Source of the DNA: Nocardioides zeae | GTDB lineage: Bacteria; Actinomycetota; Actinomycetes; Propionibacteriales; Nocardioidaceae | Reading direction: 5' to 3' | Assembly (NCBI RefSeq): GCF_030818655.1 | Contig: NZ_JAUTAN010000001.1 | Location: 3,410,001 to 3,474,000, forward strand | Length of the DNA stretch: 64,000 nt | Translations under genes and position numbers: made by a program | Notes under the pieces: generated by a model | What the model saw: only the letters and a program-made list of their open reading frames with translations | The model's database searches: none | Told to the model about the DNA's origin: nothing | Shown here: piece by piece, positions 1 to 64,000 of the stretch | Layout of the letters: each line of letters begins with the position of its first letter | How positions within the stretch are numbered: position 1 is the stretch's first letter

Positions 1-1
1 G

Positions 2-313
2 GTCTTCGCGCCGTACGACCCGGCCTTCGAGGCGATCGACCCCGCCACGATGGAGTCGCTGACGGCCGACCCGGAGGCGCTCGGCGCGATCCTCGGCTAC
101 CACGTGCTCCCCGAGCGCATCGAGCCCGACGAGATCGCGGGCACCTACGCCTCGTTCGCCGGCCCCGAGGTCACGGTCGAGGGCGACTCGTCCGGCATGA
201 CGGTCGGCGCCGAGGGCACCGAGGCGACCGTGCTGTGCGGTGGCATCCAGACGGCCAACGCGACCGTCTACGTCATCGACTCCGTGCTGATGCCGCCGGC
301 CACCACCGAGTGA
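2..313 (+). CDS. Fasciclin (FAS1) domain protein, 3' part
   Basis: Only the C-terminal 103 residues lie in the window; the reading frame is open to the left edge. The visible part opens with the FAS1 H1-type motif VFAPYDPAFEAI, continues with LGYHVLPERI (the H2-type YHV segment) and ends with the usual beta strands (TANATVYVIDSVLMPP). FAS1 proteins are secreted or cell-surface adhesion-type domains. It lies 35 bases upstream of a SigK-type sigma gene. In mycobacteria the FAS1 proteins MPT70 and MPT83 are SigK targets, so it is inferred to be an output of the adjacent sigma/anti-sigma pair. The signal peptide, if present, is outside the window. Confidence 0.88.
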   Translation, partial: VFAPYDPAFEAIDPATMESLTADPEALGAILGYHVLPERIEPDEIAGTYASFAGPEVTVEGDSSGMTVGAEGTEATVLCGGIQTANATVYVIDSVLMPPATTE

Positions 314-348
314 CCACGCAGCACTGAGGAACCAGGGACACTTCTCCC

Positions 349-981
349 ATGACGACCCTTCGTTCCGTGCCCTCCGGCGACCCGCCGGAGGGCACGGGCG
401 GCCGTGGCCCGGCCGCCGACCTGCCCGATGAGGTGGGACCGCGTCTCGCGGAGCTCCTGCACCGTTCCTCCCTGGGGGACGAGCAGGCCTTCGCGGAGCT
501 GTACGACGCGACCTCGGCGCGCCTGCACGGCCTCGTCCTCCGCGTGGTGCGCAACCCCGCGCAGGCCGAGGAGGTCACGCAGGAGGTGTTCCTCGAGGTG
601 TGGCGCATGGCGAGCCGGTTCGACCCGGCCCGTGGCTCCGCCCTCTCCTGGCTCATGACGATCGGCCACCGCAAGGCGGTCGACCGCGTGCGCTCCGCGG
701 AGGCGTCGACCCGCCGCGACACGACGTACCACCAGCAGACCCAGCCCGTCGACCACGACGCGACGGCCGACGCGGCCCACACGTCGCTGGAGGCCCAGCG
801 GGTCCGCACCGCACTGCAGGCGTTGACCCCCGTGCAGCACGAGGCCGTGAGGCTGGCCTACTTCGGGGGTTACACGCACACCGAGGTGGCCACCATGCTC
901 GACTTGCCGGTGGGCACGGCGAAGACGAGGATTCGAGACGGCCTGATCAGGCTGCGCGACGCGATGGGAGTGGGACAGTGA
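349..981 (+). CDS. sigK: ECF RNA polymerase sigma factor, SigK type
   Basis: A 210-residue ECF sigma factor. Region 2 is at roughly residues 45-115, with AEEVTQEVFLEVWR followed by FDPARGSALSWLMTIGHRKAVDRVR. Region 4 is at roughly 145-205, with LTPVQHEAVRLAYFGGYTHTEVATMLDLPVGTAKTRIRDGL, a clear helix-turn-helix. The length is normal for the family. The stop codon overlaps the GTG of the anti-sigma gene, so the two are translationally coupled. SigK is named from the combined context: RskA-type anti-sigma next door, a fasciclin gene before it, and Rv0446c-Rv0449c homologues after it. No SigK-type promoter could be assigned with confidence in the 35-base gap upstream. Confidence 0.9.
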   Translation: MTTLRSVPSGDPPEGTGGRGPAADLPDEVGPRLAELLHRSSLGDEQAFAELYDATSARLHGLVLRVVRNPAQAEEVTQEVFLEVWRMASRFDPARGSALSWLMTIGHRKAVDRVRSAEASTRRDTTYHQQTQPVDHDATADAAHTSLEAQRVRTALQALTPVQHEAVRLAYFGGYTHTEVATMLDLPVGTAKTRIRDGLIRLRDAMGVGQ

Positions 982-1760
982 ACGACATCCACGCCCTGTC
1001 GGGCGCCTACGCGGTGGACGCCCTGTCCGACGAGGAGCGGGCCGGCTTCGAGGAGCACCTCGAGGCGTGCTCCTCCTGCCGCGAGGAGGTCGACTCCCTG
1101 CGCGAGGCGGCCGCCCTGCTCCCCGCGACCACCGCGACCACGCCGTCGCCGGCGGTCCGCGCCGCGGTGCTCGCCGACATCACCCAGGTCCGTCCGCTCC
1201 CGCCGCTCGTGGCCCACGGCCCCGAGGCGGACGATGGCCGCGCGGCCGTCGCCGGAACGGTGGTGCCGCTGCGGCGGCACCGGTTTCGCACGGCGCTGGT
1301 CGCAGCTGCTGCGGCACTGATCGTGGCCGGCGGCGTGGGCGTCGGGATCAGCCAGCTCGACGACGACCCGGACGGCACCTCGCAGGAGGCCGCGCCGGAG
1401 ACGGACGACCTGGAAGAGGTCCTCACCGCCTCCGACGTGCAGGTCGTGGAGGCGTCGACGACGCTGCCCGAGGGCACGCACGCCTCGGTGCACTGGTCGC
1501 CGTCGCTCGGCAAGGCGGTCCTGGTCACCGACGGCATGCCCGCCGCCCCGGAGGGCAAGCTCTACGAGCTCTGGTACCAGAACGCCGCCGGCGACATGGT
1601 CCGTGCAGGCCTCATGCCCGAGGGCGAGGACAACACCGTCCTCCTCGAGGGTGACGGGTCCGACGCCAAGGCCGTGGGCATCACGGTCGAGCCCGCGCCG
1701 CACGGGTCCGAGGAGCCCTCCTCCGACCCCGTCGCCTTCTTCGCCCTCGAGGACGCATGA
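978..1760 (+). CDS. rskA: Anti-sigma-K factor RskA-type membrane protein
   Basis: About 260 residues, starting at a GTG that overlaps the sigK stop. The cytoplasmic N-terminus has an anti-sigma zinc-binding-like helix (HLEACSSCREEVDSL, about residues 29-43). One membrane segment follows (about residues 110-132, rich in Ala/Val/Gly). The extracytoplasmic RskA domain has the signature LYELWYQNAAGD and VGITVEPAPHGSEEPS. It is expected to hold SigK at the membrane and release it after regulated proteolysis, as known for mycobacterial RskA. The stop overlaps the ATG of the next gene (ATGA), so sigma, anti-sigma and the lipid-modifying genes probably share one transcript. Confidence 0.88.
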   Translation: MNDIHALSGAYAVDALSDEERAGFEEHLEACSSCREEVDSLREAAALLPATTATTPSPAVRAAVLADITQVRPLPPLVAHGPEADDGRAAVAGTVVPLRRHRFRTALVAAAAALIVAGGVGVGISQLDDDPDGTSQEAAPETDDLEEVLTASDVQVVEASTTLPEGTHASVHWSPSLGKAVLVTDGMPAAPEGKLYELWYQNAAGDMVRAGLMPEGEDNTVLLEGDGSDAKAVGITVEPAPHGSEEPSSDPVAFFALEDA

Positions 1761-3925
1761 CCGCCACCCCCCGGCGGCTCGCCGTGGTGGGTTCCGGCGT
1801 CGCCGGCCTGACCGCGGCGTACGTCGCCTCCAAGAACGCCCACGTGACCCTCTACGAGGCCGACGCGCGGCTCGGAGGGCACGCCGACACGCACCTCGTG
1901 ACCGTGCCCGACGGGCGCGGCGGCGAGCAGCTCGTGCCCATCGACACCGGTTTCATCGTGCACAACGAGCGCACCTACCCGGTGCTGCTGCGGATCTTCG
2001 CCGAGCTCGGCGTGGCGACGCAGGACTCCGAGATGTCGATGTCGATCCGCGACGACTCCGCGGGACCGCACGGCCTCGAGTGGGCGGGCGCCCTCAAGCT
2101 GGCCGGGCTGTTCCCGACGTGGCGCAACGCCACGCGCCCCGCCTTCCTCCGCATGCTCGCGGAGATCCCGCGCTTCCACCGCCGCGCGCGGCGGCTGCTC
2201 GAGTCCGAGGCCAGCGACGTCGACGCCCGCGTCACGTTCGGCGAGTTCCTCGACGCCGGGCGCTTCTCGCCGACGTTCCGCACCCACTTCGCCGAGCCGC
2301 TGGTCGCCTGCGTGTGGTCGACCGACCCGGCGCAGGCGCTCGACTACCCGGCGCGCTACCTGTTCCGGTTCCTCGACCACCACGGCATGCTCGGGATCTT
2401 CGGTTCCCCGCAGTGGCGCACGGTCTCGGGCGGCTCGCGGGAGTACGTCGCGCGCATCGCCGCCCGGCTCCCCGACGTGCGTGTCGGGACCAAGGTGACG
2501 AGCATCGAGGAGACCCCCGACGAGGTGCGGGTGACCGACGGCAACGGCCAGGTCGCGGCGTACGACGCGGTGGTCGTGGCCACGCACCCCCACCAGGCGC
2601 TGGCGATGCTGGCGGCCCCGACCCCGGCGCAGCGCGAGCTGCTCGGGGCGATCACCTACACGCCGAACACCGCACAGCTCCACACCGACGCCTCCCTCCT
2701 GCCGCGGCAGGAGAAGGCGCGCGCGTCGTGGAACTACCTGCGCCGCGACCCCGCCACCCTTGCCGACCTGCCGTCGGTGGAGGAGCGCGGCGGCCCGGTG
2801 ACGCTGACCTACGACCTCAGCCGGCTCATGCGGGTGCCGCACCTGCCAGGGGCGCCCGACACGCGCTTCCTCGTCACGCTCGGCGGGCTCGACCTGGTGG
2901 ACCCGGCGCAGGTCATCGACACGATGGAGTACGAGCACCCGCTCTACACGCGGGAGTCCGTCGCCGCCCAGGCCCGGCTCGGGGAGTGCGAGACACCCCG
3001 GGTGGCCTTCGCCGGTGCCTACCACGGGTGGGGCTTCCACGAGGACGGCGCGCGCTCCGGCCTGCAGGCCGTGACCCGGCTCGGGCTCGGCTGGCCGGAG
3101 GACGGTGCCGGCGCGGGGCGCGGCCGGCACGCTGCCCGCCGTCCGGGCGCACCGGCCGGCACCGACCCCGCCGGCACCGACCCCGCCGGCACCGTCTACC
3201 GCACCACGGTGCGGCACACCCGGCGGCGACCGTGGAAGCGGAGCTTCGCCCACACGTCGTCGACCTGGGTGGTCGACCTCGACGACCTGCCCGACCACGG
3301 CCGCACGGCCTGGACCCGCGGCAGCTTCGAGGCACGCGACCACCTCGGCGAGCCGGAGCGCTCGCTGCGGGCCAACGTCGAGGCGTTCCTCGACCTGCAC
3401 GGCATCGAGCTCGCCCGCGGCGGTGACCGGGGCCGGATCCTCATGGCCGCGCAGCCGCGTGCCTACGGCTACTGCTTCAACCCCATCAGCGTCTTCTGGT
3501 GCTTCGCCGGCGACCAGACCCTCGCCGACGTGCCGGTCGCCGTGGTGGTCGAGGTGCACAACACCTACGGCGACCGCCACGCCTACCTCGTGCACCCGGA
3601 CGCCGCGGGGCGGGCCGAGACGACGAAGGCGATGTACGTCTCGCCCTTCCACGGCACCGACGGCACCTATGCGGTCGCCGTGCCCACCCCGACCGCCGGG
3701 CCGGACGGGAGGCTGCACGTCGCCGTCACCCTCCGCACCGACGACGGCGCCACGTTCAGCGCGTCGCTGACCGGTCGTCCCGACGCCCGACCCAGCGCCG
3801 CGTGGCGCGCGGCACCCGCGACGCTGCGGGCGTCGCTCCTCATCCGCCTGCACGGCATCACGTTGTGGGCGCGACGGCTGCGCATCCAGCCGCGCCCCGA
3901 GCACCACCAGGAAGGTGTCCGATGA
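1757..3925 (+). CDS. Fused FAD amine-oxidase-type oxidoreductase and DUF1365 protein
   Basis: A 722-residue two-part protein. Residues 1 to about 445 form an FAD-dependent oxidoreductase of the NAD(P)-binding Rossmann/amine oxidase type, with the dinucleotide motif VVGSGVAGLTAAY near the N-terminus and the typical GAYHGWGFHEDG end. Residues about 475-722 are a DUF1365 domain, with PRAYGYCFNPISVFWC and VEVHNTYGD. In mycobacteria these are two adjacent genes (Rv0449c, Rv0448c). Here they are joined in frame by a linker of repeated GTDPA residues encoded by 15-bp direct repeats (3158-3187). It overlaps rskA and the next gene by 4 bp. It probably acts with the downstream cyclopropane synthases on membrane lipid acyl chains; the reaction is unknown. 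Confidence 0.85.
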   Translation: MTATPRRLAVVGSGVAGLTAAYVASKNAHVTLYEADARLGGHADTHLVTVPDGRGGEQLVPIDTGFIVHNERTYPVLLRIFAELGVATQDSEMSMSIRDDSAGPHGLEWAGALKLAGLFPTWRNATRPAFLRMLAEIPRFHRRARRLLESEASDVDARVTFGEFLDAGRFSPTFRTHFAEPLVACVWSTDPAQALDYPARYLFRFLDHHGMLGIFGSPQWRTVSGGSREYVARIAARLPDVRVGTKVTSIEETPDEVRVTDGNGQVAAYDAVVVATHPHQALAMLAAPTPAQRELLGAITYTPNTAQLHTDASLLPRQEKARASWNYLRRDPATLADLPSVEERGGPVTLTYDLSRLMRVPHLPGAPDTRFLVTLGGLDLVDPAQVIDTMEYEHPLYTRESVAAQARLGECETPRVAFAGAYHGWGFHEDGARSGLQAVTRLGLGWPEDGAGAGRGRHAARRPGAPAGTDPAGTDPAGTVYRTTVRHTRRRPWKRSFAHTSSTWVVDLDDLPDHGRTAWTRGSFEARDHLGEPERSLRANVEAFLDLHGIELARGGDRGRILMAAQPRAYGYCFNPISVFWCFAGDQTLADVPVAVVVEVHNTYGDRHAYLVHPDAAGRAETTKAMYVSPFHGTDGTYAVAVPTPTAGPDGRLHVAVTLRTDDGATFSASLTGRPDARPSAAWRAAPATLRASLLIRLHGITLWARRLRIQPRPEHHQEGVR

Positions 3926-5337
3926 CCACGGAGATCCCCGAGTCGTCCCACGGGTCCTCGTCCGTCCCCGCCCCCACCGTGCCCCGGGCCCCCGCGCGGG
4001 TCGACGCCGCGCGCTGGCCCGGGCTCGACGTCGTGCCCTCCGGGCCCCGCGCTGCGGCGTACGCCCGGGTCGCGCGCGCCCTGTTCCACGGCGTGGTGAA
4101 CCGCCTGGACCTCACGGTCCGCGTCGGTCCCGGCGCCGACGCCCCCGTCTGGGGCCGCGGCGGTCCGGAGCTGGTGCTCCGCCGCCCCGACGAGTTCTTC
4201 GCCCGCCTCGGGCGCCACGGGCTCATCGGCTTCGGTGAGGCCTACCTGACCGGTGCCTGGGACGTGCCGTCGCCGGCAGAGGGCGGCACCACCGGCGCGC
4301 TCGGTGAGGTGCTCACCGTGCTCGCCGCCCAGATGCCCACGCTGGTGCCGCAGTGGATGCAGCGGCTGCGCGCGGCGTACGTCTCCCGCCCGCCGTCCCA
4401 CCAGGTCAGCTCGCAGGAGAACAGCCGCGCCAACATCGCGCACCACTACGACCTGAGCAACGACCTCTTCGAGGCGTTCCTCGACCCGACGATGAGCTAC
4501 TCCTCCGCGCTCTTCGAGCACCAGGCGATCCCCCGGGTGGACGCGGTGGGTGCGCACCACGTGGCCACCTCGCCCGACCCGCGCGACGCCGCCTCGCTGG
4601 AGGAGGCGCAGGGCCGCAAGATCGAGCGGCTGCTCGACGCCGTCGGCGTCGGCGAGGGCACCCGCGTGCTCGAGATCGGCACCGGCTGGGGCGAGCTGTC
4701 GCTGCGCGCCGCCCGCCGCGGGGCCCGGGTGCACTCCGTGACGCTGTCGACGGAGCAGCAGGCGCTCGCCCGCGAGCGGGTCGCCGCCGCCGGGTTCTCC
4801 GACCGGGTCGACGTCGAGCTGTGCGACTACCGCGACGTGGTGGCGCCGGAGGGCGGCTACGACGCGGTCGTGTCGGTCGAGATGATCGAGGCGGTCGGCT
4901 ACGACTACTGGGGCACCTACTTCGCGAAGATCGACGAGGTGCTCGCCCCCGGTGGCCGCGCCGGCATCCAGGCGATCCTCATGCCGCACGACCGCATGCT
5001 CGCGACCCGGCAGACCTACACCTGGATCCACAAGTACATCTTCCCGGGCGGTTTCCTGCCCTCCGTGCAGGTCATCGACGAGATCACCCGTGACGAGACG
5101 GCGCTCCGCCTGCTCGGCGGCGCCGACCGGCTCTCCTTCGGCGGGCACTACGCCGAGACGCTCCGACGCTGGGACGAGCAGTTCCTCACCGCCTGGGGCG
5201 AGCACGTGTCGGGCCTGGGCTTCGACGCCACCTTCGCGCGGATGTTCCACTTCTACCTGGAGTACTCCCGCGCGGGCTTCGCGTCCGGCTACATCGACGT
5301 CCAGCAGCTGGTGCTGGAGAAGGAGGCCGGTCGATGA
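3922..5337 (+). CDS. Cyclopropane-fatty-acyl-phospholipid synthase family methyltransferase (UfaA1-like)
   Basis: A 471-residue SAM-dependent methyltransferase of the CFA synthase/mycolic acid methyltransferase fold. Hallmarks are ANIAHHYDLSNDLFEAFLDPTMSYSS, the SAM loop VLEIGTGWGELSLRAA (about residues 248-263), VSVEMIEAVGYDYW, and a C-terminal FHFYLEYSRAGF. The family adds a methylene or methyl group from S-adenosylmethionine to unsaturated phospholipid acyl chains. The SAM loop reads GTGWG rather than the common GCGWG. There is an unusually long insert (about residues 195-230) between the YSS motif and the SAM loop. It starts at an ATG overlapping the previous stop and ends overlapping a second family member. 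Confidence 0.9.
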   Translation: MTTEIPESSHGSSSVPAPTVPRAPARVDAARWPGLDVVPSGPRAAAYARVARALFHGVVNRLDLTVRVGPGADAPVWGRGGPELVLRRPDEFFARLGRHGLIGFGEAYLTGAWDVPSPAEGGTTGALGEVLTVLAAQMPTLVPQWMQRLRAAYVSRPPSHQVSSQENSRANIAHHYDLSNDLFEAFLDPTMSYSSALFEHQAIPRVDAVGAHHVATSPDPRDAASLEEAQGRKIERLLDAVGVGEGTRVLEIGTGWGELSLRAARRGARVHSVTLSTEQQALARERVAAAGFSDRVDVELCDYRDVVAPEGGYDAVVSVEMIEAVGYDYWGTYFAKIDEVLAPGGRAGIQAILMPHDRMLATRQTYTWIHKYIFPGGFLPSVQVIDEITRDETALRLLGGADRLSFGGHYAETLRRWDEQFLTAWGEHVSGLGFDATFARMFHFYLEYSRAGFASGYIDVQQLVLEKEAGR

Positions 5338-6695
5338 CCGCCACCCCTGCCGACCGGTCCACCGCCCCCAGCGGGGTCGCCGACCGCCTCGCCGAGGCCC
5401 TGCGTCCCTTCGTGGGCGGCGACCTCCCCGTGCGCCTCCGCGCCTGGGACGGCTCCGAGGCCGGTCCCGTCGACGCGCCGCTGGTCGAGCTGCGCAGCCC
5501 CGCCGCCGTACGCCGCCTCGTGCGGCACCCCGGCGAGCTGGGTGCCGCGCAGGCCTACGTCACGGGCGAGCTCGAGGTGCACCACGACCTCGACGACGCC
5601 CTCACCCACGCCTGGTCGGTCGTCGCCGAGCGCAACCTGTCGGGCGTCCGCCCGGGTCCGCAGGCGTACGTCGCGGCCCTCCGCGCCGCCGTCGACACCG
5701 GCACCGTCGGCCCGGGGATGTTGCTGAGGCCCCCGCGGGCCCCGCGCAGCCAGGCGCAGGTGGGTGGTCCACTCAACGCGCTGCTGGGCCGTCGTCTGCA
5801 CTCGAAGCTGCGGGACCGGCTGGCGATCAGCCACCACTACGACCTCTCCAACGAGTTCTACTCGCTGATCCTCGACGACCACATGGCCTACTCCTCGGCC
5901 TACTACACGCAGCCGCCGAGCACCCCCGGCTACACGCTCGAGGACGCCCAGGCCGACAAGCTCGACCTGGTCTGCCGCAAGGTCGGGCTGACCGAGGGCG
6001 CGACGTTCCTCGACGTCGGCTGCGGCTGGGGCTCGCTGTCGCTGTACGCCGCGGAGCACTTCGGCGCGAAGGTCACCGGCGTGACGATCGCCGCCGAGCA
6101 GAAGAAGTTCATCGACGCCCGCATCGCCGAGCGCGGGCTGGGCGACCGGGTCGAGATCCGGCTGCAGGACTACCGCGACGTCCCCGAGGCCCAGGGCGGC
6201 GCCGGGCACTTCGACGCCGTGGCGAGCCTGGAGATGGGCGAGCACGTCGGCCAGCAGAACTACCCGACGTACGCCAAGGTGCTCCACGACGCCGTCAAGC
6301 CCGGCGGTCGGGTGCTGGTGCAGCAGATGTCGCGCTCCGGCGGCCGCAAGGGCCACCCGGGCGGCGGCCCGTTCATCGAGTCGTTCATCGCGCCCGACAT
6401 GCACATGCGGCCCGTCGGCGAGACGGTCGACCTGCTCGAGGCCGGCGGCCTCGAGGTGCGCGACGTGCACGCCCTGCGCGAGCACTACGTGTGGACCGTC
6501 GACGCCTGGATGGAGCGCTTCTCCAAGGCGGAGGCGCGGCTCACCGAGCTCGTCGGCGAGGAGGTCGTGCGGGTCTGGCGGCTCTACCTCGTCGGTGGCC
6601 GCATGGCGTTCCGCGACGGCCGCATGGGCGTCGACCAGATCCTGATGGTGCGTCCGGGAGCCGCGCACACCCTCCCGCCGCGCCGGGACTGGTGA
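5334..6695 (+). CDS. Second cyclopropane-fatty-acyl-phospholipid synthase family methyltransferase
   Basis: 453 residues. Family hallmarks are AISHHYDLSNEFYSLILDDHMAYSSAYY, the canonical SAM loop FLDVGCGWGSLSLYAAEHFGAK (about residues 225-245), VASLEMGEHVGQQNYPTYA and the C-terminal RVWRLYLVGGRMAFRDGRMGVDQILM. This copy keeps the canonical GCGWG loop, unlike its upstream neighbour. The two share architecture but not close sequence, so they look like old paralogues with different substrates. The ATG overlaps the previous stop (ATGA). The stop overlaps the GTG of the DUF1295 gene. Confidence 0.9.
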   Translation: MTATPADRSTAPSGVADRLAEALRPFVGGDLPVRLRAWDGSEAGPVDAPLVELRSPAAVRRLVRHPGELGAAQAYVTGELEVHHDLDDALTHAWSVVAERNLSGVRPGPQAYVAALRAAVDTGTVGPGMLLRPPRAPRSQAQVGGPLNALLGRRLHSKLRDRLAISHHYDLSNEFYSLILDDHMAYSSAYYTQPPSTPGYTLEDAQADKLDLVCRKVGLTEGATFLDVGCGWGSLSLYAAEHFGAKVTGVTIAAEQKKFIDARIAERGLGDRVEIRLQDYRDVPEAQGGAGHFDAVASLEMGEHVGQQNYPTYAKVLHDAVKPGGRVLVQQMSRSGGRKGHPGGGPFIESFIAPDMHMRPVGETVDLLEAGGLEVRDVHALREHYVWTVDAWMERFSKAEARLTELVGEEVVRVWRLYLVGGRMAFRDGRMGVDQILMVRPGAAHTLPPRRDW

Positions 6696-7534
6696 GCGCG
6701 CTCGTCGCGGCCCTCGTGGCCGCGGCGGCCACGGTGACGGTGCTGATGACCGCCACCGCCGTGGTCGCGCGACGGGTCGGCCGGCTGGCCGTCGTCGACG
6801 TGGTGTGGGGTGCCGGATTCGTGCTCGTCGCCCTGGTCGCCGCCGTGGTCACGACCGTCGTCGACGCCGGCGGCGGCGGCACGGTGGCGCAGCGCTGGCT
6901 GCTCGTGCTGCTGGTCGCCGTGTGGGGCGGTCGCCTCGCGTGGCACATCCGCTCGCGGGCGCACGGGCTGCTCGGTCCCGGCGAGACCCCGCCCGAGGAC
7001 CCGCGCTACGCGCAGCTGATGGAGGGCAAGCCGTTCTCCTACGCCGTCACCCGCGTCTTCGTCACGCAGGGCGTCGCGATGTTCGTCGTCGCCCTGCCCG
7101 TGGTGGTCGGCGCGGCCGTCGCCGTGCCGGCGTCGTCGTGGCAGCGGTGGCCGATCGTGCTGGGCGTCGTCGTGTTCGCGGTCGGGCTGGCGTTCGAGGC
7201 CCGGGGCGACGCGCAGCTCGCGGCGTACAAGGAGATCCCCAAGCCGGAGCGGCCGCCGGTGCTGGACACGGGCCTCTGGGCGTGGACGCGGCACCCGAAC
7301 TACTTCGGCGACGCGACGGTCTGGTGGGGCCTGTGGCTCGTCGGCGGCCTGGGTTCGGGGTGGGTCGCGGGTCTGGCGACGGTCGTCGCGCCGATCGCGA
7401 TGACCTACTTCCTCGCGTTCGCGACGGGGGCGCGACTGCTCGAGCGCGAGATGATGCAGCGCCCGGGCTACCCGGAGTACGCCGCGCGCACCTCGATGTT
7501 CGTCCCGCGGCCCCCGCGTCGTCGCGCCGGGTGA
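6692..7534 (+). CDS. DUF1295 multi-pass membrane protein (steroid 5-alpha-reductase fold)
   Basis: About 280 residues with six or so hydrophobic segments spread over the whole length. The C-terminal half has the isoprenylcysteine methyltransferase/5-alpha-reductase-type signature: LDTGLWAWTRHPNYFGDATVWWGLWL then LLEREMMQRPGYPEYAARTSMFVPRPPR. It corresponds to Rv0446c of the mycobacterial SigK locus. It is the last gene of the coupled chain from sigK: start GTG overlaps the previous stop, and a 33-base gap follows. Members are predicted membrane reductases or methyltransferases acting on lipids. The substrate is unknown; action on the product of the CFA-type enzymes is inference from the operon. 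Confidence 0.87.
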   Translation: MSALVAALVAAAATVTVLMTATAVVARRVGRLAVVDVVWGAGFVLVALVAAVVTTVVDAGGGGTVAQRWLLVLLVAVWGGRLAWHIRSRAHGLLGPGETPPEDPRYAQLMEGKPFSYAVTRVFVTQGVAMFVVALPVVVGAAVAVPASSWQRWPIVLGVVVFAVGLAFEARGDAQLAAYKEIPKPERPPVLDTGLWAWTRHPNYFGDATVWWGLWLVGGLGSGWVAGLATVVAPIAMTYFLAFATGARLLEREMMQRPGYPEYAARTSMFVPRPPRRRAG

Positions 7535-7567
7535 ATCCCGCGGGGGGGGTTCCGGCAGGATCGGGAC

Positions 7568-8434
7568 ATGACCGAACCCCGCGTCGCCCTCTACGTCGAC
7601 TTCGAGAACCTCGTCGCGTCCCAGTACGACGCGGTCCACGGCCGCCACGCCTGGCAGCGCGACAAGGTGGTGCACGCGGCGGCGGACGACCCCGTGGTGG
7701 CGCCCCGGCTGGAGGCCTCGCGGCTCGACGTCGACGCGATCGTGGACTACGCGGCGTCGCTCGGGGTGGTGGCGATCAGCCGGGCCTACGCGAACTGGGC
7801 CTCGCCCGCGTTCTCGTCCTACGCCCGGGACCTGACCTCGCGCGCCATCGACCTCACGCAGCTGTTCCCCCTGTCCGGCACGAAGAACGGCGCGGACATC
7901 CGGCTGGCGACGGACGTCGTGGACGACCTGACCCGCTACGCCGACCTCACCCACGTGCTCGTCGCCGCCGGCGACTCCGACTACGTGGCGGTCGCCCAGA
8001 AGGCGAAGCGCCTCGGCCGGTCGGTGGTCGGTGTGGGCGTCGCGGGGTCGATCGGCCGCTACTGGGAGGCCGCGTGCGACGAGTTCAAGCGCTACGACGC
8101 CCTGCCCGGCGTGGAGCCGGCCGTCACGTCGCCGCCCGCTGCAGGGGCCGATGCCGGGGTCGGGGTCGGGGCTGGGGTGGACGACGATCCCGACACGGAG
8201 GACCGGGCGCGCCCCGTGCCGTACTCCAAGCTCTTCCGCCGCGCCGTCAACCTCGTGCAGAAGCAGCGCAGCGACGAGAAGGTCCCGCTGTCCGTGCTGA
8301 AGCAGGTGCTCGTGCGGATGAGCCCGGGCTTCGACGAGACGACGCTCGGCTTCGACTCGTTCTCCGCCTACGTCCGCGCCCAGGAGGGCGTCGAGACCGA
8401 CGAGCGGAACCAGCACGTGTGGTTCACGCGGTAG
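7568..8434 (+). CDS. NYN-domain (LabA-like) nuclease with C-terminal OST-HTH-like domain
   Basis: 288 residues. The N-terminal NYN/PIN-like domain shows VALYVDFENLV (first acidic residue), GADIRLATDVV and LVAAGDSDYVAVAQKAKRLGRSVVGVGV, the acidic metal-binding pattern of RNA-cleaving NYN domains. A proline/glycine-rich linker (about 185-215) leads to a C-terminal segment, LSVLKQVLVRMSPGFDETTLGFDSFSAYV, that fits an OST-HTH/LOTUS RNA-binding module. It starts at an ATG preceded by CAGGAT seven bases upstream, a -10-like hexamer that would give a leaderless mRNA. Likely an RNA-processing enzyme; the target is unknown. The 31-bp tandem array begins two bases after its stop. Confidence 0.85.
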   Translation: MTEPRVALYVDFENLVASQYDAVHGRHAWQRDKVVHAAADDPVVAPRLEASRLDVDAIVDYAASLGVVAISRAYANWASPAFSSYARDLTSRAIDLTQLFPLSGTKNGADIRLATDVVDDLTRYADLTHVLVAAGDSDYVAVAQKAKRLGRSVVGVGVAGSIGRYWEAACDEFKRYDALPGVEPAVTSPPAAGADAGVGVGAGVDDDPDTEDRARPVPYSKLFRRAVNLVQKQRSDEKVPLSVLKQVLVRMSPGFDETTLGFDSFSAYVRAQEGVETDERNQHVWFTR

Positions 8435-8436
8435 CT

Positions 8437-8622
8437 GCGTCGAGTTGGGTTGTACGGCGCGGCGTGGGCGTCGAGTTGGGTTCTAGGGCGCGGCGTGGGC
8501 GTCGAGTTGGGTCGGACGGCGCGGCAGACGCGTCGAGTTGGGTCGTACGGCGCGGCGGGTGCGTCGAGTTGGGTCGTACGGCGCGGCAGGAGCGCCGAGT
8601 TGGGTCGTACGGCGCGGCGAGT
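8437..8622 (+). repeat. Six tandem copies of a 31-bp repeat
   Basis: Copies begin at 8437, 8468, 8499, 8530, 8561 and 8592, all exactly 31 bp apart. The core is GCGTCGAGTTGGGTCGTACG followed by GCGCGGC and four to five variable bases. The start of a further degenerate copy (GCGCGGCGAGTTG) follows. Since 31 is not a multiple of three the array is not a coding repeat. There are no spacers, so it is not a CRISPR. It fills most of the 278-bp gap between the NYN and HNH genes; the remaining 90 bases hold nothing else clear. Confidence 0.95.
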
Positions 8623-8712
8623 TGTCATGTACGCCGCGGTTGTCCACAGGCGGTACGGCGCTGTGGGCCGCGCTGGTCAGAACTGTCGGTGGGTCCGGGT
8701 TGAGTGGTGGCC

Positions 8713-10200
8713 ATGACGGGGGTCAGCTCTTCTGGGGACGCCGGTGGCTTCGGGCCACCGGTGCCGGAACCCCCTGCCGACTTCCTGGTCGACACACCGG
8801 AGCCGGACTGGTTGGAGCACGCGTTCACCACCGGGGAGTGGCCCGAGGAGGCGACGCTGGGGTGCCGGGTCGTCAGTCGCGAAAGTCAGTATGACGCGCC
8901 TGACCCCGCCGCGGAGCCGGAGCCCGGGTGGGTGGCGCCGGGTGTCGACGTGGGACACCCGTTGCTCGAGGCGATCCGGACGGCGACGGACGTGCTCTCG
9001 GCCGACGGGCGCACCGGGCTCGGGTGGTTGAGCGCACCGCAGACCGGCATCGCGTTGGTCGACGCACACCGGCTCGTGGCGCGGGCCTCCGCGCTGGTGG
9101 CCGTGCTGGTGCAGCACGCCGAGGAGGTCGAGCTCCACCGGAGCAACGGCGCCTCCACCGCAGCGGTGTGGTTGGCGAACGCGACGGCCACCACTCGACG
9201 CGACGCCTACCGGTTCGCCCGCGTCGGTGAGGCGATCATCGACGACACGAGCCGCTACCGGACCCACCTCGCACCTGCGTGCGAGACCGGCGGCGTGGAC
9301 ACCGAGCAGGCCGACGTCATCGTCAAGGCCCTCGACGCGCTACCCGACGACCTCGACCCCGACCTCCGACTCCAAGCCGAGAAAACACTGGTCGGCTTCG
9401 CGGCCGACCACGACGCCCGCGCCCTGCGCGCGATCGGGAAGAGGATCCTCACCGTGATCGCCCCCGACATCGGCGAGGCCCACGAGGCGGCATTGCTGGA
9501 ACGGGAGGAGCGAGAAGCACGGGCCACCTCGCAGCTCTCGATGGTCTCCGACGGACTCGGCCGCGTCTGGGGACGATTCGTGATCCCCGAGCTCCACGGC
9601 GCGATGCTCCGCAAAGCCCTCGACGCCTACGCCGCGCCGCAGCACCTCAACGCCGCCGACGACCCCGAGCGACGCTTCCAACGGGACCGGTCGACCCCCG
9701 AACGCTACGGCCAGGCCTTCCAACAGCTCCTTGAGATGCTCGACCAGAAAGACCTCCCCGCAACGGGCGGCACCGGCGCAACCGTCGTGGTCACCATGAC
9801 CCTGGAGTCGCTGATGGGCGGGTTGGCGACGGCGTCGCTCGACACCGGCGGCACCATCAGCGCCGCCGAAGCGCGACGCCTCGCCTGCGACGCCGGCCTC
9901 ATCCCCGCCGTCTTCGGCACCACGTCAGAGGTCCTCGACCTCGGCCGCACCGCCCGCTTCCACACCAAGGCCATGCGCCTCGCCATGGCCACCAGGGACA
10001 AGGGCTGCGTCGCCGAAGGCTGCACGAGACCACCCCACCAGACCCACGCCCACCACCTCACCGAATGGTCAGCAGGCGGCCACACCAACACGAAGGACAG
10101 CTGCCTCCTCTGCGACCAGCACCACCACCAGATCCACGACCCGCTCTACCTCACCGAACGCCTCGGCACCGGCAAGCTCCGCTTCACCCGACGCGAGTGA
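8713..10200 (+). CDS. DUF222 / 13E12-family protein with HNH endonuclease domain
   Basis: About 495 residues (GTG at 8704 is an alternative start). The N-terminal two thirds is a helical DUF222 region. The C-terminus is an HNH nuclease fold: CVAEGCTRPPHQTHAHHLTEW, then GGHTNTKDSCLLCDQHHHQIHD, with the Cys pairs and His residues that bind zinc and the catalytic metal. This family occurs in many copies in actinobacterial genomes (the REP13E12 repeats of M. tuberculosis). Its behaviour as a mobile or expanded family is known, but its function is not. The second half is visibly less G+C rich and more CACCAC/CGCCGACC-rich than its neighbours. No flanking inverted repeats were found. Confidence 0.9.
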   Translation: MTGVSSSGDAGGFGPPVPEPPADFLVDTPEPDWLEHAFTTGEWPEEATLGCRVVSRESQYDAPDPAAEPEPGWVAPGVDVGHPLLEAIRTATDVLSADGRTGLGWLSAPQTGIALVDAHRLVARASALVAVLVQHAEEVELHRSNGASTAAVWLANATATTRRDAYRFARVGEAIIDDTSRYRTHLAPACETGGVDTEQADVIVKALDALPDDLDPDLRLQAEKTLVGFAADHDARALRAIGKRILTVIAPDIGEAHEAALLEREEREARATSQLSMVSDGLGRVWGRFVIPELHGAMLRKALDAYAAPQHLNAADDPERRFQRDRSTPERYGQAFQQLLEMLDQKDLPATGGTGATVVVTMTLESLMGGLATASLDTGGTISAAEARRLACDAGLIPAVFGTTSEVLDLGRTARFHTKAMRLAMATRDKGCVAEGCTRPPHQTHAHHLTEWSAGGHTNTKDSCLLCDQHHHQIHDPLYLTERLGTGKLRFTRRE

Positions 10201-10219
10201 CCCAGCCCCGGCAGGTAGA

Positions 10220-10642
10220 TCATCCGAGGGCGGCCAGACGTTCGTCGACGACGCGCTCGATCTCCTCCCCGACCGGCCACCAGGCCTCGTCGAGCTCGTC
10301 CCAGAGCTCCTCCTGCTCCTCGGTGAGGTCGTCGCTGCAGTCGTTGGGGCGCATGACGAGGTACGCCGCCTCGGCTCGCGCCACGAGGTCGGCTGCGTCC
10401 GTCAGCCCGAGAGAACGGAGTGCCGTGAGCGCGTCCGCGACCAGGGGTCCGCTCGTCTCGCGGTTGTTCTCGATCATGCCGAGGAGGCCTCCGTTGCCGG
10501 CCACACCGACCAGGGCGACCAGCGCCCCGAGGTCCCACCGCTCGCGATCGGCGGCATCCTCCAGCGCGTCCCGCGGCACCCCGCACTCGTTCCAGAAGTC
10601 GACCGCTACCTTCTCCCGGCTGCGCTCCACCACGTCCGCCAC
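10220..10642 (-). CDS. DUF4375 (DMP19-like) family protein
   Basis: About 140 residues, acidic, with no signal or membrane segment. The centre, GNGGLLGMIENNRETSGPLVADALTALRSLGL, matches the NGGF...ALxxIGA pattern of DUF4375/DMP19-like proteins. That family has no firmly assigned bacterial role. The end is rich in Glu, Asp and Trp (EEQEELWDELDEAWW). The start is uncertain: GTG at 10642 is the longest, but a purine-rich GAGAGGGAG lies eight bases before an internal GTG at 10633, which may be the true start. It converges on the HNH gene with a 19-base gap and diverges from the acyltransferase gene. Confidence 0.65.
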   Translation of the reverse strand: MADVVERSREKVAVDFWNECGVPRDALEDAADRERWDLGALVALVGVAGNGGLLGMIENNRETSGPLVADALTALRSLGLTDAADLVARAEAAYLVMRPNDCSDDLTEEQEELWDELDEAWWPVGEEIERVVDERLAALG

Positions 10643-10717
10643 TCCCTCTCGATTGGCCCGGCGCCCCCCGGCTCACGCACTATCGTCGCCGCAGTCCGCA
10701 AGAAGGGGGAACGTCGG

Positions 10718-12874
10718 TTGAGCAGGGCCAGCACGCAGCGGCGCGACATCCAGGGGCTGCGCGCGTTTGCGGTGACGGCCGTGGTCCTCGACCACCTGCT
10801 GGGCTGGCCGCACGGAGGGTTCGTCGGTGTCGACGTCTTCTTCGTCATCTCCGGCTTCCTCATCACCGGCATCCTGCTGCGCGAGCACGAGCGCACGGGG
10901 ACGATCTCCTTCGTCGGCTTCTACCGCCGTCGCGCCAAGCGCATCCTGCCGGCGTCGATCCTCGTGCTGGCCGTGACGGTGGCGCTGTCCTACGCGCTCG
11001 TCGGGCGCCTGCGCGCCGACAGCATCGCCACCGACGGCCTCTGGGCCCTGTTCTTCGGCGCGAACTGGCGGTTCACGACGCAGGCGACGGACTACTTCGC
11101 GGCCAACGGCCCGGTCTCGCCGCTGCAGCACTACTGGTCGCTGGCGGTCGAGGAGCAGTTCTACTTCGTGTGGCCGTGGCTGATGCTGGGCGTCCTCGCC
11201 CTCCTCGCGGCCCGCACCCGCCGCCGCACCGGCACGCCCCCGGGCGCGACCACCCGCCCCGACCACCACCGCCTCGTCGTCGGCCTCGTCCTGGCCGGCG
11301 TGGTCGCCGCGTCGTTCGCCTGGGCGCTGCAGCAGACCTCGGCGGCCCCGTCGGCGGCGTACTTCTCCACCTTCACCCGCGTCTGGGAGCTCGGGCTCGG
11401 CGCCCTCGTCGCCGTCGCGGCCCCCCTGTGCTCCCGCATCCCCGACGCCGTCCGTCCCGTGCTGGCCTGGGGCGGCCTCGTCGGTATGACGGCCTCCCTG
11501 TGGCTCGTCACCGAGGACGCCGGGTTCCCGGCACCCGCCGCGGCCCTCCCCGTCGGCGCGACGGCGCTGGTGATCGCGGCCGGCACCTTCGCCGAGCGGG
11601 GTCGCCAGCAGCGCTTCCTCCTCCCGCTGACCAACCGGGTGGCGGGCTACGTCGGCGACATCTCCTACTCGCTCTACCTGTGGCACTTCCCCGTCGCCAT
11701 CCTCGGCGTCGTCGTGCTCGGCGACTCCCCGCTCGTGCTGGCCGGCCTCGGCGTCGTGATGCTCGTGCTCGCGGTGCACTCCTACCACCTCGTCGAGGAG
11801 CCCCTGCGGTCCGCGACGTGGCGCCTCCCCCGCCGTACGTCGCGGGAGGCGGGCGCCGGGAGGAGGGGCACCCTGCGGGCGGCGTACACCGGTGTCTTCC
11901 TGCTCGCCCTGGCCGCGGCACCCGTGATGCCCTCCCTGGTCCTCGCCGACAACGGGGTGCGCACGCTGAGCGACGCGGACGTGGCGGCGATCGACGCGGA
12001 GACGCACGCGGAGTACACGCCCGCCGTCGCCGACCTCCAGACCGAGATCCGCGTGGCGCTGGCCGCCGGCGCGTGGCCGGAGCTGGACCCGCCGATCGAG
12101 GAGGCCATGGCCGGGCGGGAGGTACCGAGCAGCGTCATGCCGTGCGGCGACATCGACGGCGTCGACGTGGCGGCCTGCACGTTCGGCGAGCTCGACCGTG
12201 CTGCGGGCGGCCAGAGCATCGCGGTGGTGGGCGACTCGATCGCGGTCAACTACGTGCCGCTGCTCGTCGGCGCGCTCCCGGAGGGCTGGAGCCTGACGTC
12301 GCTGGGCGCCTACGGCTGCCCGTTCACCGACCTGCTGTCCGAGCACCCCGACGCCGCGATCGTCGACGGGTGCGAGCAGCGCAAGGCGGACGTCGTCGAC
12401 GCGGTCGAGGAGCTCCGGCCGGACGTGCTCGTGGTGGCGGACATGTACGCCCCCCGCACCGAGGTCGGCGAGGAGGGCACCATCACCCCCGAGCGCTGGG
12501 CGGAGAGCACCCGCACGCAGCTCGGCGAGGTCGCCGACGCCGTCGGCCGCACCGTCGTGCTCGCGCCGCCGCCGTCCGACGTCAACATCGACGAGTGCTA
12601 CAACCTGCTCTCCTCGCCCGTCGACTGCGTGAGCAAGGTCCGCGGCCAGTGGAGCGGCATGCACGACGCCGAGGCCGCGATGGCCGAGGAGATGGGCGCG
12701 ACCTACGTCGACAGCCGCGACTGGTTCTGCGCCGAGGACCGCTGCCCCGCCTTCGTCGGCGACACCCTGGTGAAGGTCGACCTCGTGCACTTCTCGCAGC
12801 CCTACCAGCGGCTCCTGCAGCCCGCCTTCACCGAACGGCTCGGGACCCTCGGCGTCCTGCCGCCGCCCTCTTGA
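10718..12874 (+). CDS. Membrane acyltransferase-3 with C-terminal SGNH domain
   Basis: 718 residues starting at TTG, supported by the Shine-Dalgarno-like AAGGGGGA at 10703-10710. Residues 1 to about 395 form an OafA/YrhL-type acyltransferase-3 domain with about ten membrane segments. Its motifs are RRDIQGLRAFAVTAVVLDH, GGFVGVDVFFVISGFLIT and FYRRRAKRILPAS. Residues about 470-718 are an extracytoplasmic SGNH/GDSL hydrolase-like domain with VVGDSIAVNY and the distal VDLVHFSQPY (Asp-x-x-His). Such fusions O-acetylate cell-surface polysaccharide, peptidoglycan or glycolipid; the substrate here is not predictable. It ends just before an old-yellow-enzyme gene, with an inverted repeat over the stop codon. 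Confidence 0.9.
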   Translation: MSRASTQRRDIQGLRAFAVTAVVLDHLLGWPHGGFVGVDVFFVISGFLITGILLREHERTGTISFVGFYRRRAKRILPASILVLAVTVALSYALVGRLRADSIATDGLWALFFGANWRFTTQATDYFAANGPVSPLQHYWSLAVEEQFYFVWPWLMLGVLALLAARTRRRTGTPPGATTRPDHHRLVVGLVLAGVVAASFAWALQQTSAAPSAAYFSTFTRVWELGLGALVAVAAPLCSRIPDAVRPVLAWGGLVGMTASLWLVTEDAGFPAPAAALPVGATALVIAAGTFAERGRQQRFLLPLTNRVAGYVGDISYSLYLWHFPVAILGVVVLGDSPLVLAGLGVVMLVLAVHSYHLVEEPLRSATWRLPRRTSREAGAGRRGTLRAAYTGVFLLALAAAPVMPSLVLADNGVRTLSDADVAAIDAETHAEYTPAVADLQTEIRVALAAGAWPELDPPIEEAMAGREVPSSVMPCGDIDGVDVAACTFGELDRAAGGQSIAVVGDSIAVNYVPLLVGALPEGWSLTSLGAYGCPFTDLLSEHPDAAIVDGCEQRKADVVDAVEELRPDVLVVADMYAPRTEVGEEGTITPERWAESTRTQLGEVADAVGRTVVLAPPPSDVNIDECYNLLSSPVDCVSKVRGQWSGMHDAEAAMAEEMGATYVDSRDWFCAEDRCPAFVGDTLVKVDLVHFSQPYQRLLQPAFTERLGTLGVLPPPS

Positions 12875-12885
12875 ACCACGTTCAA
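12871..12885. promoter_or_regulatory. Inverted repeat TTGAAC-CAC-GTTCAA
   Basis: A perfect 6-bp inverted repeat with a 3-base centre, AT-rich against its surroundings. It overlaps the acyltransferase stop codon and lies about 20 bases before the start of the oxidoreductase gene. The size and symmetry fit an operator for a TetR- or PadR-type regulator; no such gene is adjacent. The short arm length makes a terminator less likely. Confidence 0.4.
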
Positions 12886-12906
12886 CAGCGTGCCACGATG
12901 CGGTCC

Positions 12907-14229
12907 ATGACCGACCTCGGCACCCCGCTCGACCTGCCCTGCGGGCAGCGCCTCCCCAACCGCCTCATGAAGTCGGCGCTGTCGGAGGCCCTCGGCACCT
13001 CCGCCGGCGCTCCGACGCGCCGGCTCGAGCGGCTGTACGACGCGTGGGCCGGCGGCGGCTGGGGCCTCGTCGTGACGGGCAACGTCATGGTCGACCTCCG
13101 CCACCGCGGCGAGCCCGGCAACGTCGTCGTCGAGGACGAGCGGCACCTGGACGCGCTGCGCCGCTGGGCCGCCGGCTTCCGCGCCTCGGGCACGCCGCTG
13201 TGGATGCAGGTCAACCACCCGGGCCGCCAGGCCAACGTGCTCGTCGGGCGCACGCGCCCGGTCGCCCCCAGCGCCGTCGCCGCCGACGTCGCGGTGGCCA
13301 CGCGCCCGCGCGCCCTCACCGAGGCGGAGATCCGGGAGACGATCGAGCGGTACGCCGCGACCGCGGCCGTCGCCGAGGCCGCCGGCTTCGACGGGGTGCA
13401 GGTCCACGGCGCCCACGGCTACCTCGTCACCCAGTTCCTCTCGCCCCGCTCCAACCAGCGCACCGACGCGTGGGGCGGCGACCCGGAGCGTCGACGCCGC
13501 TTCGTGCTCGAGGTCGTGCGCGCGATCCGGGAGCGCGTGTCCCCCGGCTTCGCGGTCGGCATCAAGCTCAACTCCGCGGACTTCCAGCGCGGCGGCTTCA
13601 CCGAGTCGGAGTCGCGCGAGGTGGTCGCGGCGCTCGCCGCGGAGGGCATCGACCTGCTCGAGGTCTCGGGCGGCACCTACGAGTCGCCCGTGATGTTCGG
13701 CCCCGACACCCGGCGGGCGTCGACCCGGGAGCGCGAGGCCTACTTCCTGGAGTACGCCGCGTCCGTCCGCGACGCCGCCGGTGCCGTGCCCGTCGCGGTC
13801 ACGGGAGGCTTCCGCACCCGCGCGGCGATGACCGCGGCGCTGGGCCCCGACGAGAGCGACACCGGCAGCGGGGCCAGCTCCACCGCGGCCGGCTCCGCCG
13901 CGGCCAGCTCCGCCGCGGCACCGGGCGAGTGCGACGTCATCGGCCTCGGGCGCCCGGCCTCGGCGTACCCCCACGTCGCGCGGGACCTCCTCGACGGCCG
14001 CCTCGAACGGATCGAGCTGCCGGCCGTGCAGGTGGGCGCCCGGCGGCTCGTCCGCCGCCTCGCGCCGCTCCACACCGTCGACAGCGCGCTCGACCTGTCG
14101 TGGCACACCGACCAGCTGCACCGGCTCGGTGCCGGCAAGGCCCCCGACCTGGCCCGCCCGTGGTGGCGGACCGCGGTCACCGCGACGCTCCGCAACGGGC
14201 CGGGCGCCTTCGTGCCGAAGCGGGGCTAG
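12907..14229 (+). CDS. NADH:flavin oxidoreductase (old yellow enzyme family)
   Basis: About 440 residues (ATG at 12898 is an in-frame alternative). A TIM-barrel FMN enzyme. Key motifs are LPNRLMKSALSEAL, MQVNHPGRQA, GVQVHGAHGYLVTQFLSPRSNQRTDAWGG (substrate/FMN-binding HGAHGYL and arginine) and VTGGFRTR near the phosphate site. OYE enzymes reduce activated C=C bonds using NAD(P)H. An Ala/Ser/Gly-rich insert of about 35 residues (DTGSGASSTAAGSAAASSAA) interrupts the loop between VTGGFRTRAAM and DVIGLGRPASAYP, which is not usual. The Nei gene starts at the next base after its stop. Confidence 0.88.
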   Translation: MTDLGTPLDLPCGQRLPNRLMKSALSEALGTSAGAPTRRLERLYDAWAGGGWGLVVTGNVMVDLRHRGEPGNVVVEDERHLDALRRWAAGFRASGTPLWMQVNHPGRQANVLVGRTRPVAPSAVAADVAVATRPRALTEAEIRETIERYAATAAVAEAAGFDGVQVHGAHGYLVTQFLSPRSNQRTDAWGGDPERRRRFVLEVVRAIRERVSPGFAVGIKLNSADFQRGGFTESESREVVAALAAEGIDLLEVSGGTYESPVMFGPDTRRASTREREAYFLEYAASVRDAAGAVPVAVTGGFRTRAAMTAALGPDESDTGSGASSTAAGSAAASSAAAPGECDVIGLGRPASAYPHVARDLLDGRLERIELPAVQVGARRLVRRLAPLHTVDSALDLSWHTDQLHRLGAGKAPDLARPWWRTAVTATLRNGPGAFVPKRG

Positions 14230-15060
14230 GTGCCCGAGGGCGACAGCGTCCACCTGCTGGCGCGGCGGCTGGACCGCTCGCTGCGCGGCCGGACCGTCGC
14301 GCGCAGCGACCTCCGCGTGCCGCGCCTGGCGACGAAGGACCTCGCCGGCCGCGAGGTGCTCGAGCACGCGACCCACGGCAAGCACCTCCTCACCCGGTTC
14401 TCCGGGGGCGTCACCCTGCACTCCCACCTGCGGATGGACGGCAGCTGGACCGTCACGGGCGCGGGCAAGCGCCTCCCCCGACGCTTGCTCCCCGACGTGC
14501 GGGTCGTGCTCGAGACCACCGCGGGGCCGACCGCCTGGGGGCAGAAGCTGCACGACCTCGCCCTCGTGGCGACCGCCGACGAGTCCGCGCTGGTGGGCCA
14601 CCTCGGTCCCGACCCGCTGCGGGAGGACTGGGACCCGGCGGAGGCGGTACGGCGGCTGCTCGCCCACCCGACGACCCCCCTCGTCTCCGCCCTGCTCGAC
14701 CAGACGAACCTCGCCGGGCTCGGCAACCTGTGGGTCAACGAGCTGGCGTTCCTCGTGGGCCGCAGCCCGTGGACGCCGGTGGGCGAGGTGGACGTGCCCG
14801 CCCTGGTCGATCGTGCCGCCACCGCGTTGCGCCACTCGGCGACCGTGCCGGGCGCCTACCAGGTCACCACCGGGATCGCGCGCCGCGGCGAGAGCCACTG
14901 GGTCGCCGGCCGGGCGCGGCGCCCGTGCCTGCGGTGCGGCACCACGGTGCAGGTGGTGGCGGAGCTGCCGAACGACGCGGCGCACCGCCGTACGTGGTGG
15001 TGCCCGCACTGCCAGCCCGGACCGGGCCCGGAGGTCCGCGTGGCGTCGGTCCCGCGCTGA
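14230..15060 (+). CDS. nei: Fpg/Nei family DNA glycosylase (Nei2-like)
   Basis: 276 residues starting at GTG. The N-terminus PEGDS supplies the catalytic Pro2 and Glu3 after removal of Met. The conserved Lys sits in THGKHLL. A helix-two-turn-helix is in DQTNLAGLGNLWVNEL. The C-terminal zinc finger is CLRCG...CPHC. The enzyme excises oxidised pyrimidines by a beta,delta-elimination mechanism in base excision repair. The start follows the previous stop directly, implying co-transcription with the flavin oxidoreductase. The PEGDS start favours Nei over Fpg (which begins PELPE). Confidence 0.9.
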   Translation: MPEGDSVHLLARRLDRSLRGRTVARSDLRVPRLATKDLAGREVLEHATHGKHLLTRFSGGVTLHSHLRMDGSWTVTGAGKRLPRRLLPDVRVVLETTAGPTAWGQKLHDLALVATADESALVGHLGPDPLREDWDPAEAVRRLLAHPTTPLVSALLDQTNLAGLGNLWVNELAFLVGRSPWTPVGEVDVPALVDRAATALRHSATVPGAYQVTTGIARRGESHWVAGRARRPCLRCGTTVQVVAELPNDAAHRRTWWCPHCQPGPGPEVRVASVPR

Positions 15061-15085
15061 CGGTCGCAGTCCACGGGCACCCGGC

Positions 15086-16027
15086 TCAGCCGTGCCGCTC
15101 GCGGTAGCGCCGCGCGGCCGCGGGGTGGAGCGGCACCGGGTAGGTGTCGAAGAGGCTCGCGGGCGCCAGGTACTGCAGCCCGCCCGACGGCTGCGGCACC
15201 AGCTGGGGCCCCGCCGCCAGCAGCGTGTCGACGACGTGCGCCACGGTCGCGTCGTCGAGCGCCGGCCGGCACAGCAGGTGGACGGCGACCCCGGCCGTGC
15301 GCACGTCGTCGGCCTGGTCCCACACGTCGCGGGGCAGCCGCACGCTCTGGTACGGCGCGGCGGGGCCCCGCGTGGCGTCCACCAGCGCCCCCAGGTCGAG
15401 GGCCCGCAACGGGTGCGTGCGCACCAGCGAGGCGAGCTCCGGCGACGGCTGGCCGCCCCACCAGAGGAGGGCGTCCACGGACCCGCCGGCCAGGGCGACC
15501 GCCCCCGTGGCGTGCGAGGCGGCGCGCAGGTCGACGCCCAGGGTCGGCTCGAGCAGCCGCCGGGCCGTCTCGGCGGACCCGGAGCCGAGCGGGCCGACGG
15601 CGACGCGCCGTCCCGCGAGGTCGCCCGCGGAGCGGAACGGGCTCCCGTCGCGCACGAGGCAGTGGAGCGTCGTCTGGTAGAGCCGGGCCACCGCGACCGC
15701 CGCGTCGGCGTCCACAGCGACGGCGTCGGCCAGGCTCGGCGCCAGGTCCGCCGAGCCCGAGCGCAGCAGCGCGAGGTTGTCGAGCGAGCCACCGCTGGCG
15801 ACCACCCGGACGTGACCGACGGGCCCGGAGTCCCGCAGCTCGCCGCCGAGCAGACGGGCGAACCGGGTGAAGCTGCCGCCGAGCTCGCCCCCCGCGACGA
15901 CCAGGTCGCCGGCCGAGCGCCGCGTGCCCGACGACGCCACCGCCGGCCCGAGGCCCGCGAGGCCGGCGACCAGCGCCGTACCGCCGGCGGCGCGGACGAG
16001 GCCCCGGCGCGAGACCCGGCCGGTCAT
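15086..16027 (-). CDS. TAXI-family solute-binding protein with Tat-type signal
   Basis: 313 residues. The N-terminus SRRGLVRAAGGTALVAGLAG has a twin-arginine signal pattern. The mature part begins with LVVAGGELGGSFTRFARLLG and contains DLAPSLADAV, FRSAGDLAGRRVAVGPLGSGSAETARRLL and a C-terminal LFDTYPVPLHPAAARRYRE, all typical of TRAP-associated extracytoplasmic immunogenic (TAXI) proteins. No TRAP permease (DctQ/DctM) is nearby. Its ATG overlaps the stop of the histidine kinase gene (ATGA), so it is made with the two-component system. A role as an extracytoplasmic ligand sensor for the kinase is inferred. Confidence 0.85.
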   Translation of the reverse strand: MTGRVSRRGLVRAAGGTALVAGLAGLGPAVASSGTRRSAGDLVVAGGELGGSFTRFARLLGGELRDSGPVGHVRVVASGGSLDNLALLRSGSADLAPSLADAVAVDADAAVAVARLYQTTLHCLVRDGSPFRSAGDLAGRRVAVGPLGSGSAETARRLLEPTLGVDLRAASHATGAVALAGGSVDALLWWGGQPSPELASLVRTHPLRALDLGALVDATRGPAAPYQSVRLPRDVWDQADDVRTAGVAVHLLCRPALDDATVAHVVDTLLAAGPQLVPQPSGGLQYLAPASLFDTYPVPLHPAAARRYRERHG

Positions 16028-17454
16028 CGGCGCCCCTCGGCGCGGGGCAGGTCGAGCTCGACGGCGAGGCCGCCGGCCGCGGACCGCCGCACGGTCATCG
16101 TGCCGCCGTTCGCGCGGGCGAGGGCGTCGACCAGCGCCAGCCCGAGCCCCGTGCCCGGCCGGTCGGCATGGCGCGACGAGCGCCAGAACCGCTCGCCGAC
16201 GCGGACGAGCTCGTCGTCGGTGAGGCCGGCACCGTCGTCCTCGACGGTCACGACCGCCCGGCCGCCCGGCTCCTCGCCGGCAGCGGACGTGGCGGCGGGC
16301 GCCAGGGAGACGTGGATGCGGGGCGCGTCGCCGGCGTACTTCACCGCGTTCTCGATGGCCGTGTCGACCATCTCGACCAGGTCGTGCACGGTCACCGCGA
16401 GGACGACGTCGGGCGCGACGGTGGCCGTCACCGCGGCGCCGGTCGGCGCCCAGCGCTCTTCGAGGTGGGTCTCGAGCGCGGCGCCGTCGCTGGTCCCGCC
16501 CACGGGCGGGCCGCCCTCGCGCAGGGCCAGGGCGGCGCGGCGCTCGTTGATGCGGTGCTCCGCCTCCGCGAGCCCCAGGAGGCGGTCGACGGTGGTGTCG
16601 AGCCGGTCCAGGTCGCGCTGCACCGCGGCCACCACGCCGGGGTCGGCCGTCCCGTCCCCGGCCAGCAGGTCGACGTGGAGCCGCACGGCGGCCAACGGGT
16701 TGCGCAGCTGGTGGGACGTGCTGGCGACGAGGTCCCGCTGCTGCTCCACCGTCGTGGCGAGGGTCGTCGCCATCAGCTGGAACGACGTGGCCAGCCGCCG
16801 CAGCTCGGGCGGACCGGAGAGCGTCAGGTCGTCCACGGGCGCGCCGCTCGTGAGGGCGTGGGTCGCCCGGTCGAGGCGGTGGACGGGACGCACGATCCAA
16901 CCGGTCGTCCAGACGGCCGCGGCCGCGAGCGCGACGAGGCCGAGGGAGACCGGGACCAGCAGCACCAGCCACCCCTCGAGCACCGCCCGCTGGGAGCGAC
17001 GGAGGTCGACCTCGGTCACGACCACCCCGCCCGCGAGGTCCTGCTCGATCACCACGGGGGTCGAGAGCAGCACGCGGTCGGCCGACCACGGGGTGACGAG
17101 CGGGACGTCGAGCTGCGCCAGGTTGGTGCCGAAGTCCCGCACCCGCTGGAGCACCTCCTCCGCGCCGGGGTCGAGGTCGCCGACGGAGGCCAGCACGCGG
17201 GCGGAGTCGTCGAGCACGACGACGTCCTCGCCGAAGAGCGCGTGGTAGCGGTCGAGGTAGCGCTGCAGCGGCACCGTGTCGCCGTCCTCGATGGCCGCCC
17301 GCGCGAGGTCCGCGGTGCGCAGCACCGCCCCGCGCCGCTCCTGCTCGATCTCGCTCGTGCGCCGCTCGGCGATCGACTCCATGAGGGGCGTCAGGAGCAG
17401 GCCCAGCGCGACCACGACCGCCACGAGCAGCGGCACGGCGACCCGGAGCCGCAT
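16024..17454 (-). CDS. Sensor histidine kinase (TctE-like)
   Basis: 476 residues. Membrane segments lie at about 4-24 and 160-182 and bracket an extracytoplasmic domain of some 130 residues (QRYLDRYHALFGEDVVVLDD). A HAMP linker follows (WIVRPVHRLDRATHAL). The HisKA box is ASTSHQLRNPLAAVRLHVD with the phospho-acceptor His. The ATPase has TAIENAVKYA (N box), VEDDGAGL and GTGLGLALV (G boxes). It phosphorylates the response regulator encoded just upstream, whose stop overlaps this ATG. The position next to tctCBA, and its size, match TctE-type regulators of tricarboxylate transporters. Confidence 0.88.
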   Translation of the reverse strand: MRLRVAVPLLVAVVVALGLLLTPLMESIAERRTSEIEQERRGAVLRTADLARAAIEDGDTVPLQRYLDRYHALFGEDVVVLDDSARVLASVGDLDPGAEEVLQRVRDFGTNLAQLDVPLVTPWSADRVLLSTPVVIEQDLAGGVVVTEVDLRRSQRAVLEGWLVLLVPVSLGLVALAAAAVWTTGWIVRPVHRLDRATHALTSGAPVDDLTLSGPPELRRLATSFQLMATTLATTVEQQRDLVASTSHQLRNPLAAVRLHVDLLAGDGTADPGVVAAVQRDLDRLDTTVDRLLGLAEAEHRINERRAALALREGGPPVGGTSDGAALETHLEERWAPTGAAVTATVAPDVVLAVTVHDLVEMVDTAIENAVKYAGDAPRIHVSLAPAATSAAGEEPGGRAVVTVEDDGAGLTDDELVRVGERFWRSSRHADRPGTGLGLALVDALARANGGTMTVRRSAAGGLAVELDLPRAEGRR

Positions 17455-18122
17455 CAGTCGACCTGCAGGCGGTAGCCGTAGCCCCGGATGGTCTCGACCA
17501 GCCCGGGCCGACCGATCTTGCCGCGGAGCTGGGTCAGGTGTACGTCGCACGAGCGCGCCGCGCTCTGCGAGGTGTCCCCCCAGACCTCGTCGAGCAGCAG
17601 CTGCTTGCTGACCGCCTCACCGGGCCGACGGGCGAGCACCGCCAGCACCGCGAACTCCTTCGTCGTCAGGGCGACCGGCGCGCCGCCCACCACCACGCGC
17701 CGGGTCGCGAGGTCGACCTCGACGTCGCCGGCGACGACCCGCTGACCTGTGTCGGATCCAGCGTCCTGCGCACCCCGCCGGCGGGTGACGACCCCGAGGC
17801 GCGCGAGCAGCTCGCTCATGCGGATCGGCTTCACGAGGTAGTCGTCCGCGCCCAGGTGGAGCCCCCGCACCACCGAGCGCTCGTCCCCGCGGGCCGAGAC
17901 GACGATGACCGGCACGTCGGAGACCTGGCGCAGACCCTGCAGCACGTCGAAGCCGTCGCCCTCGGCGAGCCCGAGGTCCAGCAGCACGGCGTCCGCACCC
18001 CGGTGCCGCCGGAGCGCGTCGTCGGACCGCGTCGCGCGCACGGTGGCGTGCCCGTGACGCTCGAGCACGGCCCGGAGCGCGCCCGCGACCGAGTCGTCGT
18101 CCTCGACGATGAGGATCCTCAT
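17454..18122 (-). CDS. OmpR-family response regulator (TctD-like)
   Basis: 222 residues from an ATG at 18122 (MRILIVEDD); an ATG nine bases further out is possible. The receiver domain has acidic ED(D) at the start, phospho-acceptor Asp in AVLLDLGLAEGDGF, VVSARGD and YLVKPIRMSEL. The C-terminal winged helix has LTTKEFAVLAVLARRPGEAVSKQLLLDEVWG and VHLTQLRGKIG...IRGYGYRL. It is first in a leftward operon with the kinase and the TAXI protein, and is divergent from tctC. The two dyads in the 214-base spacer are candidate targets. Confidence 0.9.
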   Translation of the reverse strand: MRILIVEDDDSVAGALRAVLERHGHATVRATRSDDALRRHRGADAVLLDLGLAEGDGFDVLQGLRQVSDVPVIVVSARGDERSVVRGLHLGADDYLVKPIRMSELLARLGVVTRRRGAQDAGSDTGQRVVAGDVEVDLATRRVVVGGAPVALTTKEFAVLAVLARRPGEAVSKQLLLDEVWGDTSQSAARSCDVHLTQLRGKIGRPGLVETIRGYGYRLQVD

Positions 18123-18185
18123 GCGGCGCATCGTAGGGACACCCGCACCGGCGTGGGGGCATTCCGGGGACGCCTGCCCGGTGCT

Positions 18186-18206
18186 TTCCTAAGGGGACGT
18201 TAGGAA
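18186..18206. promoter_or_regulatory. Inverted repeat TTCCTAA-N7-TTAGGAA
   Basis: Perfect 7-bp arms separated by GGGGACG, in the spacer between the divergent response regulator and tctC genes, about 64 bases from the regulator start. This is a plausible binding site for the OmpR-type regulator or for RNA polymerase control of both operons. The AT-rich arms stand out in this G+C-rich DNA. Confidence 0.5.
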
Positions 18207-18224
18207 CGGGTGCTCCCTACAGAC

Positions 18225-18242
18225 GAGTGACCCACGTCACTC
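18225..18242. promoter_or_regulatory. CRP/GlxR-like operator GAGTGAC-CCAC-GTCACTC
   Basis: A perfect dyad with 7-bp arms whose core reads GTGA-N6-TCAC, the half-site arrangement of cAMP-receptor-type regulators (CRP, GlxR, Cmr; consensus TGTGA-N6-TCACA). It lies 94 bases before the tctC ATG. It would couple tricarboxylate uptake to carbon status. Assignment is by motif only. Confidence 0.5.
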
Positions 18243-18336
18243 CTACGGTCGGTCCACCTCGCCGGGTTCGGGACCCGCGCAGGGCAGTCCACCGCAGCGG
18301 CAGGCCATCTGCCCCTGCCCGTCGTACGGAGCCACC

Positions 18337-19350
18337 ATGCCCACGAAGAACAGCCCCGCCCGCCGCACCGCCGTCCGCGGCACCACCGCCGCAGCCGGTC
18401 TCGCCACGCTCGCCCTCGTCGCCGCCACCGGCTGCGCGCCCGGCAGCAGCAGCGCGAGCGGCGAGGGCTACCCCGACCGCAACGTCGAGATCGTCGTGCC
18501 CTTCGCCGCCGGTGGCCCCACCGACACGGTGACCCGCCTGGTCGGCGACCCGATGGCCGAGGAGCTCGGCGTCCAGCTCATCGTGCAGAACGTCGAGGGC
18601 GCGGGCGGCACGGTCGGCGCCGGCCAGGTCGCGAGCGCCCGCGACGACGGCTACACGCTCCTCATGCACCACATCGGCATGTCGACCGCCCCCACCCTCT
18701 ACGACGACCTCGCCTACGACCCGCTGGAGGACTTCGAGCCGGTCGGCCTCGTCACCGAGGTGCCGATGACGATCATCGCCCGCGGCGACCTGGAGCCCGA
18801 GAACCTCGAGGACCTCTTCGCGTACCTCGAGGAGAACGAGGGCGACGTCACCATCGCCAACGCCGGTGTCGGCTCCGCCTCGCACCTGTGCGGCCGCCTC
18901 ATCCAGCAGGAGCTCGGCATCGAGCTGCAGGAGGTGCCCTACGACGGCGCCGCGCCCGCCATCGCCGACCTCGTCGGCGGCCAGGTCGACGTGCTCTGCG
19001 ACCAGACCACCAACACCACCGGCCAGATCGAGGCGGGCGACGTGAAGGCGTACGCCGTCACCACGCCCGAGCGCGTCGAGTCGCTCCCCGACCTGCCCAC
19101 CACGGCGGAGGCCGGCTTCCCGGAGGTCGAGGTCGCGGTGTGGCACGCGCTCTACGCACCGGCCGGGACCCCGTCGGACATCATCACGACCCTGCGCGAC
19201 GCCCTCGCGGTCGCGCTGGAGGACTCGTCGGTCATCGACCAGATGGCCAGCCTCGGCACCGCTCCGGTGGCCGCGGACCAGGTCGAGCCCGAGGCCGTGA
19301 CGACGAAGCTCACCGAGCAGATCGACCTCTGGGGCGACGTCCTCAGCTGA
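18337..19350 (+). CDS. tctC: Tripartite tricarboxylate transporter substrate-binding lipoprotein TctC
   Basis: 337 residues. A lipoprotein signal precedes the lipobox (LVAATGCAPGS, Cys about residue 33). The mature part has the Bug/TctC signature YPDRNVEIVVPFAAGGPTDTVTRLV, GAGGTVGAGQVASARDDGYTLL and VWHALYAPAGTPSDIITTL. It captures a carboxylated solute (citrate-like in characterised cases) outside the membrane and delivers it to TctAB. It starts an operon with tctB, tctA and a universal stress gene. The start ATG follows CGGAG with suitable spacing. Confidence 0.92.
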   Translation: MPTKNSPARRTAVRGTTAAAGLATLALVAATGCAPGSSSASGEGYPDRNVEIVVPFAAGGPTDTVTRLVGDPMAEELGVQLIVQNVEGAGGTVGAGQVASARDDGYTLLMHHIGMSTAPTLYDDLAYDPLEDFEPVGLVTEVPMTIIARGDLEPENLEDLFAYLEENEGDVTIANAGVGSASHLCGRLIQQELGIELQEVPYDGAAPAIADLVGGQVDVLCDQTTNTTGQIEAGDVKAYAVTTPERVESLPDLPTTAEAGFPEVEVAVWHALYAPAGTPSDIITTLRDALAVALEDSSVIDQMASLGTAPVAADQVEPEAVTTKLTEQIDLWGDVLS

Positions 19351-19351
19351 G

Positions 19352-19411
19352 GACCCCATCCCGCAGATCCCCTCACCGCAGCACCCCTCACCGCAGCACC
19401 CCTCACCGCAG
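19352..19411 (+). repeat. 15-bp tandem repeats after tctC
   Basis: Three near-identical 15-bp units (core CACCCCTCACCGCAG at 19367, 19382 and 19397), preceded by one degenerate unit at 19352. They begin one base after the tctC stop codon and run up to a large hairpin. Not coding. Confidence 0.85.
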
Positions 19412-19415
19412 AGCC

Positions 19416-19463
19416 CCGGGGCCGGGCGGCCGCGCCACCGCGCGACCACCCGCCCGGCCCCGG
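19416..19463 (+). other. Long G+C hairpin between tctC and tctB
   Basis: Perfect 14-bp inverted arms CCGGGGCCGGGCGG (19416-19429) and its complement (19450-19463) with a 20-base loop. There is no T run, so it is not a classic rho-independent terminator. Placed after a binding-protein gene and before the permease genes, it could stabilise tctC mRNA or attenuate read-through, giving an excess of TctC over TctAB. Confidence 0.7.
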
Positions 19464-19533
19464 ACACCACCCGTCGTGACCGCGTCGCCGCGCCCTGCCC
19501 GCGACCGCCACTCAGCGCACCCCGGAGAGACCC

Positions 19534-20037
19534 ATGTCGTCACCACCCCCCAGCAGCACCGAACCCGACGCCGGTACGACGGGGTCCGGCCTCCACGACA
19601 AGCACGGCGACCTCGTGGCGGGTCTGCTGTTCGCCGGCCTCGGCCTCGCCTTCGCCGTCCCCTCGCTCGGCTACGGCCTCGGCAGCTGGGACGAGATGGG
19701 CGCCGGGATGTTCCCGTTCGTGCTCGGCCTGGCCCTCGTCGTGCTCGGCGCCGTCATCGGCCTCGGCACGGTCCGCGGCGGCGAGTCGACCCCCGGCCTC
19801 ACGCGCCTGCCGTGGCGCGCGATCGTGTGCGTCACCGGCGCGGTCGTGGCGTTCGCCTACCTGATCCCGGTGCTCGGCCTGATCCCGACCACGGTGATCA
19901 CCGTCTTCGTCACCTGCCTCGCCTCCCCCACGACGACCCTGGTCAAGGCGGCGCTCGCCACCACCGGCATCACGGTCGCCTGCTACGTCGTCTTCGTCCT
20001 CGCGCTGCAGCTGCGGCTGCCGCTGTACTGGTTCTGA
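19534..20037 (+). CDS. tctB: Tripartite tricarboxylate transporter small membrane subunit TctB
   Basis: 167 residues with four hydrophobic segments (about 25-45, 62-82, 95-115, 140-162). These include GLLFAGLGLAFAVPSLGYGLGSW and GAGMFPFVLGLALVVLGAVIGL, typical of the poorly conserved TctB subunit. It sits between tctC and tctA in the usual C-B-A order. The ATG is preceded by GGAGAG. It forms the membrane complex with TctA. Confidence 0.88.
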   Translation: MSSPPPSSTEPDAGTTGSGLHDKHGDLVAGLLFAGLGLAFAVPSLGYGLGSWDEMGAGMFPFVLGLALVVLGAVIGLGTVRGGESTPGLTRLPWRAIVCVTGAVVAFAYLIPVLGLIPTTVITVFVTCLASPTTTLVKAALATTGITVACYVVFVLALQLRLPLYWF

Positions 20038-20047
20038 GGGGGCGACC

Positions 20048-21556
20048 GTGGACCTCTTCTCGAACCTCGCGCTCGGCCTCGAGACGGCCCTGCAGTGGGA
20101 GAACGTGCTCTTCTGCCTCATCGGCGTGGCCCTCGGCACCGCCGTCGGCGTGCTGCCCGGCATCGGCCCCACCGCGACGATCGCGATGCTGCTGCCGATC
20201 ACCTTCAACTTCGACAGCCCCACCACCGCGCTCATCATGCTGGCGGGCATCTACTACGGCGCCCAGTACGGCGGCTCGACCACCGCGATCCTCATCAACC
20301 TCCCGGGGGAGTCGTCGTCGGCGGTGACGGCGATCGACGGCCACGAGATGGCCCGCCGCGGACGCGCCGGCGTCGCCCTGGCCACCGCGGCGCTCGGCTC
20401 CTTCGCCGCGGGCACCGTGGCGACGGTCGTGCTCGCCGTCGCGGCGCCCCCGCTGGCGAAGGTCGCGCTGTCGTTCGGCGCGGCGGAGTACTTCGCCCTC
20501 GTGGTGCTCGGCCTCGTCATGTCCATCGCCCTCGCACGCGGGTCCGTGCTCAAGGCCCTGGCGATGATCGCGCTCGGCATCCTCTTCGGCACGGTCGGCC
20601 AGGACACCTACACGGGGCAGCCCCGGTTCGCCTTCGGGATCCCCGAGCTCTTCTCCGGCATCAGCTTCGTCGCCCTCGCGGTCGGCGTGTTCGGCATCGC
20701 CGAGATCCTCCGCAACCTGCGCGACCCGCAGAGCCGCGGTGGACTGGTCGGCGGGGTCACGAGCCTCTGGCCCAGCCGCTCCGACTTCAAGCGGATGCCC
20801 GGCCCCGTCGGGCGCGGCACCGTGGTCGGCTCCCTGCTCGGCATCCTCCCGGGCGGCGGTCACATCCTGGCGTCGTTCGCGTCGTACTCCATGGAGAAGA
20901 AGCTCTCGAAGAACCCCGGCGAGTTCGGGCACGGCGCCATCGAGGGCGTCGCGGGCCCGGAGTCCGCGAACAACGCGGCCGCGCAGACGTCCTTCATCCC
21001 GCTGCTGACCCTCGGCATCCCGTCCAACCCGGTGATGGCGCTCATGATCGGCGCGTTCATCATCCAGGGCATCACGCCGGGCCCGACCGTGATCGACGAG
21101 CAGCCCGCCCTGGTGTGGGGTCTCATCGTCTCGATGTTCGTCGGCAACGCGCTGCTCGTCGCGCTCAACCTGCCGCTGATCGGGATCTGGGTGCGGATGC
21201 TGAAGACGCCGTACTGGATCCTCTTCCCCACGATCGTCGTGCTGGCCTCGATCGGCACCTACGCGGTCGGCCTCAACGCCTACCACGTGCTGATGATCGC
21301 GTTCTTCGGCCTGCTCGGCTTCGTGCTCATCCAGTGCGGCTGCGAGCCGGCTCCCCTGCTGCTGGGCTTCGTGCTCGGTCCGCTGCTCGAGGACAACTTC
21401 CGCCGGGCGATGCTGATCTCGCAGGGCGACCCCTCGACCTTCGTCACGCGGCCGCTCTCCGCCTCGCTCCTCGCCATCGGCCTGGCCGTGCTGGTCGTCT
21501 CCGTGCTGCCGGCGATCCGCAAGAAGCGCGACGTCGTCTTCGTCGAGGACGACTGA
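20048..21556 (+). CDS. tctA: Tripartite tricarboxylate transporter large permease subunit TctA
   Basis: 502 residues from a GTG start, with about 12 membrane segments. Highly conserved TctA motifs are GTAVGVLPGIGPTATIAMLLP, YYGAQYGGSTTAILINLPGE, the second GILPGGGHILASF, and GPESANNAAAQTSFIPLLTLGIP. It forms the ion-driven translocation channel for the solute bound by TctC. It begins ten bases after the tctB stop and is followed, after 67 bases with a duplicated CCCCTCGATCCC-type segment, by a universal stress gene. Confidence 0.94.
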   Translation: MDLFSNLALGLETALQWENVLFCLIGVALGTAVGVLPGIGPTATIAMLLPITFNFDSPTTALIMLAGIYYGAQYGGSTTAILINLPGESSSAVTAIDGHEMARRGRAGVALATAALGSFAAGTVATVVLAVAAPPLAKVALSFGAAEYFALVVLGLVMSIALARGSVLKALAMIALGILFGTVGQDTYTGQPRFAFGIPELFSGISFVALAVGVFGIAEILRNLRDPQSRGGLVGGVTSLWPSRSDFKRMPGPVGRGTVVGSLLGILPGGGHILASFASYSMEKKLSKNPGEFGHGAIEGVAGPESANNAAAQTSFIPLLTLGIPSNPVMALMIGAFIIQGITPGPTVIDEQPALVWGLIVSMFVGNALLVALNLPLIGIWVRMLKTPYWILFPTIVVLASIGTYAVGLNAYHVLMIAFFGLLGFVLIQCGCEPAPLLLGFVLGPLLEDNFRRAMLISQGDPSTFVTRPLSASLLAIGLAVLVVSVLPAIRKKRDVVFVEDD

Positions 21557-21623
21557 GCCGGCCCGGCTCGCCCCCACCCCTCGATCCCCCACCCCTCGAT
21601 CCCACGAACCGCAGGAGCACACC

Positions 21624-22008
21624 GTGACCGTCCTCATCGCCCACGCCGCCACCGACACCGCCGAGGCGGTGCTCGCCACCGGCCTGCACTACGCGGAGCG
21701 CCTCGGCGTCCCCGCCCACGTCGTCAACGTGCTCACCGGGGAGGCGCCGCTCGAGGAGCGCGGCGCGTCGCCGGACGACCTGTCCGAGCTCCGGGCGCGC
21801 GTCGCCGGTGCCGCCGTCGCGGTGGAGGTCGAGCAGCTGCGCGACCCCGACCCCTCCGAGGCGATCCCTCGCGCGGGCCACCGAGCTGGGGGCGGTGCTC
21901 GTCGTCGTCGGCGTGCGCCGCCGGAGCCCCGTCGGGAAGCTGCTGCTCGGCAGCGTGTCGCAGAAGGTCATCCTCGAGGCCGACATCCCCGTGCTGGCGG
22001 TGAAGTAG
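21624..22008 (+). pseudogene. Universal stress protein (UspA family), frameshifted
   Basis: The first part (from GTG 21624) reads [16 protein letters not shown]...[11 protein letters not shown]. After that the family continues only in the +1 frame, [15 protein letters not shown] then [29 protein letters not shown] to the stop at 22008. One surplus C in the CCC at 21866-21868 would explain the break; without it the protein would be 127 residues, normal for a single-domain Usp. The ATP-binding GxxR...GxLLGSVS motif is intact in the second part. Usp genes commonly close tctCBA operons in actinobacteria. Whether the shift is biological or a sequencing insertion is discussed in the findings. Confidence 0.85.
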
Positions 22009-22047
22009 CACCCCAGCCCGACCCCGGACGGGACCGTCAGCGGGTCG

Positions 22048-22467
22048 TCACAGGGCGAGGGGCTTGGCCAGGTGCTCCGGCAACCGGTCGAGGCAGCCCT
22101 CCCAGCCCTCGCGGTGGGAGTCGAGGTCCTCGTGGCGCAGACCGGAGTGGACGACGCGGAGCCGCGTGCCGGCGTACGTCGGCTCGAGGCCCACCGAGAC
22201 GGTGCTCTCCTGCTCCTCGCCGTCCCAGCGCCACGTCCAGCGCGCCCAGCCGGGGGCGCAGGCGCCCTCGTAGCGTCCGCTGACGCCCATGCCGACCACG
22301 TCGGAGACCACGCGCCACACGCCGTCCTCGACGGGGTCGCTGACGGCGACGGCCGCGAACCGCTCCGGCCAGAACCAGGCGCTCAGCTCGTCGGCCTCGG
22401 TCAGCGCGCGCCAGACTCGGTCGGGTGGGGCCGACAGGTCACGCTCGATCTCCACGGTCGCCTGCAT
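22048..22467 (-). CDS. SRPBCC (AHSA1/START-like) protein
   Basis: 139 residues, beginning MQATVEIERDLSAPPDRVWRALTEADELSAWFWPE, the start of the activator-of-Hsp90-homologue branch of the SRPBCC fold. Its end, LRVVHSGLRHEDLDSHREGWEGCLDRL, is the usual C-terminal helix. Such proteins bind hydrophobic ligands in a helix-grip cavity; no specific substrate can be named. It converges on the usp gene with a 39-base gap containing only a small GACGG-GA-CCGTC stem. Its start overlaps the end of the upstream gene by 29 bases as that gene is read here. Confidence 0.82.
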   Translation of the reverse strand: MQATVEIERDLSAPPDRVWRALTEADELSAWFWPERFAAVAVSDPVEDGVWRVVSDVVGMGVSGRYEGACAPGWARWTWRWDGEEQESTVSVGLEPTYAGTRLRVVHSGLRHEDLDSHREGWEGCLDRLPEHLAKPLAL

Positions 22468-23089
22468 CCTGCGACCCTACGGCGCGGGCGCCGGGCAGGT
22501 CGATGGTCGTGACCACCGCGGTGAGGCTCGGGCGCGGCGGTGTCGAGCTGAACCCGAAGCGGCACGGCGGGTCCACGGGCCGCAGCTCCCCGAGCGGCAC
22601 CCCGTCGAACGACCCGTCGAGGGTCGTGACCGCGCGGACGCCGGTCGCGCCGTACCACTCCCGGCGGCCGCCGCCCGCCGTCCCGCGGGTGCGCACCCCG
22701 CGCAGCACGACGCGGGCGACCGGGTCGGTGACCGCGCACCAGGCGGGAGCGGTCGCGATGCGGCGCGGCACCAGGCCGACGAGCCGGCCGAGCGCCGTGG
22801 GGCGGCCGACGCCGATCGCGAGGTCGAGCGAGGCGCTGGTGAAGCGCCGCGCGTCCGGGCCCGCGACGAGCGTGGTGGGCTCGATGCGGACCTCGTCGAA
22901 GGTGTACGTCGCGGCGATGAAGTCCGCCAGCTCCCGGGTGGGCGCGACGAGCACGCGGTGCCCCGCCGCGGTCTCGACCATCGCGTCGGCGACCTCGCCG
23001 AACGGCGAGCGCACCCAGCGGCCCACGACGACGCGGGTGCCGCCGGCGGACCCGACGCCGGCGATCTCGCCGTCGAAGCGGACCCTCAT
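22439..23089 (-). CDS. Conserved hypothetical protein coupled to photolyase gene
   Basis: 216 residues with no family recognised. It looks like a soluble beta-rich protein: MRVRFDGEIAGVGSAGGTRVVVGRWVRSPFGEVADAMVE at the start, then HRVLVAPTRELADFIAATYTFDEVRIEPT, with a proline-rich end. Its ATG overlaps the stop of the photolyase-type gene (ATGA), so the two are translationally coupled and probably work together. The reading ends at 22439, 29 bases inside the SRPBCC gene, which is unusual. A one-base insertion in the G/C run near 22480-22495 would instead let it end at a TAG (22477-22479) just before the SRPBCC start. Confidence 0.7.
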   Translation of the reverse strand: MRVRFDGEIAGVGSAGGTRVVVGRWVRSPFGEVADAMVETAAGHRVLVAPTRELADFIAATYTFDEVRIEPTTLVAGPDARRFTSASLDLAIGVGRPTALGRLVGLVPRRIATAPAWCAVTDPVARVVLRGVRTRGTAGGGRREWYGATGVRAVTTLDGSFDGVPLGELRPVDPPCRFGFSSTPPRPSLTAVVTTIDLPGARAVGSQDAGDRGDRA

Positions 23090-24582
23090 TCCGGCGTCAC
23101 CCCCGGTACGTCGCCGCCCAGCCACCGATCGGCGACCTCGGCCAGCTCGCGGCGGCGCGCGCCCTTCATCTTCTCGAGCGTGCGGACGGCCATCGAGGTG
23201 CGCGGGTTGGCGGCGAAGCCGTCCCGGTGGTCGTCGACGAACTGCCAGTAGAGGGCGTCCCAGGCGTCCGCCCAGCCCGCCTCCCCGTCCCGCTTGGAGA
23301 AGTCGCTCATCTTCAGCACGTAGTTCGAGCCCGACACGTAGGGCTTGGTGGTGATGGCCTCGGCGGCGGCGAACTGGCTCATCGCGTAGACGTTGGGCAC
23401 CATCACCCAGTCGTAGGCGTCGACGAACAGCGCCATGAACCACTCGTAGACGTCGTCGGGGTCGGTGCGCAGCAGCAGCATCGCGTTGCCGATCACCATG
23501 AGGCGCTCGATGTGGTGGGCGTAGCCGTGGCGGAGCACGCGCCGCACGACGACGTCGACCGGGTGCAGCCCCGTCGAGCCGTCCCACCAGCCCGGACCGA
23601 GGCCCCGGGTGAGGTGCAGCCGGTTGGTGCTGCGCAGGCGACGGCCCTGCGTGACGTAGATGCCGCGCATGTACTCCCGCCAGCCGATCACCTGCCGCAC
23701 GAACCCCTCGAGGCTGGGGAGCGGCACGTCGTCGGCCGCGAGGACCGCGTCGAGCACCTCGCGCGGCGAGAGCAGCCCGATGTTGATGACGGGGCTGAGC
23801 GTGCTGTGGAGGAGGAACGGCTCGTCGGCGGCGATGGCGTCCTCGTGGGGACCGAAGCGCCGCAGCCGGTCCTCGACGAACCTCGCGAGCCACCGCTTCG
23901 CCTGGGACCGGGTCGTCGGCCACCGGAAGTCGTCCGGGTCGCCCGGGTTGTCGGGGAACTCGGCGGCGACCCACGCGATCGCGTCCCGCACGTGCTCGTC
24001 GCGCTGCAGGCGCGGCAGCGGCGGCACGTCGAGGCCGCCCTTCGGGTAGGGCTCGCGGTTGTCCTCGTCGAACGACCACTTCCCACCGACCGGCCCGTCG
24101 CCGTCCATGAGCACGTCGAGACGTCGGCGCTGCCACGCGTAGAACGTCGACATCCGCGGCCGGCTCCCCCGCCGCCGTCCGAGCTGCTCCTGCACGTCGG
24201 CGTCGGACGTCAGGAACGCGGGCGTCTCCTCGACGGTGGTCCCGGCACCCACCTGGTCCGCGACCCGACGCAGGTCCCGGTCGAGCCAGTCGTCGACGAC
24301 GTCGAACCAGCTGACCTCCGTCACCTCGCGCTCGCGCAGGAGGTCGACCAGCTGGGCCTCGGTCTCGCGGTCGCCCCGGCTCTCGACGTACGCCGTCGCG
24401 CGGCCCGCCTGCTCCACCTCGGCCGCGAAGCGGCGCATCGAGGCGCGGTGGAGGACGAGCTTGTGGGTGTGGAAGGCGTACTGCCGGAAGAACAGGTCGG
24501 GCTCCACGAGCACGAGCAGGTCGGCGTCGGCCGTGCGCTGCTCGTCGAACAGCTGGTGGGGGAGGACGAGCCGCGCGTGCAT
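23086..24582 (-). CDS. Cryptochrome/photolyase of the FeS-BCP (PhrB-like) family, lacking all cysteines
   Basis: 498 residues from ATG 24582. The N-terminal Rossmann-like domain (LVLPHQLFDEQ...FFRQYAFHTHKLVLHRASMR) and the FAD-binding helical domain (FVRQVIGWREYMRGIYV, HHIERLMVIGNAMLLL, ALFVDAYDWVMVPNVYAMSQFA, NPRTSMAVRTLEKMK) match the deoxyribodipyrimidine photolyase-related, iron-sulfur bacterial cryptochrome/photolyase family. These repair (6-4) photoproducts or sense light. Members normally bind a 4Fe-4S cluster through four Cys, several in the segment after KMSD. Here that segment reads KMSDFSKRDGEAGWADAWDALYW and the whole protein has no Cys. It leads a two-gene unit with the unknown protein downstream. 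Confidence 0.88.
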   Translation of the reverse strand: MHARLVLPHQLFDEQRTADADLLVLVEPDLFFRQYAFHTHKLVLHRASMRRFAAEVEQAGRATAYVESRGDRETEAQLVDLLREREVTEVSWFDVVDDWLDRDLRRVADQVGAGTTVEETPAFLTSDADVQEQLGRRRGSRPRMSTFYAWQRRRLDVLMDGDGPVGGKWSFDEDNREPYPKGGLDVPPLPRLQRDEHVRDAIAWVAAEFPDNPGDPDDFRWPTTRSQAKRWLARFVEDRLRRFGPHEDAIAADEPFLLHSTLSPVINIGLLSPREVLDAVLAADDVPLPSLEGFVRQVIGWREYMRGIYVTQGRRLRSTNRLHLTRGLGPGWWDGSTGLHPVDVVVRRVLRHGYAHHIERLMVIGNAMLLLRTDPDDVYEWFMALFVDAYDWVMVPNVYAMSQFAAAEAITTKPYVSGSNYVLKMSDFSKRDGEAGWADAWDALYWQFVDDHRDGFAANPRTSMAVRTLEKMKGARRRELAEVADRWLGGDVPGVTPE

Positions 24583-24662
24583 GGCGCCAGCGTGCGGGAG
24601 GGGGCCAAGCCCGGCTCGGCGCCGGGGCCGGTCCGGGGGCGGGCCGGGGCCGGGGCGCCCGG

Positions 24663-24821
24663 GGAAAGAAAACGCGGACCGGTCCTCGACGGGGCGAAAG
24701 AGAACGCGGACCCTGGGCCCGACACGCCCGGCTCCCGGCCCCGTCCGGTCCGCGTCTTCCTTCACGGTCCCGGGCCGCCCGCGCACTTTCCTCGCCCGGC
24801 TCGCGCCCGTCCGCGTTGTCC
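24663..24821. repeat. Four-copy GAACGCGGAC motif, two direct and two inverted
   Basis: This fills the 359-bp gap between the divergent photolyase and SDR genes. GGAAAGAAAACGCGGACC (24663-24680) and GAAAGAGAACGCGGACC (24696-24712) run one way. The complements of GGAAGACGCGGACC (ending at 24747) and GGACAACGCGGAC (24809-24821) run the other way. The arrangement is a nested dyad of about 160 bp. It could be a multi-site operator or a large hairpin; nothing else is evident in the gap except the operator next to the SDR gene. Confidence 0.65.
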
Positions 24822-24918
24822 TCACCCCGGAGGCGCCCCGGCCCGCCCTGCCGCCGTCCTCACGCCGAGGGACCAGGCACCTGCGTGGTCCACCTCACGA
24901 CCTGCTGACCCGGTTGGT

Positions 24919-24930
24919 TACCCAGTGGTA
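24919..24930. promoter_or_regulatory. Operator-like dyad TACC-CAGT-GGTA before SDR gene
   Basis: A small inverted repeat (GGTTACCCAGTGGTAGC in context) 11 bases before the ATG of the SDR gene. It overlaps the likely -10 region (TAGCAAT), so the transcript may be nearly leaderless. TTACC...GGTA dyads are common TetR-type operators in actinobacteria; the regulator is not identified here. Confidence 0.4.
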
Positions 24931-24941
24931 GCAATACGCCC

Positions 24942-25727
24942 ATGACCTCCCGCACCGTGTTCATCACCGGCGCCGCTGCCGGTATCGGCCGTGCCACCGC
25001 GCTCACGTTCGCCAGGAAGGGCTGGACCGTGGGCGGCTACGACCTCGACGAGGCCGGCCTCGCCACCCTCGCCACCGAGATCGAGGCCGTCGGCGCGACC
25101 GCCGTCGTCGGACGGCTCGACGTGACCGACGCGGACGCCTTCCGCGACGCCGTGGACGACTTCGTCCAGCAGACCGGCCGCCTCGACGTGCTCGTCAACA
25201 ACGCCGGCATCCTGCTCGCCGGCAAGTTCGAGGACATCGACGTCGCGCGCCACCACAAGGAGATCGACGTCAACGTCCGCGGCGTCGTCAACGGCGCCCA
25301 CGCCGCCCACCCGCACCTGAAGCCGGGTTCGACCCTGGTGAACCTCTGCTCGGCGTCGGCGATCTACGGCCAGGCGGAGCTGGCGAACTACAGCGCCACC
25401 AAGTTCTTCGTCCGTGGCCTCACCGAGGCGCTCGACATCGAGTGGGGTCCGCAGGGCATCCGTGTCGTGGCGCTGTGGCCGCTGTTCGTGCAGACCGCGA
25501 TGCTCGAGGGCGTGCGCACCGGCACGACCGACACACTGGGCGTGCGCCTGGGCCCCCAGGACGTGGCCGACGAGATCCTCGCGACCGTCGAGCCGGGCCG
25601 CGCCGCGCGAGCGATCCACCAGGTCCACTTCCCGGTGGGCCGCCAGACGCAGGTGCTCTCCGTCGCGTCGCGCTTCTCGCCGGCGTGGCTCACCCGCGTG
25701 GTCAACAAGCGGTTCGCCGCGCACTGA
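24942..25727 (+). CDS. SDR family NAD(P)-dependent oxidoreductase
   Basis: 261 residues, a classical short-chain dehydrogenase. It has the cofactor motif TGAAAGIGRATA, NNAG (LVNNAGILL), catalytic Ser in NLCSASAIYG, and YSATK (Tyr-x-x-x-Lys). The C-terminal extension, FSPAWLTRVVNKRFAAH, is typical of membrane-associated lipid or sterol-type SDRs. Substrate unknown. It is a single gene, converging on the next gene with six bases between stops. Transcription is probably set by the small dyad directly upstream. Confidence 0.88.
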   Translation: MTSRTVFITGAAAGIGRATALTFARKGWTVGGYDLDEAGLATLATEIEAVGATAVVGRLDVTDADAFRDAVDDFVQQTGRLDVLVNNAGILLAGKFEDIDVARHHKEIDVNVRGVVNGAHAAHPHLKPGSTLVNLCSASAIYGQAELANYSATKFFVRGLTEALDIEWGPQGIRVVALWPLFVQTAMLEGVRTGTTDTLGVRLGPQDVADEILATVEPGRAARAIHQVHFPVGRQTQVLSVASRFSPAWLTRVVNKRFAAH

Positions 25728-25733
25728 GTGCGG

Positions 25734-26489
25734 TCACCGCGCCCGCAGCCACTCCGCGAACGACTGCTGCCCGACGAGGTCCGGCGCCTCCGGCACGAGC
25801 GCTCCGGCCCGCACGCCGCGGCCGTAGGCCCCGGGCACCCGCACCGGTACGACGAGGCGCGGCCCCCCGTCGCGCCGGGCCGTCCGGCGGACCATCGCCG
25901 CGAGGTCCTCACGGTGCGGGCCCGCGAGGTCGAGGGTGGCCCGGCGGGGCGGCTCGACCGCGAGCCGGGCCAGGTGCGCGGCGACCTCCGCCGCCGCCAC
26001 CGGGCGCACCGGCATGCGGGGGGCGAGGCCGATCGGCCCGAAGGTCAGGCCGCCCAGCAGTTGCCCGGCGAACTCGTGGAACTGCGCCGCGCGGAGGATC
26101 GTCCACGGCACCGGCCCGGCCGTCACCAGCTCCTCCTGACGCAGCTTGCCGACGTAGTAGTCGTGAGGGACCCGGTCGATGCCCACGATCGACAGCACCA
26201 GGTGGTGGCCCACACCGGCACTGTCCTCCGCCGCGAGCAGCGCCGCCGTCGTGCGGCCGAAGAACTCCGCCGACTCCGTCGCGTCCCGCGTCATCACGTT
26301 GAGCACGTCGATGACGACGTCGACCCCGACCAGGCGCTTCGCCAGGTCCTCCGTCAACGTGTCGGCGTCCCGCGCCAGGTCGACGCCCGTCGAGCGCGCC
26401 AACACGACGGTCTCGTGCCCCGCCCGCTCGAGCTCCGCCACCGTGAGCGCCCCGACCAGCCCCGTACCGCCGGCAACTGCCACCCGCAT
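25734..26489 (-). CDS. Atypical SDR / NmrA-like NAD(P)-binding protein
   Basis: 251 residues. The Rossmann motif is MRVAVAGGTGLVGALTVAELERAGHETVVLARS. A typical NmrA/SDR_a5 middle follows: HHLVLSIVGIDRVPHDYYVGKLRQEELV and PWTILRAAQFHEFAGQLL. The classical YxxxK reads YYVGK. The C-terminal part resembles proteins that act as oxidoreductases or redox sensors; substrate unknown. It stands alone on the minus strand, divergent from the ATPase gene, with a 204-bp gap that contains AT-rich repeats. Confidence 0.85.
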   Translation of the reverse strand: MRVAVAGGTGLVGALTVAELERAGHETVVLARSTGVDLARDADTLTEDLAKRLVGVDVVIDVLNVMTRDATESAEFFGRTTAALLAAEDSAGVGHHLVLSIVGIDRVPHDYYVGKLRQEELVTAGPVPWTILRAAQFHEFAGQLLGGLTFGPIGLAPRMPVRPVAAAEVAAHLARLAVEPPRRATLDLAGPHREDLAAMVRRTARRDGGPRLVVPVRVPGAYGRGVRAGALVPEAPDLVGQQSFAEWLRAR

Positions 26490-26632
26490 GTCCGTCTCCT
26501 CCTGCTCGCGTCGGCCCCGTGCGGGCCGTCGGAGGTCTGACGACGTAGGTCAGGGATGTGTGAGGTGAGGGGCAGCGACTCGAACGCGCCTGACGCGTCG
26601 GTCACCGAGTCCGACGCTATCCTCCGATTAAG

Positions 26633-26662
26633 AAGGACTAATAAGGACTAACAACGACTAAC
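26633..26662 (+). repeat. Three 10-bp AT-rich direct repeats before ATPase gene
   Basis: AAGGACTAAT, AAGGACTAAC and AACGACTAAC, head to tail, starting 61 bases before the ATPase GTG. The preceding GATTAAG extends the AT-rich patch. Upstream, CTATCC around 26617-26622 could be a -10 hexamer. The repeats look like iterons or a tandem operator read by the ATPase product (which ends in a winged helix) or its partner. Confidence 0.75.
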
Positions 26663-26693
26663 AAGAGCCGTCAGCGCTCTCGGAGGCCGCATC

Positions 26694-27830
26694 GTGACCG
26701 CCAACCCCTTCAAACCCACCGCGGGCGCAGACCCGCCGGTCCTCGTCGGCAGGGGTGACCTTCTCGACGAGCTCGCAGACACGTTCGTCGACGGGCCTGG
26801 TTCGCCGGGACGAATCACGATCTTCACAGGCGTACGTGGTGTCGGCAAGACGGTCATGCTCAACGAGACCGAGGACATGGCCCTGCGCCACGGCTGGCTC
26901 GCGCTCACGGAGACCGCCACCGATGGGCTGGCGCAGCGTCTGGACGTCCGAGTCGCGCGAATCCTCGAGGAGCGCGTCCCCCGCCCTCGCCGACGCATCA
27001 CGGGCGCCACCCTGCCGGGCTTGGTGGGCGTGACCACGCAACTGACGCCCGAGATCGAGGACGACCTCCGCCAAAGGGTCACCGCGTTGCTGGACGACCT
27101 CGAACGCCACGGCACGGGACTTCTCATCACGATCGACGAGGTCCATCGGGGCGCGAGTGCCGACCTGCGCGCGGTCGCAGCGCTGACCCAGCACCTCATC
27201 CGTGAGGGCCGCGAGTTCGCGCTCGCGATGGCCGGGCTTCCTTCGGCGGTGGCAGGGCTGCTGTCCGACGACGTGCTGACGTTCTTGCGGCGTGCTAGCC
27301 GCCACGCACTCGGGGGCGTCGCGATCGAGGAGGTAGAGGCCGCCATCAGCTCGACGATGGCAGAGGCAGGACGGACGCTCGAGCCAGAGGCAGCACGTCT
27401 CGCGGCGGCGGGGACTTCGGGCTACCCCTTCCTCATCCAGCTCGTCGGTCATCAGCTGTGGAGGGCGTCGCGGGGAGCGACCGTCGCCACGGTCGCGCAC
27501 GCGAAGCAGGCCGTCGAGGCCGCGCGGCGACGCATGGGGAGCCTTGTGCACGAGACCGCACTGGCCGACCTCTCCGACGTCGACAAGACCTTCCTCGTCG
27601 CCATGAGTCATGACCGCGGCCCGAGCCGGATGGGCGAGATCGCGCGTCGGATGCGGGTCCAGCCGCAATACGCGAACACCTACAAGCAGCGACTCATCGA
27701 GGCAGGGGTGATCGTCTCGGCCGGCCACGGGAAGGTCGACTATGCGCTGCCCTACCTGCGGGAGTACCTGCGGGAGCACGCGGCGTCACTCGGCCTCGCG
27801 CCCGGTGCCAGCGGGCTCCACCTCCCCTGA
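26694..27830 (+). CDS. AAA/STAND-type ATPase with C-terminal winged helix
   Basis: 378 residues, starting at GTG with GGAGG seven bases upstream. The P-loop is GVRGVGKT (about residues 46-53) and Walker B is LLITIDEVH (about 143-151). A C-terminal winged helix (DVDKTFLVAMSHDRGPSRMGEIARRM...YANTYKQRLIEAGVI) recalls ORC/Cdc6 and archaeal-type ATPases. The base composition (more A+T, codons such as AGT, GCA, CTT) and the AT-rich repeats before it differ from all neighbours, suggesting acquisition by transfer. It is a single gene. The role is unknown; DNA-binding regulation, defence or maintenance of a lost element are possibilities. Confidence 0.85.
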   Translation: MTANPFKPTAGADPPVLVGRGDLLDELADTFVDGPGSPGRITIFTGVRGVGKTVMLNETEDMALRHGWLALTETATDGLAQRLDVRVARILEERVPRPRRRITGATLPGLVGVTTQLTPEIEDDLRQRVTALLDDLERHGTGLLITIDEVHRGASADLRAVAALTQHLIREGREFALAMAGLPSAVAGLLSDDVLTFLRRASRHALGGVAIEEVEAAISSTMAEAGRTLEPEAARLAAAGTSGYPFLIQLVGHQLWRASRGATVATVAHAKQAVEAARRRMGSLVHETALADLSDVDKTFLVAMSHDRGPSRMGEIARRMRVQPQYANTYKQRLIEAGVIVSAGHGKVDYALPYLREYLREHAASLGLAPGASGLHLP

Positions 27831-27908
27831 CCTGTAGTCGGACGGCGCCGCCAGCGGCGCGAGCGCAACGTGTGAGGTGTGGTTGTCCCCCGCTCGTAGC
27901 GTCGTGCC

Positions 27909-28241
27909 ATGAGCGAGACCAACGACGCCGTCGCCGAGGTGTGGGACGACTGGCAGGACGCGGTGAACATGGCCCCCGCCGAGCTCGAGAAGTGGCTCGG
28001 GACGGACGAGTCGAAGTCCGTCGGGCAGGGGTCGGGCGAGTCGACCGGGCACAAGTCCGGGCGCCGGATCGTCGAGATCAAGCGGACCAACAAGACCGAC
28101 CTCACCGACGACGACGCGGCCCACATGACGAAGGTCGTGGGCTACGTGCACCGGCACCTCAAGCAGCGGCCGGACGGCGACGTGTCGGAGACGAACTGGC
28201 GGTACTCGCTGATGAACTGGGGGCACGACCCGCTGAAGTAG
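27909..28241 (+). CDS. DUF3140 family protein
   Basis: 110 residues, hydrophilic. Recognisable DUF3140 pattern: VWDDWQDAVNMAPAELEKWLGTDESKSVG, then SGRRIVEIKRTNKTDLTDDDAAHMTKVVGYVHRHLKQRP and a C-terminal TNWRYSLMNWGHDPLK. The function is not known; it is a small actinobacterial and proteobacterial protein that may bind nucleic acid (many Lys/Arg). TAGCGT at 27897-27902 lies six bases before the ATG and fits a -10 box for a leaderless mRNA. A complex palindrome follows the stop. Confidence 0.88.
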   Translation: MSETNDAVAEVWDDWQDAVNMAPAELEKWLGTDESKSVGQGSGESTGHKSGRRIVEIKRTNKTDLTDDDAAHMTKVVGYVHRHLKQRPDGDVSETNWRYSLMNWGHDPLK

Positions 28242-28335
28242 CGGGCCCTCCCCTCGCCGGACGTCATGCGCGACGGCGCCCCCGGCCACCGCAGCGCATG
28301 ACGTCCGGCGGCCGGGGGCGCCCACGAGGGCCCGC
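28241..28335. terminator. Nested palindromes between convergent genes (48-bp family, copy 1)
   Basis: The outer arms GCGGGCCCTC (28241-28250) and GAGGGCCCGC (28326-28335) enclose a 17-bp perfect hairpin (28255-28271 with 28294-28310). That hairpin contains the family core GGACGTCATGCG/CGCATGACGTCC. The loop segment GGCGCCCCCGGCC (28275-28287) also has its exact complement just outside (28310-28322), so two exclusive folds exist. Between stops of convergent genes it probably acts as a bidirectional terminator. Confidence 0.7.
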
Positions 28336-28337
28336 GC

Positions 28338-29514
28338 TCAGTACGACTTCGGCAGCCCCAGCGTGTGCATCGCGACGAAGTTGAGGATCATCTCGCGGCT
28401 CACGGGCGCGATCCGGCCCAGCCGCGCGGCGACGAGCATGTTCGCGAGCCCGTACTCCACGGTCAGCCCGTTCCCGCCGTGCGTGTGCACCGCGACGTCG
28501 GTGGCGTTGCAGGCGATCTCGCCGCCGGCGTACTTGGCCATGTTGGCGTACTCGCCCGCGCCGAAGTCGTCGCCCGCGTCGTACAGGGCCGCCGCCTTCT
28601 GCCACAGCAGCCGCGCCTGCTCGAGCTCGATCTTCACCTTCGCGAGCGGGTGCGCGATGCCCTGGTGCGCGCCGATGGGCGCCTCGCGCCACACCGAGCG
28701 CTCCTTGGCGTAGGCCACCGCCTTGTCGAGCGCGTAGCGCGCCATGCCGCAGGAGAACGCGGCACCCATGATCCGCTCGGGGTTGAGGCCGGCGAAGAGC
28801 TGCCACATGCCGCCGTCCTCGGAGTGCGGGTCGCCGACGAGCGACGTCGCCGGCACGCGCACGTCGTCGAGGAAGAGCGTGAACTGCTTCTCCGGCGCCT
28901 GCCACGCCATCGGGATGACCTGCTTGCCGAACCCCGGGGCGTCGGTCGGCACGACGAACAGCGCGGGGCGCAGCTTCCCGGTGCTGGCGTCCTTCATCCG
29001 CGACACGATGAGCACGCTCTGCGCCTCGTCGACGCCGGGAGATGTAGGTCTTCTGGCCCTTGAGGACGTAGTGGTCGCCGTCCTGCGTGGCCGTCGTCGT
29101 GATGTTGTGCGAGTTGGAGCCCGCGTCGGCCTCGGTGATGCCGAAGGCCATGAGGTGGGTGCCGTCGGCGATGCCGGGCAGCCAGCGCTCCTTCTGCTCG
29201 CGCGTGCCGCAGCGGTTGATGATCGAGCCGCAGATCGCCGGGCTCACGACCATCATGAGCAGCGGCGCACCGGCCGCGGCCGACTCCTCGAGCACCGCCG
29301 CGAGGTCGGCCATGCCGCCGCCCCCGCCGCCGTGCTCCTCGGGGATGTTGACGCCGAGGAACCCGGAGCGGCCCATCTCGAGCCACATCTCGGTCATCTT
29401 GCCGCCGTCGCGGGCCTGCTTCGCGACGTACTCGTGGCCGTACTTGCCGGCCAGCTTCCCGACCGCCTCCCGCAGCGCCACGCGCTCGTCGGGCTCCGTG
29501 AACATCGCGCTCAT
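28338..29514 (-). pseudogene. Acyl-CoA dehydrogenase, frameshifted
   Basis: The N-terminal part runs MSAMFTEPDERVALREAVGKLAG...GITEADAGSNSHNITTTA...LKGQKTYIS, and the rest continues in another frame as VLIVSRMKDAS...MILNFVAMHTLGLPKSY. One surplus base in the GGG at 29037-29039 restores GVDEAQS between them and gives 391 residues, full length for the family. FAD/acyl-CoA dehydrogenase landmarks are present: the FGITEADAGSN loop, THGGNGLTVEYG near the flavin, and a C-terminal catalytic domain. It is the last gene of the coupled carboxylation operon and presumably introduces a double bond alpha-beta to the thioester. Confidence 0.85.
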
Positions 29515-31497
29515 GCCTGCTCTCCCTCGTCCTCGGCCGAGTCCTCGACCGGCTCCACGACCGCGAGCACGTCGCCCGCCGCCACCTGCTGACCGGCGGC
29601 CACGCCCACCTCGGCGACGACGCCGTCGTGGGGGGCGGCGACCGCGTGCTGCATCTTCATCGCCTCGAGCACGAGCACCGTGTCGCCCGCGGCGACCGTC
29701 GCCCCCGCCTCCACGGCCACCCGCACGACCGTGCCCGGCATCGGCGCGAGCAGCGAGCCGCTCGCCACCGCGTCGGCGGGGTCGATGAAGCGGGGGACCA
29801 CGTCGAGCGCCACGTGCCCGTCGGGCCCGTCCACCTCGACCGTGCCGGCACCGCCCGGCGGCACCACGAGCCGGTACGTCGCGCGCACGCCCCCGCTCTC
29901 CAACGTCACCTCGTCGGGAGCGGCGGCGACGACGGTCCCGTCGAGGCCCTCGACGCGGTAGCCGTCCCGGCCGCCCCACCACGCGACGGCGAGGTCGCCG
30001 TCCGGGTGCTCGAACCACGTGAGCTGCGGCTGCGACGGCACGTTGCGCCAGGCCACCGGGATCCGCGTCTGCACGACGCGCTCCGCACGGGCAGCCTCGG
30101 CGAGCCCGAGGGCGGCCGCCATCGCGGCCCGCCCGACCCGGTCGTCGTCGACCGGCGTGACCCAGTCCCGCTCCCCCAGGAACGCCGTGGACACGTCGCC
30201 GCGGAGGAACGCCTCGTCCTCGAGCAGCGCGACGAGCTGGTCGCGGTTGGTGCGCACGCCGTGGATCCGTGCCCGCCGCAGCGCGCCGGCCAGCGACCGG
30301 GCGGCCTGCCGACGGGTCGGCGCCCACGCGATGACCTTCGCGAGCATCGCGTCGTAGTGCGTCCCCACCTCCGTACCGGCCGCGAAGCCCGCGTCGAGCC
30401 GCAGGCCCGACGGGCCGGGGTCGACGGTGAAGGCCACGTCGGCGCCGGGCACGTCGAAGGCCGTCAGCAGGCCCGACTGCGGCTGGTAGTCGGCGGCCGG
30501 GTCCTCGGCGTAGAGACGCACCTCGATCGCGTGCCCCTTGCGGCTCGCGCCGCGGGTCCGGCAGCGGCAGCCCCTCGGCGACGGCGATCTGCGCCTCCAC
30601 GAGGTCGATGCCGAAGACCTGCTCGGTGACGGGGTGCTCGACCTGGAGCCGGGTGTTCATCTCGAGGAAGAAGAACTCCTGGGACGCCGCGTCCATGAGG
30701 AACTCGACGGTGCCGGCGCCGCGGTAGTCGATCGCGTCCGCCGCGCGGCGGGCGGCCTCGTGGAGCGCCCGCCAGGTCTCCTCGCGCAGGCCGGGGGCCG
30801 GCGCCTCCTCGACGACCTTCTGGTGGCGGCGCTGCAGGGAGCAGTCCCGCTCGCCGAGCACGACGACGCCCTCGGGGGTGCCGACGACCTGCACCTCGAC
30901 GTGGCGGCCGCGCTCGAAGAAGCGCTCGACGAAGACGGTGGGGTCGCCGAAGGCCGAGGCGGCCTCGTCGGAGGCCAGCTTCACGGCCGCCTCGAGGTCG
31001 TCGAGCTCGCGCACGACGCGCATCCCGCGACCGCCACCACCGGCCGACGCCTTGACGATCACCGGCAGGTCGGCGGCCGTCACGGCGGTGGGCTCGAGCC
31101 GGTCGAGCTGCGGCACGCCCGCGTCGAGCATGAGCTCCTTGGCCCGGATCTTGTCGCCCATGGCCTCGATGGACGCGGGCGACGGCCCGATCCACGTCAG
31201 GCCCGCCTCGACGACGGCGCGGGCGAAGTCGGCGTTCTCCGACAGGAAGCCGTAGCCCGGGTGCACGGCGTCCGCGCCCGACGCCCGCGCGGCCTGGAGC
31301 ACGAGGTCGGCCCGCAGGTAGGTCTCGGCGGGCGTGCTCCCCGGGAGGCGTACGGCGCGGTCCGCCTCCGCCACGAACGGCAGGTCCGCGTCGGCGTCGG
31401 AGTGCACGGCGACGGTCTCGATGCCGAGGCGGCGGCACGTGGCCATGACGCGGCGGGCGATCTCGCCGCGGTTGGCGACCAGAACGGATCGGATCAT
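29511..31497 (-). pseudogene. Biotin-dependent acyl-CoA carboxylase alpha subunit, frameshifted
   Basis: Biotin carboxylase (MIRSVLVANRGEIARRVMATCRRLG; ATP-grasp KASAGGGGRGMRVV; EMNTRLQVEHPVTEQVFGIDLVEAQ) is followed, after a shift at about 30541-30556, by KGHAIEVRLYAEDP and the linker. The biotin carrier domain contains VLEAMKMQHAV (biotinylated Lys). Corrected length is 661 residues, normal for AccA/MccA/AtuF/PccA-type subunits. With the beta subunit it carboxylates an acyl-CoA. Overlaps by 4 bp with the dehydrogenase and is separated by seven bases from the beta gene. The sequence alone cannot separate geranyl-, 3-methylcrotonyl- or propionyl-CoA specificity. Confidence 0.88.
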
Positions 31498-31504
31498 CGG
31501 TGCG

Positions 31505-33111
<1,607 letters not shown>

Positions 33112-33115
<4 letters not shown>

Positions 33116-33597
33116 TGCTCCTCCTCCAGGACGGTCTTCATGCGCTCGAGCGTCGTCCGCATCCCGCGCTCGTTGGTGCGTCCCCGCAGCGGCCCGAGGA
33201 CCAGCCAGTAGAGGCGCAGGGGCAGGCTGGGCTCGAGGCGGTAGTACTCGGTGACCCGCGTCCCCGTGCCCTCCGGCTCCAGCCGGTAGCCCCAGTTGTT
33301 GATCGGCACGGCGTCCGTGCCGACGGCGAACTCGAAGACCCGCTCCGGCTCGCAGCGGGTGACGCGGCACCCCGACCAGTACGTCGGGCCGACCCCGTTG
33401 CGCTTCACGTGGCCCTTGAAGGTGGCGCCGACCGCCGGGCCGGTGGACCCGCGCGTCCAGCGCGCCTCGAACGTCTCGGGCGAGAACTCCCCGATCCGGG
33501 TCACGTCGCTGACCAGCGCCCAGACCCGGTCGACGGGCGCCGCGACGTGCACCGACACCTCGCCGCCGAGCGGACGCAGGAGTCGCGGGCGGCTCAC
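33112..33597 (-). CDS. SRPBCC family protein in carboxylation operon
   Basis: 161 residues from GTG 33597. Helix-grip fold pattern: GGEVSVHVAAPVDRVWALVSDVTRIGEFSPETFEARW...GPAVGATFKGHVKRNG, then CRVTRCEPERVFEFAVG and a C-terminal amphipathic helix (RTNERGMRTTLERMKTVLEEEQ). Polyketide-cyclase/dehydrase-like members bind hydrophobic ligands. Its tight coupling (GTGA overlaps at both ends) between dehydrogenase and carboxylase genes implies handling of the same hydrophobic acyl substrate. No catalytic residue can be assigned. Confidence 0.83.
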
Positions 33598-34796
33598 GCG
33601 GCGTACCCCAGCAGGCGGGCGGAGAGGTCCGCCAGCACCTCGTTGGCGCCGCCGCCGATGCCGAGGAGCCGGACGTCGCGGTAGTGCCGCTCGACCTCCG
33701 AGCCCCGCATGTAGCCGGTGCCGCCGAACAGCTGCACGGCCTCGTGGCAGACCGCCTCGGCGGTCTTGACCGCCGTCTCCTTCGCGAGGCACGCCTCCGC
33801 GATGACCTGCTCCCCCGCGACGTGGCGCGCGGCCACCGCGTGGGTGTAGGTGCGGGCGACCTCGACCTGCCGGCGCATCTCGACGAGCTTGTGCCGCACC
33901 ACCTGCCGCGACGCCAGGGGCTTGCCGAACGTCTCCCGCTCCTGCGCGTACGCCGCGGCGAGCGCCAACGAGCGGGCGGCCGCGGCGTACCCCTGCACGG
34001 CCAGGCCGATCCGCTCCACCACGAACTGCTGCGCGATCTGGATGAAGCCGGTGCCCTCGGCGCCGACGAGGTTGGCGACCGGGACGCGGCAGTCGACGAA
34101 CGAGAGCTGGGCCGTGTCGGAGCAGTGCCACCCCATCTTCTCGAGCCCGCGGTCGACGGAGAAGCCGGGCGTGCCGGCCTCGATGACGAGCAGCGACACG
34201 CCGCCGTGGCCCTGGCCGGGCGTGAACTCGCCGCCGGTGCGCACCGCGGTGGTCACGAAGTCGGCGCGGGTGCCCGAGGTGATGAACGTCTTCGCGCCGT
34301 TGACGACGAAGTGGTCGCCGTCGCGCACCGCCCGCGTGCGGATGGAGGCGACGTCGGAGCCGCCCTCGGGCTCGGTGATGCCGAGGGAGCCGATCGTCTC
34401 GCCGGCCAGCGTGGGCCGCACGAAGCGGTCGACGAGGTCGGGGTCGCCGGCGGTGGCGATGTGGGGCAGCGCGATGCCGTGGGTGAAGAGGCTGGCGATC
34501 AGCCCGCCGGAGCCGCCGGCCTCGAAGATGCCCTCGGTGACCGTCACGGAGTCGAGGAGGTCGCCACCGTCGCCGCCGACGGCCTCGTCGAACCCGACGG
34601 CCAGCAGGCCCGCCTTCGCGGTGGCCGCGTGGAGCTCGCGGGGCAGCGCCCCGGCGTCCTCCCACTCCTGCAGGTGCGGGGCGATCTCGCGGCGAGTGAA
34701 CGCGGCGGCCGCCTCCCGCAGGGCCCGCCGCTCGGGGGTCGCCGTGAAGACGACGTCGCCCGTGAGGGACGTCGTCACGTCGGTCCGCGCGCTCAC
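33594..34796 (-). CDS. Acyl-CoA dehydrogenase (AtuD/citronellyl-CoA dehydrogenase-like)
   Basis: 400 residues from GTG 34796. Typical acyl-CoA dehydrogenase: LGITEPEGGSDVASIRT (flavin loop), FVVNGAKTFITSGTRADF, QERETFGKPLASRQVVRHKLVEM, CHEAVQLFGGTGYMRGSEVERHYRDVRLLGIGGGANEVL. The FGGTGYMRGSEVERHYRDVR and IGGGANEVL blocks carry the FAD and catalytic-base regions of the family. In an AtuA/carboxylase operon the closest named role would be oxidation of a citronellyl-CoA-like branched thioester; this is inferred from context. It overlaps its neighbours on both sides. Confidence 0.9.
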   Translation of the reverse strand: MSARTDVTTSLTGDVVFTATPERRALREAAAAFTRREIAPHLQEWEDAGALPRELHAATAKAGLLAVGFDEAVGGDGGDLLDSVTVTEGIFEAGGSGGLIASLFTHGIALPHIATAGDPDLVDRFVRPTLAGETIGSLGITEPEGGSDVASIRTRAVRDGDHFVVNGAKTFITSGTRADFVTTAVRTGGEFTPGQGHGGVSLLVIEAGTPGFSVDRGLEKMGWHCSDTAQLSFVDCRVPVANLVGAEGTGFIQIAQQFVVERIGLAVQGYAAAARSLALAAAYAQERETFGKPLASRQVVRHKLVEMRRQVEVARTYTHAVAARHVAGEQVIAEACLAKETAVKTAEAVCHEAVQLFGGTGYMRGSEVERHYRDVRLLGIGGGANEVLADLSARLLGYAA

Positions 34797-36638
34797 AGGA
34801 GCGCGTCCTCGACGCTGACCATGCGGCTGCGGACCCACTCGCCCAGGCCCTTCGCCTGGGGGTCGAACCGCGTCGACGCGGCCACCCCCTCGCCGAGCAG
34901 GCCCTTCACGACGACGTTGACGCCACCGAGGTTCGGCAACGGATACACCTCCACCTCGAGATCGGCTGCCTCCGGCACGAGCTCGCGGATGCGGCTCGGG
35001 GAGATGAGCTTGGTGAGCCAGGTGACGCGCGCGGCGTACCGCTCCGGGTCGTGCCGGTGGCCGCTCGTCGCGACCCACAGCCCGATGTTGGCGTCGCCGC
35101 CCTTGTCGCCCGACCGGGCGTGGACGAAGGAGCCGAGCGGCACGCGGCGGGTCAGCGTGTCGACGGGCGCGGGGTACGGCGAGGGTCGCCGCGCGAGCTC
35201 CCCGTCGTCCGGCTCGACGGTCCGCGCCGGGTGCGGCACCAGCACGCGCTCCTTCTCCGACCCGTCGGCGTCGAGCACCACGACGGTGTGCTCGACGGCC
35301 GCGCGGTCGACGTACGCCGGGTGGTAGACGCCGTAGGGCACCGGCTTGGCGGGCGGCGCGGTGATCGCGAAGCCCGGGTACGACGCGAGCGCCAGCTCGA
35401 CGGCCACCGAGGTGAAGGCACGACCGACGGGCTCGGGGGCCGGGTCGAGCGCGGTCACGCGGAGCAGCACGGAGGCGGACTGCTCCGTGGGGGCGTCCGG
35501 GGTCGCCGGGCCGGTGTCGGACCAGGCGACGGTCGCGGGGCCGGCCGGCGGGCGAGGCGTCGAGCGCCGACTCCACCTGCGCCCGCACCCAGGCGGCCTT
35601 GTCGTCGATGTCGAGACCGGTGAGCACGAGCTCGAGGCTGTTGCGCCAGCCGCCCAGCACGTTGACGGCGACCTTGAGGCGCGGCGGCGGGGCGCTGCCG
35701 GTGACGCCGTCCACGCGCACGCGGTCGGGCCCCTCCTGCGTGAGCCGCACCGACTCGAGGTGGGCGGTGACGTCGGGGCCGAGGTAGCGGTGGGTCTGGA
35801 TCTCGTACATGAGCTGCGCCGTCACCGTGTCGGTGGTGACCGCGCCGCCGGTGCCGTCGTGCTTCGTGACGACGAACGAGCCGTCGCGCCGCACCTCGGC
35901 GATCGGGAACCCGAGCGGGGTCGTCAGCGCGTCGGCGGGCAGGTCCCCGAACCCGGAGAAGTTGCCGCCGGTGGCCTGGCAGCCGCACTCGATGACGTGG
36001 CCCGCGACGACCGCGCCGGCGAGCTGGTCGTGGTCGTCCGGGGTCCAGCCGAAGTGGGCCGCGGCGGGCCCGACGACCACCGAGGCGTCGGTGACCCGGC
36101 CCGTGACGACGACGTCCGCGCCGGCCGTGAGGGCCTCGGCGATGCCGAACGCGCCGAGGTAGGCGTTGGCCGTGAGGGCGTCCGCGAGGTCGCGCTCCTC
36201 GCCCGCCGCGGGCTGGAGGCGGACCGTGCCCGCCTGCAGGCCCGGGACGAGGTCGTCGCCCGCGACGTACGCGATCCGGGGGCTCAGCCCGAGACCGCGC
36301 GCCACCTCGGCGAGCCGCCGGGCCAGGCCCGCCGGGTTGAGGCCGCCGGCGTTGCTGACGATCCGCACGTTCTTCTCGAGCGCCAGGCCGAGGCAGTCCT
36401 CCGCCTGGCGGAGGAAGGTCTTCGCGTAGCCCGCCTCCGGGTCGCGCATGCGGTCCTTGCCGAGGATGAGCATGGTGAGCTCGGCCAGGTAGTCGCCCGT
36501 GATGACGTCGATGCCGTGCGGGCGGCCGTCGGGTCCGGTGGTCGTGCCCTCGAGCATCTCGCGCATGGCGGAGAGTCGGTCGCCGTAGAAGCCCGAGCAG
36601 TTGCCGATGCGCAGCAGGTCGCTGCTGGTTCCCGTCAT
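34793..36638 (-). pseudogene. Acyclic terpene utilisation AtuA family (DUF1446) protein, frameshifted
   Basis: The first two thirds (LRIGNCSGFYGDRLSAMREMLEG, ITGDYLAELTMLILGKDR, IVSNAGGLNPAGLA, GHVIECGCQATGGNFSGF) is the AtuA core. The last third, in a second frame, is the AtuA-associated ferredoxin-like domain (LGSFVHARSGDKGGDANIGLWV...LPNLGGVNVVVKGLLGEGVAASTRFDPQAKGLGEW). One surplus base within 35537-35555 joins them as 614 residues. AtuA is required for growth on citronellol/geraniol in Pseudomonas but its reaction is not settled. It is coupled to both neighbours by ATGA/GTGA. Confidence 0.87.
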
Positions 36639-37501
36639 GCGCGCGCTCCTTCGGTGGTGGGGGTGCGGGGAGTGGCGTCGGGGGCGCGGCCCTCGCCCGG
36701 GGGGCCGGCGAACGCCTGGGCGATGTCGAGCCAGCGGTCGGCGTCGGGTCCCGTCGCGGTGAGGGCGAGGTCGTCGCGGTGCGCACGCTGCGTGACGAGC
36801 CGCGCGAAGTCGACGGCCGGACCCTCGACGCGCTGCTCGGCGTCCTCCGGCCCGTCGGTCCAGGTGGCGCCCGACGGCAGCGCCAGGCGCACGTGGACCG
36901 GGGCCGTCGGCGCCTCCAGCCCGCGCGTCGCGAAGGAGAAGCCGCGGGTCCGTGCGCCGATGTGGCACACGTGGCGCACGCCGTCGTCGTGCTGCGCGTC
37001 GATCCCCAGGGCGTCCGTCACGTCGAGGCCGTGGGCCCAGGTCTCCATGTAGCGCGCCGTGCCCATCGACACCGGGCTCATCGGCGGACCGAACCACGGC
37101 ATCTTCTCCCCCGGTCGCTCCGCCGCCAGCGCGCGGAGCGCGGCGACGAGGTCGGCGCGGCAGGCCCGCCAGTGCGCGAGCAGGTCGGCGGCCGGCACCG
37201 CGGCCCCCTCCGCGGCGCTCCGGTCGACGAAGCCGGTCGGGTCCTCGATCGCGACCATGACGATCGCGTCCCATGCGGCCTTCTCCTCCTCACCCCGTAC
37301 GGCGCGGGCCGCCGTGGCCGCGGCGACGTCCGTCCACGCGAGGTGGGCGACCTGGGCCCCGACGTCCCAGCCCGCGGCCGGGGTCGCGCGGCGCCAGCCG
37401 GTGGCGTCGTCGGGGAGGTCCGTCACGCGGTCGTCGAGGCGCTGGGTGAGCGCCGCCAGGTCGGCCAGCACGCCCTCGAGCACGGGGTTCGGATCGGTCA
37501 C
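36635..37501 (-). CDS. TIGR03084 family (maleylpyruvate isomerase-like, DinB fold) protein
   Basis: 288 residues from GTG 37501. The N-terminal four-helix DinB/MDMPI domain has DLPDDATGWRRATPAAGWDVGAQVAHLAWTD and MGTARYMETWAHGLDVTDALG. His in QVAHLAW and in ETWAHGLD are the metal-ligand positions of mycothiol-dependent maleylpyruvate isomerases. The C-terminal domain (LALPSGATWTDGPEDAEQRVEGPAVDFARLVTQRAHRDDLAL) is sterol-carrier-like. The TIGR03084 subfamily is confined to actinobacteria and often sits beside AtuA-type genes. A mycothiol-dependent step is possible, not shown. Confidence 0.87.
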   Translation of the reverse strand: MTDPNPVLEGVLADLAALTQRLDDRVTDLPDDATGWRRATPAAGWDVGAQVAHLAWTDVAAATAARAVRGEEEKAAWDAIVMVAIEDPTGFVDRSAAEGAAVPAADLLAHWRACRADLVAALRALAAERPGEKMPWFGPPMSPVSMGTARYMETWAHGLDVTDALGIDAQHDDGVRHVCHIGARTRGFSFATRGLEAPTAPVHVRLALPSGATWTDGPEDAEQRVEGPAVDFARLVTQRAHRDDLALTATGPDADRWLDIAQAFAGPPGEGRAPDATPRTPTTEGARA

Positions 37502-38172
37502 GGGATCTCCTGGAGGGCTGGCGTGGCGGGTGCGGCGGTGTCGGGCGCGGCGGTGTCGAGCGCGGCGTCGAGGGTCAGTGCCCACTGGTCGAGGATCCGG
37601 GCGCGGCGGGCCGAGTCGTCGCCGAGCGTCTGCGCGAGACCGAGGCCGCGCACCAGGTCGAGCGTCGCCTGCACCAGCTCGCGCACCCCCGGCCGCTCCT
37701 CGTCGGCCCCGAGCAGCTCGACCGTGAAGCGGTGCGTCTCCCGCCCGAGGTGCCGCTCGAACGGGGCCACCACCTCGAGCAGGGCCGCGTCGCTCCGGGC
37801 GGCGACCCAGAGCTCGAGGGCGGCGGCGAAGACGGGGCCGGTGAACAGCTCGGCGAGGAGCCCCAGCACTGCGCGCGTGCTCCGCGCCTCGGCCGGGAGG
37901 GCTGCGACGGCGCGGGTGAGCTCCTCGCGTCGTACCGCCGCCAGGTGCTCCACCGCCGCCACCACCAGGTCGGTCTTCGACGGGAAGTGGTGGAGCTGCG
38001 CACCGCGGCTGACGCCGGCGCGCTGGGAGACGACGGTCGTCGACGTACCGGCCCAGCCCCGCTCCACCAGCACGTCCACGCAGGCCTCGAGCAGCCGGGC
38101 GCGCATCGCCCGCGTGCGCTCGCCCTGGGGGACGCGGCCGGCGGCGGGCTCGGCGATGTGGGGGGCGGACAC
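37498..38172 (-). CDS. TetR/AcrR family transcriptional regulator
   Basis: About 224 residues from GTG 38172 (VSAPHIAEPAAGR...). The DNA-binding helices are TRAMRARLLEACVDVLVERGWAGTSTTVVSQRAGVSRGAQLHHFPSKTDLVVAAVEHL; the ligand-binding part is helical and ends in a Pro/Ala-rich tail. It is the first gene of the operon with AtuA, dehydrogenases and carboxylase, and is likely their repressor, as AtuR is in Pseudomonas. A perfect dyad about 30 bases upstream overlaps a TTGACT -35 sequence. A TTG at 38208 inside that dyad would extend the frame but is unlikely to be used. Confidence 0.87.
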   Translation of the reverse strand: MSAPHIAEPAAGRVPQGERTRAMRARLLEACVDVLVERGWAGTSTTVVSQRAGVSRGAQLHHFPSKTDLVVAAVEHLAAVRREELTRAVAALPAEARSTRAVLGLLAELFTGPVFAAALELWVAARSDAALLEVVAPFERHLGRETHRFTVELLGADEERPGVRELVQATLDLVRGLGLAQTLGDDSARRARILDQWALTLDAALDTAAPDTAAPATPALQEIP

Positions 38173-38200
38173 GAGGGGATCGTGGCGCAGGCGGCAACAA

Positions 38201-38214
38201 ACAGTCAAGACTGT
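38201..38214 (-). promoter_or_regulatory. Operator dyad ACAGTC-AA-GACTGT with -35 TTGACT
   Basis: A perfect 6-bp inverted repeat (AGACAGTCTTGACTGT on the minus strand). It contains TTGACT, and 17 bases further on CCACGA can serve as a weak -10 for the operon start. The symmetry and overlap with the -35 fit autoregulation by the adjacent TetR protein. Confidence 0.6.
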
Positions 38215-38248
38215 CTTTTTGTGGGGGGTGGGGAGTCGATCCCCTCGC

Positions 38249-38296
38249 GGACGTCATGCGGATCGCCGGTCGGGGGCACCGCGGCGCATGACGTCC
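38249..38296. repeat. 48-bp palindromic element, copy 2
   Basis: GGACGTCATGCG (38249-38260) and its exact complement CGCATGACGTCC (38285-38296) flank a 24-base centre ending in GGCACCGCGG. Same arm sequence and spacing as copies at 28259-28306 and 39002-39049. It lies in the 229-base gap between the divergent TetR and membrane-protein genes, so it is not simply a terminator here. Confidence 0.85.
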
Positions 38297-38401
38297 CGGG
38301 GTGAGAGCGGGAACCGCCGTGTTTGCCGGCTCGGCTCGTGGGTAGCGACGGTCCAGGTCATCGGGGGCCTGCCTTCACCGTCGACGAGCAGGAGACGCAT
38401 C

Positions 38402-38878
38402 GTGAGCAGGCCCGAAGAGCGGACTGCCCTCACCCCCGGGAAGATGCTGGCGAACGGCGCCATCTGCCTGGTGGCGGCGGCCGTCATGACCGTCCTCGCG
38501 TTCCGCGGTGCCGACGACGCCCGTCCGTTCGGGATCGTGGCCGCGGTCCTGGCGCTCCTGCTGGGTGCGGGCTCGCTGCTCGCGGCGGCTCGGATCCGGT
38601 ACGCGCGACGGCATCCCGACTCGGTCTCCGCGCGACGCGTTGCCGAGGTCGAGCGGCTCACCCCGCCCAAGCGGCCTGGTCGCGAACGGGCCAAGGACCT
38701 CGGCCTGACCACCGTGCTGATCGTGGTCCTCGTCGTCCAGCGGCTCGAGCCGGTCCCCGTGCCCGTGCGCATCGCGCTCGTCGTGGTCACCCCGGTGCTG
38801 ATGGTCGTCATCGGCGTCAGGCTGTTCCGCCGGTTCCGGTCCGAGCACCGGTGGCGTCGCGACCGCATGGCCGACTGA
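38402..38878 (+). CDS. Hypothetical four-helix membrane protein
   Basis: 158 residues from GTG 38402, with AGGAG about nine bases upstream. Hydrophobic segments are at about 15-35 (ANGAICLVAAAVMTVLAF), 43-64 (FGIVAAVLALLLGAGSLLAAA), 100-118 (LGLTTVLIVVLVVQRL) and 124-144. A basic loop lies between helices 2 and 3, with a strongly basic tail (RRFRSEHRWRRDRM). No family recognised. A large imperfect hairpin follows the stop by about 40 bases. Confidence 0.75.
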   Translation: MSRPEERTALTPGKMLANGAICLVAAAVMTVLAFRGADDARPFGIVAAVLALLLGAGSLLAAARIRYARRHPDSVSARRVAEVERLTPPKRPGRERAKDLGLTTVLIVVLVVQRLEPVPVPVRIALVVVTPVLMVVIGVRLFRRFRSEHRWRRDRMAD

Positions 38879-38919
38879 GGCGCCACCGGGTCGGGCGGGG
38901 TCGCGCCCGGCGGGCCGCG

Positions 38920-38976
38920 GAACTGTGCGGCTGGGACGGGTCCAGCTCGATCCGGGCTGCCCCAGGCGCACATTTC
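38920..38976. terminator. Imperfect hairpin after membrane-protein gene
   Basis: The arms GAACTGTGCGGCTGGGACGG... and ...GCCCCAGGCGCACATTTC pair over about 23 positions with five mismatches, with a 7-base loop AGCTCGA. It lies 41 bases after the stop. No T run. A likely transcription end for the membrane-protein gene. Confidence 0.5.
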
Positions 38977-39001
38977 TTGCCCCGGGCACCACCCCCCTCC
39001 C

Positions 39002-39049
39002 GGACGTCATGCGAACCGCTGCCCCGAGGCACCGCACCGCATGACGTCC
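39002..39049. repeat. 48-bp palindromic element, copy 3
   Basis: Arms GGACGTCATGCG (39002-39013) and CGCATGACGTCC (39038-39049) with a 24-base centre AACCGCTGCCCCGAGG then CACCGCAC. Third copy of the element, 706 bases from copy 2. It sits in the 281-bp gap before the PhoU-like gene. The remaining 110 bases of the gap show no clear signal. Confidence 0.85.
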
Positions 39050-39159
39050 CACGCCCGACGCGCGCACCGACGACAGATCCCGTCAAGACAGGGCCCCACG
39101 CCGTCAGGGGTCCGTCAGCGAGCCGCCACCCCGCCCTCTACCGCGGGCACCGTGGGCCC

Positions 39160-39678
39160 GTGCTCAAGTTCGCCGACGTCGACCTGCTCCTCCGTGCCGC
39201 GCGTGCGGCGTACTCCTCCACGCTCCTCGCCCTCGAGCGCTCCGACCCCCGCCTCGCCACCGACGCGCTGGCGACCACGGAACGGCGTGCCGACCTCGCC
39301 GCCCGGGCCCGCCACGCCCTGCGCGACCGGCCCTGGGTGCCGCTGCCGCAGGTGGCGGCCGAGGTACGCGTCGTGGACGACGTCGAGGAGGTCTGCCGGA
39401 TCCTCCAGCGGCTCGCGACCCTCATCGGGAGCACCGGGATCCCGGACCTCCCGCCCCGGCTCCGCAGCGACGTCCGCCGCCTCCGCGACGCCGGCGAGCG
39501 GCGCTTCGGCCACGTGCGGGACGGCTGCGTGTACGCCGCGTCCGGCGCCGGCTGCACGGCCACGTTCCTCGACGTCGCCGACCACCACGCCACCGCCGGG
39601 CCCGAGCTCGACCGGCTCGTCGGCGAGCTCGCCGCGGCGATGCTCCTCACCACCCGCGACGCGGCCGTGGCGGCGTGA
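39160..39678 (+). CDS. Hypothetical all-helical protein (PhoU-like)
   Basis: 172 residues from GTG 39160 (VLKFADVDLLLRAARAAYSSTLLALERSDPRLATDALATTERRADLAARARHAL). The heptad-like Leu/Ala pattern and the repeated unit VCRILQRLATLIGSTG suggest a PhoU-type three-helix bundle in two repeats; the match is weak. The second half contains three Cys (DGCVYAASGAGCTATF has two of them). No export signal. Function unknown. Confidence 0.65.
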   Translation: MLKFADVDLLLRAARAAYSSTLLALERSDPRLATDALATTERRADLAARARHALRDRPWVPLPQVAAEVRVVDDVEEVCRILQRLATLIGSTGIPDLPPRLRSDVRRLRDAGERRFGHVRDGCVYAASGAGCTATFLDVADHHATAGPELDRLVGELAAAMLLTTRDAAVAA

Positions 39679-39821
39679 CCGGCTGTGCCCTCGCGCCCAG
39701 GCGCCGTTCGAGACCCGGCGGTGTGACGCAGTCGGTTGGAGCGGTGTGCAACCGTCGGGGAGTCTCACGCGTCCTTGGGGGAGGAAGCGCACCGCCCCGC
39801 CCCCCGAGGAGGAACCCCCGC

Positions 39822-40055
39822 ATGCAGCCCGCACCCGGTCGTGGGAGCACCACGCTCCGCGCCACGTCCCCGCTCTGGCCGTCGGTCGCCGTCGCCGTGC
39901 TGCTGGGCCTGCTGCTGGTGCTCGCCACGACCCTGCTGCCGCAGCCGCACCCGGAGGAACGGGGGGTCCTCCACCCCGCTTCCGTGGAGGAGCCGGCGCA
40001 GCACTCCCCCGGCGCCCCCACGGTCGGCACCCAGGTCGTCGACGCGTCACGCTGA
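39822..40055 (+). CDS. Small single-pass membrane protein
   Basis: 77 residues with a strong Shine-Dalgarno sequence (GAGGAGGAA, about eight bases before the ATG). It has a hydrophobic helix at residues about 19-40 (LWPSVAVAVLLGLLLVLATTLL), then a Pro/Glu-rich tail. No family recognised. It lies between the helical protein and the MFS gene; the good ribosome site and the preceding 143-base gap suggest it is really expressed. Confidence 0.6.
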   Translation: MQPAPGRGSTTLRATSPLWPSVAVAVLLGLLLVLATTLLPQPHPEERGVLHPASVEEPAQHSPGAPTVGTQVVDASR

Positions 40056-40092
40056 GAGCTCGGTAAGCCTTCATCGACGACGTCGTCGCGCC

Positions 40093-41307
40093 ATGACCTC
40101 GGACCGTCCGGGCTCCCCGCCCCGCCTGCCCCTCGCCGTGCTCGTGCTGGGCGCGACCATCTTCTGCCTGGGCACGTCGGAGTTCATGCTCGCCGGGCTG
40201 CTGCCCGACCTGGCGCGCGACCTCGACGTCAGCATCCCGGCCGCGGGCGGGCTCATCAGCGGCTTCGCCGTGGGGATGGTGGTCGGCGCCCCCGCCATGG
40301 CGCTCCTGACGCTCCGGTTGCCGCGGCGCACCACCCTCCTCGTCTCCGCCGTGGTCTTCGCCGTGGCGCACCTGGCGGCGGTCGTCGTGGACGACTACGC
40401 GACGCTGCTCGCCACCCGGGTCGTGGCCGCGGTCGCCTGTGCGACCTTCTGGGCGGTGGCCGCCGTGACCGCGGTGGCGATCTCGCCCCCGGGCGCCACG
40501 GCGCGCGCGATGGCCGTCGTCGTCGGGGGGCTCACCGTCGCGAACGTCGTCGGCGTACCGCTCGGGTCGCTCGTGGGGAGCCAGGGCGGCTGGCGTGCCG
40601 CGTTCCTCGCCGTCGGCCTGCTCACCCTGCTCGCGACCGTGGCCACGGCCCTGCTGGTCCCGGAGACGCGGGAGGTCGGGGACGCGTCCTACGGCGCCGT
40701 CCTGCGCCGCGAGCTCCGGACCTTCCGCCGCGCACCGCTCTGGGTCGCGCTCGGCACGACCGCACTGTTCCAGGCGGCGGTGTTCTGCACGTTCTCCTAC
40801 CTGGCGCCCGTCGTCACCGACGTCGGCGGCCTCACGGAGGGCTGGGTCCCCGTGGTGCTCCTGGCCTTCGGGCTCGGCTCGGTGGCGGGGGTCGCGCTCG
40901 GCGGCCGCTACGCCGACCGCAACCTGCTGCTCAACGTGCAGGCCTCCCTCGTGGCGCTCGCGGTGGCCCTCGTCGTGCTCGCGGCCACCGCCGACCTGCC
41001 GGGGGCGATCGTGGCCTCCTCCGCCCTGTTCGGCATCGCGGCGTTCTCGATCGCCTCCGCCATCAACGCGCGCGTGCTCGGCCTCGCCGGCGACGCCCCG
41101 ACGCTGGCCTCGGCCGTGAACGTCTCCGCGTTCAACGTCGGCAACGCGCTCGGCCCCGCCCTGGGCGGGCTGGTGCTGGCCGCGGGGGCCGGGTACCGCG
41201 CCCCCGTCGCCGTCTCCCTCGCCCTCACGGCCGGGGCGCTCGGCCTGGCCCTGCTGTCGCGACGGATCGAGCGGTCCCCCGACCCGTCGGTCACACTGGC
41301 GCCATGA
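40093..41307 (+). CDS. MFS transporter, DHA1/AraJ type
   Basis: 404 residues with 12 membrane segments. It has LGTSEFMLAGLLPDLARDL at helix 1, the MFS loop LRLPRRTTLL between helices 2 and 3, and FNVGNALGPALGGLVL in helix 11, typical of the AraJ/Cmx drug:H+ antiporter branch (arabinose efflux, chloramphenicol resistance-like). Substrate not predictable. The stop overlaps the ATG of the SDR gene (ATGA), so they form an operon. Confidence 0.9.
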   Translation: MTSDRPGSPPRLPLAVLVLGATIFCLGTSEFMLAGLLPDLARDLDVSIPAAGGLISGFAVGMVVGAPAMALLTLRLPRRTTLLVSAVVFAVAHLAAVVVDDYATLLATRVVAAVACATFWAVAAVTAVAISPPGATARAMAVVVGGLTVANVVGVPLGSLVGSQGGWRAAFLAVGLLTLLATVATALLVPETREVGDASYGAVLRRELRTFRRAPLWVALGTTALFQAAVFCTFSYLAPVVTDVGGLTEGWVPVVLLAFGLGSVAGVALGGRYADRNLLLNVQASLVALAVALVVLAATADLPGAIVASSALFGIAAFSIASAINARVLGLAGDAPTLASAVNVSAFNVGNALGPALGGLVLAAGAGYRAPVAVSLALTAGALGLALLSRRIERSPDPSVTLAP

Positions 41308-42053
41308 CGAAGACGATCCTCATCACCGGCGCCAGCTCGGGTCTCGGCGCGGAGATGGCGCGCCAGTTCGCCGCGCTCGGGCACGACCTCGCGCTCTGCG
41401 CCCGTCGCCTCGACCGGCTCGAGGAGCTGCGGGCGGAGATCACGGCCGCCCACCCCGGCCGCCGGGTCGAGGTCCGCGAGCTCGACGTCACCGACGACGA
41501 TGCCGTCGCGGCCGTGTTCGCCGACCTGGCCGCCACCCTCGGCCACCTCGACCGCGTGATCGTCAACGCGGGCCTCGGCAAGGGCGCACCGCTCGGCACG
41601 GGCAAGCACCACGCCAACCGCCAGACCGCGGTCACCAACTTCCTGGGGGCGCTCGCCCAGACCGACGCGGCGCTCGAGGTCTTCCGCGCGCAGCACGCCG
41701 GCCACCTCGTGATGATCTCGTCGATGGCGGCGATGCGCGGGATGCCGGGCGCGACGGCGACCTACGCCGCCACCAAGGCCGGGGTCGCCCACCTCGCCGA
41801 GGGCGTCCGCGCCGACGTGCACGGCACGCCGATCAAGGTGACGGTGCTCTACCCGGGCTTCATCGCCTCCGAGATGAACGACGGCACCGGCGGCAACCCG
41901 CCGATGCTGGTCTCGACCGAGAAGGGCGTCCGCGCGATGGTCGCCGCGATCGAGAAGGAGAAGGACTCCGCCTGCGTGCCCCCGCTGCCGTGGGCGCCGC
42001 TGAGCGTCGTCATGAAGCACGCGCCGATGCCGCTGTTCCGCAAGCTGGTCTGA
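41304..42053 (+). CDS. SDR family oxidoreductase
   Basis: 249 residues. Cofactor motif TGASSGLGAEMARQF, LDVTDDDAV, VNAG (VIVNAGLGKGAP; Asn-Ala-Gly), Ser in MISSMAAMRG, YAATK (Tyr-x-x-x-Lys) and a helix-rich end (VMKHAPMPLFRKLV). Classical SDR; substrate unknown. It overlaps the MFS gene by 4 bp and ends nine bases before a 19-bp perfect hairpin facing the convergent phosphatase gene. Confidence 0.88.
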   Translation: MTKTILITGASSGLGAEMARQFAALGHDLALCARRLDRLEELRAEITAAHPGRRVEVRELDVTDDDAVAAVFADLAATLGHLDRVIVNAGLGKGAPLGTGKHHANRQTAVTNFLGALAQTDAALEVFRAQHAGHLVMISSMAAMRGMPGATATYAATKAGVAHLAEGVRADVHGTPIKVTVLYPGFIASEMNDGTGGNPPMLVSTEKGVRAMVAAIEKEKDSACVPPLPWAPLSVVMKHAPMPLFRKLV

Positions 42054-42061
42054 CCTCGCCC

Positions 42062-42112
42062 CGGGTCGTGGCCCCAGCGCGCCGTTTTCCGTGGCGCTGG
42101 GGCCACGACCCG
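42062..42112. terminator. 47-bp hairpin family, copy 1 (19-bp stem)
   Basis: Arms CGGGTCGTGGCCCCAGCGC (42062-42080) and exact complement (42094-42112), loop GCCGTTTTCCGTG (13 bases). It lies between convergent stops (42053 and 42126) and is therefore a strong candidate bidirectional terminator. It shares loop sequence and 17-13-17 geometry with three other copies in this window. Confidence 0.85.
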
Positions 42113-42125
42113 AGCACGGCGCCGC

Positions 42126-42818
42126 TCAGCAGGCGGACGCCGGCCCGGTCTCGAGGTGGCTGTGCTCGTTGAACGACACCAGCCGCACGCCGCGCAGCCC
42201 CACCGTCACCTTGGTGAGGGACGTGTTGACGACGACCGGCGTGAGCCGCGTCCAGGGACCGGCGAGCTCGGCGGGGTCGGACTCGGGGTTCCACAGCCCG
42301 ACCATCGCCGCGGTCAGCCACGCGACGGGTCCTCCGGACGTGACGACGACGATCGTGCCGGTGCGCCCGACGCGGTCGGCGGCTTCGGAGAGCGCGGCCT
42401 GCGTACGCCGCGTGAACGCCGCGAACGACTCGGCGTAGTCATCGTGGTCGCCGCTCGTCCACCGCATCATCGCCATCTGCAGCCACTGCTGGAACTGCTG
42501 CGGGTCGGGATCGCCGCCCCCGACCATCGTGGGCAGGTGGGCGCGGAGCACCTCGCCGTGGTCGTAGTCCGCCCACCGCTCGTCGACGGTGGTCCGGGCG
42601 CCCCAGCCACCGGTGACGGTGAGGGCCTCGACGGTCTCGCGGTGCATCCGCCGGCCGGCGTGGACGACGAGCTCCGGCACGACGCCCCGGGCGGCGAGGG
42701 CAGCGCCGAGCAGCCGGCTCTGCTCCCAGCCGAGCGGCGTCAGGGCCTCCTCGTCGGTCCCGTCCTCGGCGCCGCCCCACGAGGACTGGCCGTGGCGCAC
42801 GAGCAGCAGCGTGCCCAT
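42126..42818 (-). CDS. Histidine phosphatase family protein
   Basis: 230 residues. The RHG motif is LLVRHGQSSWGG at the N-terminus; a second His lies in VVVTSGGPVAWL. Conserved Arg/Glu are in LGWEQSRLLGAAL and TVDERWADYDHGEV. Phosphoglycerate-mutase-like phosphatase; substrate unknown. Start ATG overlaps the stop of the phosphotransferase gene (TGATG). In actinobacteria this pair often accompanies acyl-CoA dehydrogenase genes. Confidence 0.88.
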   Translation of the reverse strand: MGTLLLVRHGQSSWGGAEDGTDEEALTPLGWEQSRLLGAALAARGVVPELVVHAGRRMHRETVEALTVTGGWGARTTVDERWADYDHGEVLRAHLPTMVGGGDPDPQQFQQWLQMAMMRWTSGDHDDYAESFAAFTRRTQAALSEAADRVGRTGTIVVVTSGGPVAWLTAAMVGLWNPESDPAELAGPWTRLTPVVVNTSLTKVTVGLRGVRLVSFNEHSHLETGPASAC

Positions 42819-43922
42819 CAGGCCGCCCAGCCGATCGGGCCGTCGTCGATGACCGTGCGGCAGCGCCGGGCCAGCAGCTGGACCATCCCGCCGAGGCCTG
42901 CGAACGCGGGGTTGGTGGTGGCACCCGCGACGTACCGCGCCCAGATCTGCTGCGCGATCACCGCCAGCCGGAACAGGCCGAACACCTCGTAGAACCGCCA
43001 GGCCTCCGCGTCGACGGCGAGGCCGCGGGCCGCGGCGTACGTCTCGACGACCTGCTGCCTGGTCCACATCCCCTCGAGGTGGGTGGGCTGGCGGCGGGCG
43101 GAGCGGAAGACGGGCTCGTCGTCGGCCTGCACCCAGTAGGCCAGGGCGCTGCCCAGCTCGGCGAGCGGGTCGCCGACGGTGGCGAGCTCCCAGTCGAGCA
43201 CCCCGACGACCTCCCACGGCGCGTCCGTGCCGGGGCCGCCGGCGAGCACGAGGTTGTCGAACCGGAAGTCGTTGTGCACGAGGCAGGAACCCACGTCGGC
43301 GGGCTGCTCGGCCTCGAGCCAGGCCGTCGTGGCGGAGAAGTCGGGTACGTCGGGGGTGCGGGCCGCCTCGAGCCGGCGGGTCCAGCCGGCGACCTGGCGG
43401 GCGACCGAGCTGCCGCCGCGGCCGAAGCGCTCGAGGTCGTGGGCCACGACGTCGACGTCGTGGAGCCGGCCGAGCACGTCGACGAACCGGGCGCAGAGGC
43501 CGTCGAGGTCGGCGGGGCGGACCACGGCCGCCAGGTCCGGGGTCGAGCTCGCCGCGCAGGATGGTGCCCGGGACGCGCTCCATCACGTAGAGGTCGGCGC
43601 CCAGCGGAGAGCTGTCACCGGCGTGCGCCACCATCCTCGGCACGAGGTCGAAGGCCGGACGGAGGGAGCGCTGGATGTCGAACTCGCGACCCATGTCGTG
43701 GGCGCTGCCGCCCCGGGCGCCATGGGGCGGACGGCGCAGCACGAGCTCGCGCGCGTCTCCCCCGGAGCCCCCGGAGCCGTAGCGGAGGGCGTAGGTCAGG
43801 TTCGACGCGCCGCCGGGGAACTGGCGCACCTCGGGCAGACCGGGCGGGAGGTCCTCCTCCGGCGCGTGCGCGCGCAGCCAGGCGTCGAGCGCGACGACGT
43901 CGATCGCGTCCTCGCCCCGCAC
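42818..43922 (-). pseudogene. Phosphotransferase (APH/ACAD10-like) family, frameshifted
   Basis: The N-terminal part, from GTG 43922, reads VRGEDAIDVVALDAWLRAHAPEEDLPPGLPEVRQFPGGASNLTYALRYG...LYVMERVPGTILRGELDP. It continues in another frame as DLAAVVRPADLDGLCARFVDVLGRLHD...CLVHNDFRFDNLVL (catalytic HxDxxxxN) and GVLDWELATVGDPLAELG (Mg-binding DWE). One extra G in 43539-43542 accounts for the shift; corrected length is 367 residues, normal for the ACAD10/11-like kinases linked to fatty-acid metabolism. It overlaps the phosphatase gene. The start codon is uncertain. Confidence 0.85.
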
Positions 43923-44009
43923 CGGACGTGACGCGTTGCCCTGCTCGAGGTCGTCGTGGTGGATGCCGTGCTCCTTCGTGGTGCCCCCGGAGTAGTGGTG
44001 GACCCCAGC

Positions 44010-44026
44010 ATTGTGTCGGAGACAAT
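44010..44026. promoter_or_regulatory. Dyad ATTGTGTC-G-GAGACAAT in divergent promoter
   Basis: A 17-bp near-palindrome with a perfect core TGTC-GGA-GACA, centred in the 147-bp spacer between the divergent phosphotransferase and penicillin-binding-protein genes. AT-rich relative to surroundings. It resembles a TetR-type operator; no regulator gene is adjacent. Confidence 0.4.
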
Positions 44027-44069
44027 CAGGCCCGCAGGCGGGAATCAGGGAACTCACAGGGGGAGCACG

Positions 44070-45977
44070 ATGACGGGTGGCGCTCGCGGTCGCACAGCAC
44101 GCGTGCTGGCGGGGACGGTGGCGACGGTCGTCGCCGGATCGCTGCTGGCGGCGTGCTCCGACGACGGCGACCGGGAGGAGGCGGAGCGCGCGGTCGCGAG
44201 CCTGCGTGAGGGCCTCGTCGCGGGCGACCTCGCGGACGTCCCCCTGACCGGCGCCACCCCCGAGGAGGCCACGGCGGAGCTGGAGGCGGTCGTCGCCGGG
44301 CTCGGCGACGTCGAGCCGCAGGTCACGACCGGCGACGTCACGGTCGACGGCGACGCGGGCACCGCCACGCTCGACTGGGCCTGGCCGCTCGGCGACCAGA
44401 CCTGGACCCACACGACGACCGTCGCGCTGCGCAGCGCGGGCGACGACTGGCAGGTCGCCTGGTCGCCGACCGTCGTCGAGTCCTCCCTCGCCGAGGGCGA
44501 GACGCTGCGGGCGGACGCGGTGACCGCCGTCCGCGGCGACGTGCTGGCGGGCGACGGCACGCCGATCGTCACGCTCCGCGACGTCGTGCGCTTCGGCATC
44601 GACAAGTCCCGCATCGACGCGGCCACCGCCCAGGCGTCCGCGCGCACGCTGGCGGAGGCCCTCGGGATCGACGCCGACGCGTTCGTGCAGCGGGTCGCGG
44701 CGGCCGGGGACCGGGCGTACGTCGAGGCGATCGTGCTCCGCGCCGACGAGGCCGACCTCAACCTGCTGGGCGGCACGCCGGGGGTCGCCTCGATCCCCGA
44801 CCAGGTGCCGCTCGCCCCGACGCGGGGCTTCGCGGCGCCGATCCTCGGCTCGGTCGGGGAGGCCACCGCGGAGATCGTCGAGGAGTCCGACGGCGCGATC
44901 CGCGCCGGCGACGTCGTGGGCCTCGGCGGGCTGCAGCGGCGGTACGACGCGGACCTGCGCGGCACGGACGGCCTCCGGGTCGTCGTGGTGCCGGCCGAGG
45001 GCTCCGACGCCGAGCCCCGCGAGCTCCACGCGGCCGACGCCGTGGCGGGCACCCCGCTGGCGACCAGCCTCGACATCGACCTCCAGGGCCTCGCCGAGGG
45101 CCTGCTGGCGGACGTCGGACCGGCCAGCGCCCTCGTGGCGGTGCGTCCCTCCGACGGCGCTCTCCTCGCCGCGGCCAACGGCCCAGGCGCCGGGGGGCAG
45201 AACGCGGCGACCTTCGGGCAGTACGCGCCGGGCTCGACGTTCAAGGTCGTCACGTCGCTCGCCCTCCTGCGGGCCAGGATCGGCCCCGACGACACCGTCG
45301 CCTGCCCGGCGCAGATCACCGTCGACGGCCGGGTGTTCGAGAACTACGACGACTACCCGGCGGCCGGCATCGGCCAGATCACGCTCCGGCAGGCGGTCGC
45401 GAGCTCGTGCAACACGGCCTTCATCGGCAGCGCCGACGCGCTGCCCGACGGGGCCCTCGCCGAGGCCGCCGCCGCGCTCGGGCTCGGCGTCGACCAGGAC
45501 CTCGGTTTCCCGGCGTACTTCGGCCAGGTGCCCGCGCCCGAGGGCGCGACGGAGGCCGCCGCCGCGACCATCGGCCAGGGCCGCGTGCTCGCCTCCCCCC
45601 TGGCGATGGCGACGGTCGCCGCGTCCGTCGCCGACGGCCGCGCGGTGCTGCCGACGCTGCTCCCCGAGCACACCGCCGACGCCGTGCCGGCCGCTGCGCC
45701 GCTCACCGCCGACGAGGCCGCGGCGCTGCAGGACCTGATGCGGGCCGTGGTCACCGACGGCAGCGGGCGGCTGCTCGCCGACCTGCCCGGACCGCCGGTG
45801 GGCGCCAAGACCGGCACCGCCGAGTTCGGCACGGCGACCCCGCCCGCCACCCACGCCTGGATGATCGCCACGCAGGGCGACCTGGCCGTCGCCGTCTTCG
45901 TCGAGGAGGGCGCCTCGGGCTCGACCACGGCCGGTCCCCTCCTGCGCTCGTTCCTCGCCGGCGCGGCCCAGCCGTGA
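44070..45977 (+). CDS. Penicillin-binding transpeptidase lipoprotein
   Basis: 635 residues, ATG with GGGGGAG upstream. A lipoprotein signal (VAGSLLAACSDDGD, lipidated Cys about residue 29) is followed by an NTF2-like MecA_N domain, a dimerisation segment, and a transpeptidase domain. Active-site motifs are STFK (GSTFKVV, about residue 388), SCN (SSCNTAF, about 445) and KTGT (about 580). It resembles class B PBPs of the PbpA/MecA-like group that cross-link peptidoglycan. It lacks the usual N-terminal membrane helix and is anchored by lipid instead. Confidence 0.9.
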   Translation: MTGGARGRTARVLAGTVATVVAGSLLAACSDDGDREEAERAVASLREGLVAGDLADVPLTGATPEEATAELEAVVAGLGDVEPQVTTGDVTVDGDAGTATLDWAWPLGDQTWTHTTTVALRSAGDDWQVAWSPTVVESSLAEGETLRADAVTAVRGDVLAGDGTPIVTLRDVVRFGIDKSRIDAATAQASARTLAEALGIDADAFVQRVAAAGDRAYVEAIVLRADEADLNLLGGTPGVASIPDQVPLAPTRGFAAPILGSVGEATAEIVEESDGAIRAGDVVGLGGLQRRYDADLRGTDGLRVVVVPAEGSDAEPRELHAADAVAGTPLATSLDIDLQGLAEGLLADVGPASALVAVRPSDGALLAAANGPGAGGQNAATFGQYAPGSTFKVVTSLALLRARIGPDDTVACPAQITVDGRVFENYDDYPAAGIGQITLRQAVASSCNTAFIGSADALPDGALAEAAAALGLGVDQDLGFPAYFGQVPAPEGATEAAAATIGQGRVLASPLAMATVAASVADGRAVLPTLLPEHTADAVPAAAPLTADEAAALQDLMRAVVTDGSGRLLADLPGPPVGAKTGTAEFGTATPPATHAWMIATQGDLAVAVFVEEGASGSTTAGPLLRSFLAGAAQP

Positions 45978-46162
45978 TCGCCAGCCACGGCCCCGGCGCC
46001 ACGCGCACGTCACGCAGCCGTCACCTCGCGGGGGTGTCGCTCACGGCTCCCGGGGAGTAACTTCACTCATCCACGCATCAGCTCCGTCGCGGTCTCGGGC
46101 CCGCCGACGTCGTCTGACGCCGGTCGGCGCGGGGCCGTGGCCCTCTCTCGGGGAGTCCACAC

Positions 46163-49100
46163 GTGTCCGGGTCCGCGCGCCTCCGTCCCGTCGTCAGGGG
46201 CGGCCTCGCCCTCGTGCTCGTCCTCGTCGCCCTCGTCCTGACCGGCAGTCCGGCGCAGGCGACCAGCGGTCTCGAGGTCGGCATCCGGTTGACGTCCGGC
46301 AACACGTTGGCGTCGGGCACGCCGTTCGACTACGAGGTCGCGCTCGTGTGCACGCGCTCCCACGACGGCTGCGCGGACGTGGTGGCGCGGATCCCGCTGG
46401 GCGACGCCGCGGCGTACCAGCGGGGCGAGGAGCCCGGCACCGCCCCCGCCGGGCTGACGGTGACGCAGGCCGTCGAGGACGAGGCGCTGGTCGTCCGGCT
46501 CAGCGGCGGCCTGCCGGCCGGCGGCACCGCGCTCGCGCGGTTCTCGCTGACCCCGCCCAACGACACCACGCCCGACGGCACGAGCTGGGAGCTCGAGCCC
46601 ACGGCCACGAGCTCGAACGCGGGGACGAGCCGGCACGCGCCGCCGGGGTACGACGAGGGGGTCACCGCCCACGTCGACGCGACCACGACTGCCATCGCCC
46701 ACGTGGGCCTGCGGGACTCGTCGCTGCGTCGTCCCGGCGACGAGGTGACCTTCGACCTCCGCGTCTCCTGCGTGCAGCCCGACACGGGCAACTGGTTCCC
46801 CGGACGGCTCGAGATCAGGGCCGAGCTCGCCCGCGGGCTCACGCTCGTGCGTGCCACCCCGGCCGGCGCCCAGGTCGCGGGCCGCACGCTCACGTGGACG
46901 CCGGAGGGCGGCGCGCTCCCCGCCAGCTGCCGCGAGCGGGGCGCCGACGGCGCCGTGACCGGCACCGTCACGGCCCGGATCGACCAGGGCCAGACCGACC
47001 GCGCGCAGCTGCCGCTGTCGCTCCGCGTCACGCCCACGACGGCGGGCGGCGGTCACCGCTGGACGGGCGAGCCGGCGACCGACAGCGCCCAGGTCACCGT
47101 CATGGGCGCACCGGGTGCGAGCCCGGGCTCGCTGTTCGCCGGCGCCTTCGGCCAGGTCCGCACCAGCACCTCCGACGACGGCACGGCCGAGGACCGGTCG
47201 CAGGCGACCTACCCGGGCAACTGGCTGGGCGTGCTCCCGGCGCAGCCGGCGTTCTCGCTCGAGCAGTTCCAGCCCAACGGCGCGACGGGCCTCGCGCAGG
47301 CCGGCTTCAAGACCTCCTACAACAACATCGAGGACGGGTCGGGCTACGCCGTCGGGGTCGCCCAGCAGATGCCCTGCCTGGGCAGCGGCACGCGCCACGA
47401 GCCCTCCAGCGGCTCCTGCGCCCCCGCCTTCCACGCCACCACCGCGGCGCTGTGGGTCGACAACGACGCCGACGGGGCGACCGGTGAGGCCGTCCCCGGC
47501 AGCTACCGCGCGCGGGCGCTCCTCACCGACGGCCGCCGCGTCACCCTGCACCGCACCGGCGGCACGACGACGCTCGACGACCGCGGGCAGTGGGTGGGCT
47601 TCTCCGTGCCGGACTCCGCCGTCGGTCGGGTCCGCGCCATCGAGTTCCCCGCGAGCACGGGCATCGAGTCCTACACCATGAGCTGGGCCGTGTTCGGCTA
47701 CGTCGACCCCGAGGTCGACCCCGGCGAGGTCGTGGTGGCGCGGTCGGCTGCGTCCGCGACGTACGGCGACGACACCACCCAGCTGAGCAGCCGCGACGCC
47801 GTGCTCACCGTGGTCGCGCGGCCGCAGCTGGGCGTGGACGCGTCCTACGCCGCCGCCACCCTCCCCGAGGTCGGCGCCACCACGACGCTCGACGTCACGG
47901 GCAGCGCGCTCCTCCCGGCCGGCTCGAGCACCGACCTGGTGCTGGCGGAGCGGCTCCCCGAGGGCCTCGACTGGCACGGGAGCGTGCCGGCCACGCTGCC
48001 CGCGACGCTGGAGGTCACGAACCGGGCGGCTGGCCGCGGCCAGACGGTGACGGAGCGTGACGTCGAGCTGCCGCTGGTCGTCGCCCGCAACGCGGGCGGC
48101 AGCGGTCGCACGCTCGTGCGCGCCGTGCTCGACGCCGACGACCTCCCCGCCCAGGTGACGGACGAGGCCGGCGCCCGCGTGCGCCTGCAGCTGTCCCTCC
48201 CGGTGGTCGCGGAGCGACCCGGGCTCCTGGCGCACGAGGCGCGGCTCGTGGCGCCCGGCACGCCGATCTCCCAGGTGTGCGCGCAGCGGCCGGCCACGAC
48301 GTCGCGCTCGGTGCCGACCTCGGCGACCGGTCTGGCGCACACCGCGCCCGGCTGCCTCGCGACGAGCACCGTGCAGGTGGAGACCGGCGACGGCGCCGCC
48401 TCGTTCTCCGTCGACGTGCAGGTGCAGGGCGACGCCGACGAGGAGCCGAAGGCCGCCCCCTCGCTCGGGCTCGCCGATGACGGCGAGGCGACCTACACGC
48501 TGCGCTGGCGCAACACGGCGACGACGCCCCTGAAGGACGTGACGCTCGTCGACGTCCTCCCCACGCTCGACGACACGCTCCTCGCCGGGGCCGCGTCGGG
48601 CACGCCCCGCGGCAGCGGGTTCGAGGTCGAGCTGCTCGACGTCGAGGCGCCGACCGGGGTGCGCGTCGCCACGGCCGACGACAGCGACGTCTGCCACTCG
48701 CTCGGCACCGCGCCGCCGGCGGAGGGCTGCGCCGCGTGGCAGGACCGCGGTGACCTCGACGGGGCCCGCGCGCTGCGGCTGACGTCGGGCGCGACGTACG
48801 ACATCGGCGAGGGCTTCGACGTCACCCTCACCGTCGGCCTGCCCGACGACGCGGCCGTCGGCTCGGTCGCGTGGAACACCGCCGCCGCGACGGCGCGCAA
48901 CGCCTGGAGCGGCTCGACGCTGCCCCCGGTGGAGAGCGCCAAGGTGGGGCTGACGCCGTACGCCGCGACCCTGCCGCCGGTCGTGACGGTGGAGACGGAC
49001 CGGGCCTACGCGGGCCCCGGTGAGCCGGTGACCTACACGGTGCGGCTCGCGAACCCCGGCCCGCACCCGATCACCACGGCCGCCCCCGTCGGCACGCTGC

Positions 49101-50659
49101 CCGTCGGGCTCGACGTCGTCGGGGCCACCGCGGGCGCCGTCGTACGGCTGCTCCTCGACGTGGTCGACGGTCTGACCGGAGGGCTGCTCGGCCTGCCCTC
49201 GCTGCCGGAGCAGCCCGGCTTTGATCCCACGCAGCCGCGCAGCGCGGGCAGCGAGGTGACGTGGCCGCAGGTCGAGCTGGCGCCCTACGAGACGCGCGAC
49301 CTCCAGCTGACGGCCCAGCCCGACGCGTACTCCGCCGGCAGCCTCCTCAGCCGCTTCGTCGTCGAGGGCGCGATCCTGCCGAACCCCTGCCCCGAGGGCG
49401 CGGGCGTCTGCGCCGAGGTCAACGTGCCGTCGGGGCAGCTCACCGTCACGCACGAGGCGGAGGGCGACGGGGCGCCGCTGTACGCCGCCGGGCCGACCGC
49501 CGTCCGCGTCGACTGCGTGCGGGGCGGGGTGCCCGTGCACGGCTTCCCGCGCACGCTCCAGCTCACCGACGGCCAGGTCAGCGCGGCGCTGCCGGTGCCG
49601 TACGGCGCGGTCTGCTCCGGCGGCGTCACCCAGGACCAGGGCGCGACGGACGTGGCGGTGTCGCCCGCGACCGGCACCACGGTCACCCCGGAGGCGCCGC
49701 AGGGCGCGCTCGTCGTGACCACGCGCTTCGACCTGGCGCGGGTCGTCGTCGACCGGCGGGTGTCCGGCGTCGGGGCCGCGATGGCGCCGGCCCGGGCCCT
49801 CGTCTCCGTGACCTGCCGCTGGCGCGACCAGACCCTGCCGGGCTTCCCGATGCAGCTGCCGATGGCCCGGGGCGAGCGGGTCGGGCTCACCGCGCAGCTC
49901 CCCGTCGGCGCGCTCTGCACGTCGACGGAGGAGTCCGGCGCTCCCGCCGACGAGGTGCCGGGCGGCTCCGTGGTCGCGACCGCTGTCGCCGACGGAGAGA
50001 GCCTGCTGTCGACCCACGGCGTCTACTCGGCGGGCCGCGTGCGCGTCACCGCCGCCGACGACCTCGACGACGACGCGCGCGTCGCGGTCACCTGCCGCCG
50101 CGAGGGCGCGGTCGTGTGGTCCGGCGAGGTGCGGGTGGCCCCGGGCGCGACGGCCGTCGCCCGCAGCGGGGGCCGCGACGTGCTCCTGCCGGCCGGCACC
50201 GGCTGCGAGGCCGCGCCGACCGACCGGGCGCAGCGGGTGCGCGCGGGCGGTGCCCTCGCGGTCGCGGCCGACGGGGGCGCCCGGGTGCAGGACCTCGACC
50301 TCGTCGTCGGCGCCGCCCCCGCCGGCCAGGCGGCCGTGGGGGGCCTGCTCGACGCCGTCGGCCTCGGCGGGGCCCGCGGTCCCGGCGGCGTCGTCGGCCT
50401 CCCGGGGAACCTCGCCGACCCGTCGGTGACGGTCCCCGGCGCGGCGCCCGCCGGCCCGGTCCCGCCCGCCGGCGACCCGACGACGCGCACCACGACGGAC
50501 GACGACCCCGACGGCGAGCTCGGCCTGGCCGCCCCCGCGAGCAGCGAGGCGGACGACGCGGGGGACGGGGGCCGCGACGTACCGGTCCTCCCCCTCACCC
50601 TCGGCGGCCTCCTGCTCCTCGCCGCCGGCGCGCTCTGGACGCGGTTCCGGCTGCGCTGA
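46163..50659 (+). CDS. Large secreted surface protein with DUF11/DUF5979-like repeats
   Basis: 1498 residues from GTG 46163. Signal peptide about 1-33 (LALVLVLVALVLTGSPAQA). A long beta-sandwich stalk follows, including DUF11-like segments (LRWRNTATTPLKDVTLVDVLP; VTYTVRLANPGPHPITTAAPVGTLPVGLDVV). Three or so DUF5979-like modules lie at about 1095-1400, each with a (V/R)VxCxxxG...FP core and paired Cys. The C-terminus has one hydrophobic anchor (LPLTLGGLLLLAAGALW) and a short basic tail; LPLTL resembles, but is not, a canonical LPXTG. Likely a wall-spanning adhesin or pilin-like protein. It follows the PBP gene after 185 bases. Confidence 0.82.
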   Translation: MSGSARLRPVVRGGLALVLVLVALVLTGSPAQATSGLEVGIRLTSGNTLASGTPFDYEVALVCTRSHDGCADVVARIPLGDAAAYQRGEEPGTAPAGLTVTQAVEDEALVVRLSGGLPAGGTALARFSLTPPNDTTPDGTSWELEPTATSSNAGTSRHAPPGYDEGVTAHVDATTTAIAHVGLRDSSLRRPGDEVTFDLRVSCVQPDTGNWFPGRLEIRAELARGLTLVRATPAGAQVAGRTLTWTPEGGALPASCRERGADGAVTGTVTARIDQGQTDRAQLPLSLRVTPTTAGGGHRWTGEPATDSAQVTVMGAPGASPGSLFAGAFGQVRTSTSDDGTAEDRSQATYPGNWLGVLPAQPAFSLEQFQPNGATGLAQAGFKTSYNNIEDGSGYAVGVAQQMPCLGSGTRHEPSSGSCAPAFHATTAALWVDNDADGATGEAVPGSYRARALLTDGRRVTLHRTGGTTTLDDRGQWVGFSVPDSAVGRVRAIEFPASTGIESYTMSWAVFGYVDPEVDPGEVVVARSAASATYGDDTTQLSSRDAVLTVVARPQLGVDASYAAATLPEVGATTTLDVTGSALLPAGSSTDLVLAERLPEGLDWHGSVPATLPATLEVTNRAAGRGQTVTERDVELPLVVARNAGGSGRTLVRAVLDADDLPAQVTDEAGARVRLQLSLPVVAERPGLLAHEARLVAPGTPISQVCAQRPATTSRSVPTSATGLAHTAPGCLATSTVQVETGDGAASFSVDVQVQGDADEEPKAAPSLGLADDGEATYTLRWRNTATTPLKDVTLVDVLPTLDDTLLAGAASGTPRGSGFEVELLDVEAPTGVRVATADDSDVCHSLGTAPPAEGCAAWQDRGDLDGARALRLTSGATYDIGEGFDVTLTVGLPDDAAVGSVAWNTAAATARNAWSGSTLPPVESAKVGLTPYAATLPPVVTVETDRAYAGPGEPVTYTVRLANPGPHPITTAAPVGTLPVGLDVVGATAGAVVRLLLDVVDGLTGGLLGLPSLPEQPGFDPTQPRSAGSEVTWPQVELAPYETRDLQLTAQPDAYSAGSLLSRFVVEGAILPNPCPEGAGVCAEVNVPSGQLTVTHEAEGDGAPLYAAGPTAVRVDCVRGGVPVHGFPRTLQLTDGQVSAALPVPYGAVCSGGVTQDQGATDVAVSPATGTTVTPEAPQGALVVTTRFDLARVVVDRRVSGVGAAMAPARALVSVTCRWRDQTLPGFPMQLPMARGERVGLTAQLPVGALCTSTEESGAPADEVPGGSVVATAVADGESLLSTHGVYSAGRVRVTAADDLDDDARVAVTCRREGAVVWSGEVRVAPGATAVARSGGRDVLLPAGTGCEAAPTDRAQRVRAGGALAVAADGGARVQDLDLVVGAAPAGQAAVGGLLDAVGLGGARGPGGVVGLPGNLADPSVTVPGAAPAGPVPPAGDPTTRTTTDDDPDGELGLAAPASSEADDAGDGGRDVPVLPLTLGGLLLLAAGALWTRFRLR

Positions 50660-50669
50660 TCCCCGCCCG

Positions 50670-50716
50670 GGTCGTGGTGTGAGGCCGTCATTTTCCGGAG
50701 GCCTCACACCACGACC
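50670..50716. terminator. 47-bp hairpin family, copy 2
   Basis: Perfect 17-bp arms GGTCGTGGTGTGAGGCC (50670-50686) and complement (50700-50716), 13-base loop GTCATTTTCCGGA. It begins ten bases after the surface-protein stop and is the probable end of its transcript. Confidence 0.85.
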
Positions 50717-50784
50717 GGCGAGGGGGGCAGGGCGCCTGTGGAGGACGACGCGCACCCACGCGGCAGAGCGACGACGCTGGGGGC

Positions 50785-51741
50785 ATGACCTCGAAGTCCG
50801 AGCGCGGTGCGCGCCTGGCGGCCGTCGCGGCACTCGCTGCCGCGCAGGACGGTCTCGTCACCCGCGCCCAGCTGCGCGGTGAGGGGGTGGGTGACGCGGT
50901 GGTACGCCGCCGCGTCGGCTCCGGTCGCTGGTCCTTGGCAGGCCCGACGGTCGTCAGCATGACCACGGGCACCCTGACCGAGCGCCAACGGCGGCGCCTC
51001 GCGGTGCTGCACCCGCCCGGGGCGGCGGCACTCTCGGGCCGCACGGCGCTGGCCGTGCACGGGTTGCGCGGCTGGGAGGGCGACGAGGTCACCGCGATCG
51101 TCCGGGCGGGCCTCCACCTCGAGCCGCTCGAGCACCCGGGGGTCCGGCTCCATCGCACACGACGGCCCTTCGAGGGCTGGTGCACCGAGGTGGACGGGCT
51201 CCCGGTGCTACGGGTAGCACCTGCGGCCCTGCTCCTGGCCGCCCGACTGCCGTCCGAGCGCGCGGCCGGCGGCCTGCTCGCGGCGGTCGTCCAGCAGCGC
51301 CTGACCGACAGCGACGAGCTCCTCGACTGGCTCGAACGGCTGCGTCCGCTCGCGCGCTCGGCCCACCTCCGGCGGACGCTCGGCGACATCGCCGGCGGCG
51401 CCGAGTCGATGGCCGAGATCGATCTCGGACGCATGTGCCGGGAGCACGACCTCGCCGATCCCGTCCGCCAGCAGCAGCGGCGCGATCGGGAGGGTCGTCG
51501 GCGATGGACCGACGCGACGTGGGTGACCGCGTCCGGGATCACCGTCGCGCTCGAGGTCGACGGGGCGTTCCACCGCGACGCCCAGCAGTGGGTGGACGAC
51601 ATCGCCCGGCAGCGGGCGCTCACCTCGCCGACGTACCTCGTCGTCCGGTGCACCGCCCAGGAGCTGCGCGACCACCCCGAGCGGATCGCGGCCGATCTCC
51701 GCGCGCTGGGTGTGCCGCGGCGTACCGCTGCCGCCGCCTGA
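50785..51741 (+). CDS. AbiEi-antitoxin-like / DUF559-type hypothetical protein
   Basis: 318 residues. The N-terminal winged helix, LAAAQDGLVTRAQLRGEGVGDAVVRRRVGSGRWSLAGPTVVS, matches the AbiEi antitoxin DNA-binding domain. The C-terminal region (VTASGITVALEVDGAFHRDAQQWVDDIARQRALTSPTYLVVRCTAQELRDHPERIAADLR) has the E-V-D-G-x-x-H pattern of DUF559/Vsr-like nuclease folds. Common as single genes in actinobacteria, without an AbiEii toxin partner; none is seen here. Hairpins of the 47-bp family flank it on both sides. Function unknown. Confidence 0.75.
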   Translation: MTSKSERGARLAAVAALAAAQDGLVTRAQLRGEGVGDAVVRRRVGSGRWSLAGPTVVSMTTGTLTERQRRRLAVLHPPGAAALSGRTALAVHGLRGWEGDEVTAIVRAGLHLEPLEHPGVRLHRTRRPFEGWCTEVDGLPVLRVAPAALLLAARLPSERAAGGLLAAVVQQRLTDSDELLDWLERLRPLARSAHLRRTLGDIAGGAESMAEIDLGRMCREHDLADPVRQQQRRDREGRRRWTDATWVTASGITVALEVDGAFHRDAQQWVDDIARQRALTSPTYLVVRCTAQELRDHPERIAADLRALGVPRRTAAAA

Positions 51742-51751
51742 CACCCCCTCG

Positions 51752-51798
51752 GGTCGTGGTGCCAGGCCACCACTTTCCGCAGGTCTCACACCACGACC
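51752..51798. terminator. 47-bp hairpin family, copy 3
   Basis: Arms GGTCGTGGTGCCAGGCC (51752-51768) and GGTCTCACACCACGACC (51782-51798) pair with two mismatches and one wobble; loop ACCACTTTCCGCA (13 bases). It lies 10 bases after the AbiEi-like stop, in a convergent gap. Confidence 0.8.
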
Positions 51799-51814
51799 AC
51801 GGAACGTCCCTCCC

Positions 51815-51861
51815 GGTCGTGGTGTGAGACCACCACTTTCCGCAGGTCTCACACCACGACC
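51815..51861. terminator. 47-bp hairpin family, copy 4
   Basis: Perfect 17-bp arms GGTCGTGGTGTGAGACC (51815-51831) and complement (51845-51861) with the same loop ACCACTTTCCGCA as copy 3. It lies 16 bases after copy 3 and 31 bases before the end of the convergent membrane-protein gene, so the two hairpins may serve opposite strands. Confidence 0.85.
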
Positions 51862-51892
51862 GCGAGAGGGGGAGGGAGGGGAGAGGAGAAGC

Positions 51893-52306
51893 TCAGCCCC
51901 GCGTCCGCAGCAGCCACGCCACGCCGAGGAACGGCAGGAGCAGCGGCAGGTAGCCGTAGCCCTGCCCGAACACCGACCACACGGTGTCGTCGGGGAACCA
52001 GTCGGCGTGCACGACGCTGATCGTGCCGACGGCGACCACGCCGACCAGCTCGACGCACACCGCGACCCAGGCGACCTGCCGCCACCGGGCACCGGAGCGG
52101 GCGAGGCCGAGGGTCGCCGCGACGTACACGAGCGCCGCGAACGCCGACAGCAGGTAGGGCACCAGTGCCTCGTCGGCGTGCGTGGCGAGCTGCACCGAGG
52201 AGCGCCCGGTCGCCGAGAGCGCGAGGATCGCGTAGACGGCGACGAGCACGCGGCCCCACCCCGAGGAGGTACGCCGCGGCGCGGCTGACGTGGTCGGCTC
52301 AGGCAC
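51893..52306 (-). CDS. Hypothetical four-helix membrane protein
   Basis: 137 residues from GTG 52306 (VPEPTTSAAPRRTSSGWGR...). Four hydrophobic segments, for example VLVAVYAILALSATG, YLLSAFAALVYVAATLGLA, VAWVAVCVELVGVVAVGTISVV and YLPLLLPFLGVAWLL, with a conserved-looking HADWFPDDTVWSVFGQGYG loop. No named family recognised; similar small integral membrane proteins occur in actinobacteria. Its start overlaps the end of the upstream membrane gene by 8 bp, so the two are probably made together and may form a complex. Confidence 0.78.
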   Translation of the reverse strand: MPEPTTSAAPRRTSSGWGRVLVAVYAILALSATGRSSVQLATHADEALVPYLLSAFAALVYVAATLGLARSGARWRQVAWVAVCVELVGVVAVGTISVVHADWFPDDTVWSVFGQGYGYLPLLLPFLGVAWLLRTRG

Positions 52307-52676
52307 CGGCGGGGCTCCAGATCTGCTCGAGACGCACGACGAGGACGGGGATGACGAGCAGCACGACGAGCAGCACGCCCGTGCCGGCACGGCCGGGCTC
52401 GCCGCCGGCCCACCAGATGCCGACGGGGATGACGAGGAGCAGCGCGACGAGGTAGCCGATGAACGTGACCACGTTGACACCGTCGGGCGCTCCGCGGACC
52501 ACCTCGACGATCCCGACCACCAGCTGCGCGACCAGCAGCAGCTCGACGAGCCACAGCGGTGCGGCGAGCCGCGGGTCGGGGCGGAGGTCGCGGACGACGT
52601 ACCACGCACACCACGCCGCCGCCGCCAGCGAGACCGCGACGACGGCGATCTGGAGCGGGTCCCACATGGCGGCCAT
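52299..52676 (-). CDS. Hypothetical membrane protein
   Basis: 125 residues from ATG 52676 (a second ATG at 52667 is possible). Four hydrophobic segments: LQIAVVAVSLAAAAWCAWYVV, PLWLVELLLVAQLVVGIVEVV, VVTFIGYLVALLLVIPVGIWW and AGTGVLLVVLLVIPVLVVRLEQIW. No family recognised. Translationally linked to the downstream membrane gene. Divergent from ilvA with a 48-bp spacer that holds a hairpin and a -10 box for ilvA. Confidence 0.78.
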   Translation of the reverse strand: MAAMWDPLQIAVVAVSLAAAAWCAWYVVRDLRPDPRLAAPLWLVELLLVAQLVVGIVEVVRGAPDGVNVVTFIGYLVALLLVIPVGIWWAGGEPGRAGTGVLLVVLLVIPVLVVRLEQIWSPAGA

Positions 52677-52683
52677 CGTAGGA

Positions 52684-52718
52684 GCCCGTCGGGGGGACCG
52701 ACGGGCGCGCCCTACCCT
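52684..52718 (+). promoter_or_regulatory. Hairpin and -10 box before ilvA
   Basis: GCCCGTCGG (52684-52692) and CCGACGGGC (52698-52706) form a 9-bp stem with a 5-base loop. Seven bases later TACCCT (52713-52718) fits a TANNNT -10 hexamer. The ilvA GTG is six bases beyond it, so the mRNA would be leaderless and the dyad would lie in the -35 region, as an operator rather than an attenuator. Confidence 0.45.
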
Positions 52719-52724
52719 GAGTCG

Positions 52725-54044
52725 GTGACCGTCCCGCCCGCCCCCACGACCGCGCTGCCGACCGCCGACGACGTCGAGGCCGCCGCGACCCTGCTCGCGC
52801 CGGTCATCCCCCCGACGCCGCTGCAGCGGAGCGCGCGGCTGTCGGCCGCGACCGGGCTCGACGTGTGGCTCAAGCGGGAGGACCTGACGACCGTGCGGTC
52901 CTACAAGGTGCGCGGCGCCTACACGGTCATCGCGGGTCTCGACGCGGCGGCCCGCGAGCGGGGCGTCACGTGCGCCAGCGCCGGCAACCACGCCCAGGGC
53001 GTCGCCTACGCGTGTGCCCGGGCGGGCGTGCGCGCGACGATCTTCCTGCCGCGCACGACCCCGCGGCAGAAGCGCGACCGGGTGGCGACGCTGGGCGGCG
53101 CGCTCGTCGAGGTGGTCATCGCGGGCGAGGCGTACGACGACGCCGCGTCCGCCTGCGCCGAGTTCGCCGAGGCCTCCGGGGCCACCGTCGTCCCGGCGTT
53201 CGACCACCCCCAGACCATCGCGGGCCAGGGCACCGTGACCGCCGAGATCGTCGACCAGGCGGCGGACGCCGGCCTCGAGCCGGCGGCGATCGTCGTACCG
53301 GTCGGCGGCGCCGGTCTCCTCGCCGGGGCCCTGACGCTGCTCGCGGAGCGGGCCCCGGGCGTGCGGGTCGTGGCGGCGGAGCCCGCGGGCGCGGCCTCCC
53401 TGGCGGCGGCGCTCGACGCCGGCGGGCCGACCGACCTCGAGCACGTCGACCCGTTCGTCGACGGCGCGGCGGTGCGCCGCGTCGGCGCGGTGACGTACGC
53501 CGCGGTCGACGCCGCCCGCAGCCACGGCGGTGGCCCGGTCGACCTCGCCACCGTGGCGGTGCCCGAGGGACTCATCTGCGTCGAGATGCTCGACCTCTAC
53601 CAGGCCGACGGGATCATCGCCGAGCCCGCGGGGGCCCTGGCGAGCGCCGCGCTCCGCCAGGTGGTGGCCGACCCCGACGGCGGCCTGGTGCCCGGCAGCA
53701 CCGTCGTCTGCGTGGTCTCGGGCGGCAACAACGACGTCTCGCGCTACGCGGACGTCGTCGAGCGGGCGCTCGTGCACGAGGGCGTGAAGCACTACTTCCT
53801 CGTCGAGTTCCCCCAGGAGCCCGGGGCGCTGCGGCGGTTCCTCGACGAGGTGCTCGGCCCCGACGACGACATCACGCTGTTCGAGTACACGAAGCGCAAC
53901 AACCGCGAGACCGGTCCCGCCCTCGTCGGCGTGGAGCTGGGCGACCCGGCCGAGCTGGAGGGGCTGGTCGAGCGCATGCGCACGTCGAACCTCCGCGTCC
54001 AGAAGGTCGATCCCGACAGCCCCCTGTTCGGCTTCGTGCTCTGA
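52725..54044 (+). CDS. ilvA: Threonine ammonia-lyase (threonine dehydratase)
   Basis: 439 residues from GTG 52725. Fold-type II PLP enzyme: LKREDLTTVRSYKVRGA (the Lys of SYKVRGA binds PLP), SAGNHAQGVAYAC, PVGGAGLLAGAL, VVSGGNNDVSRY. The C-terminal single ACT-like domain (HYFLVEFPQEPGALRRFLDEVLGPDDDITLFEYTKRNN) gives isoleucine feedback in biosynthetic enzymes. It deaminates threonine to 2-oxobutanoate, the first step of isoleucine synthesis. The 400-plus-residue length with one regulatory domain matches the corynebacterial-type IlvA. Confidence 0.93.
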   Translation: MTVPPAPTTALPTADDVEAAATLLAPVIPPTPLQRSARLSAATGLDVWLKREDLTTVRSYKVRGAYTVIAGLDAAARERGVTCASAGNHAQGVAYACARAGVRATIFLPRTTPRQKRDRVATLGGALVEVVIAGEAYDDAASACAEFAEASGATVVPAFDHPQTIAGQGTVTAEIVDQAADAGLEPAAIVVPVGGAGLLAGALTLLAERAPGVRVVAAEPAGAASLAAALDAGGPTDLEHVDPFVDGAAVRRVGAVTYAAVDAARSHGGGPVDLATVAVPEGLICVEMLDLYQADGIIAEPAGALASAALRQVVADPDGGLVPGSTVVCVVSGGNNDVSRYADVVERALVHEGVKHYFLVEFPQEPGALRRFLDEVLGPDDDITLFEYTKRNNRETGPALVGVELGDPAELEGLVERMRTSNLRVQKVDPDSPLFGFVL

Positions 54045-54153
54045 CTCAGGTCGGACGCACCGCTGCCGATCGCCTGTGACGTCTAGGTGACGTGGGGCAC
54101 ACTGGCCCCCACGCGACCAGCGGTCCGAGGAGACCGGCGCACAGGAGGTGGTC

Positions 54154-55188
54154 ATGACGACCGGCACGCAACGGCGACGCGGCAGCGCGCGACGCACCCT
54201 CTCCGCCGCCCCGGCGGGCTCCCTCCTCGTGCGGCGCGACCTCGGTGGCGGGGGCGTGCGCTCGACGGCGCTCGACCTGACGCTCCGGGCCACGGTGCGC
54301 CCGCTCATCACCGCGTGGGCCCTCGCGCCGGGCCTGCCGTGGCCCTACGCGGTCGTCGACCAGGTCGGGCGGCTGCTCCGCCCCCTGCCCGGCACCGCGT
54401 TCGAGCGCTACCGCCTGCCGCACTGCTCCGCCACGCGCATCACGACGGCCGCATCGGCCGACAGCGGCACCACCGTGGTCTACCTCCACGGCGGCGCCTT
54501 CCTCGTCGGCGGCAACCACCTCCACCGCCAGCTGCTGAGCCGCGTCGCGCACCGCACGGGCGCGACGGTGCTGGCGCCGGAGTACCGCAAGCTCCCCCGC
54601 CACACCATCACCGACGCGCTCGAGGACGCCCTCGACGCCTACCGGCACGCGCTCGCCCACGGGGCCGACCCCGACCGCACGGTGCTCATGGGCGACTCCG
54701 CCGGCGGGTTCCTGGCGGTCATGCTGGCCGTCGCCGCGCAGCGTGCCGGCCTCCCCCGTCCGGCCGGCATCGTCGCGATGTCCCCGCTCGTCGACTTCCT
54801 CGCCCCCGAGCTGCCCTACCCGGGCTGCACCCTCTTCCCCCGCAGCGCCATCGGCCGCTTCCAGCAGGTCGCGGCGCGGGTCAACCGGCGCAAGGGCCTG
54901 GGCGACGACCCCATCGAGTCGCCGACCCACGCCGCGCGCCGCGGCCTGCCGCCGACGCTGGTGCAGGTCAGCTCCGCCGAGAGCCTGTACGCCGACGGCG
55001 TGCGTCTCGCCGAGGCCCTCGCCGACGCGGGCACGGCGGTCGAGCTGGAGGTCTGGGACAAGCAGGTGCACGTCTTCCAGGCCGCCGCCGGCCTCCTCAA
55101 GGAAGCCGGCGAGGCCCTCGAGAGCATCGGCGGGTTCGTCGAGCGGGCGTTCGCCGCGGCCGACGGCGTCGCCGCCGACATCGCCTGA
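54154..55188 (+). CDS. Alpha/beta-hydrolase esterase (HSL/LipN-like family)
   Basis: 344 residues. ATG 54154 is chosen because AGGAGG (54143-54148) lies five bases before it; the GTG at 54148 overlaps that site. Oxyanion motif YLHGGAFLVGG, nucleophile elbow MGDSAGGFLAV, acid near VSSAESLYADG and His in VWDKQVHVFQ. This is the hormone-sensitive-lipase group that hydrolyses short to medium acyl esters. No signal peptide. Single gene converging on the HtaA protein gene. Confidence 0.88.
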   Translation: MTTGTQRRRGSARRTLSAAPAGSLLVRRDLGGGGVRSTALDLTLRATVRPLITAWALAPGLPWPYAVVDQVGRLLRPLPGTAFERYRLPHCSATRITTAASADSGTTVVYLHGGAFLVGGNHLHRQLLSRVAHRTGATVLAPEYRKLPRHTITDALEDALDAYRHALAHGADPDRTVLMGDSAGGFLAVMLAVAAQRAGLPRPAGIVAMSPLVDFLAPELPYPGCTLFPRSAIGRFQQVAARVNRRKGLGDDPIESPTHAARRGLPPTLVQVSSAESLYADGVRLAEALADAGTAVELEVWDKQVHVFQAAAGLLKEAGEALESIGGFVERAFAAADGVAADIA

Positions 55189-55194
55189 TCCTGC

Positions 55195-58100
55195 TCAGCG
55201 ACCCGTCGTCGTCACCCACAGGGAGCGCGACCGCGTGACGGTCCGGTAGGCCGGGTCCTCGGGCACGAAGACGATCCTGACCTGCCAGTTGCCCCGCGAC
55301 GGCAGCACCGGGGTGGCCATGCGGGTCGTGCGCCCCTCGTAGGTCCACGCCCGCGCCAGCACGCGGCTCGTGCCGACCTGGCGCGCGGTGACGAACACCG
55401 TGCCGCGGACCCGCTTGCCGTCGTGCCCCGCCAGCCAGAGGGAGAAGCCCTTGGCGCGCCCGGCGGTGCCGTACGCCGCCAGCGGGTCCCACCGCACCGT
55501 GCTGCCGACCGCGACCGAGCCCGGGGCGGGCGTCGACGGGGGTGACGGTGAGCGTCGCCTCGGCGCTGGTGACCGTCCCGGCGGAGCTGGTGGCGACGGC
55601 CCGGTAGCGCGTGCCGGACGCGCCCACCGCGACCGACCGGAGCAGGAGCGTCGGGCCCTCCGCGCCGGCCACGTCGTTCCAGGCCCCGCCGTCGGACCGC
55701 ACCTGCCAGCGCACCGTCGGCGCGGGCTCGCCGGCGACCGCCACGGTGAAGGTGGCGTCCTGACCGGCGCGGACACCGACGTCGACCGGCTGCCGGGTGA
55801 TGGACGGGGCGACGGTCCCCGGACCGCCCACGGGCACGGCGTCGCCGAGGTCCACCGTGAACGGCGCCGCCGGCTTGCGGGGATCGGCGGCGCCGCCGCT
55901 GGAGTACCAGTACGACGCGAGCCCGGTGCGTCCGTGAACGTCGACGAACTCCTGCGGCCAGGAGCCCCACCCGGCCCCGGTGCGGTCCTGGACCGCGTGG
56001 TCCGGCGGGGTGACCACCTCGACCCCCGCGTAGTCGGGCACGACCTCGACGACGCCCGCGGGATCGATCTCCACCCCGGAGAACGTCGCGACGGTGACGT
56101 CGGGGACCGGCTCCAGCGGCGTGCGGGTGCCGGGGTCCGACAGCGACGAGGCGTAGCCGCTGATGTCCGCGGTCAGCTCGCCGGTGCCGTCGGCCGCCAC
56201 CGTCAGCACGGGATCGGTCAGGGTGAAGGGCACCAGCCCGTCGTAGAAGTTCACCGACCACGCGCCGTCCCAGCGCACGATCGCCGTGCCGTCGGCCTCG
56301 AGCTCGGCGAGGCCGCCCCCGAGCCGGGCGACCTGCGTGACGTCACCGGACGTCTGCGCCGCCCGGGTGTCCCAGGTGGCCGCGGCCTCGGAGCCGTCCG
56401 CCGCCACGTGCAGGATCTCGACGTCGCCCGCGCTCGCGGCGTACGTCGCCGGCTCGCCGTCCGAGACCCCTGCGCTGAAGTAGCTCGACGAGCCGAACGG
56501 CGGCCGGGCCTGCAGCTCGGCGGAGCCCGACCAGTCGAGCACGACGCCCTTGAGGTCGAGGCCCTCCTCGGGCACCTCGACCGCCGGGGTGACGGTCAGC
56601 GTCGCGGTGCGGGTGGTCGTCGTGCCGGCGGTGTTCACCGCCCGTGCTCGGAACTGTGCGCCCGACTGCTCCACCTCCGTCGCCCGCACCGTGAGGGTCG
56701 AGCTGCCCTCGGCGGACGCGACCAGCACGTCGTCGTCGGGCACCACGTCGGCCCAGAAGCCGTCGACGCGACGCTGCCAGGTCACGGTCGGCTCGGGGTG
56801 GCCGGTGGTGAGCACGGAGAAGCTGGCGGGCGAGCCCGCGGTGGCGATCACGGAGGTCGGCGGCGCGACCACCACCGGGATGCTCTCCACGGTGAGCGCG
56901 GCCTCGGCCGACGGGACCGACCCGGCCGCGTTGGTGTGGACCGCACGGTAGACGGACCCCTGGCTCGCGGCGTCCGCGACCACCTCCAGCGTCGTCCCCG
57001 TGCCGCCGGGGACGTCGACGAACCGCGAGCTGCCGGGGGCCTTGACCTGCCAGCGGGTGGTGGGCGCGGGCGTACCGGTCGCCTCCGCCGTGAACGAGGC
57101 CGGCGCGGTGCCGCCGGCCGTGCCGATGCGCACGGTGCGGGGCTCCGGCTGCGTGGTGGGGGTCGGCACGATGCCGTCGAGCGCGAAACCCACGTAGCCG
57201 TGGCCGTACGGCGTGTCCCAGGTGTAGGCCTCGCCGTCGCTGCCCTGGGCCCACACCGTGCCGTCGCCGGGCACGACGAGCCCGGCGGACCGGGCGCTCA
57301 GCAGGTCGTCGCGACGGTCGAGGACGACGCGGCCGTCCCGGACGAGCACGAGCCGCTGGGTGCTGGCCGTCTGGCCCCACACCGAGCCGTCCGCCGGGTC
57401 GATCTCGTAGTCGTCGACGAGGCGGGGCGCCAGGTCCACCCAGTCACCGACGGGCTCGATGGTCCCGGCGGCGGTGAGGCGGTAGCTGCGCACGGCCGAC
57501 CGGACGTCGTCGAAGTAGAGCGAGCCCTGCGTGGCGAGGGCGACGTGGCCCTGCGGGGTCGTGAGCACGCCCACGGCCCGCGGGCTCTCGCTGCCGGGCA
57601 GGTCGGTGACCTGGGCCGCGCCGTCGACGACGGCGATGCGGCGGACCGGGGTCGCGAGCGCGGTGGTCGAGCCGGTCGGTGTGTAGGAGATCTGCTTGAG
57701 GAGGAGCGAGCCGTCCGCCGCCACCTTGACCGCGCCACCGGTGAAGGTGGCGGCCATGGTCGCGTAGGCGAAGCGGTTCGCGCGGGACTCCGACGCGGTC
57801 GGCAGCGGGTAGCGCTCCTCCGCGAGGCTGCCGTCCTCCTGCAGCGTCAGCACGTTGAGGAACCAGAGGTGCTGCTCGAAGGCGCTGCTCGCGACCCCGG
57901 CCGGCACCTCGCGGTTGACTGTCAGGAGGCGGTCACGCTGCTCGTCCCAGACGGCGAGGGTCTGGTTGGGACGGCGGGTGAGCGGCACCGCCAGGGTGCC
58001 CGTGCGGTAGGTCCGCGCCTCCGGGTCCCACGCCAGGTAGGAGTCCACCGGGGCGGTCGCCCCGGACGCGGAGGCGAACCAGATGCGCTGGCGCTCGCGG

Positions 58101-59080
58101 TCGACGACGTACGGCGCGCTCCCCGCCCGTCCCGGCACCACGACGGGCTCGCCGAGCGGCTGCATCGTGCGCAGGTCGAGCGCCTGGGCGACGGTGGTGT
58201 TCGTGTCGTCGGACCACCGGGCGTGCACGATGCCCCGCTCGGGGTCCTCCCACAGCGGCTCCTGCCACACCTGCATGAGGTCCTTCACGAGGACGGCCGA
58301 GCCCGTGCGGGTGACCGCGGCGGTGCCGGGCTCGTCCCACGACTCCGAGAGGTCGGGGGCCCCGCCCTCGCCGACGTAGGTCACGCTGACGGGGTCGAGC
58401 GTCTGGCCCGCGCGGTACTGGTTGCCGAAGACCTCCCGCGCCGGGTAGTCGGGCAGCGCGCTCGGGATGCCGCTCCACGCGACGGTGCCGTCGTCGAGCG
58501 TCGGCGCCAGGCCGCTGACGTCGAGGTCGGCCATGACGATGCGGCCGTGGTCGACGACCTCCCACGTGCCGGCGTCGCGCGCGACGACCTCGGCGGTCAG
58601 CGTGGAGCCGTCCGGGCCGATCGTGACCTCGGGGTCCTCGAGCAGGACGTCGAGGACGTAGAGCTCCGTCGACCCCTCCCAGCCCGCCGGCGGGTCGATG
58701 AGGTGCGCCTCCTTCGGGTACCAGTGCCCCCGCCAGTGCACGGCCCCGTCGAAGGAGAGCGACGTGGTGCCGGTCTCCGCGTCGTACGAGCCGGCGACGA
58801 GGGGCCACTGGTACTCCCCCGCGTCGTTGACGGAGACCGTGTCGTCCCAGACGGACTCGGCGGCCGTGTAGGTGCGCCACGAGGCCTTCATGCCCCACGT
58901 CAGCTGACCGGTGGTCACGGGCGCGCCGAGCGCGCTGGGCGCGGCGGGCGGGCTCGCCGCCAGCGCCGGGGCGGGCGCCGGGCCCGCGAGGCCCGCCAGG
59001 GGGGCGAGCAGGAGCGTGCCGAGGGCGGCGCTCCCGAGACGTCGGAGGGGGCGCGCGGGGCGCGCGGTCGTGCTGGTCAC
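55195..59080 (-). pseudogene. Giant secreted HtaA/Ig-domain protein (haem-binding type), frameshifted near C-terminus
   Basis: Start GTG 59080 with GAGGAG eight bases upstream. Signal peptide about 1-42. HtaA domain 1 about 58-235 (GQLTWGMKASWRTYTA...GGSYD-like AGSYDAETGTTSLSF). A beta-propeller-like region runs about 240-635. Two Ig-like domains lie at about 640-825 (TRWQVKAPGS; TVTWQRRVDG). HtaA domain 2 is about 835-1075 (VLDWSGSAEL...TLTDPVLTVAADGTGELTADISGY). Ig-like 3 is about 1083-1180, then a last domain continues in a second frame (GSVAVGSTVRWDPLAAYG...SRSLWVTTTGR). One extra base in the G run 55538-55542 explains the shift; corrected length 1294 residues. HtaA domains bind haem in corynebacterial uptake systems. 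No membrane anchor is seen. Confidence 0.85.
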
Positions 59081-59167
59081 CGTGGTGCTCCTCGTGGGCG
59101 GTGTGCTGGGGGCGGGCCCGACGGACGGGCGCCCGACACCGGTGGCGTCGGGCACCCGTCGGCGGGA

Positions 59168-59659
59168 TCAGAACGCGAGGTCGACGTAGGTCGTGCTGAC
59201 GGGCACGTACGCCGCGGTGTAGGTCTGCACGACGAGGACGCAGTCGTCGGGACCGATCGACCCGCAGTCGGTGTCGGGCGAGCTGGGCGAGAGGCCCGGC
59301 ACGAAGCTCGTGTTCGTGAAGAGCTGCTCGACCGCGAGCGTCCGGGTGACGGTGCCCGACGCGGGGACGGTGGTGCTGACGGCGCCGGCCGCCTTGCACG
59401 AGCGGCCGAGCGGGACGTCGTTCTTGTCGCACTGCGCGATGGAGTAGCGCGCCTCGGTGGCCGGGTCGAACGTGACCGTGACGGTGACCGTGTCCGAGGT
59501 GGCCAGGCCCGTCGTCGGCGTGGTCGCGACGACGGTGGCGGCCTGCGCGGGCGCGGCCAGGAGGGCGGCGCCGACGGCGAGGCCGGCGGCGCCGGCGAGC
59601 AGGGCGCCGCGGCGGACGTGGGCGCGCGGCGAGGGAGTGGGACGCGGAGAGGGACGCAT
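59168..59659 (-). CDS. Secreted neocarzinostatin-like protein
   Basis: 163 residues, ATG preceded by GGAGG. Long signal peptide (RRGALLAGAAGLAVGAALLAAPAQA). The mature part (VVATTPTTGLATSDTVTVTVT...YSIAQCDKNDVPLGRSC...TRTLAVEQLFTNTSF...DTDCGSIGPDDCVLVV...TYVDLAF) follows the neocarzinostatin-family beta-sandwich, including two short disulfide loops (Cys pairs 11 and 8 residues apart). It is first in an iron-controlled pair with the HtaA protein, 87 bases apart. A small haem-shuttle or surface role is inferred; binding of an enediyne is not implied. Confidence 0.82.
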   Translation of the reverse strand: MRPSPRPTPSPRAHVRRGALLAGAAGLAVGAALLAAPAQAATVVATTPTTGLATSDTVTVTVTFDPATEARYSIAQCDKNDVPLGRSCKAAGAVSTTVPASGTVTRTLAVEQLFTNTSFVPGLSPSSPDTDCGSIGPDDCVLVVQTYTAAYVPVSTTYVDLAF

Positions 59660-59730
59660 GGTGGACCTCCGTGGGATGGCGGCGGTTGCCGCGACCCAGG
59701 TGTGCGGACCCGATGACCGCAGCCTGTGAG

Positions 59731-59749
59731 TTAGGTAAGGCTTACCTGA
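59731..59749. promoter_or_regulatory. DtxR/IdeR iron box
   Basis: TTAGGTAAGGCTTACCTGA matches the 19-bp DtxR/IdeR consensus TTAGGTTAGGCTAACCTAA at 16 of 19 positions and is itself a near-perfect palindrome. It lies 71 bases before the ATG of the neocarzinostatin-like gene. It predicts repression in iron-replete cells and induction in iron starvation for the pair downstream. Confidence 0.9.
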
Positions 59750-59827
59750 GTAAGCGCACCTTGGCGCACGACGCGCCTCACCCGCAAGGGGGGTCCACGA
59801 TCTGGTCGGCGGCCGCGCCGCCCCACC

Positions 59828-60658
59828 TCAGGGGTGCTGCAGCGTGCCCGGGTCGACGACGTTGCGCGGGTCGCGCAGGGCGCCGAGGAGCTGACCGTCG
59901 CCGGAGAGACGCACGGTCCGGGGGTCGTCGAGCAGGTCGACGACGAGCACGGTGACGTTGTCCCGGCCGCCGCCGTCGAGCGCCGCCTGCACGAGGTCGC
60001 GGGTGGCGGTCTCCGCGTCCCGGGTGCTGACGATGTGGGCGACGGCGCGGTCCTCGACCATGTCGGTGAGGCCGTCGCTGCACACGAGGAAGCGGTCGCC
60101 CGGCCGCGCGTCGAGCACGTGGATGTCGGGCTGCAGGTCGGCCTCGTCGCCGGAGCCCGCGTGCAGCGACCGCATCACGACGTTGCGCATCGGGTGGTGG
60201 CGCACCGACTCGGCCGTGATGTCGCCCGAGTCGAGGAGGGCCTGCACGAGCGTGTGGTCGTGGGAGACGCGCGACAGCTGTCCGTCGCGCAGCAGGTAGG
60301 CCCGCGAGTCGCCGATGTGGGCGAGCACGACGCGGTGCCCGTCGGTGGCCAGGGCGGTGAGCGTGGTGGCCATCCCCCGGCGCTCGGGGTCGAGCGCCAC
60401 CCCCCGGTGCAGGTCGACGACGGCCCGACGGATCGCGTCACCGAGCACGAGCACGGGGTCGTCGTCGGGGTGGGCACGCGTGGTCGCGGCCACGACGTAG
60501 GCCGCCGTCGCCGACGCCACCTCGCCGGCCGCCGCCCCGCCGACGCCGTCCGCGACGAGCGCGAGGTACGGCGAGGAGTAGGCGGCGTCCTCGTTGTGGT
60601 CCCGCACGAGCCCCACGTGGCTCGCCCCCGTACCGACGAAACGCAGCATGCCGCCCAT
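59828..60658 (-). CDS. PP2C-type (PPM) serine/threonine protein phosphatase
   Basis: About 276 residues from ATG 60658 (MGGMLRFVGTGASHVGLVRDHNEDAAY; an ATG at 60649 is also possible). Metal-binding motifs are DHNEDA, LVADGVGGAAAGEVAS, HIGDSRAYLLRDG, FLVCSDGLTDMV and GGRDNVTVLVVDLL, the full eleven-motif PP2C set in order. Cytosolic, removing phosphate from Ser/Thr kinase substrates. It stands alone between the iron-box promoter and the divergent PfkB gene. Confidence 0.92.
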   Translation of the reverse strand: MGGMLRFVGTGASHVGLVRDHNEDAAYSSPYLALVADGVGGAAAGEVASATAAYVVAATTRAHPDDDPVLVLGDAIRRAVVDLHRGVALDPERRGMATTLTALATDGHRVVLAHIGDSRAYLLRDGQLSRVSHDHTLVQALLDSGDITAESVRHHPMRNVVMRSLHAGSGDEADLQPDIHVLDARPGDRFLVCSDGLTDMVEDRAVAHIVSTRDAETATRDLVQAALDGGGRDNVTVLVVDLLDDPRTVRLSGDGQLLGALRDPRNVVDPGTLQHP

Positions 60659-60782
60659 CGTGGCACGGACGGGTGAGCCGGTGCCCCCGACGGTGCGCGC
60701 GCGGCACCGGCGCGTGTGACGCATGGCACTCCTGACGCTCTGGGCGTGCTATGGGGCCCCGTCGCGTCGTACCGTCCTCGAC

Positions 60783-61748
60783 GTGACCACCTCGCCCCAC
60801 GTGACCTGCATCGGCGGCGCCGTGGTCGACCGGTCCTACCGCATCGGTGGACCCGTCGTCCTCGGCTCGTCGAACGCCGCCACGGGCGCGACGTCCTTCG
60901 GCGGGGTCGCACGCAACGTCGCCGAGAACCTCAGCCGGCTCGGCACCCGCGCGGCCCTCGTGTCGGTCGTCGGCGACGACGTCCCCGGCCGCGCCCTCCT
61001 CGACGACCTCGACCGCCTCGGGGTGGACCGCTGGGCGGTGCGGCCGCTGGCGGGACAGACCACCGCGACGTCCGCCGCCGTGCGCGGCCCGGACGGCGAG
61101 CTGGTCGTGGGCGCGAGCGACCTGCGCGCCTTCGACGAGATCACCCCCGACCGCGTCGCCGAGCCGCTCTCGCGGGTCGACCCGGGCGCGTGGGTGTTCG
61201 CCGACGCCACCCTCCCGAGCTCCACGCAGACGCGGCTGGCGACCGCGCGGCGCACCCGCGGCTTCCGCCTCGCCGTCGACACCGTCGCGACGTCGAAGGC
61301 TCCCCGGCTGCCCGCCGACCTGGGCGCCATCGACGTGCTGTTCACCAACGTCGAGGAGGCCCGGGCGCTGCTCGCCGACCGCGGCCGCGCCCTCCCGGCG
61401 GGTCCCGACGGCACCGTGGACCCGGACGCCGTGGTGCACGCCCTCCTCGCCACCGGGGTGCGCGCCGTCGTGCTGACCCTGGGTCCCGCCGGCCAGGTCG
61501 TGGGCCAGCCCGACGTGCTCGTCCGCACCCCCGTGGTGCCGGCCTCCGTGGTCGACACCAACGGCGTCGGCGACGCGCTCGTCGGCGCCACGCTCGCCGA
61601 CCTGGTGCGCGGCGTGCCGCTCGTCGACGCCGTGCGGTCCGGCGCCGCCGCCGCCGCGCTCACCACGGAGACCGCCAGCAGCGTCAACCCCGCCCTGTCG
61701 CCCGCGCTCGTCGCGTCGCGGCGGGTCGTGCCGGAGGGCGTGGGCTGA
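60783..61748 (+). CDS. PfkB-family carbohydrate kinase (pseudouridine-kinase-like)
   Basis: 321 residues from GTG 60783. The start CIGGAVVDRSYRIGGPVVLGSSNAATGATSFGGVARNVAENLSRLG matches the PsuK-type subgroup, where TSNP...FGGVARNVAENLARLG is typical. The PfkB C-terminal signature DTNGVGDALVGATLAD carries the catalytic Asp. TACCGT (60770-60775) seven bases upstream is a -10 candidate, so the mRNA may be leaderless. No pseudouridine glycosidase (psuG) gene is next to it, so ribokinase-type substrates remain possible. Confidence 0.86.
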   Translation: MTTSPHVTCIGGAVVDRSYRIGGPVVLGSSNAATGATSFGGVARNVAENLSRLGTRAALVSVVGDDVPGRALLDDLDRLGVDRWAVRPLAGQTTATSAAVRGPDGELVVGASDLRAFDEITPDRVAEPLSRVDPGAWVFADATLPSSTQTRLATARRTRGFRLAVDTVATSKAPRLPADLGAIDVLFTNVEEARALLADRGRALPAGPDGTVDPDAVVHALLATGVRAVVLTLGPAGQVVGQPDVLVRTPVVPASVVDTNGVGDALVGATLADLVRGVPLVDAVRSGAAAAALTTETASSVNPALSPALVASRRVVPEGVG

Positions 61749-61763
61749 GCCGGTCCGCCGGGC

Positions 61764-62723
61764 TCAGGAGCAGGCGCCGCCGCCCCCCTCGACCCGGGAC
61801 AGGAGGAGGGCCGGTCCCGCGGTCGGCGTGCCGTGCACGACGAGGTCCCACTGCTCCGCCAACGGGTCCCCGCCCATGATGGTGGCCATGCTCGGGTAGA
61901 ACTCGGCCCCCATGTCGCTCGTGTCGTCGTTCCAGGTCAGCAGCATCTCGTCGTCGAAGTCGGCGTGCATCGAGGGGTAGCGCTCCAGCCCGATCGCAGC
62001 GGAGAAGGAGTCCCGCAGCGGGTTCGTCGCGGCGTCGGCGGACAGCGCCGGCAGGCACGTCCCGGTGCTGGACCGCACGGCCTCGTCCGCATTGACGATC
62101 GTGGCATCGAGGCTGCCGTCCGCGGCCCGGTCCGCGACCTCGATGCGCACCGGGAGCTCGATGGACGCGTCGTACCCGCCGTCACGGAACCCGCTGATCG
62201 TTCCCTCGAGCACGGCCCCGGCGAACGTGCGCGCGACGATGGCGTCCTCCGCGACGCGCACGACGGGCCGCAGCTCGACGACCTTCCCGTCCTCGATCCG
62301 CGCGCCGTAGATCTGCGAGGCGTAGGGCATGCCGTCGGCGACGACTGCTGAGTCCGAGTCGGCGTTCTCGGCGGTCACCTGGGCGGTCGCCGCCTCCGAG
62401 AGCGGCACGACTCCCTCGCGGGTCCACAGCCCGCCACCTCCCCGCACGATCGCGCCGAAGCGGGCGTCGTCCCCGGGATCGGCCGGCAGCCGGACGGGGG
62501 CTCCGTCAGCGAACAGGTCGCTGCAGGTGACGAGGCCGTCGTCGCCCCGCGTCCCCCCGGGACACACCTCCGACGCCTCGCTCTTCAGCGTGGGGACCGT
62601 CGCGCGGTCGGGGTCGTTCGAGTCGCTGCCGCAGGCCGTGAGCGTGCCTGCGGCGAGCGCCGCGGTGACGGCCGCGACGGCGAGGCGGACGACGAGACGG
62701 GTGGGGCGGGGGGTGGTTGCCAT
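61764..62723 (-). CDS. Hypothetical secreted lipoprotein
   Basis: 319 residues, ATG with GGAGG six bases upstream. Lipobox AGTLTACGSDSND (Cys about residue 31). The mature protein has two nearby Cys (VCPGGTRGDDGLVTCSDLF), a long beta-rich middle and a Gly-rich end (RVEGGGGACS). Acidic overall. No family recognised. It converges on the PfkB gene. In the 205-bp gap upstream of it, GCAGGCAGCCTGC (62826-62838) is a small palindrome of unknown meaning. Confidence 0.78.
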   Translation of the reverse strand: MATTPRPTRLVVRLAVAAVTAALAAGTLTACGSDSNDPDRATVPTLKSEASEVCPGGTRGDDGLVTCSDLFADGAPVRLPADPGDDARFGAIVRGGGGLWTREGVVPLSEAATAQVTAENADSDSAVVADGMPYASQIYGARIEDGKVVELRPVVRVAEDAIVARTFAGAVLEGTISGFRDGGYDASIELPVRIEVADRAADGSLDATIVNADEAVRSSTGTCLPALSADAATNPLRDSFSAAIGLERYPSMHADFDDEMLLTWNDDTSDMGAEFYPSMATIMGGDPLAEQWDLVVHGTPTAGPALLLSRVEGGGGACS

Positions 62724-62928
62724 GAGGTCCTCCGGTTCGTGGAAGCCGGGGCGGTTCAGTCCCGGCGACGCTTCGACGCGCGAGCCGGCGATGCGGTTCC
62801 GACCTCGTTTCGCCGGACCACGCGCAGGCAGCCTGCACATTGTGGGGTGTGGCCGGCCTCGCGCTCGCTGCCGTGCCCGTGGTGGAGGGGTGACGTGTCC
62901 GACACCACGCTGCGGGGCAGGCGTCCCG

Positions 62929-63297
62929 TCAGCAGGTCCCCGGCCGCTGCACCTGGTCGACCAGACGCTCGGGCGCCTGCAGGCAGTAGGAGTCGGTGAG
63001 CAGCTCGGCCAGCTCCTGCAGGTCGGTCGCGTCGTCGAGCACGAGGCCCACGGCGTTGCCGCCGACCACGAAGTAGGGCTCCCCCAGGTGGCGGAACGCC
63101 ATCACCTCGTCGGGCTCGGCGCGGAACGTGACGCGGAACAGCTGGTCCTCCCCGCCGAAGACGTGCGCGACCGTGCGCCCCGCGACGCGCCACCGCACGC
63201 CCGTCCACGCGTCCTCCTCGACGCACTCGGGGAACGCCGCGAGCACCGGGCGCAGGCGCGCCAGCAGCGTGGGCGGGACGTCGGGACGGCGGGCCAT
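62929..63297 (-). CDS. MmcQ/YjbR family protein
   Basis: 122 residues. MmcQ/YjbR-like pattern: LLARLRPVLAAFPECVEEDAWTGVRWRVAGRTVAHVFGGEDQLFRVTFRAEPDEVMAFRHLGEPYFVVG, ending LQELAELLTDSYCLQAPERLVDQV. The fold is a CyaY-like alpha/beta domain often called DNA-binding on structural grounds, without proven function. Start ATG 63297, divergent from the VOC protein gene. Confidence 0.83.
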   Translation of the reverse strand: MARRPDVPPTLLARLRPVLAAFPECVEEDAWTGVRWRVAGRTVAHVFGGEDQLFRVTFRAEPDEVMAFRHLGEPYFVVGGNAVGLVLDDATDLQELAELLTDSYCLQAPERLVDQVQRPGTC

Positions 63298-63429
63298 GGC
63301 GGCACGGTGCCACACGGGACCGACAGGTTCCGCGAAAGCCGTGCTCACGACCGATGACTCCGGGCCACCGCCGTGGTCTGCTCCCCCGACGCGGCCGACC
63401 GGCGGCCGCTCGCGACCCCGGAGCGCACC

Positions 63430-63855
63430 GTGACGACCCACATGAACACCTACCTGATCTTCGACGGCGAGACCCGCGCGGCGATGGAGCTCTACCAGTC
63501 GATCCTCGGCGGCACGCTCGACGTGATGACCTTCGGCGACATGGGCATGGAGGGTCCGGCGGCCGACGGCGTCATGCACGCGTTCCTCCACACGGACGGC
63601 GGCCTCCGCCTCATGGCGTCCGACGGCGGCCCCGACAACGAGGTCGTCCACGGGACGGACGTCGCGATCGCCCTCAACGGCGACGCGGAGGACGAGGCGA
63701 CGCTGCGCGGCTGGTACGACGCGTTCAGCGCGGCCGGGACCGTCGACGTACCGCTGGAGAAGCAGATGTGGGGCGCCCTCTTCGGCCAGGTCACGGACCC
63801 CTTCGGCATCGCCTGGATGTTCAACGTCGCCTCCGGGGACGAGCCGGGGGCCTGA
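63430..63855 (+). CDS. VOC family protein (PhnB/glyoxalase-like)
   Basis: 141 residues from GTG 63430 (ATG 63442 also possible). PhnB-type VOC: YLIFDGETRAAMELYQSILGGTLDVMTFGDMG, VMHAFLHTDGGLRLMASDGGPDN, WGALFGQVTDPFGIAWMFNV. The motif order betaalphabetabetabeta twice is visible. Members bind or transform small ligands, some giving bleomycin/fosfomycin-type resistance; none of those can be claimed here. Two copies of CCCCCTCACCCGG follow. Confidence 0.87.
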   Translation: MTTHMNTYLIFDGETRAAMELYQSILGGTLDVMTFGDMGMEGPAADGVMHAFLHTDGGLRLMASDGGPDNEVVHGTDVAIALNGDAEDEATLRGWYDAFSAAGTVDVPLEKQMWGALFGQVTDPFGIAWMFNVASGDEPGA

Positions 63856-63862
63856 GCGGCGC

Positions 63863-63888
63863 CCCCTCACCCGGCCCCCTCACCCGGG
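63863..63888 (+). repeat. Two 13-bp direct repeats CCCCCTCACCCGG
   Basis: Exact head-to-tail copies at 63863-63875 and 63876-63888, spanning the stop codon of the minus-strand gene at the window edge. Similar in style to the CACCCCTCACCGCAG units after tctC. Confidence 0.85.
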
Positions 63889-64000
63889 CAGCGCGCCGAC
63901 GGCGGGCTCGTCGTCGCCGAAGTAGTCCGCCATCACCCGCGCGACGACGTCCTCGCCCCACCGGTCGAGCCGGGCCTCGCCACCGGGGAGCCGCCGGTCG
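63880..64000 (-). CDS. Unknown protein, 3' end only
   Basis: An open frame on the minus strand from the right edge to a TGA at 63882-63880 gives 39 C-terminal residues: DRRLPGGEARLDRWGEDVVARV then MADYFGDDEPAVGALPG. The acidic, well-formed helix and the convergent layout with the VOC gene support a real gene. The family cannot be told from this fragment. Confidence 0.55.
   Translation of the reverse strand, partial: DRRLPGGEARLDRWGEDVVARVMADYFGDDEPAVGALPG

Follow-up and report, generated by a model that had tools for sequence, protein, structure and literature searches.

The window, by which the whole 64-kb stretch of Nocardioides zeae DNA is meant, carries on its minus strand a small gene followed by a giant gene, with an iron box in front of the pair and a hairpin between the two coding regions. 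The features are given here in the direction of reading of the minus strand.

59731-59749, minus strand: DtxR/IdeR-type iron box, agreeing at 16 of 19 positions with the 19-bp sequence that we take to be the consensus
59168-59659, minus strand: secreted neocarzinostatin-fold protein of 163 aa, assigned by PF00960, with secretion judged by eye
59124-59160, minus strand: intergenic hairpin between the small and giant genes, with a 17-bp stem and no U run
55535-59080, minus strand: giant CR/Ig protein up to a frame change, 1182 codons, assigned by domains and homology
58361-58930, minus strand: HtaA/CR domain 1 of the giant protein, PF04213 at E 4.8e-35, with the motifs SWRTY (Ser, axial Tyr), GH and QY
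57164-58360, minus strand: region called a propeller in the initial annotation, with no fold assigned
56591-57148, minus strand: two Ig-like domains with approximate boundaries, from I-set/Ig_3 and PDB Ig matches
55817-56578, minus strand: CR-fold domain 2, with a fold closest to the haemoglobin receptor HbpA, from a structure model
55541-55825, minus strand: third Ig-like domain, from PDB Ig matches at residues 1086-1179
55195-55515, minus strand: C-terminal end of the giant protein, read in another frame than the rest, with 95% identity to the N. zeae C-terminus, which is in frame there, and a dN/dS of 0.17

The iron box, TTAGGTAAGGCTTACCTGA, differs at 3 positions from the 19-bp DtxR/IdeR consensus assumed for scoring, and the ATG of the small gene lies 71 bases downstream. 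Nothing else in the window comes within 3 mismatches of this consensus, and no such match was found in 100 dinucleotide shuffles. Across the 4.38-Mb genome, nine sites, this one included, lie within 2 mismatches of TTAGGNNAGSCTNNCCTAA, as against a single site for the reversed control pattern. Clear iron genes lie next to six of the eight other sites: those for a FecCD permease, the haem oxygenase, a ferritin-like protein and three proteins of the Peripla_BP_2 family. At the other two sites the neighbours are a pyridoxal-dependent decarboxylase and a protein whose DUF2470 match stays under the cut-off, both presumably of kinds linked to iron. The genome encodes one Fe-dependent repressor gene, and the two marks of a DtxR/IdeR regulon, a 19-bp box ahead of the gene and a regulator encoded by the same genome, are thereby both present. 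The iron box reported in the initial annotation, and the secreted neocarzinostatin-like protein placed downstream of it, are thus upheld. In the N. zeae relative the box is identical, as are its flanks down to the ATG, and the comparison consequently reveals no conserved island there.

The small protein matches PF00960 (Neocarzinostat) at 40.9 bits, where the cut-off is 25, and displays a signal peptide by eye. It contains four Cys in two pairs, which presumably form the disulphides of the neocarzinostatin family, and Tyr147 is positioned seven residues past the last Cys. The structure model has a mean pLDDT of only 63, with values mostly of 70-82 in the blocks that contain strands. Its fold matches include an enediyne complex and testosterone-binding mutants of neocarzinostatin; beyond the family, the structural matches are ordinary beta-sandwich domains, such as Fn3 monobodies. 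The features by which the family is recognized, namely a PF00960 score above the cut-off, the fold and two Cys pairs, are all found. The protein resembles the macromomycin, C-1027 and kedarcidin apoproteins in fold, Cys pairs, size and secretion, but differs from them in its iron box, its CR partner and the His/Tyr in the loop past the last Cys. It also scores 48.6 bits on the enediyne chromoprotein equivalog NF040680, below the model cut-off of 86.

The giant protein, for which a GTG start at 59080 and a signal peptide were deduced by eye, was originally described as containing two HtaA domains separated by propeller- and Ig-like domains. Domain 1 scores 122 bits against PF04213 (cut-off 24) and aligns to the solved CR domains PDB 6jsa, 9o0k and 8smu. 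Residues S17, Y21 and Y172, corresponding to the Ser, the axial Tyr and the second or propionate Tyr, are invariant in all 16 rows of the alignment; their roles in CR domains are treated in excerpts of PMC12494546. The assignment of a second HtaA domain stands at the level of predicted fold but not in Pfam, as domain 2 has no match to PF04213 and domain 1 is the single PF04213 stretch of the giant protein. The structure model of domain 2 (pLDDT 92) matches CR-fold structures, the best being the HbpA haemoglobin receptor of C. diphtheriae (PDB 9bcj, 9bch) at 16% identity, and no sequence-profile match links domain 2 to HbpA. A profile search of the PDB with domain 2 returned one match only, an unrelated surface protein at E 0.41. 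Profile-profile comparison of domain 2 with the CR domain gave a probability of 87 and an E-value of 3.7e-6 over 77 columns, and some proteins that hold domain 2 homologues match PF04213 weakly. Domain 2 also has homologues among the genes of this genome's Hmu-type locus. No Tyr is seen by eye at the CR axial position, a place that the profile alignment stops short of. The Ig-like domains are borne out by I-set matches. The propeller is not: in the window copy, region 57164-58360 matches no Pfam family at E<=0.1, and its best PDB profile match has an E-value of 0.016.

The length of about 1294 residues first given for the giant protein silently bridges a frame change near 55.5 kb. The frame holding the HtaA and Ig domains loses homology there, and the conserved C-terminal stretch falls in another frame, in the ORF 55195-55776. 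In the N. zeae relative, the giant gene is one continuous frame of 1296 codons, and hydropathy measured on that protein reveals no hydrophobic tail at its C-terminus. Because of the identity and the dN/dS of the stretch after the change, the change is taken to be either recent or a sequencing error; the window copy of the giant gene may be partly broken. In comparison with the N. zeae relative, the dN/dS is 0.23 for the small gene and 0.23 for the giant gene, and lower, 0.09, for the neighbouring PP2C gene.

The 90-base stretch around the intergenic hairpin folds with -48.7 kcal/mol (z -3.6), and none of 200 shuffles reaches so low a value. The stem is kept in the N. zeae relative with two one-sided changes that preserve pairing, according to an alignment read by eye. 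Perhaps the hairpin sets the ratio of small to giant protein.

A scan with three giant proteins yielded 20 loci, 15 of which (L115-L127, L129 and L134) combine a CR domain with an HbpA-like one in a single frame. The loci span Nocardioides, Pimelobacter, Aeromicrobium, Microbacterium, Kocuria, Jonesia, Corynebacterium mendelii and Conexibacter. The small gene lies directly upstream of the giant gene in 13 of the 15 (it is absent in L116 and L123), and a box within 4 mismatches lies upstream in 10 (all except L116, L117, L126, L129 and L134); the counts are dependent, as L118/L114 and L119/L102 are on the same contigs and L121/L195 are taken to be so. A PF00960 match at E<=0.1 was obtained for 11 of 13 aligned small proteins. 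The small proteins of the 15-locus set were first seen by gene calls, and 12 of the 13 are themselves rows of the profile that scores them. Looser boxes were compared with mononucleotide shuffles: Conexibacter L117 has one of 5 mismatches, equalled by none of 200 shuffles, Kocuria L126 and Jonesia L134 have boxes of 6 mismatches (8/200 and 13/200), C. mendelii L129 one of 7 (65/200) and Conexibacter L116 one of 8 (70/200). Giant CR proteins without the small gene occur in the same genus (L100, L101, L103 and L104), and strong matches to the small-protein profile were found in just 3 of the 145 genomes of the relatives set, own genome included. The initial annotation had made its proposal depend on conservation of the pair and its iron box, and this conservation holds beyond the Nocardioidaceae.

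A second arrangement is found in genus g3 of the same order, where 11 genomes have a PF00960 match. Neocarzinostatin and HtaA domains share one open frame in seven of them, two of the seven proteins having been checked. The same seven genomes encode a solitary small protein elsewhere, in each case (7/7) with a box of 2-3 mismatches just upstream and with no CR match in roughly 3 kb around it. These solitary neocarzinostatin-like proteins (L138-L144) are about 168-170 aa long.

A profile of 17 small proteins was then run across the class, against 394 genomes, and gave matches at E<=1e-5 in 87. Sixty regions around the better matches of a longer list were taken, of which 59 gave a match again (L220 did not). 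Among these 59 loci, drawn from the better regions of the longer list, a CR or HbpA-like domain lies within 5 kb in 27, and a box (4 mismatches or fewer, up to 400 bases upstream of the match) is present in 28. Both occur in 21 loci, CR alone in 6, the box alone in 7 and neither in 25, that is, one or both in 34; the Fisher p of 2e-5 is, like the other p-values, descriptive only, because the query proteins had been picked for their linkage and the relatives do not form an independent sample. As the profile itself derives from linked proteins, linkage in close relatives is partly circular. Among the box-only loci, L208 does have a CR domain, at a distance of 6.6 kb, and the contigs of L224 and L235 are short. 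Away from the matches, the same loci contain 2 boxes in 778,385 bases, so that a box would be expected by chance in 0.06 of the 59 loci. Counted by genus, 11 of 24 have a CR link or a box and 13 have neither.

The idea that neocarzinostatin proteins are generally linked to iron was rejected, as no box of 4 mismatches or fewer occurs over the 20 kb of any of the loci L076-L085. These are neocarzinostatin-family paralogues with LPxTG-like tails (at about 9.7-10.5 kb in each locus of the genus), and nine of the ten adjoin a long permease-like gene by eye. Genus g40, with genomes of 1.3 Mb, encodes small neocarzinostatin-like proteins with a DH motif past the last Cys (L219, L227, L241 and L253); neither an iron box nor a CR match was found in 20 kb around them. 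In six loci (L225, L226, L229 and L231-L233), open frames of about 2500-2650 codons encode three CR domains and one HbpA-like domain, and each of these giants adjoins a small neocarzinostatin-like gene with an iron box.

In neocarzinostatin, the loop past the last Cys and the loop ahead of the third Cys both line the chromophore cleft. A His is found 5-10 residues past the last Cys in 31 of the 34 loci linked to a CR domain or a box, compared with 14 of 25 unlinked loci (p 0.004), and the region around the last Cys typically reads CVVGTRADHT. Two of the three linked loci without this His (L245 and L249) have a Tyr at +7, the same place as Tyr147 of the window protein, which brings the linked loci with His or Tyr to 33 of 34, the Tyr having been added to the criterion after the data were seen. 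The unlinked loci that lack the His number 11, and a Tyr, at +5, is present in one of them (L213). In the other loop, N-x-H precedes the place of the third Cys in 9 of 13 rows from giant-bearing loci, the window, L115, L119 and L125 being the exceptions. The His/Tyr past the last Cys is the candidate ligand of the small protein. Binding of haem by the small protein is a good hypothesis, suggested indirectly by the iron box, the CR linkage and the conserved His/Tyr. The mature part of the window protein contains no His, only Tyr, which weakens the case for haem binding by this copy, and the retention of the His in 14 of the 25 unlinked loci fits the hypothesis poorly.

The 13 FecCD permease matches of the genome all fall outside the window, in agreement with the original statement that no HmuTUV-type transporter is linked to the pair. 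The genome does have an Hmu-type locus at 1.816-1.825 Mb, with haem oxygenase, FecCD permease and HtaA-like genes. In Pimelobacter (P. simplex), the pair is transcribed away from an Hmu-type operon that comprises Peripla_BP_2, FecCD and ATPase genes together with CR-type ones (checked by Pfam), and it is likewise divergent from an operon of this kind in N. carbamazepini and Nocardioides sp. LHD-245 (from gene reading). The same orientation relative to a Peripla_BP_2/FecCD operon is seen in a Propionibacteriales MAG (checked by Pfam) and in Aeromicrobium (from gene reading). The description of the pair as a distinct module without a transporter must accordingly be given up: in some relatives the pair adjoins importer operons, and domain 2 has homologues within the Hmu-type locus of this genome. 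The position next to importers in relatives leads us to regard the pair as an outpost of Hmu-type uptake and not as a separate system. Hmu-type loci (haem oxygenase, HmuTUV, HtaA/B) share with it the kind of box and the CR families, but no importer lies beside the pair in the window or in the N. zeae relative.

A comparison with the Corynebacterium HtaA/ChtA haemophores reveals a similar combination of features: a PF04213 CR domain (domain 1) with the Ser, the axial Tyr and the second Tyr, a DtxR/IdeR-type box, secretion, and, for domain 2 of the giant protein, a CR fold as well. The giant protein differs in its Ig-rich architecture, its HbpA-like second domain, here joined with a haem-type CR domain in one protein, and its neocarzinostatin-fold partner gene. 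The N. zeae giant protein also lacks the hydrophobic C-terminal tail; such a tail is present in the relatives from Microbacterium, Kocuria and C. mendelii.

The associations give good support to a place of the pair in haem/iron acquisition. We consider it probable, though by a distance not certain, that the two genes form an extracellular haem-acquisition unit of the HtaA (CR) kind, induced by iron starvation, in which the small partner acts as carrier. Against this count the 25 small-protein loci with neither CR link nor box, the CR giants that occur alone, the five of 15 loci with no box of 4 mismatches or fewer, the rarity of the small protein in the relatives set, the frame change, and a dN/dS of the pair above that of the PP2C gene. 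In the anticipated sequence of events, DtxR/IdeR with Fe(II) would occupy the box and repress the pair, and both genes would be transcribed together when iron is short, the hairpin probably raising the amount of the small secreted protein above that of its giant partner. The latter would offer one Tyr-ligating CR domain for haem, with Ig spacers, and its HbpA-like domain would lend itself more to docking a protein loaded with haem than to holding haem itself. The small protein would most likely work in solution, binding haem or some other iron ligand and carrying it to the CR protein or away from it. Haem would then pass to the Hmu-type importer and the haem oxygenase encoded elsewhere in the genome.

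The small protein could alternatively be a structural Ig-like companion or chaperone without a small ligand, with the giant protein carrying out all haem capture. The neocarzinostatin fold is an Ig-like sandwich, the structures that rank below the family members in the comparison are common beta-sandwich domains, fusions with CR and Ig domains exist, and the window copy lacks His. A mere companion is nevertheless hard to reconcile with the solitary g3 copies, which in seven of seven genomes have an iron box to themselves and lack a CR match over roughly 3 kb, with the box-only loci of the 59 (subject to the caveats on L208, L224 and L235), and with the His or Tyr of the linked loci, the Tyr being post hoc; the companion role is possible, but we doubt it. 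The solitary copies speak as well for binding of a siderophore or another iron ligand in place of haem, CR adjacency then reflecting a shared iron regulon. Such a role would suit a fold that serves as a small-molecule carrier, as the enediyne complex and the testosterone-binding mutants among the matches illustrate, and the importers in Aeromicrobium and the Propionibacteriales MAG are of the Peripla_BP_2/FecCD type with no haem oxygenase nearby by eye. It is rendered unlikely by the 27 of 59 loci that have a CR domain no more than 5 kb away and by the CR fusion in seven genomes.

The frame change near 55.5 kb, set against the continuous gene of the N. zeae relative, might also mark the locus as a decaying relic that is no longer used in this strain. 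The dN/dS values of both genes and of the stretch after the frame change, together with the retention of box and hairpin, point away from decay, and a sequencing error in a GC-rich stretch would look alike; we hold this to be quite improbable. Least credible is an enediyne antibiotic apoprotein unrelated to haem. The family, the fold and a score on the NCBIfam enediyne chromoprotein model would agree with it, but that score falls well under the cut-off, and the iron box and CR partner, which recur elsewhere, make it very improbable.

According to excerpts of PMC12494546, two haemophore types are known in Gram-positive bacteria, CR and NEAT. No open-licence paper was found that links the neocarzinostatin family to HtaA or to heme and iron regulation, and excerpts from part of the open-licence literature on the HtaA domain in actinobacteria make no mention of a neocarzinostatin-fold partner. 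If the carrier reading is correct, the iron-controlled neocarzinostatin-fold partner would be a third kind of haemophore or at least a component so far missing from haem uptake by CR proteins, the fold familiar from enediyne antibiotics would have another natural role, and an HbpA-like fold would be placed in actinobacteria far from Corynebacterium. A broader proposal, which is tentative and in our view somewhat unlikely, is that a branch of the neocarzinostatin fold, previously known as a carrier of antibiotics, comprises iron-regulated secreted binders of haem or iron ligands that are widespread in actinobacteria, with or without a CR partner and with a His/Tyr in the cleft-lining loop, and would constitute a third Gram-positive haemophore fold beside CR and NEAT.

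Elsewhere in the window, an open frame of 1498 aa at 46163-50659 on the plus strand likewise has a counterpart in the N. zeae locus.
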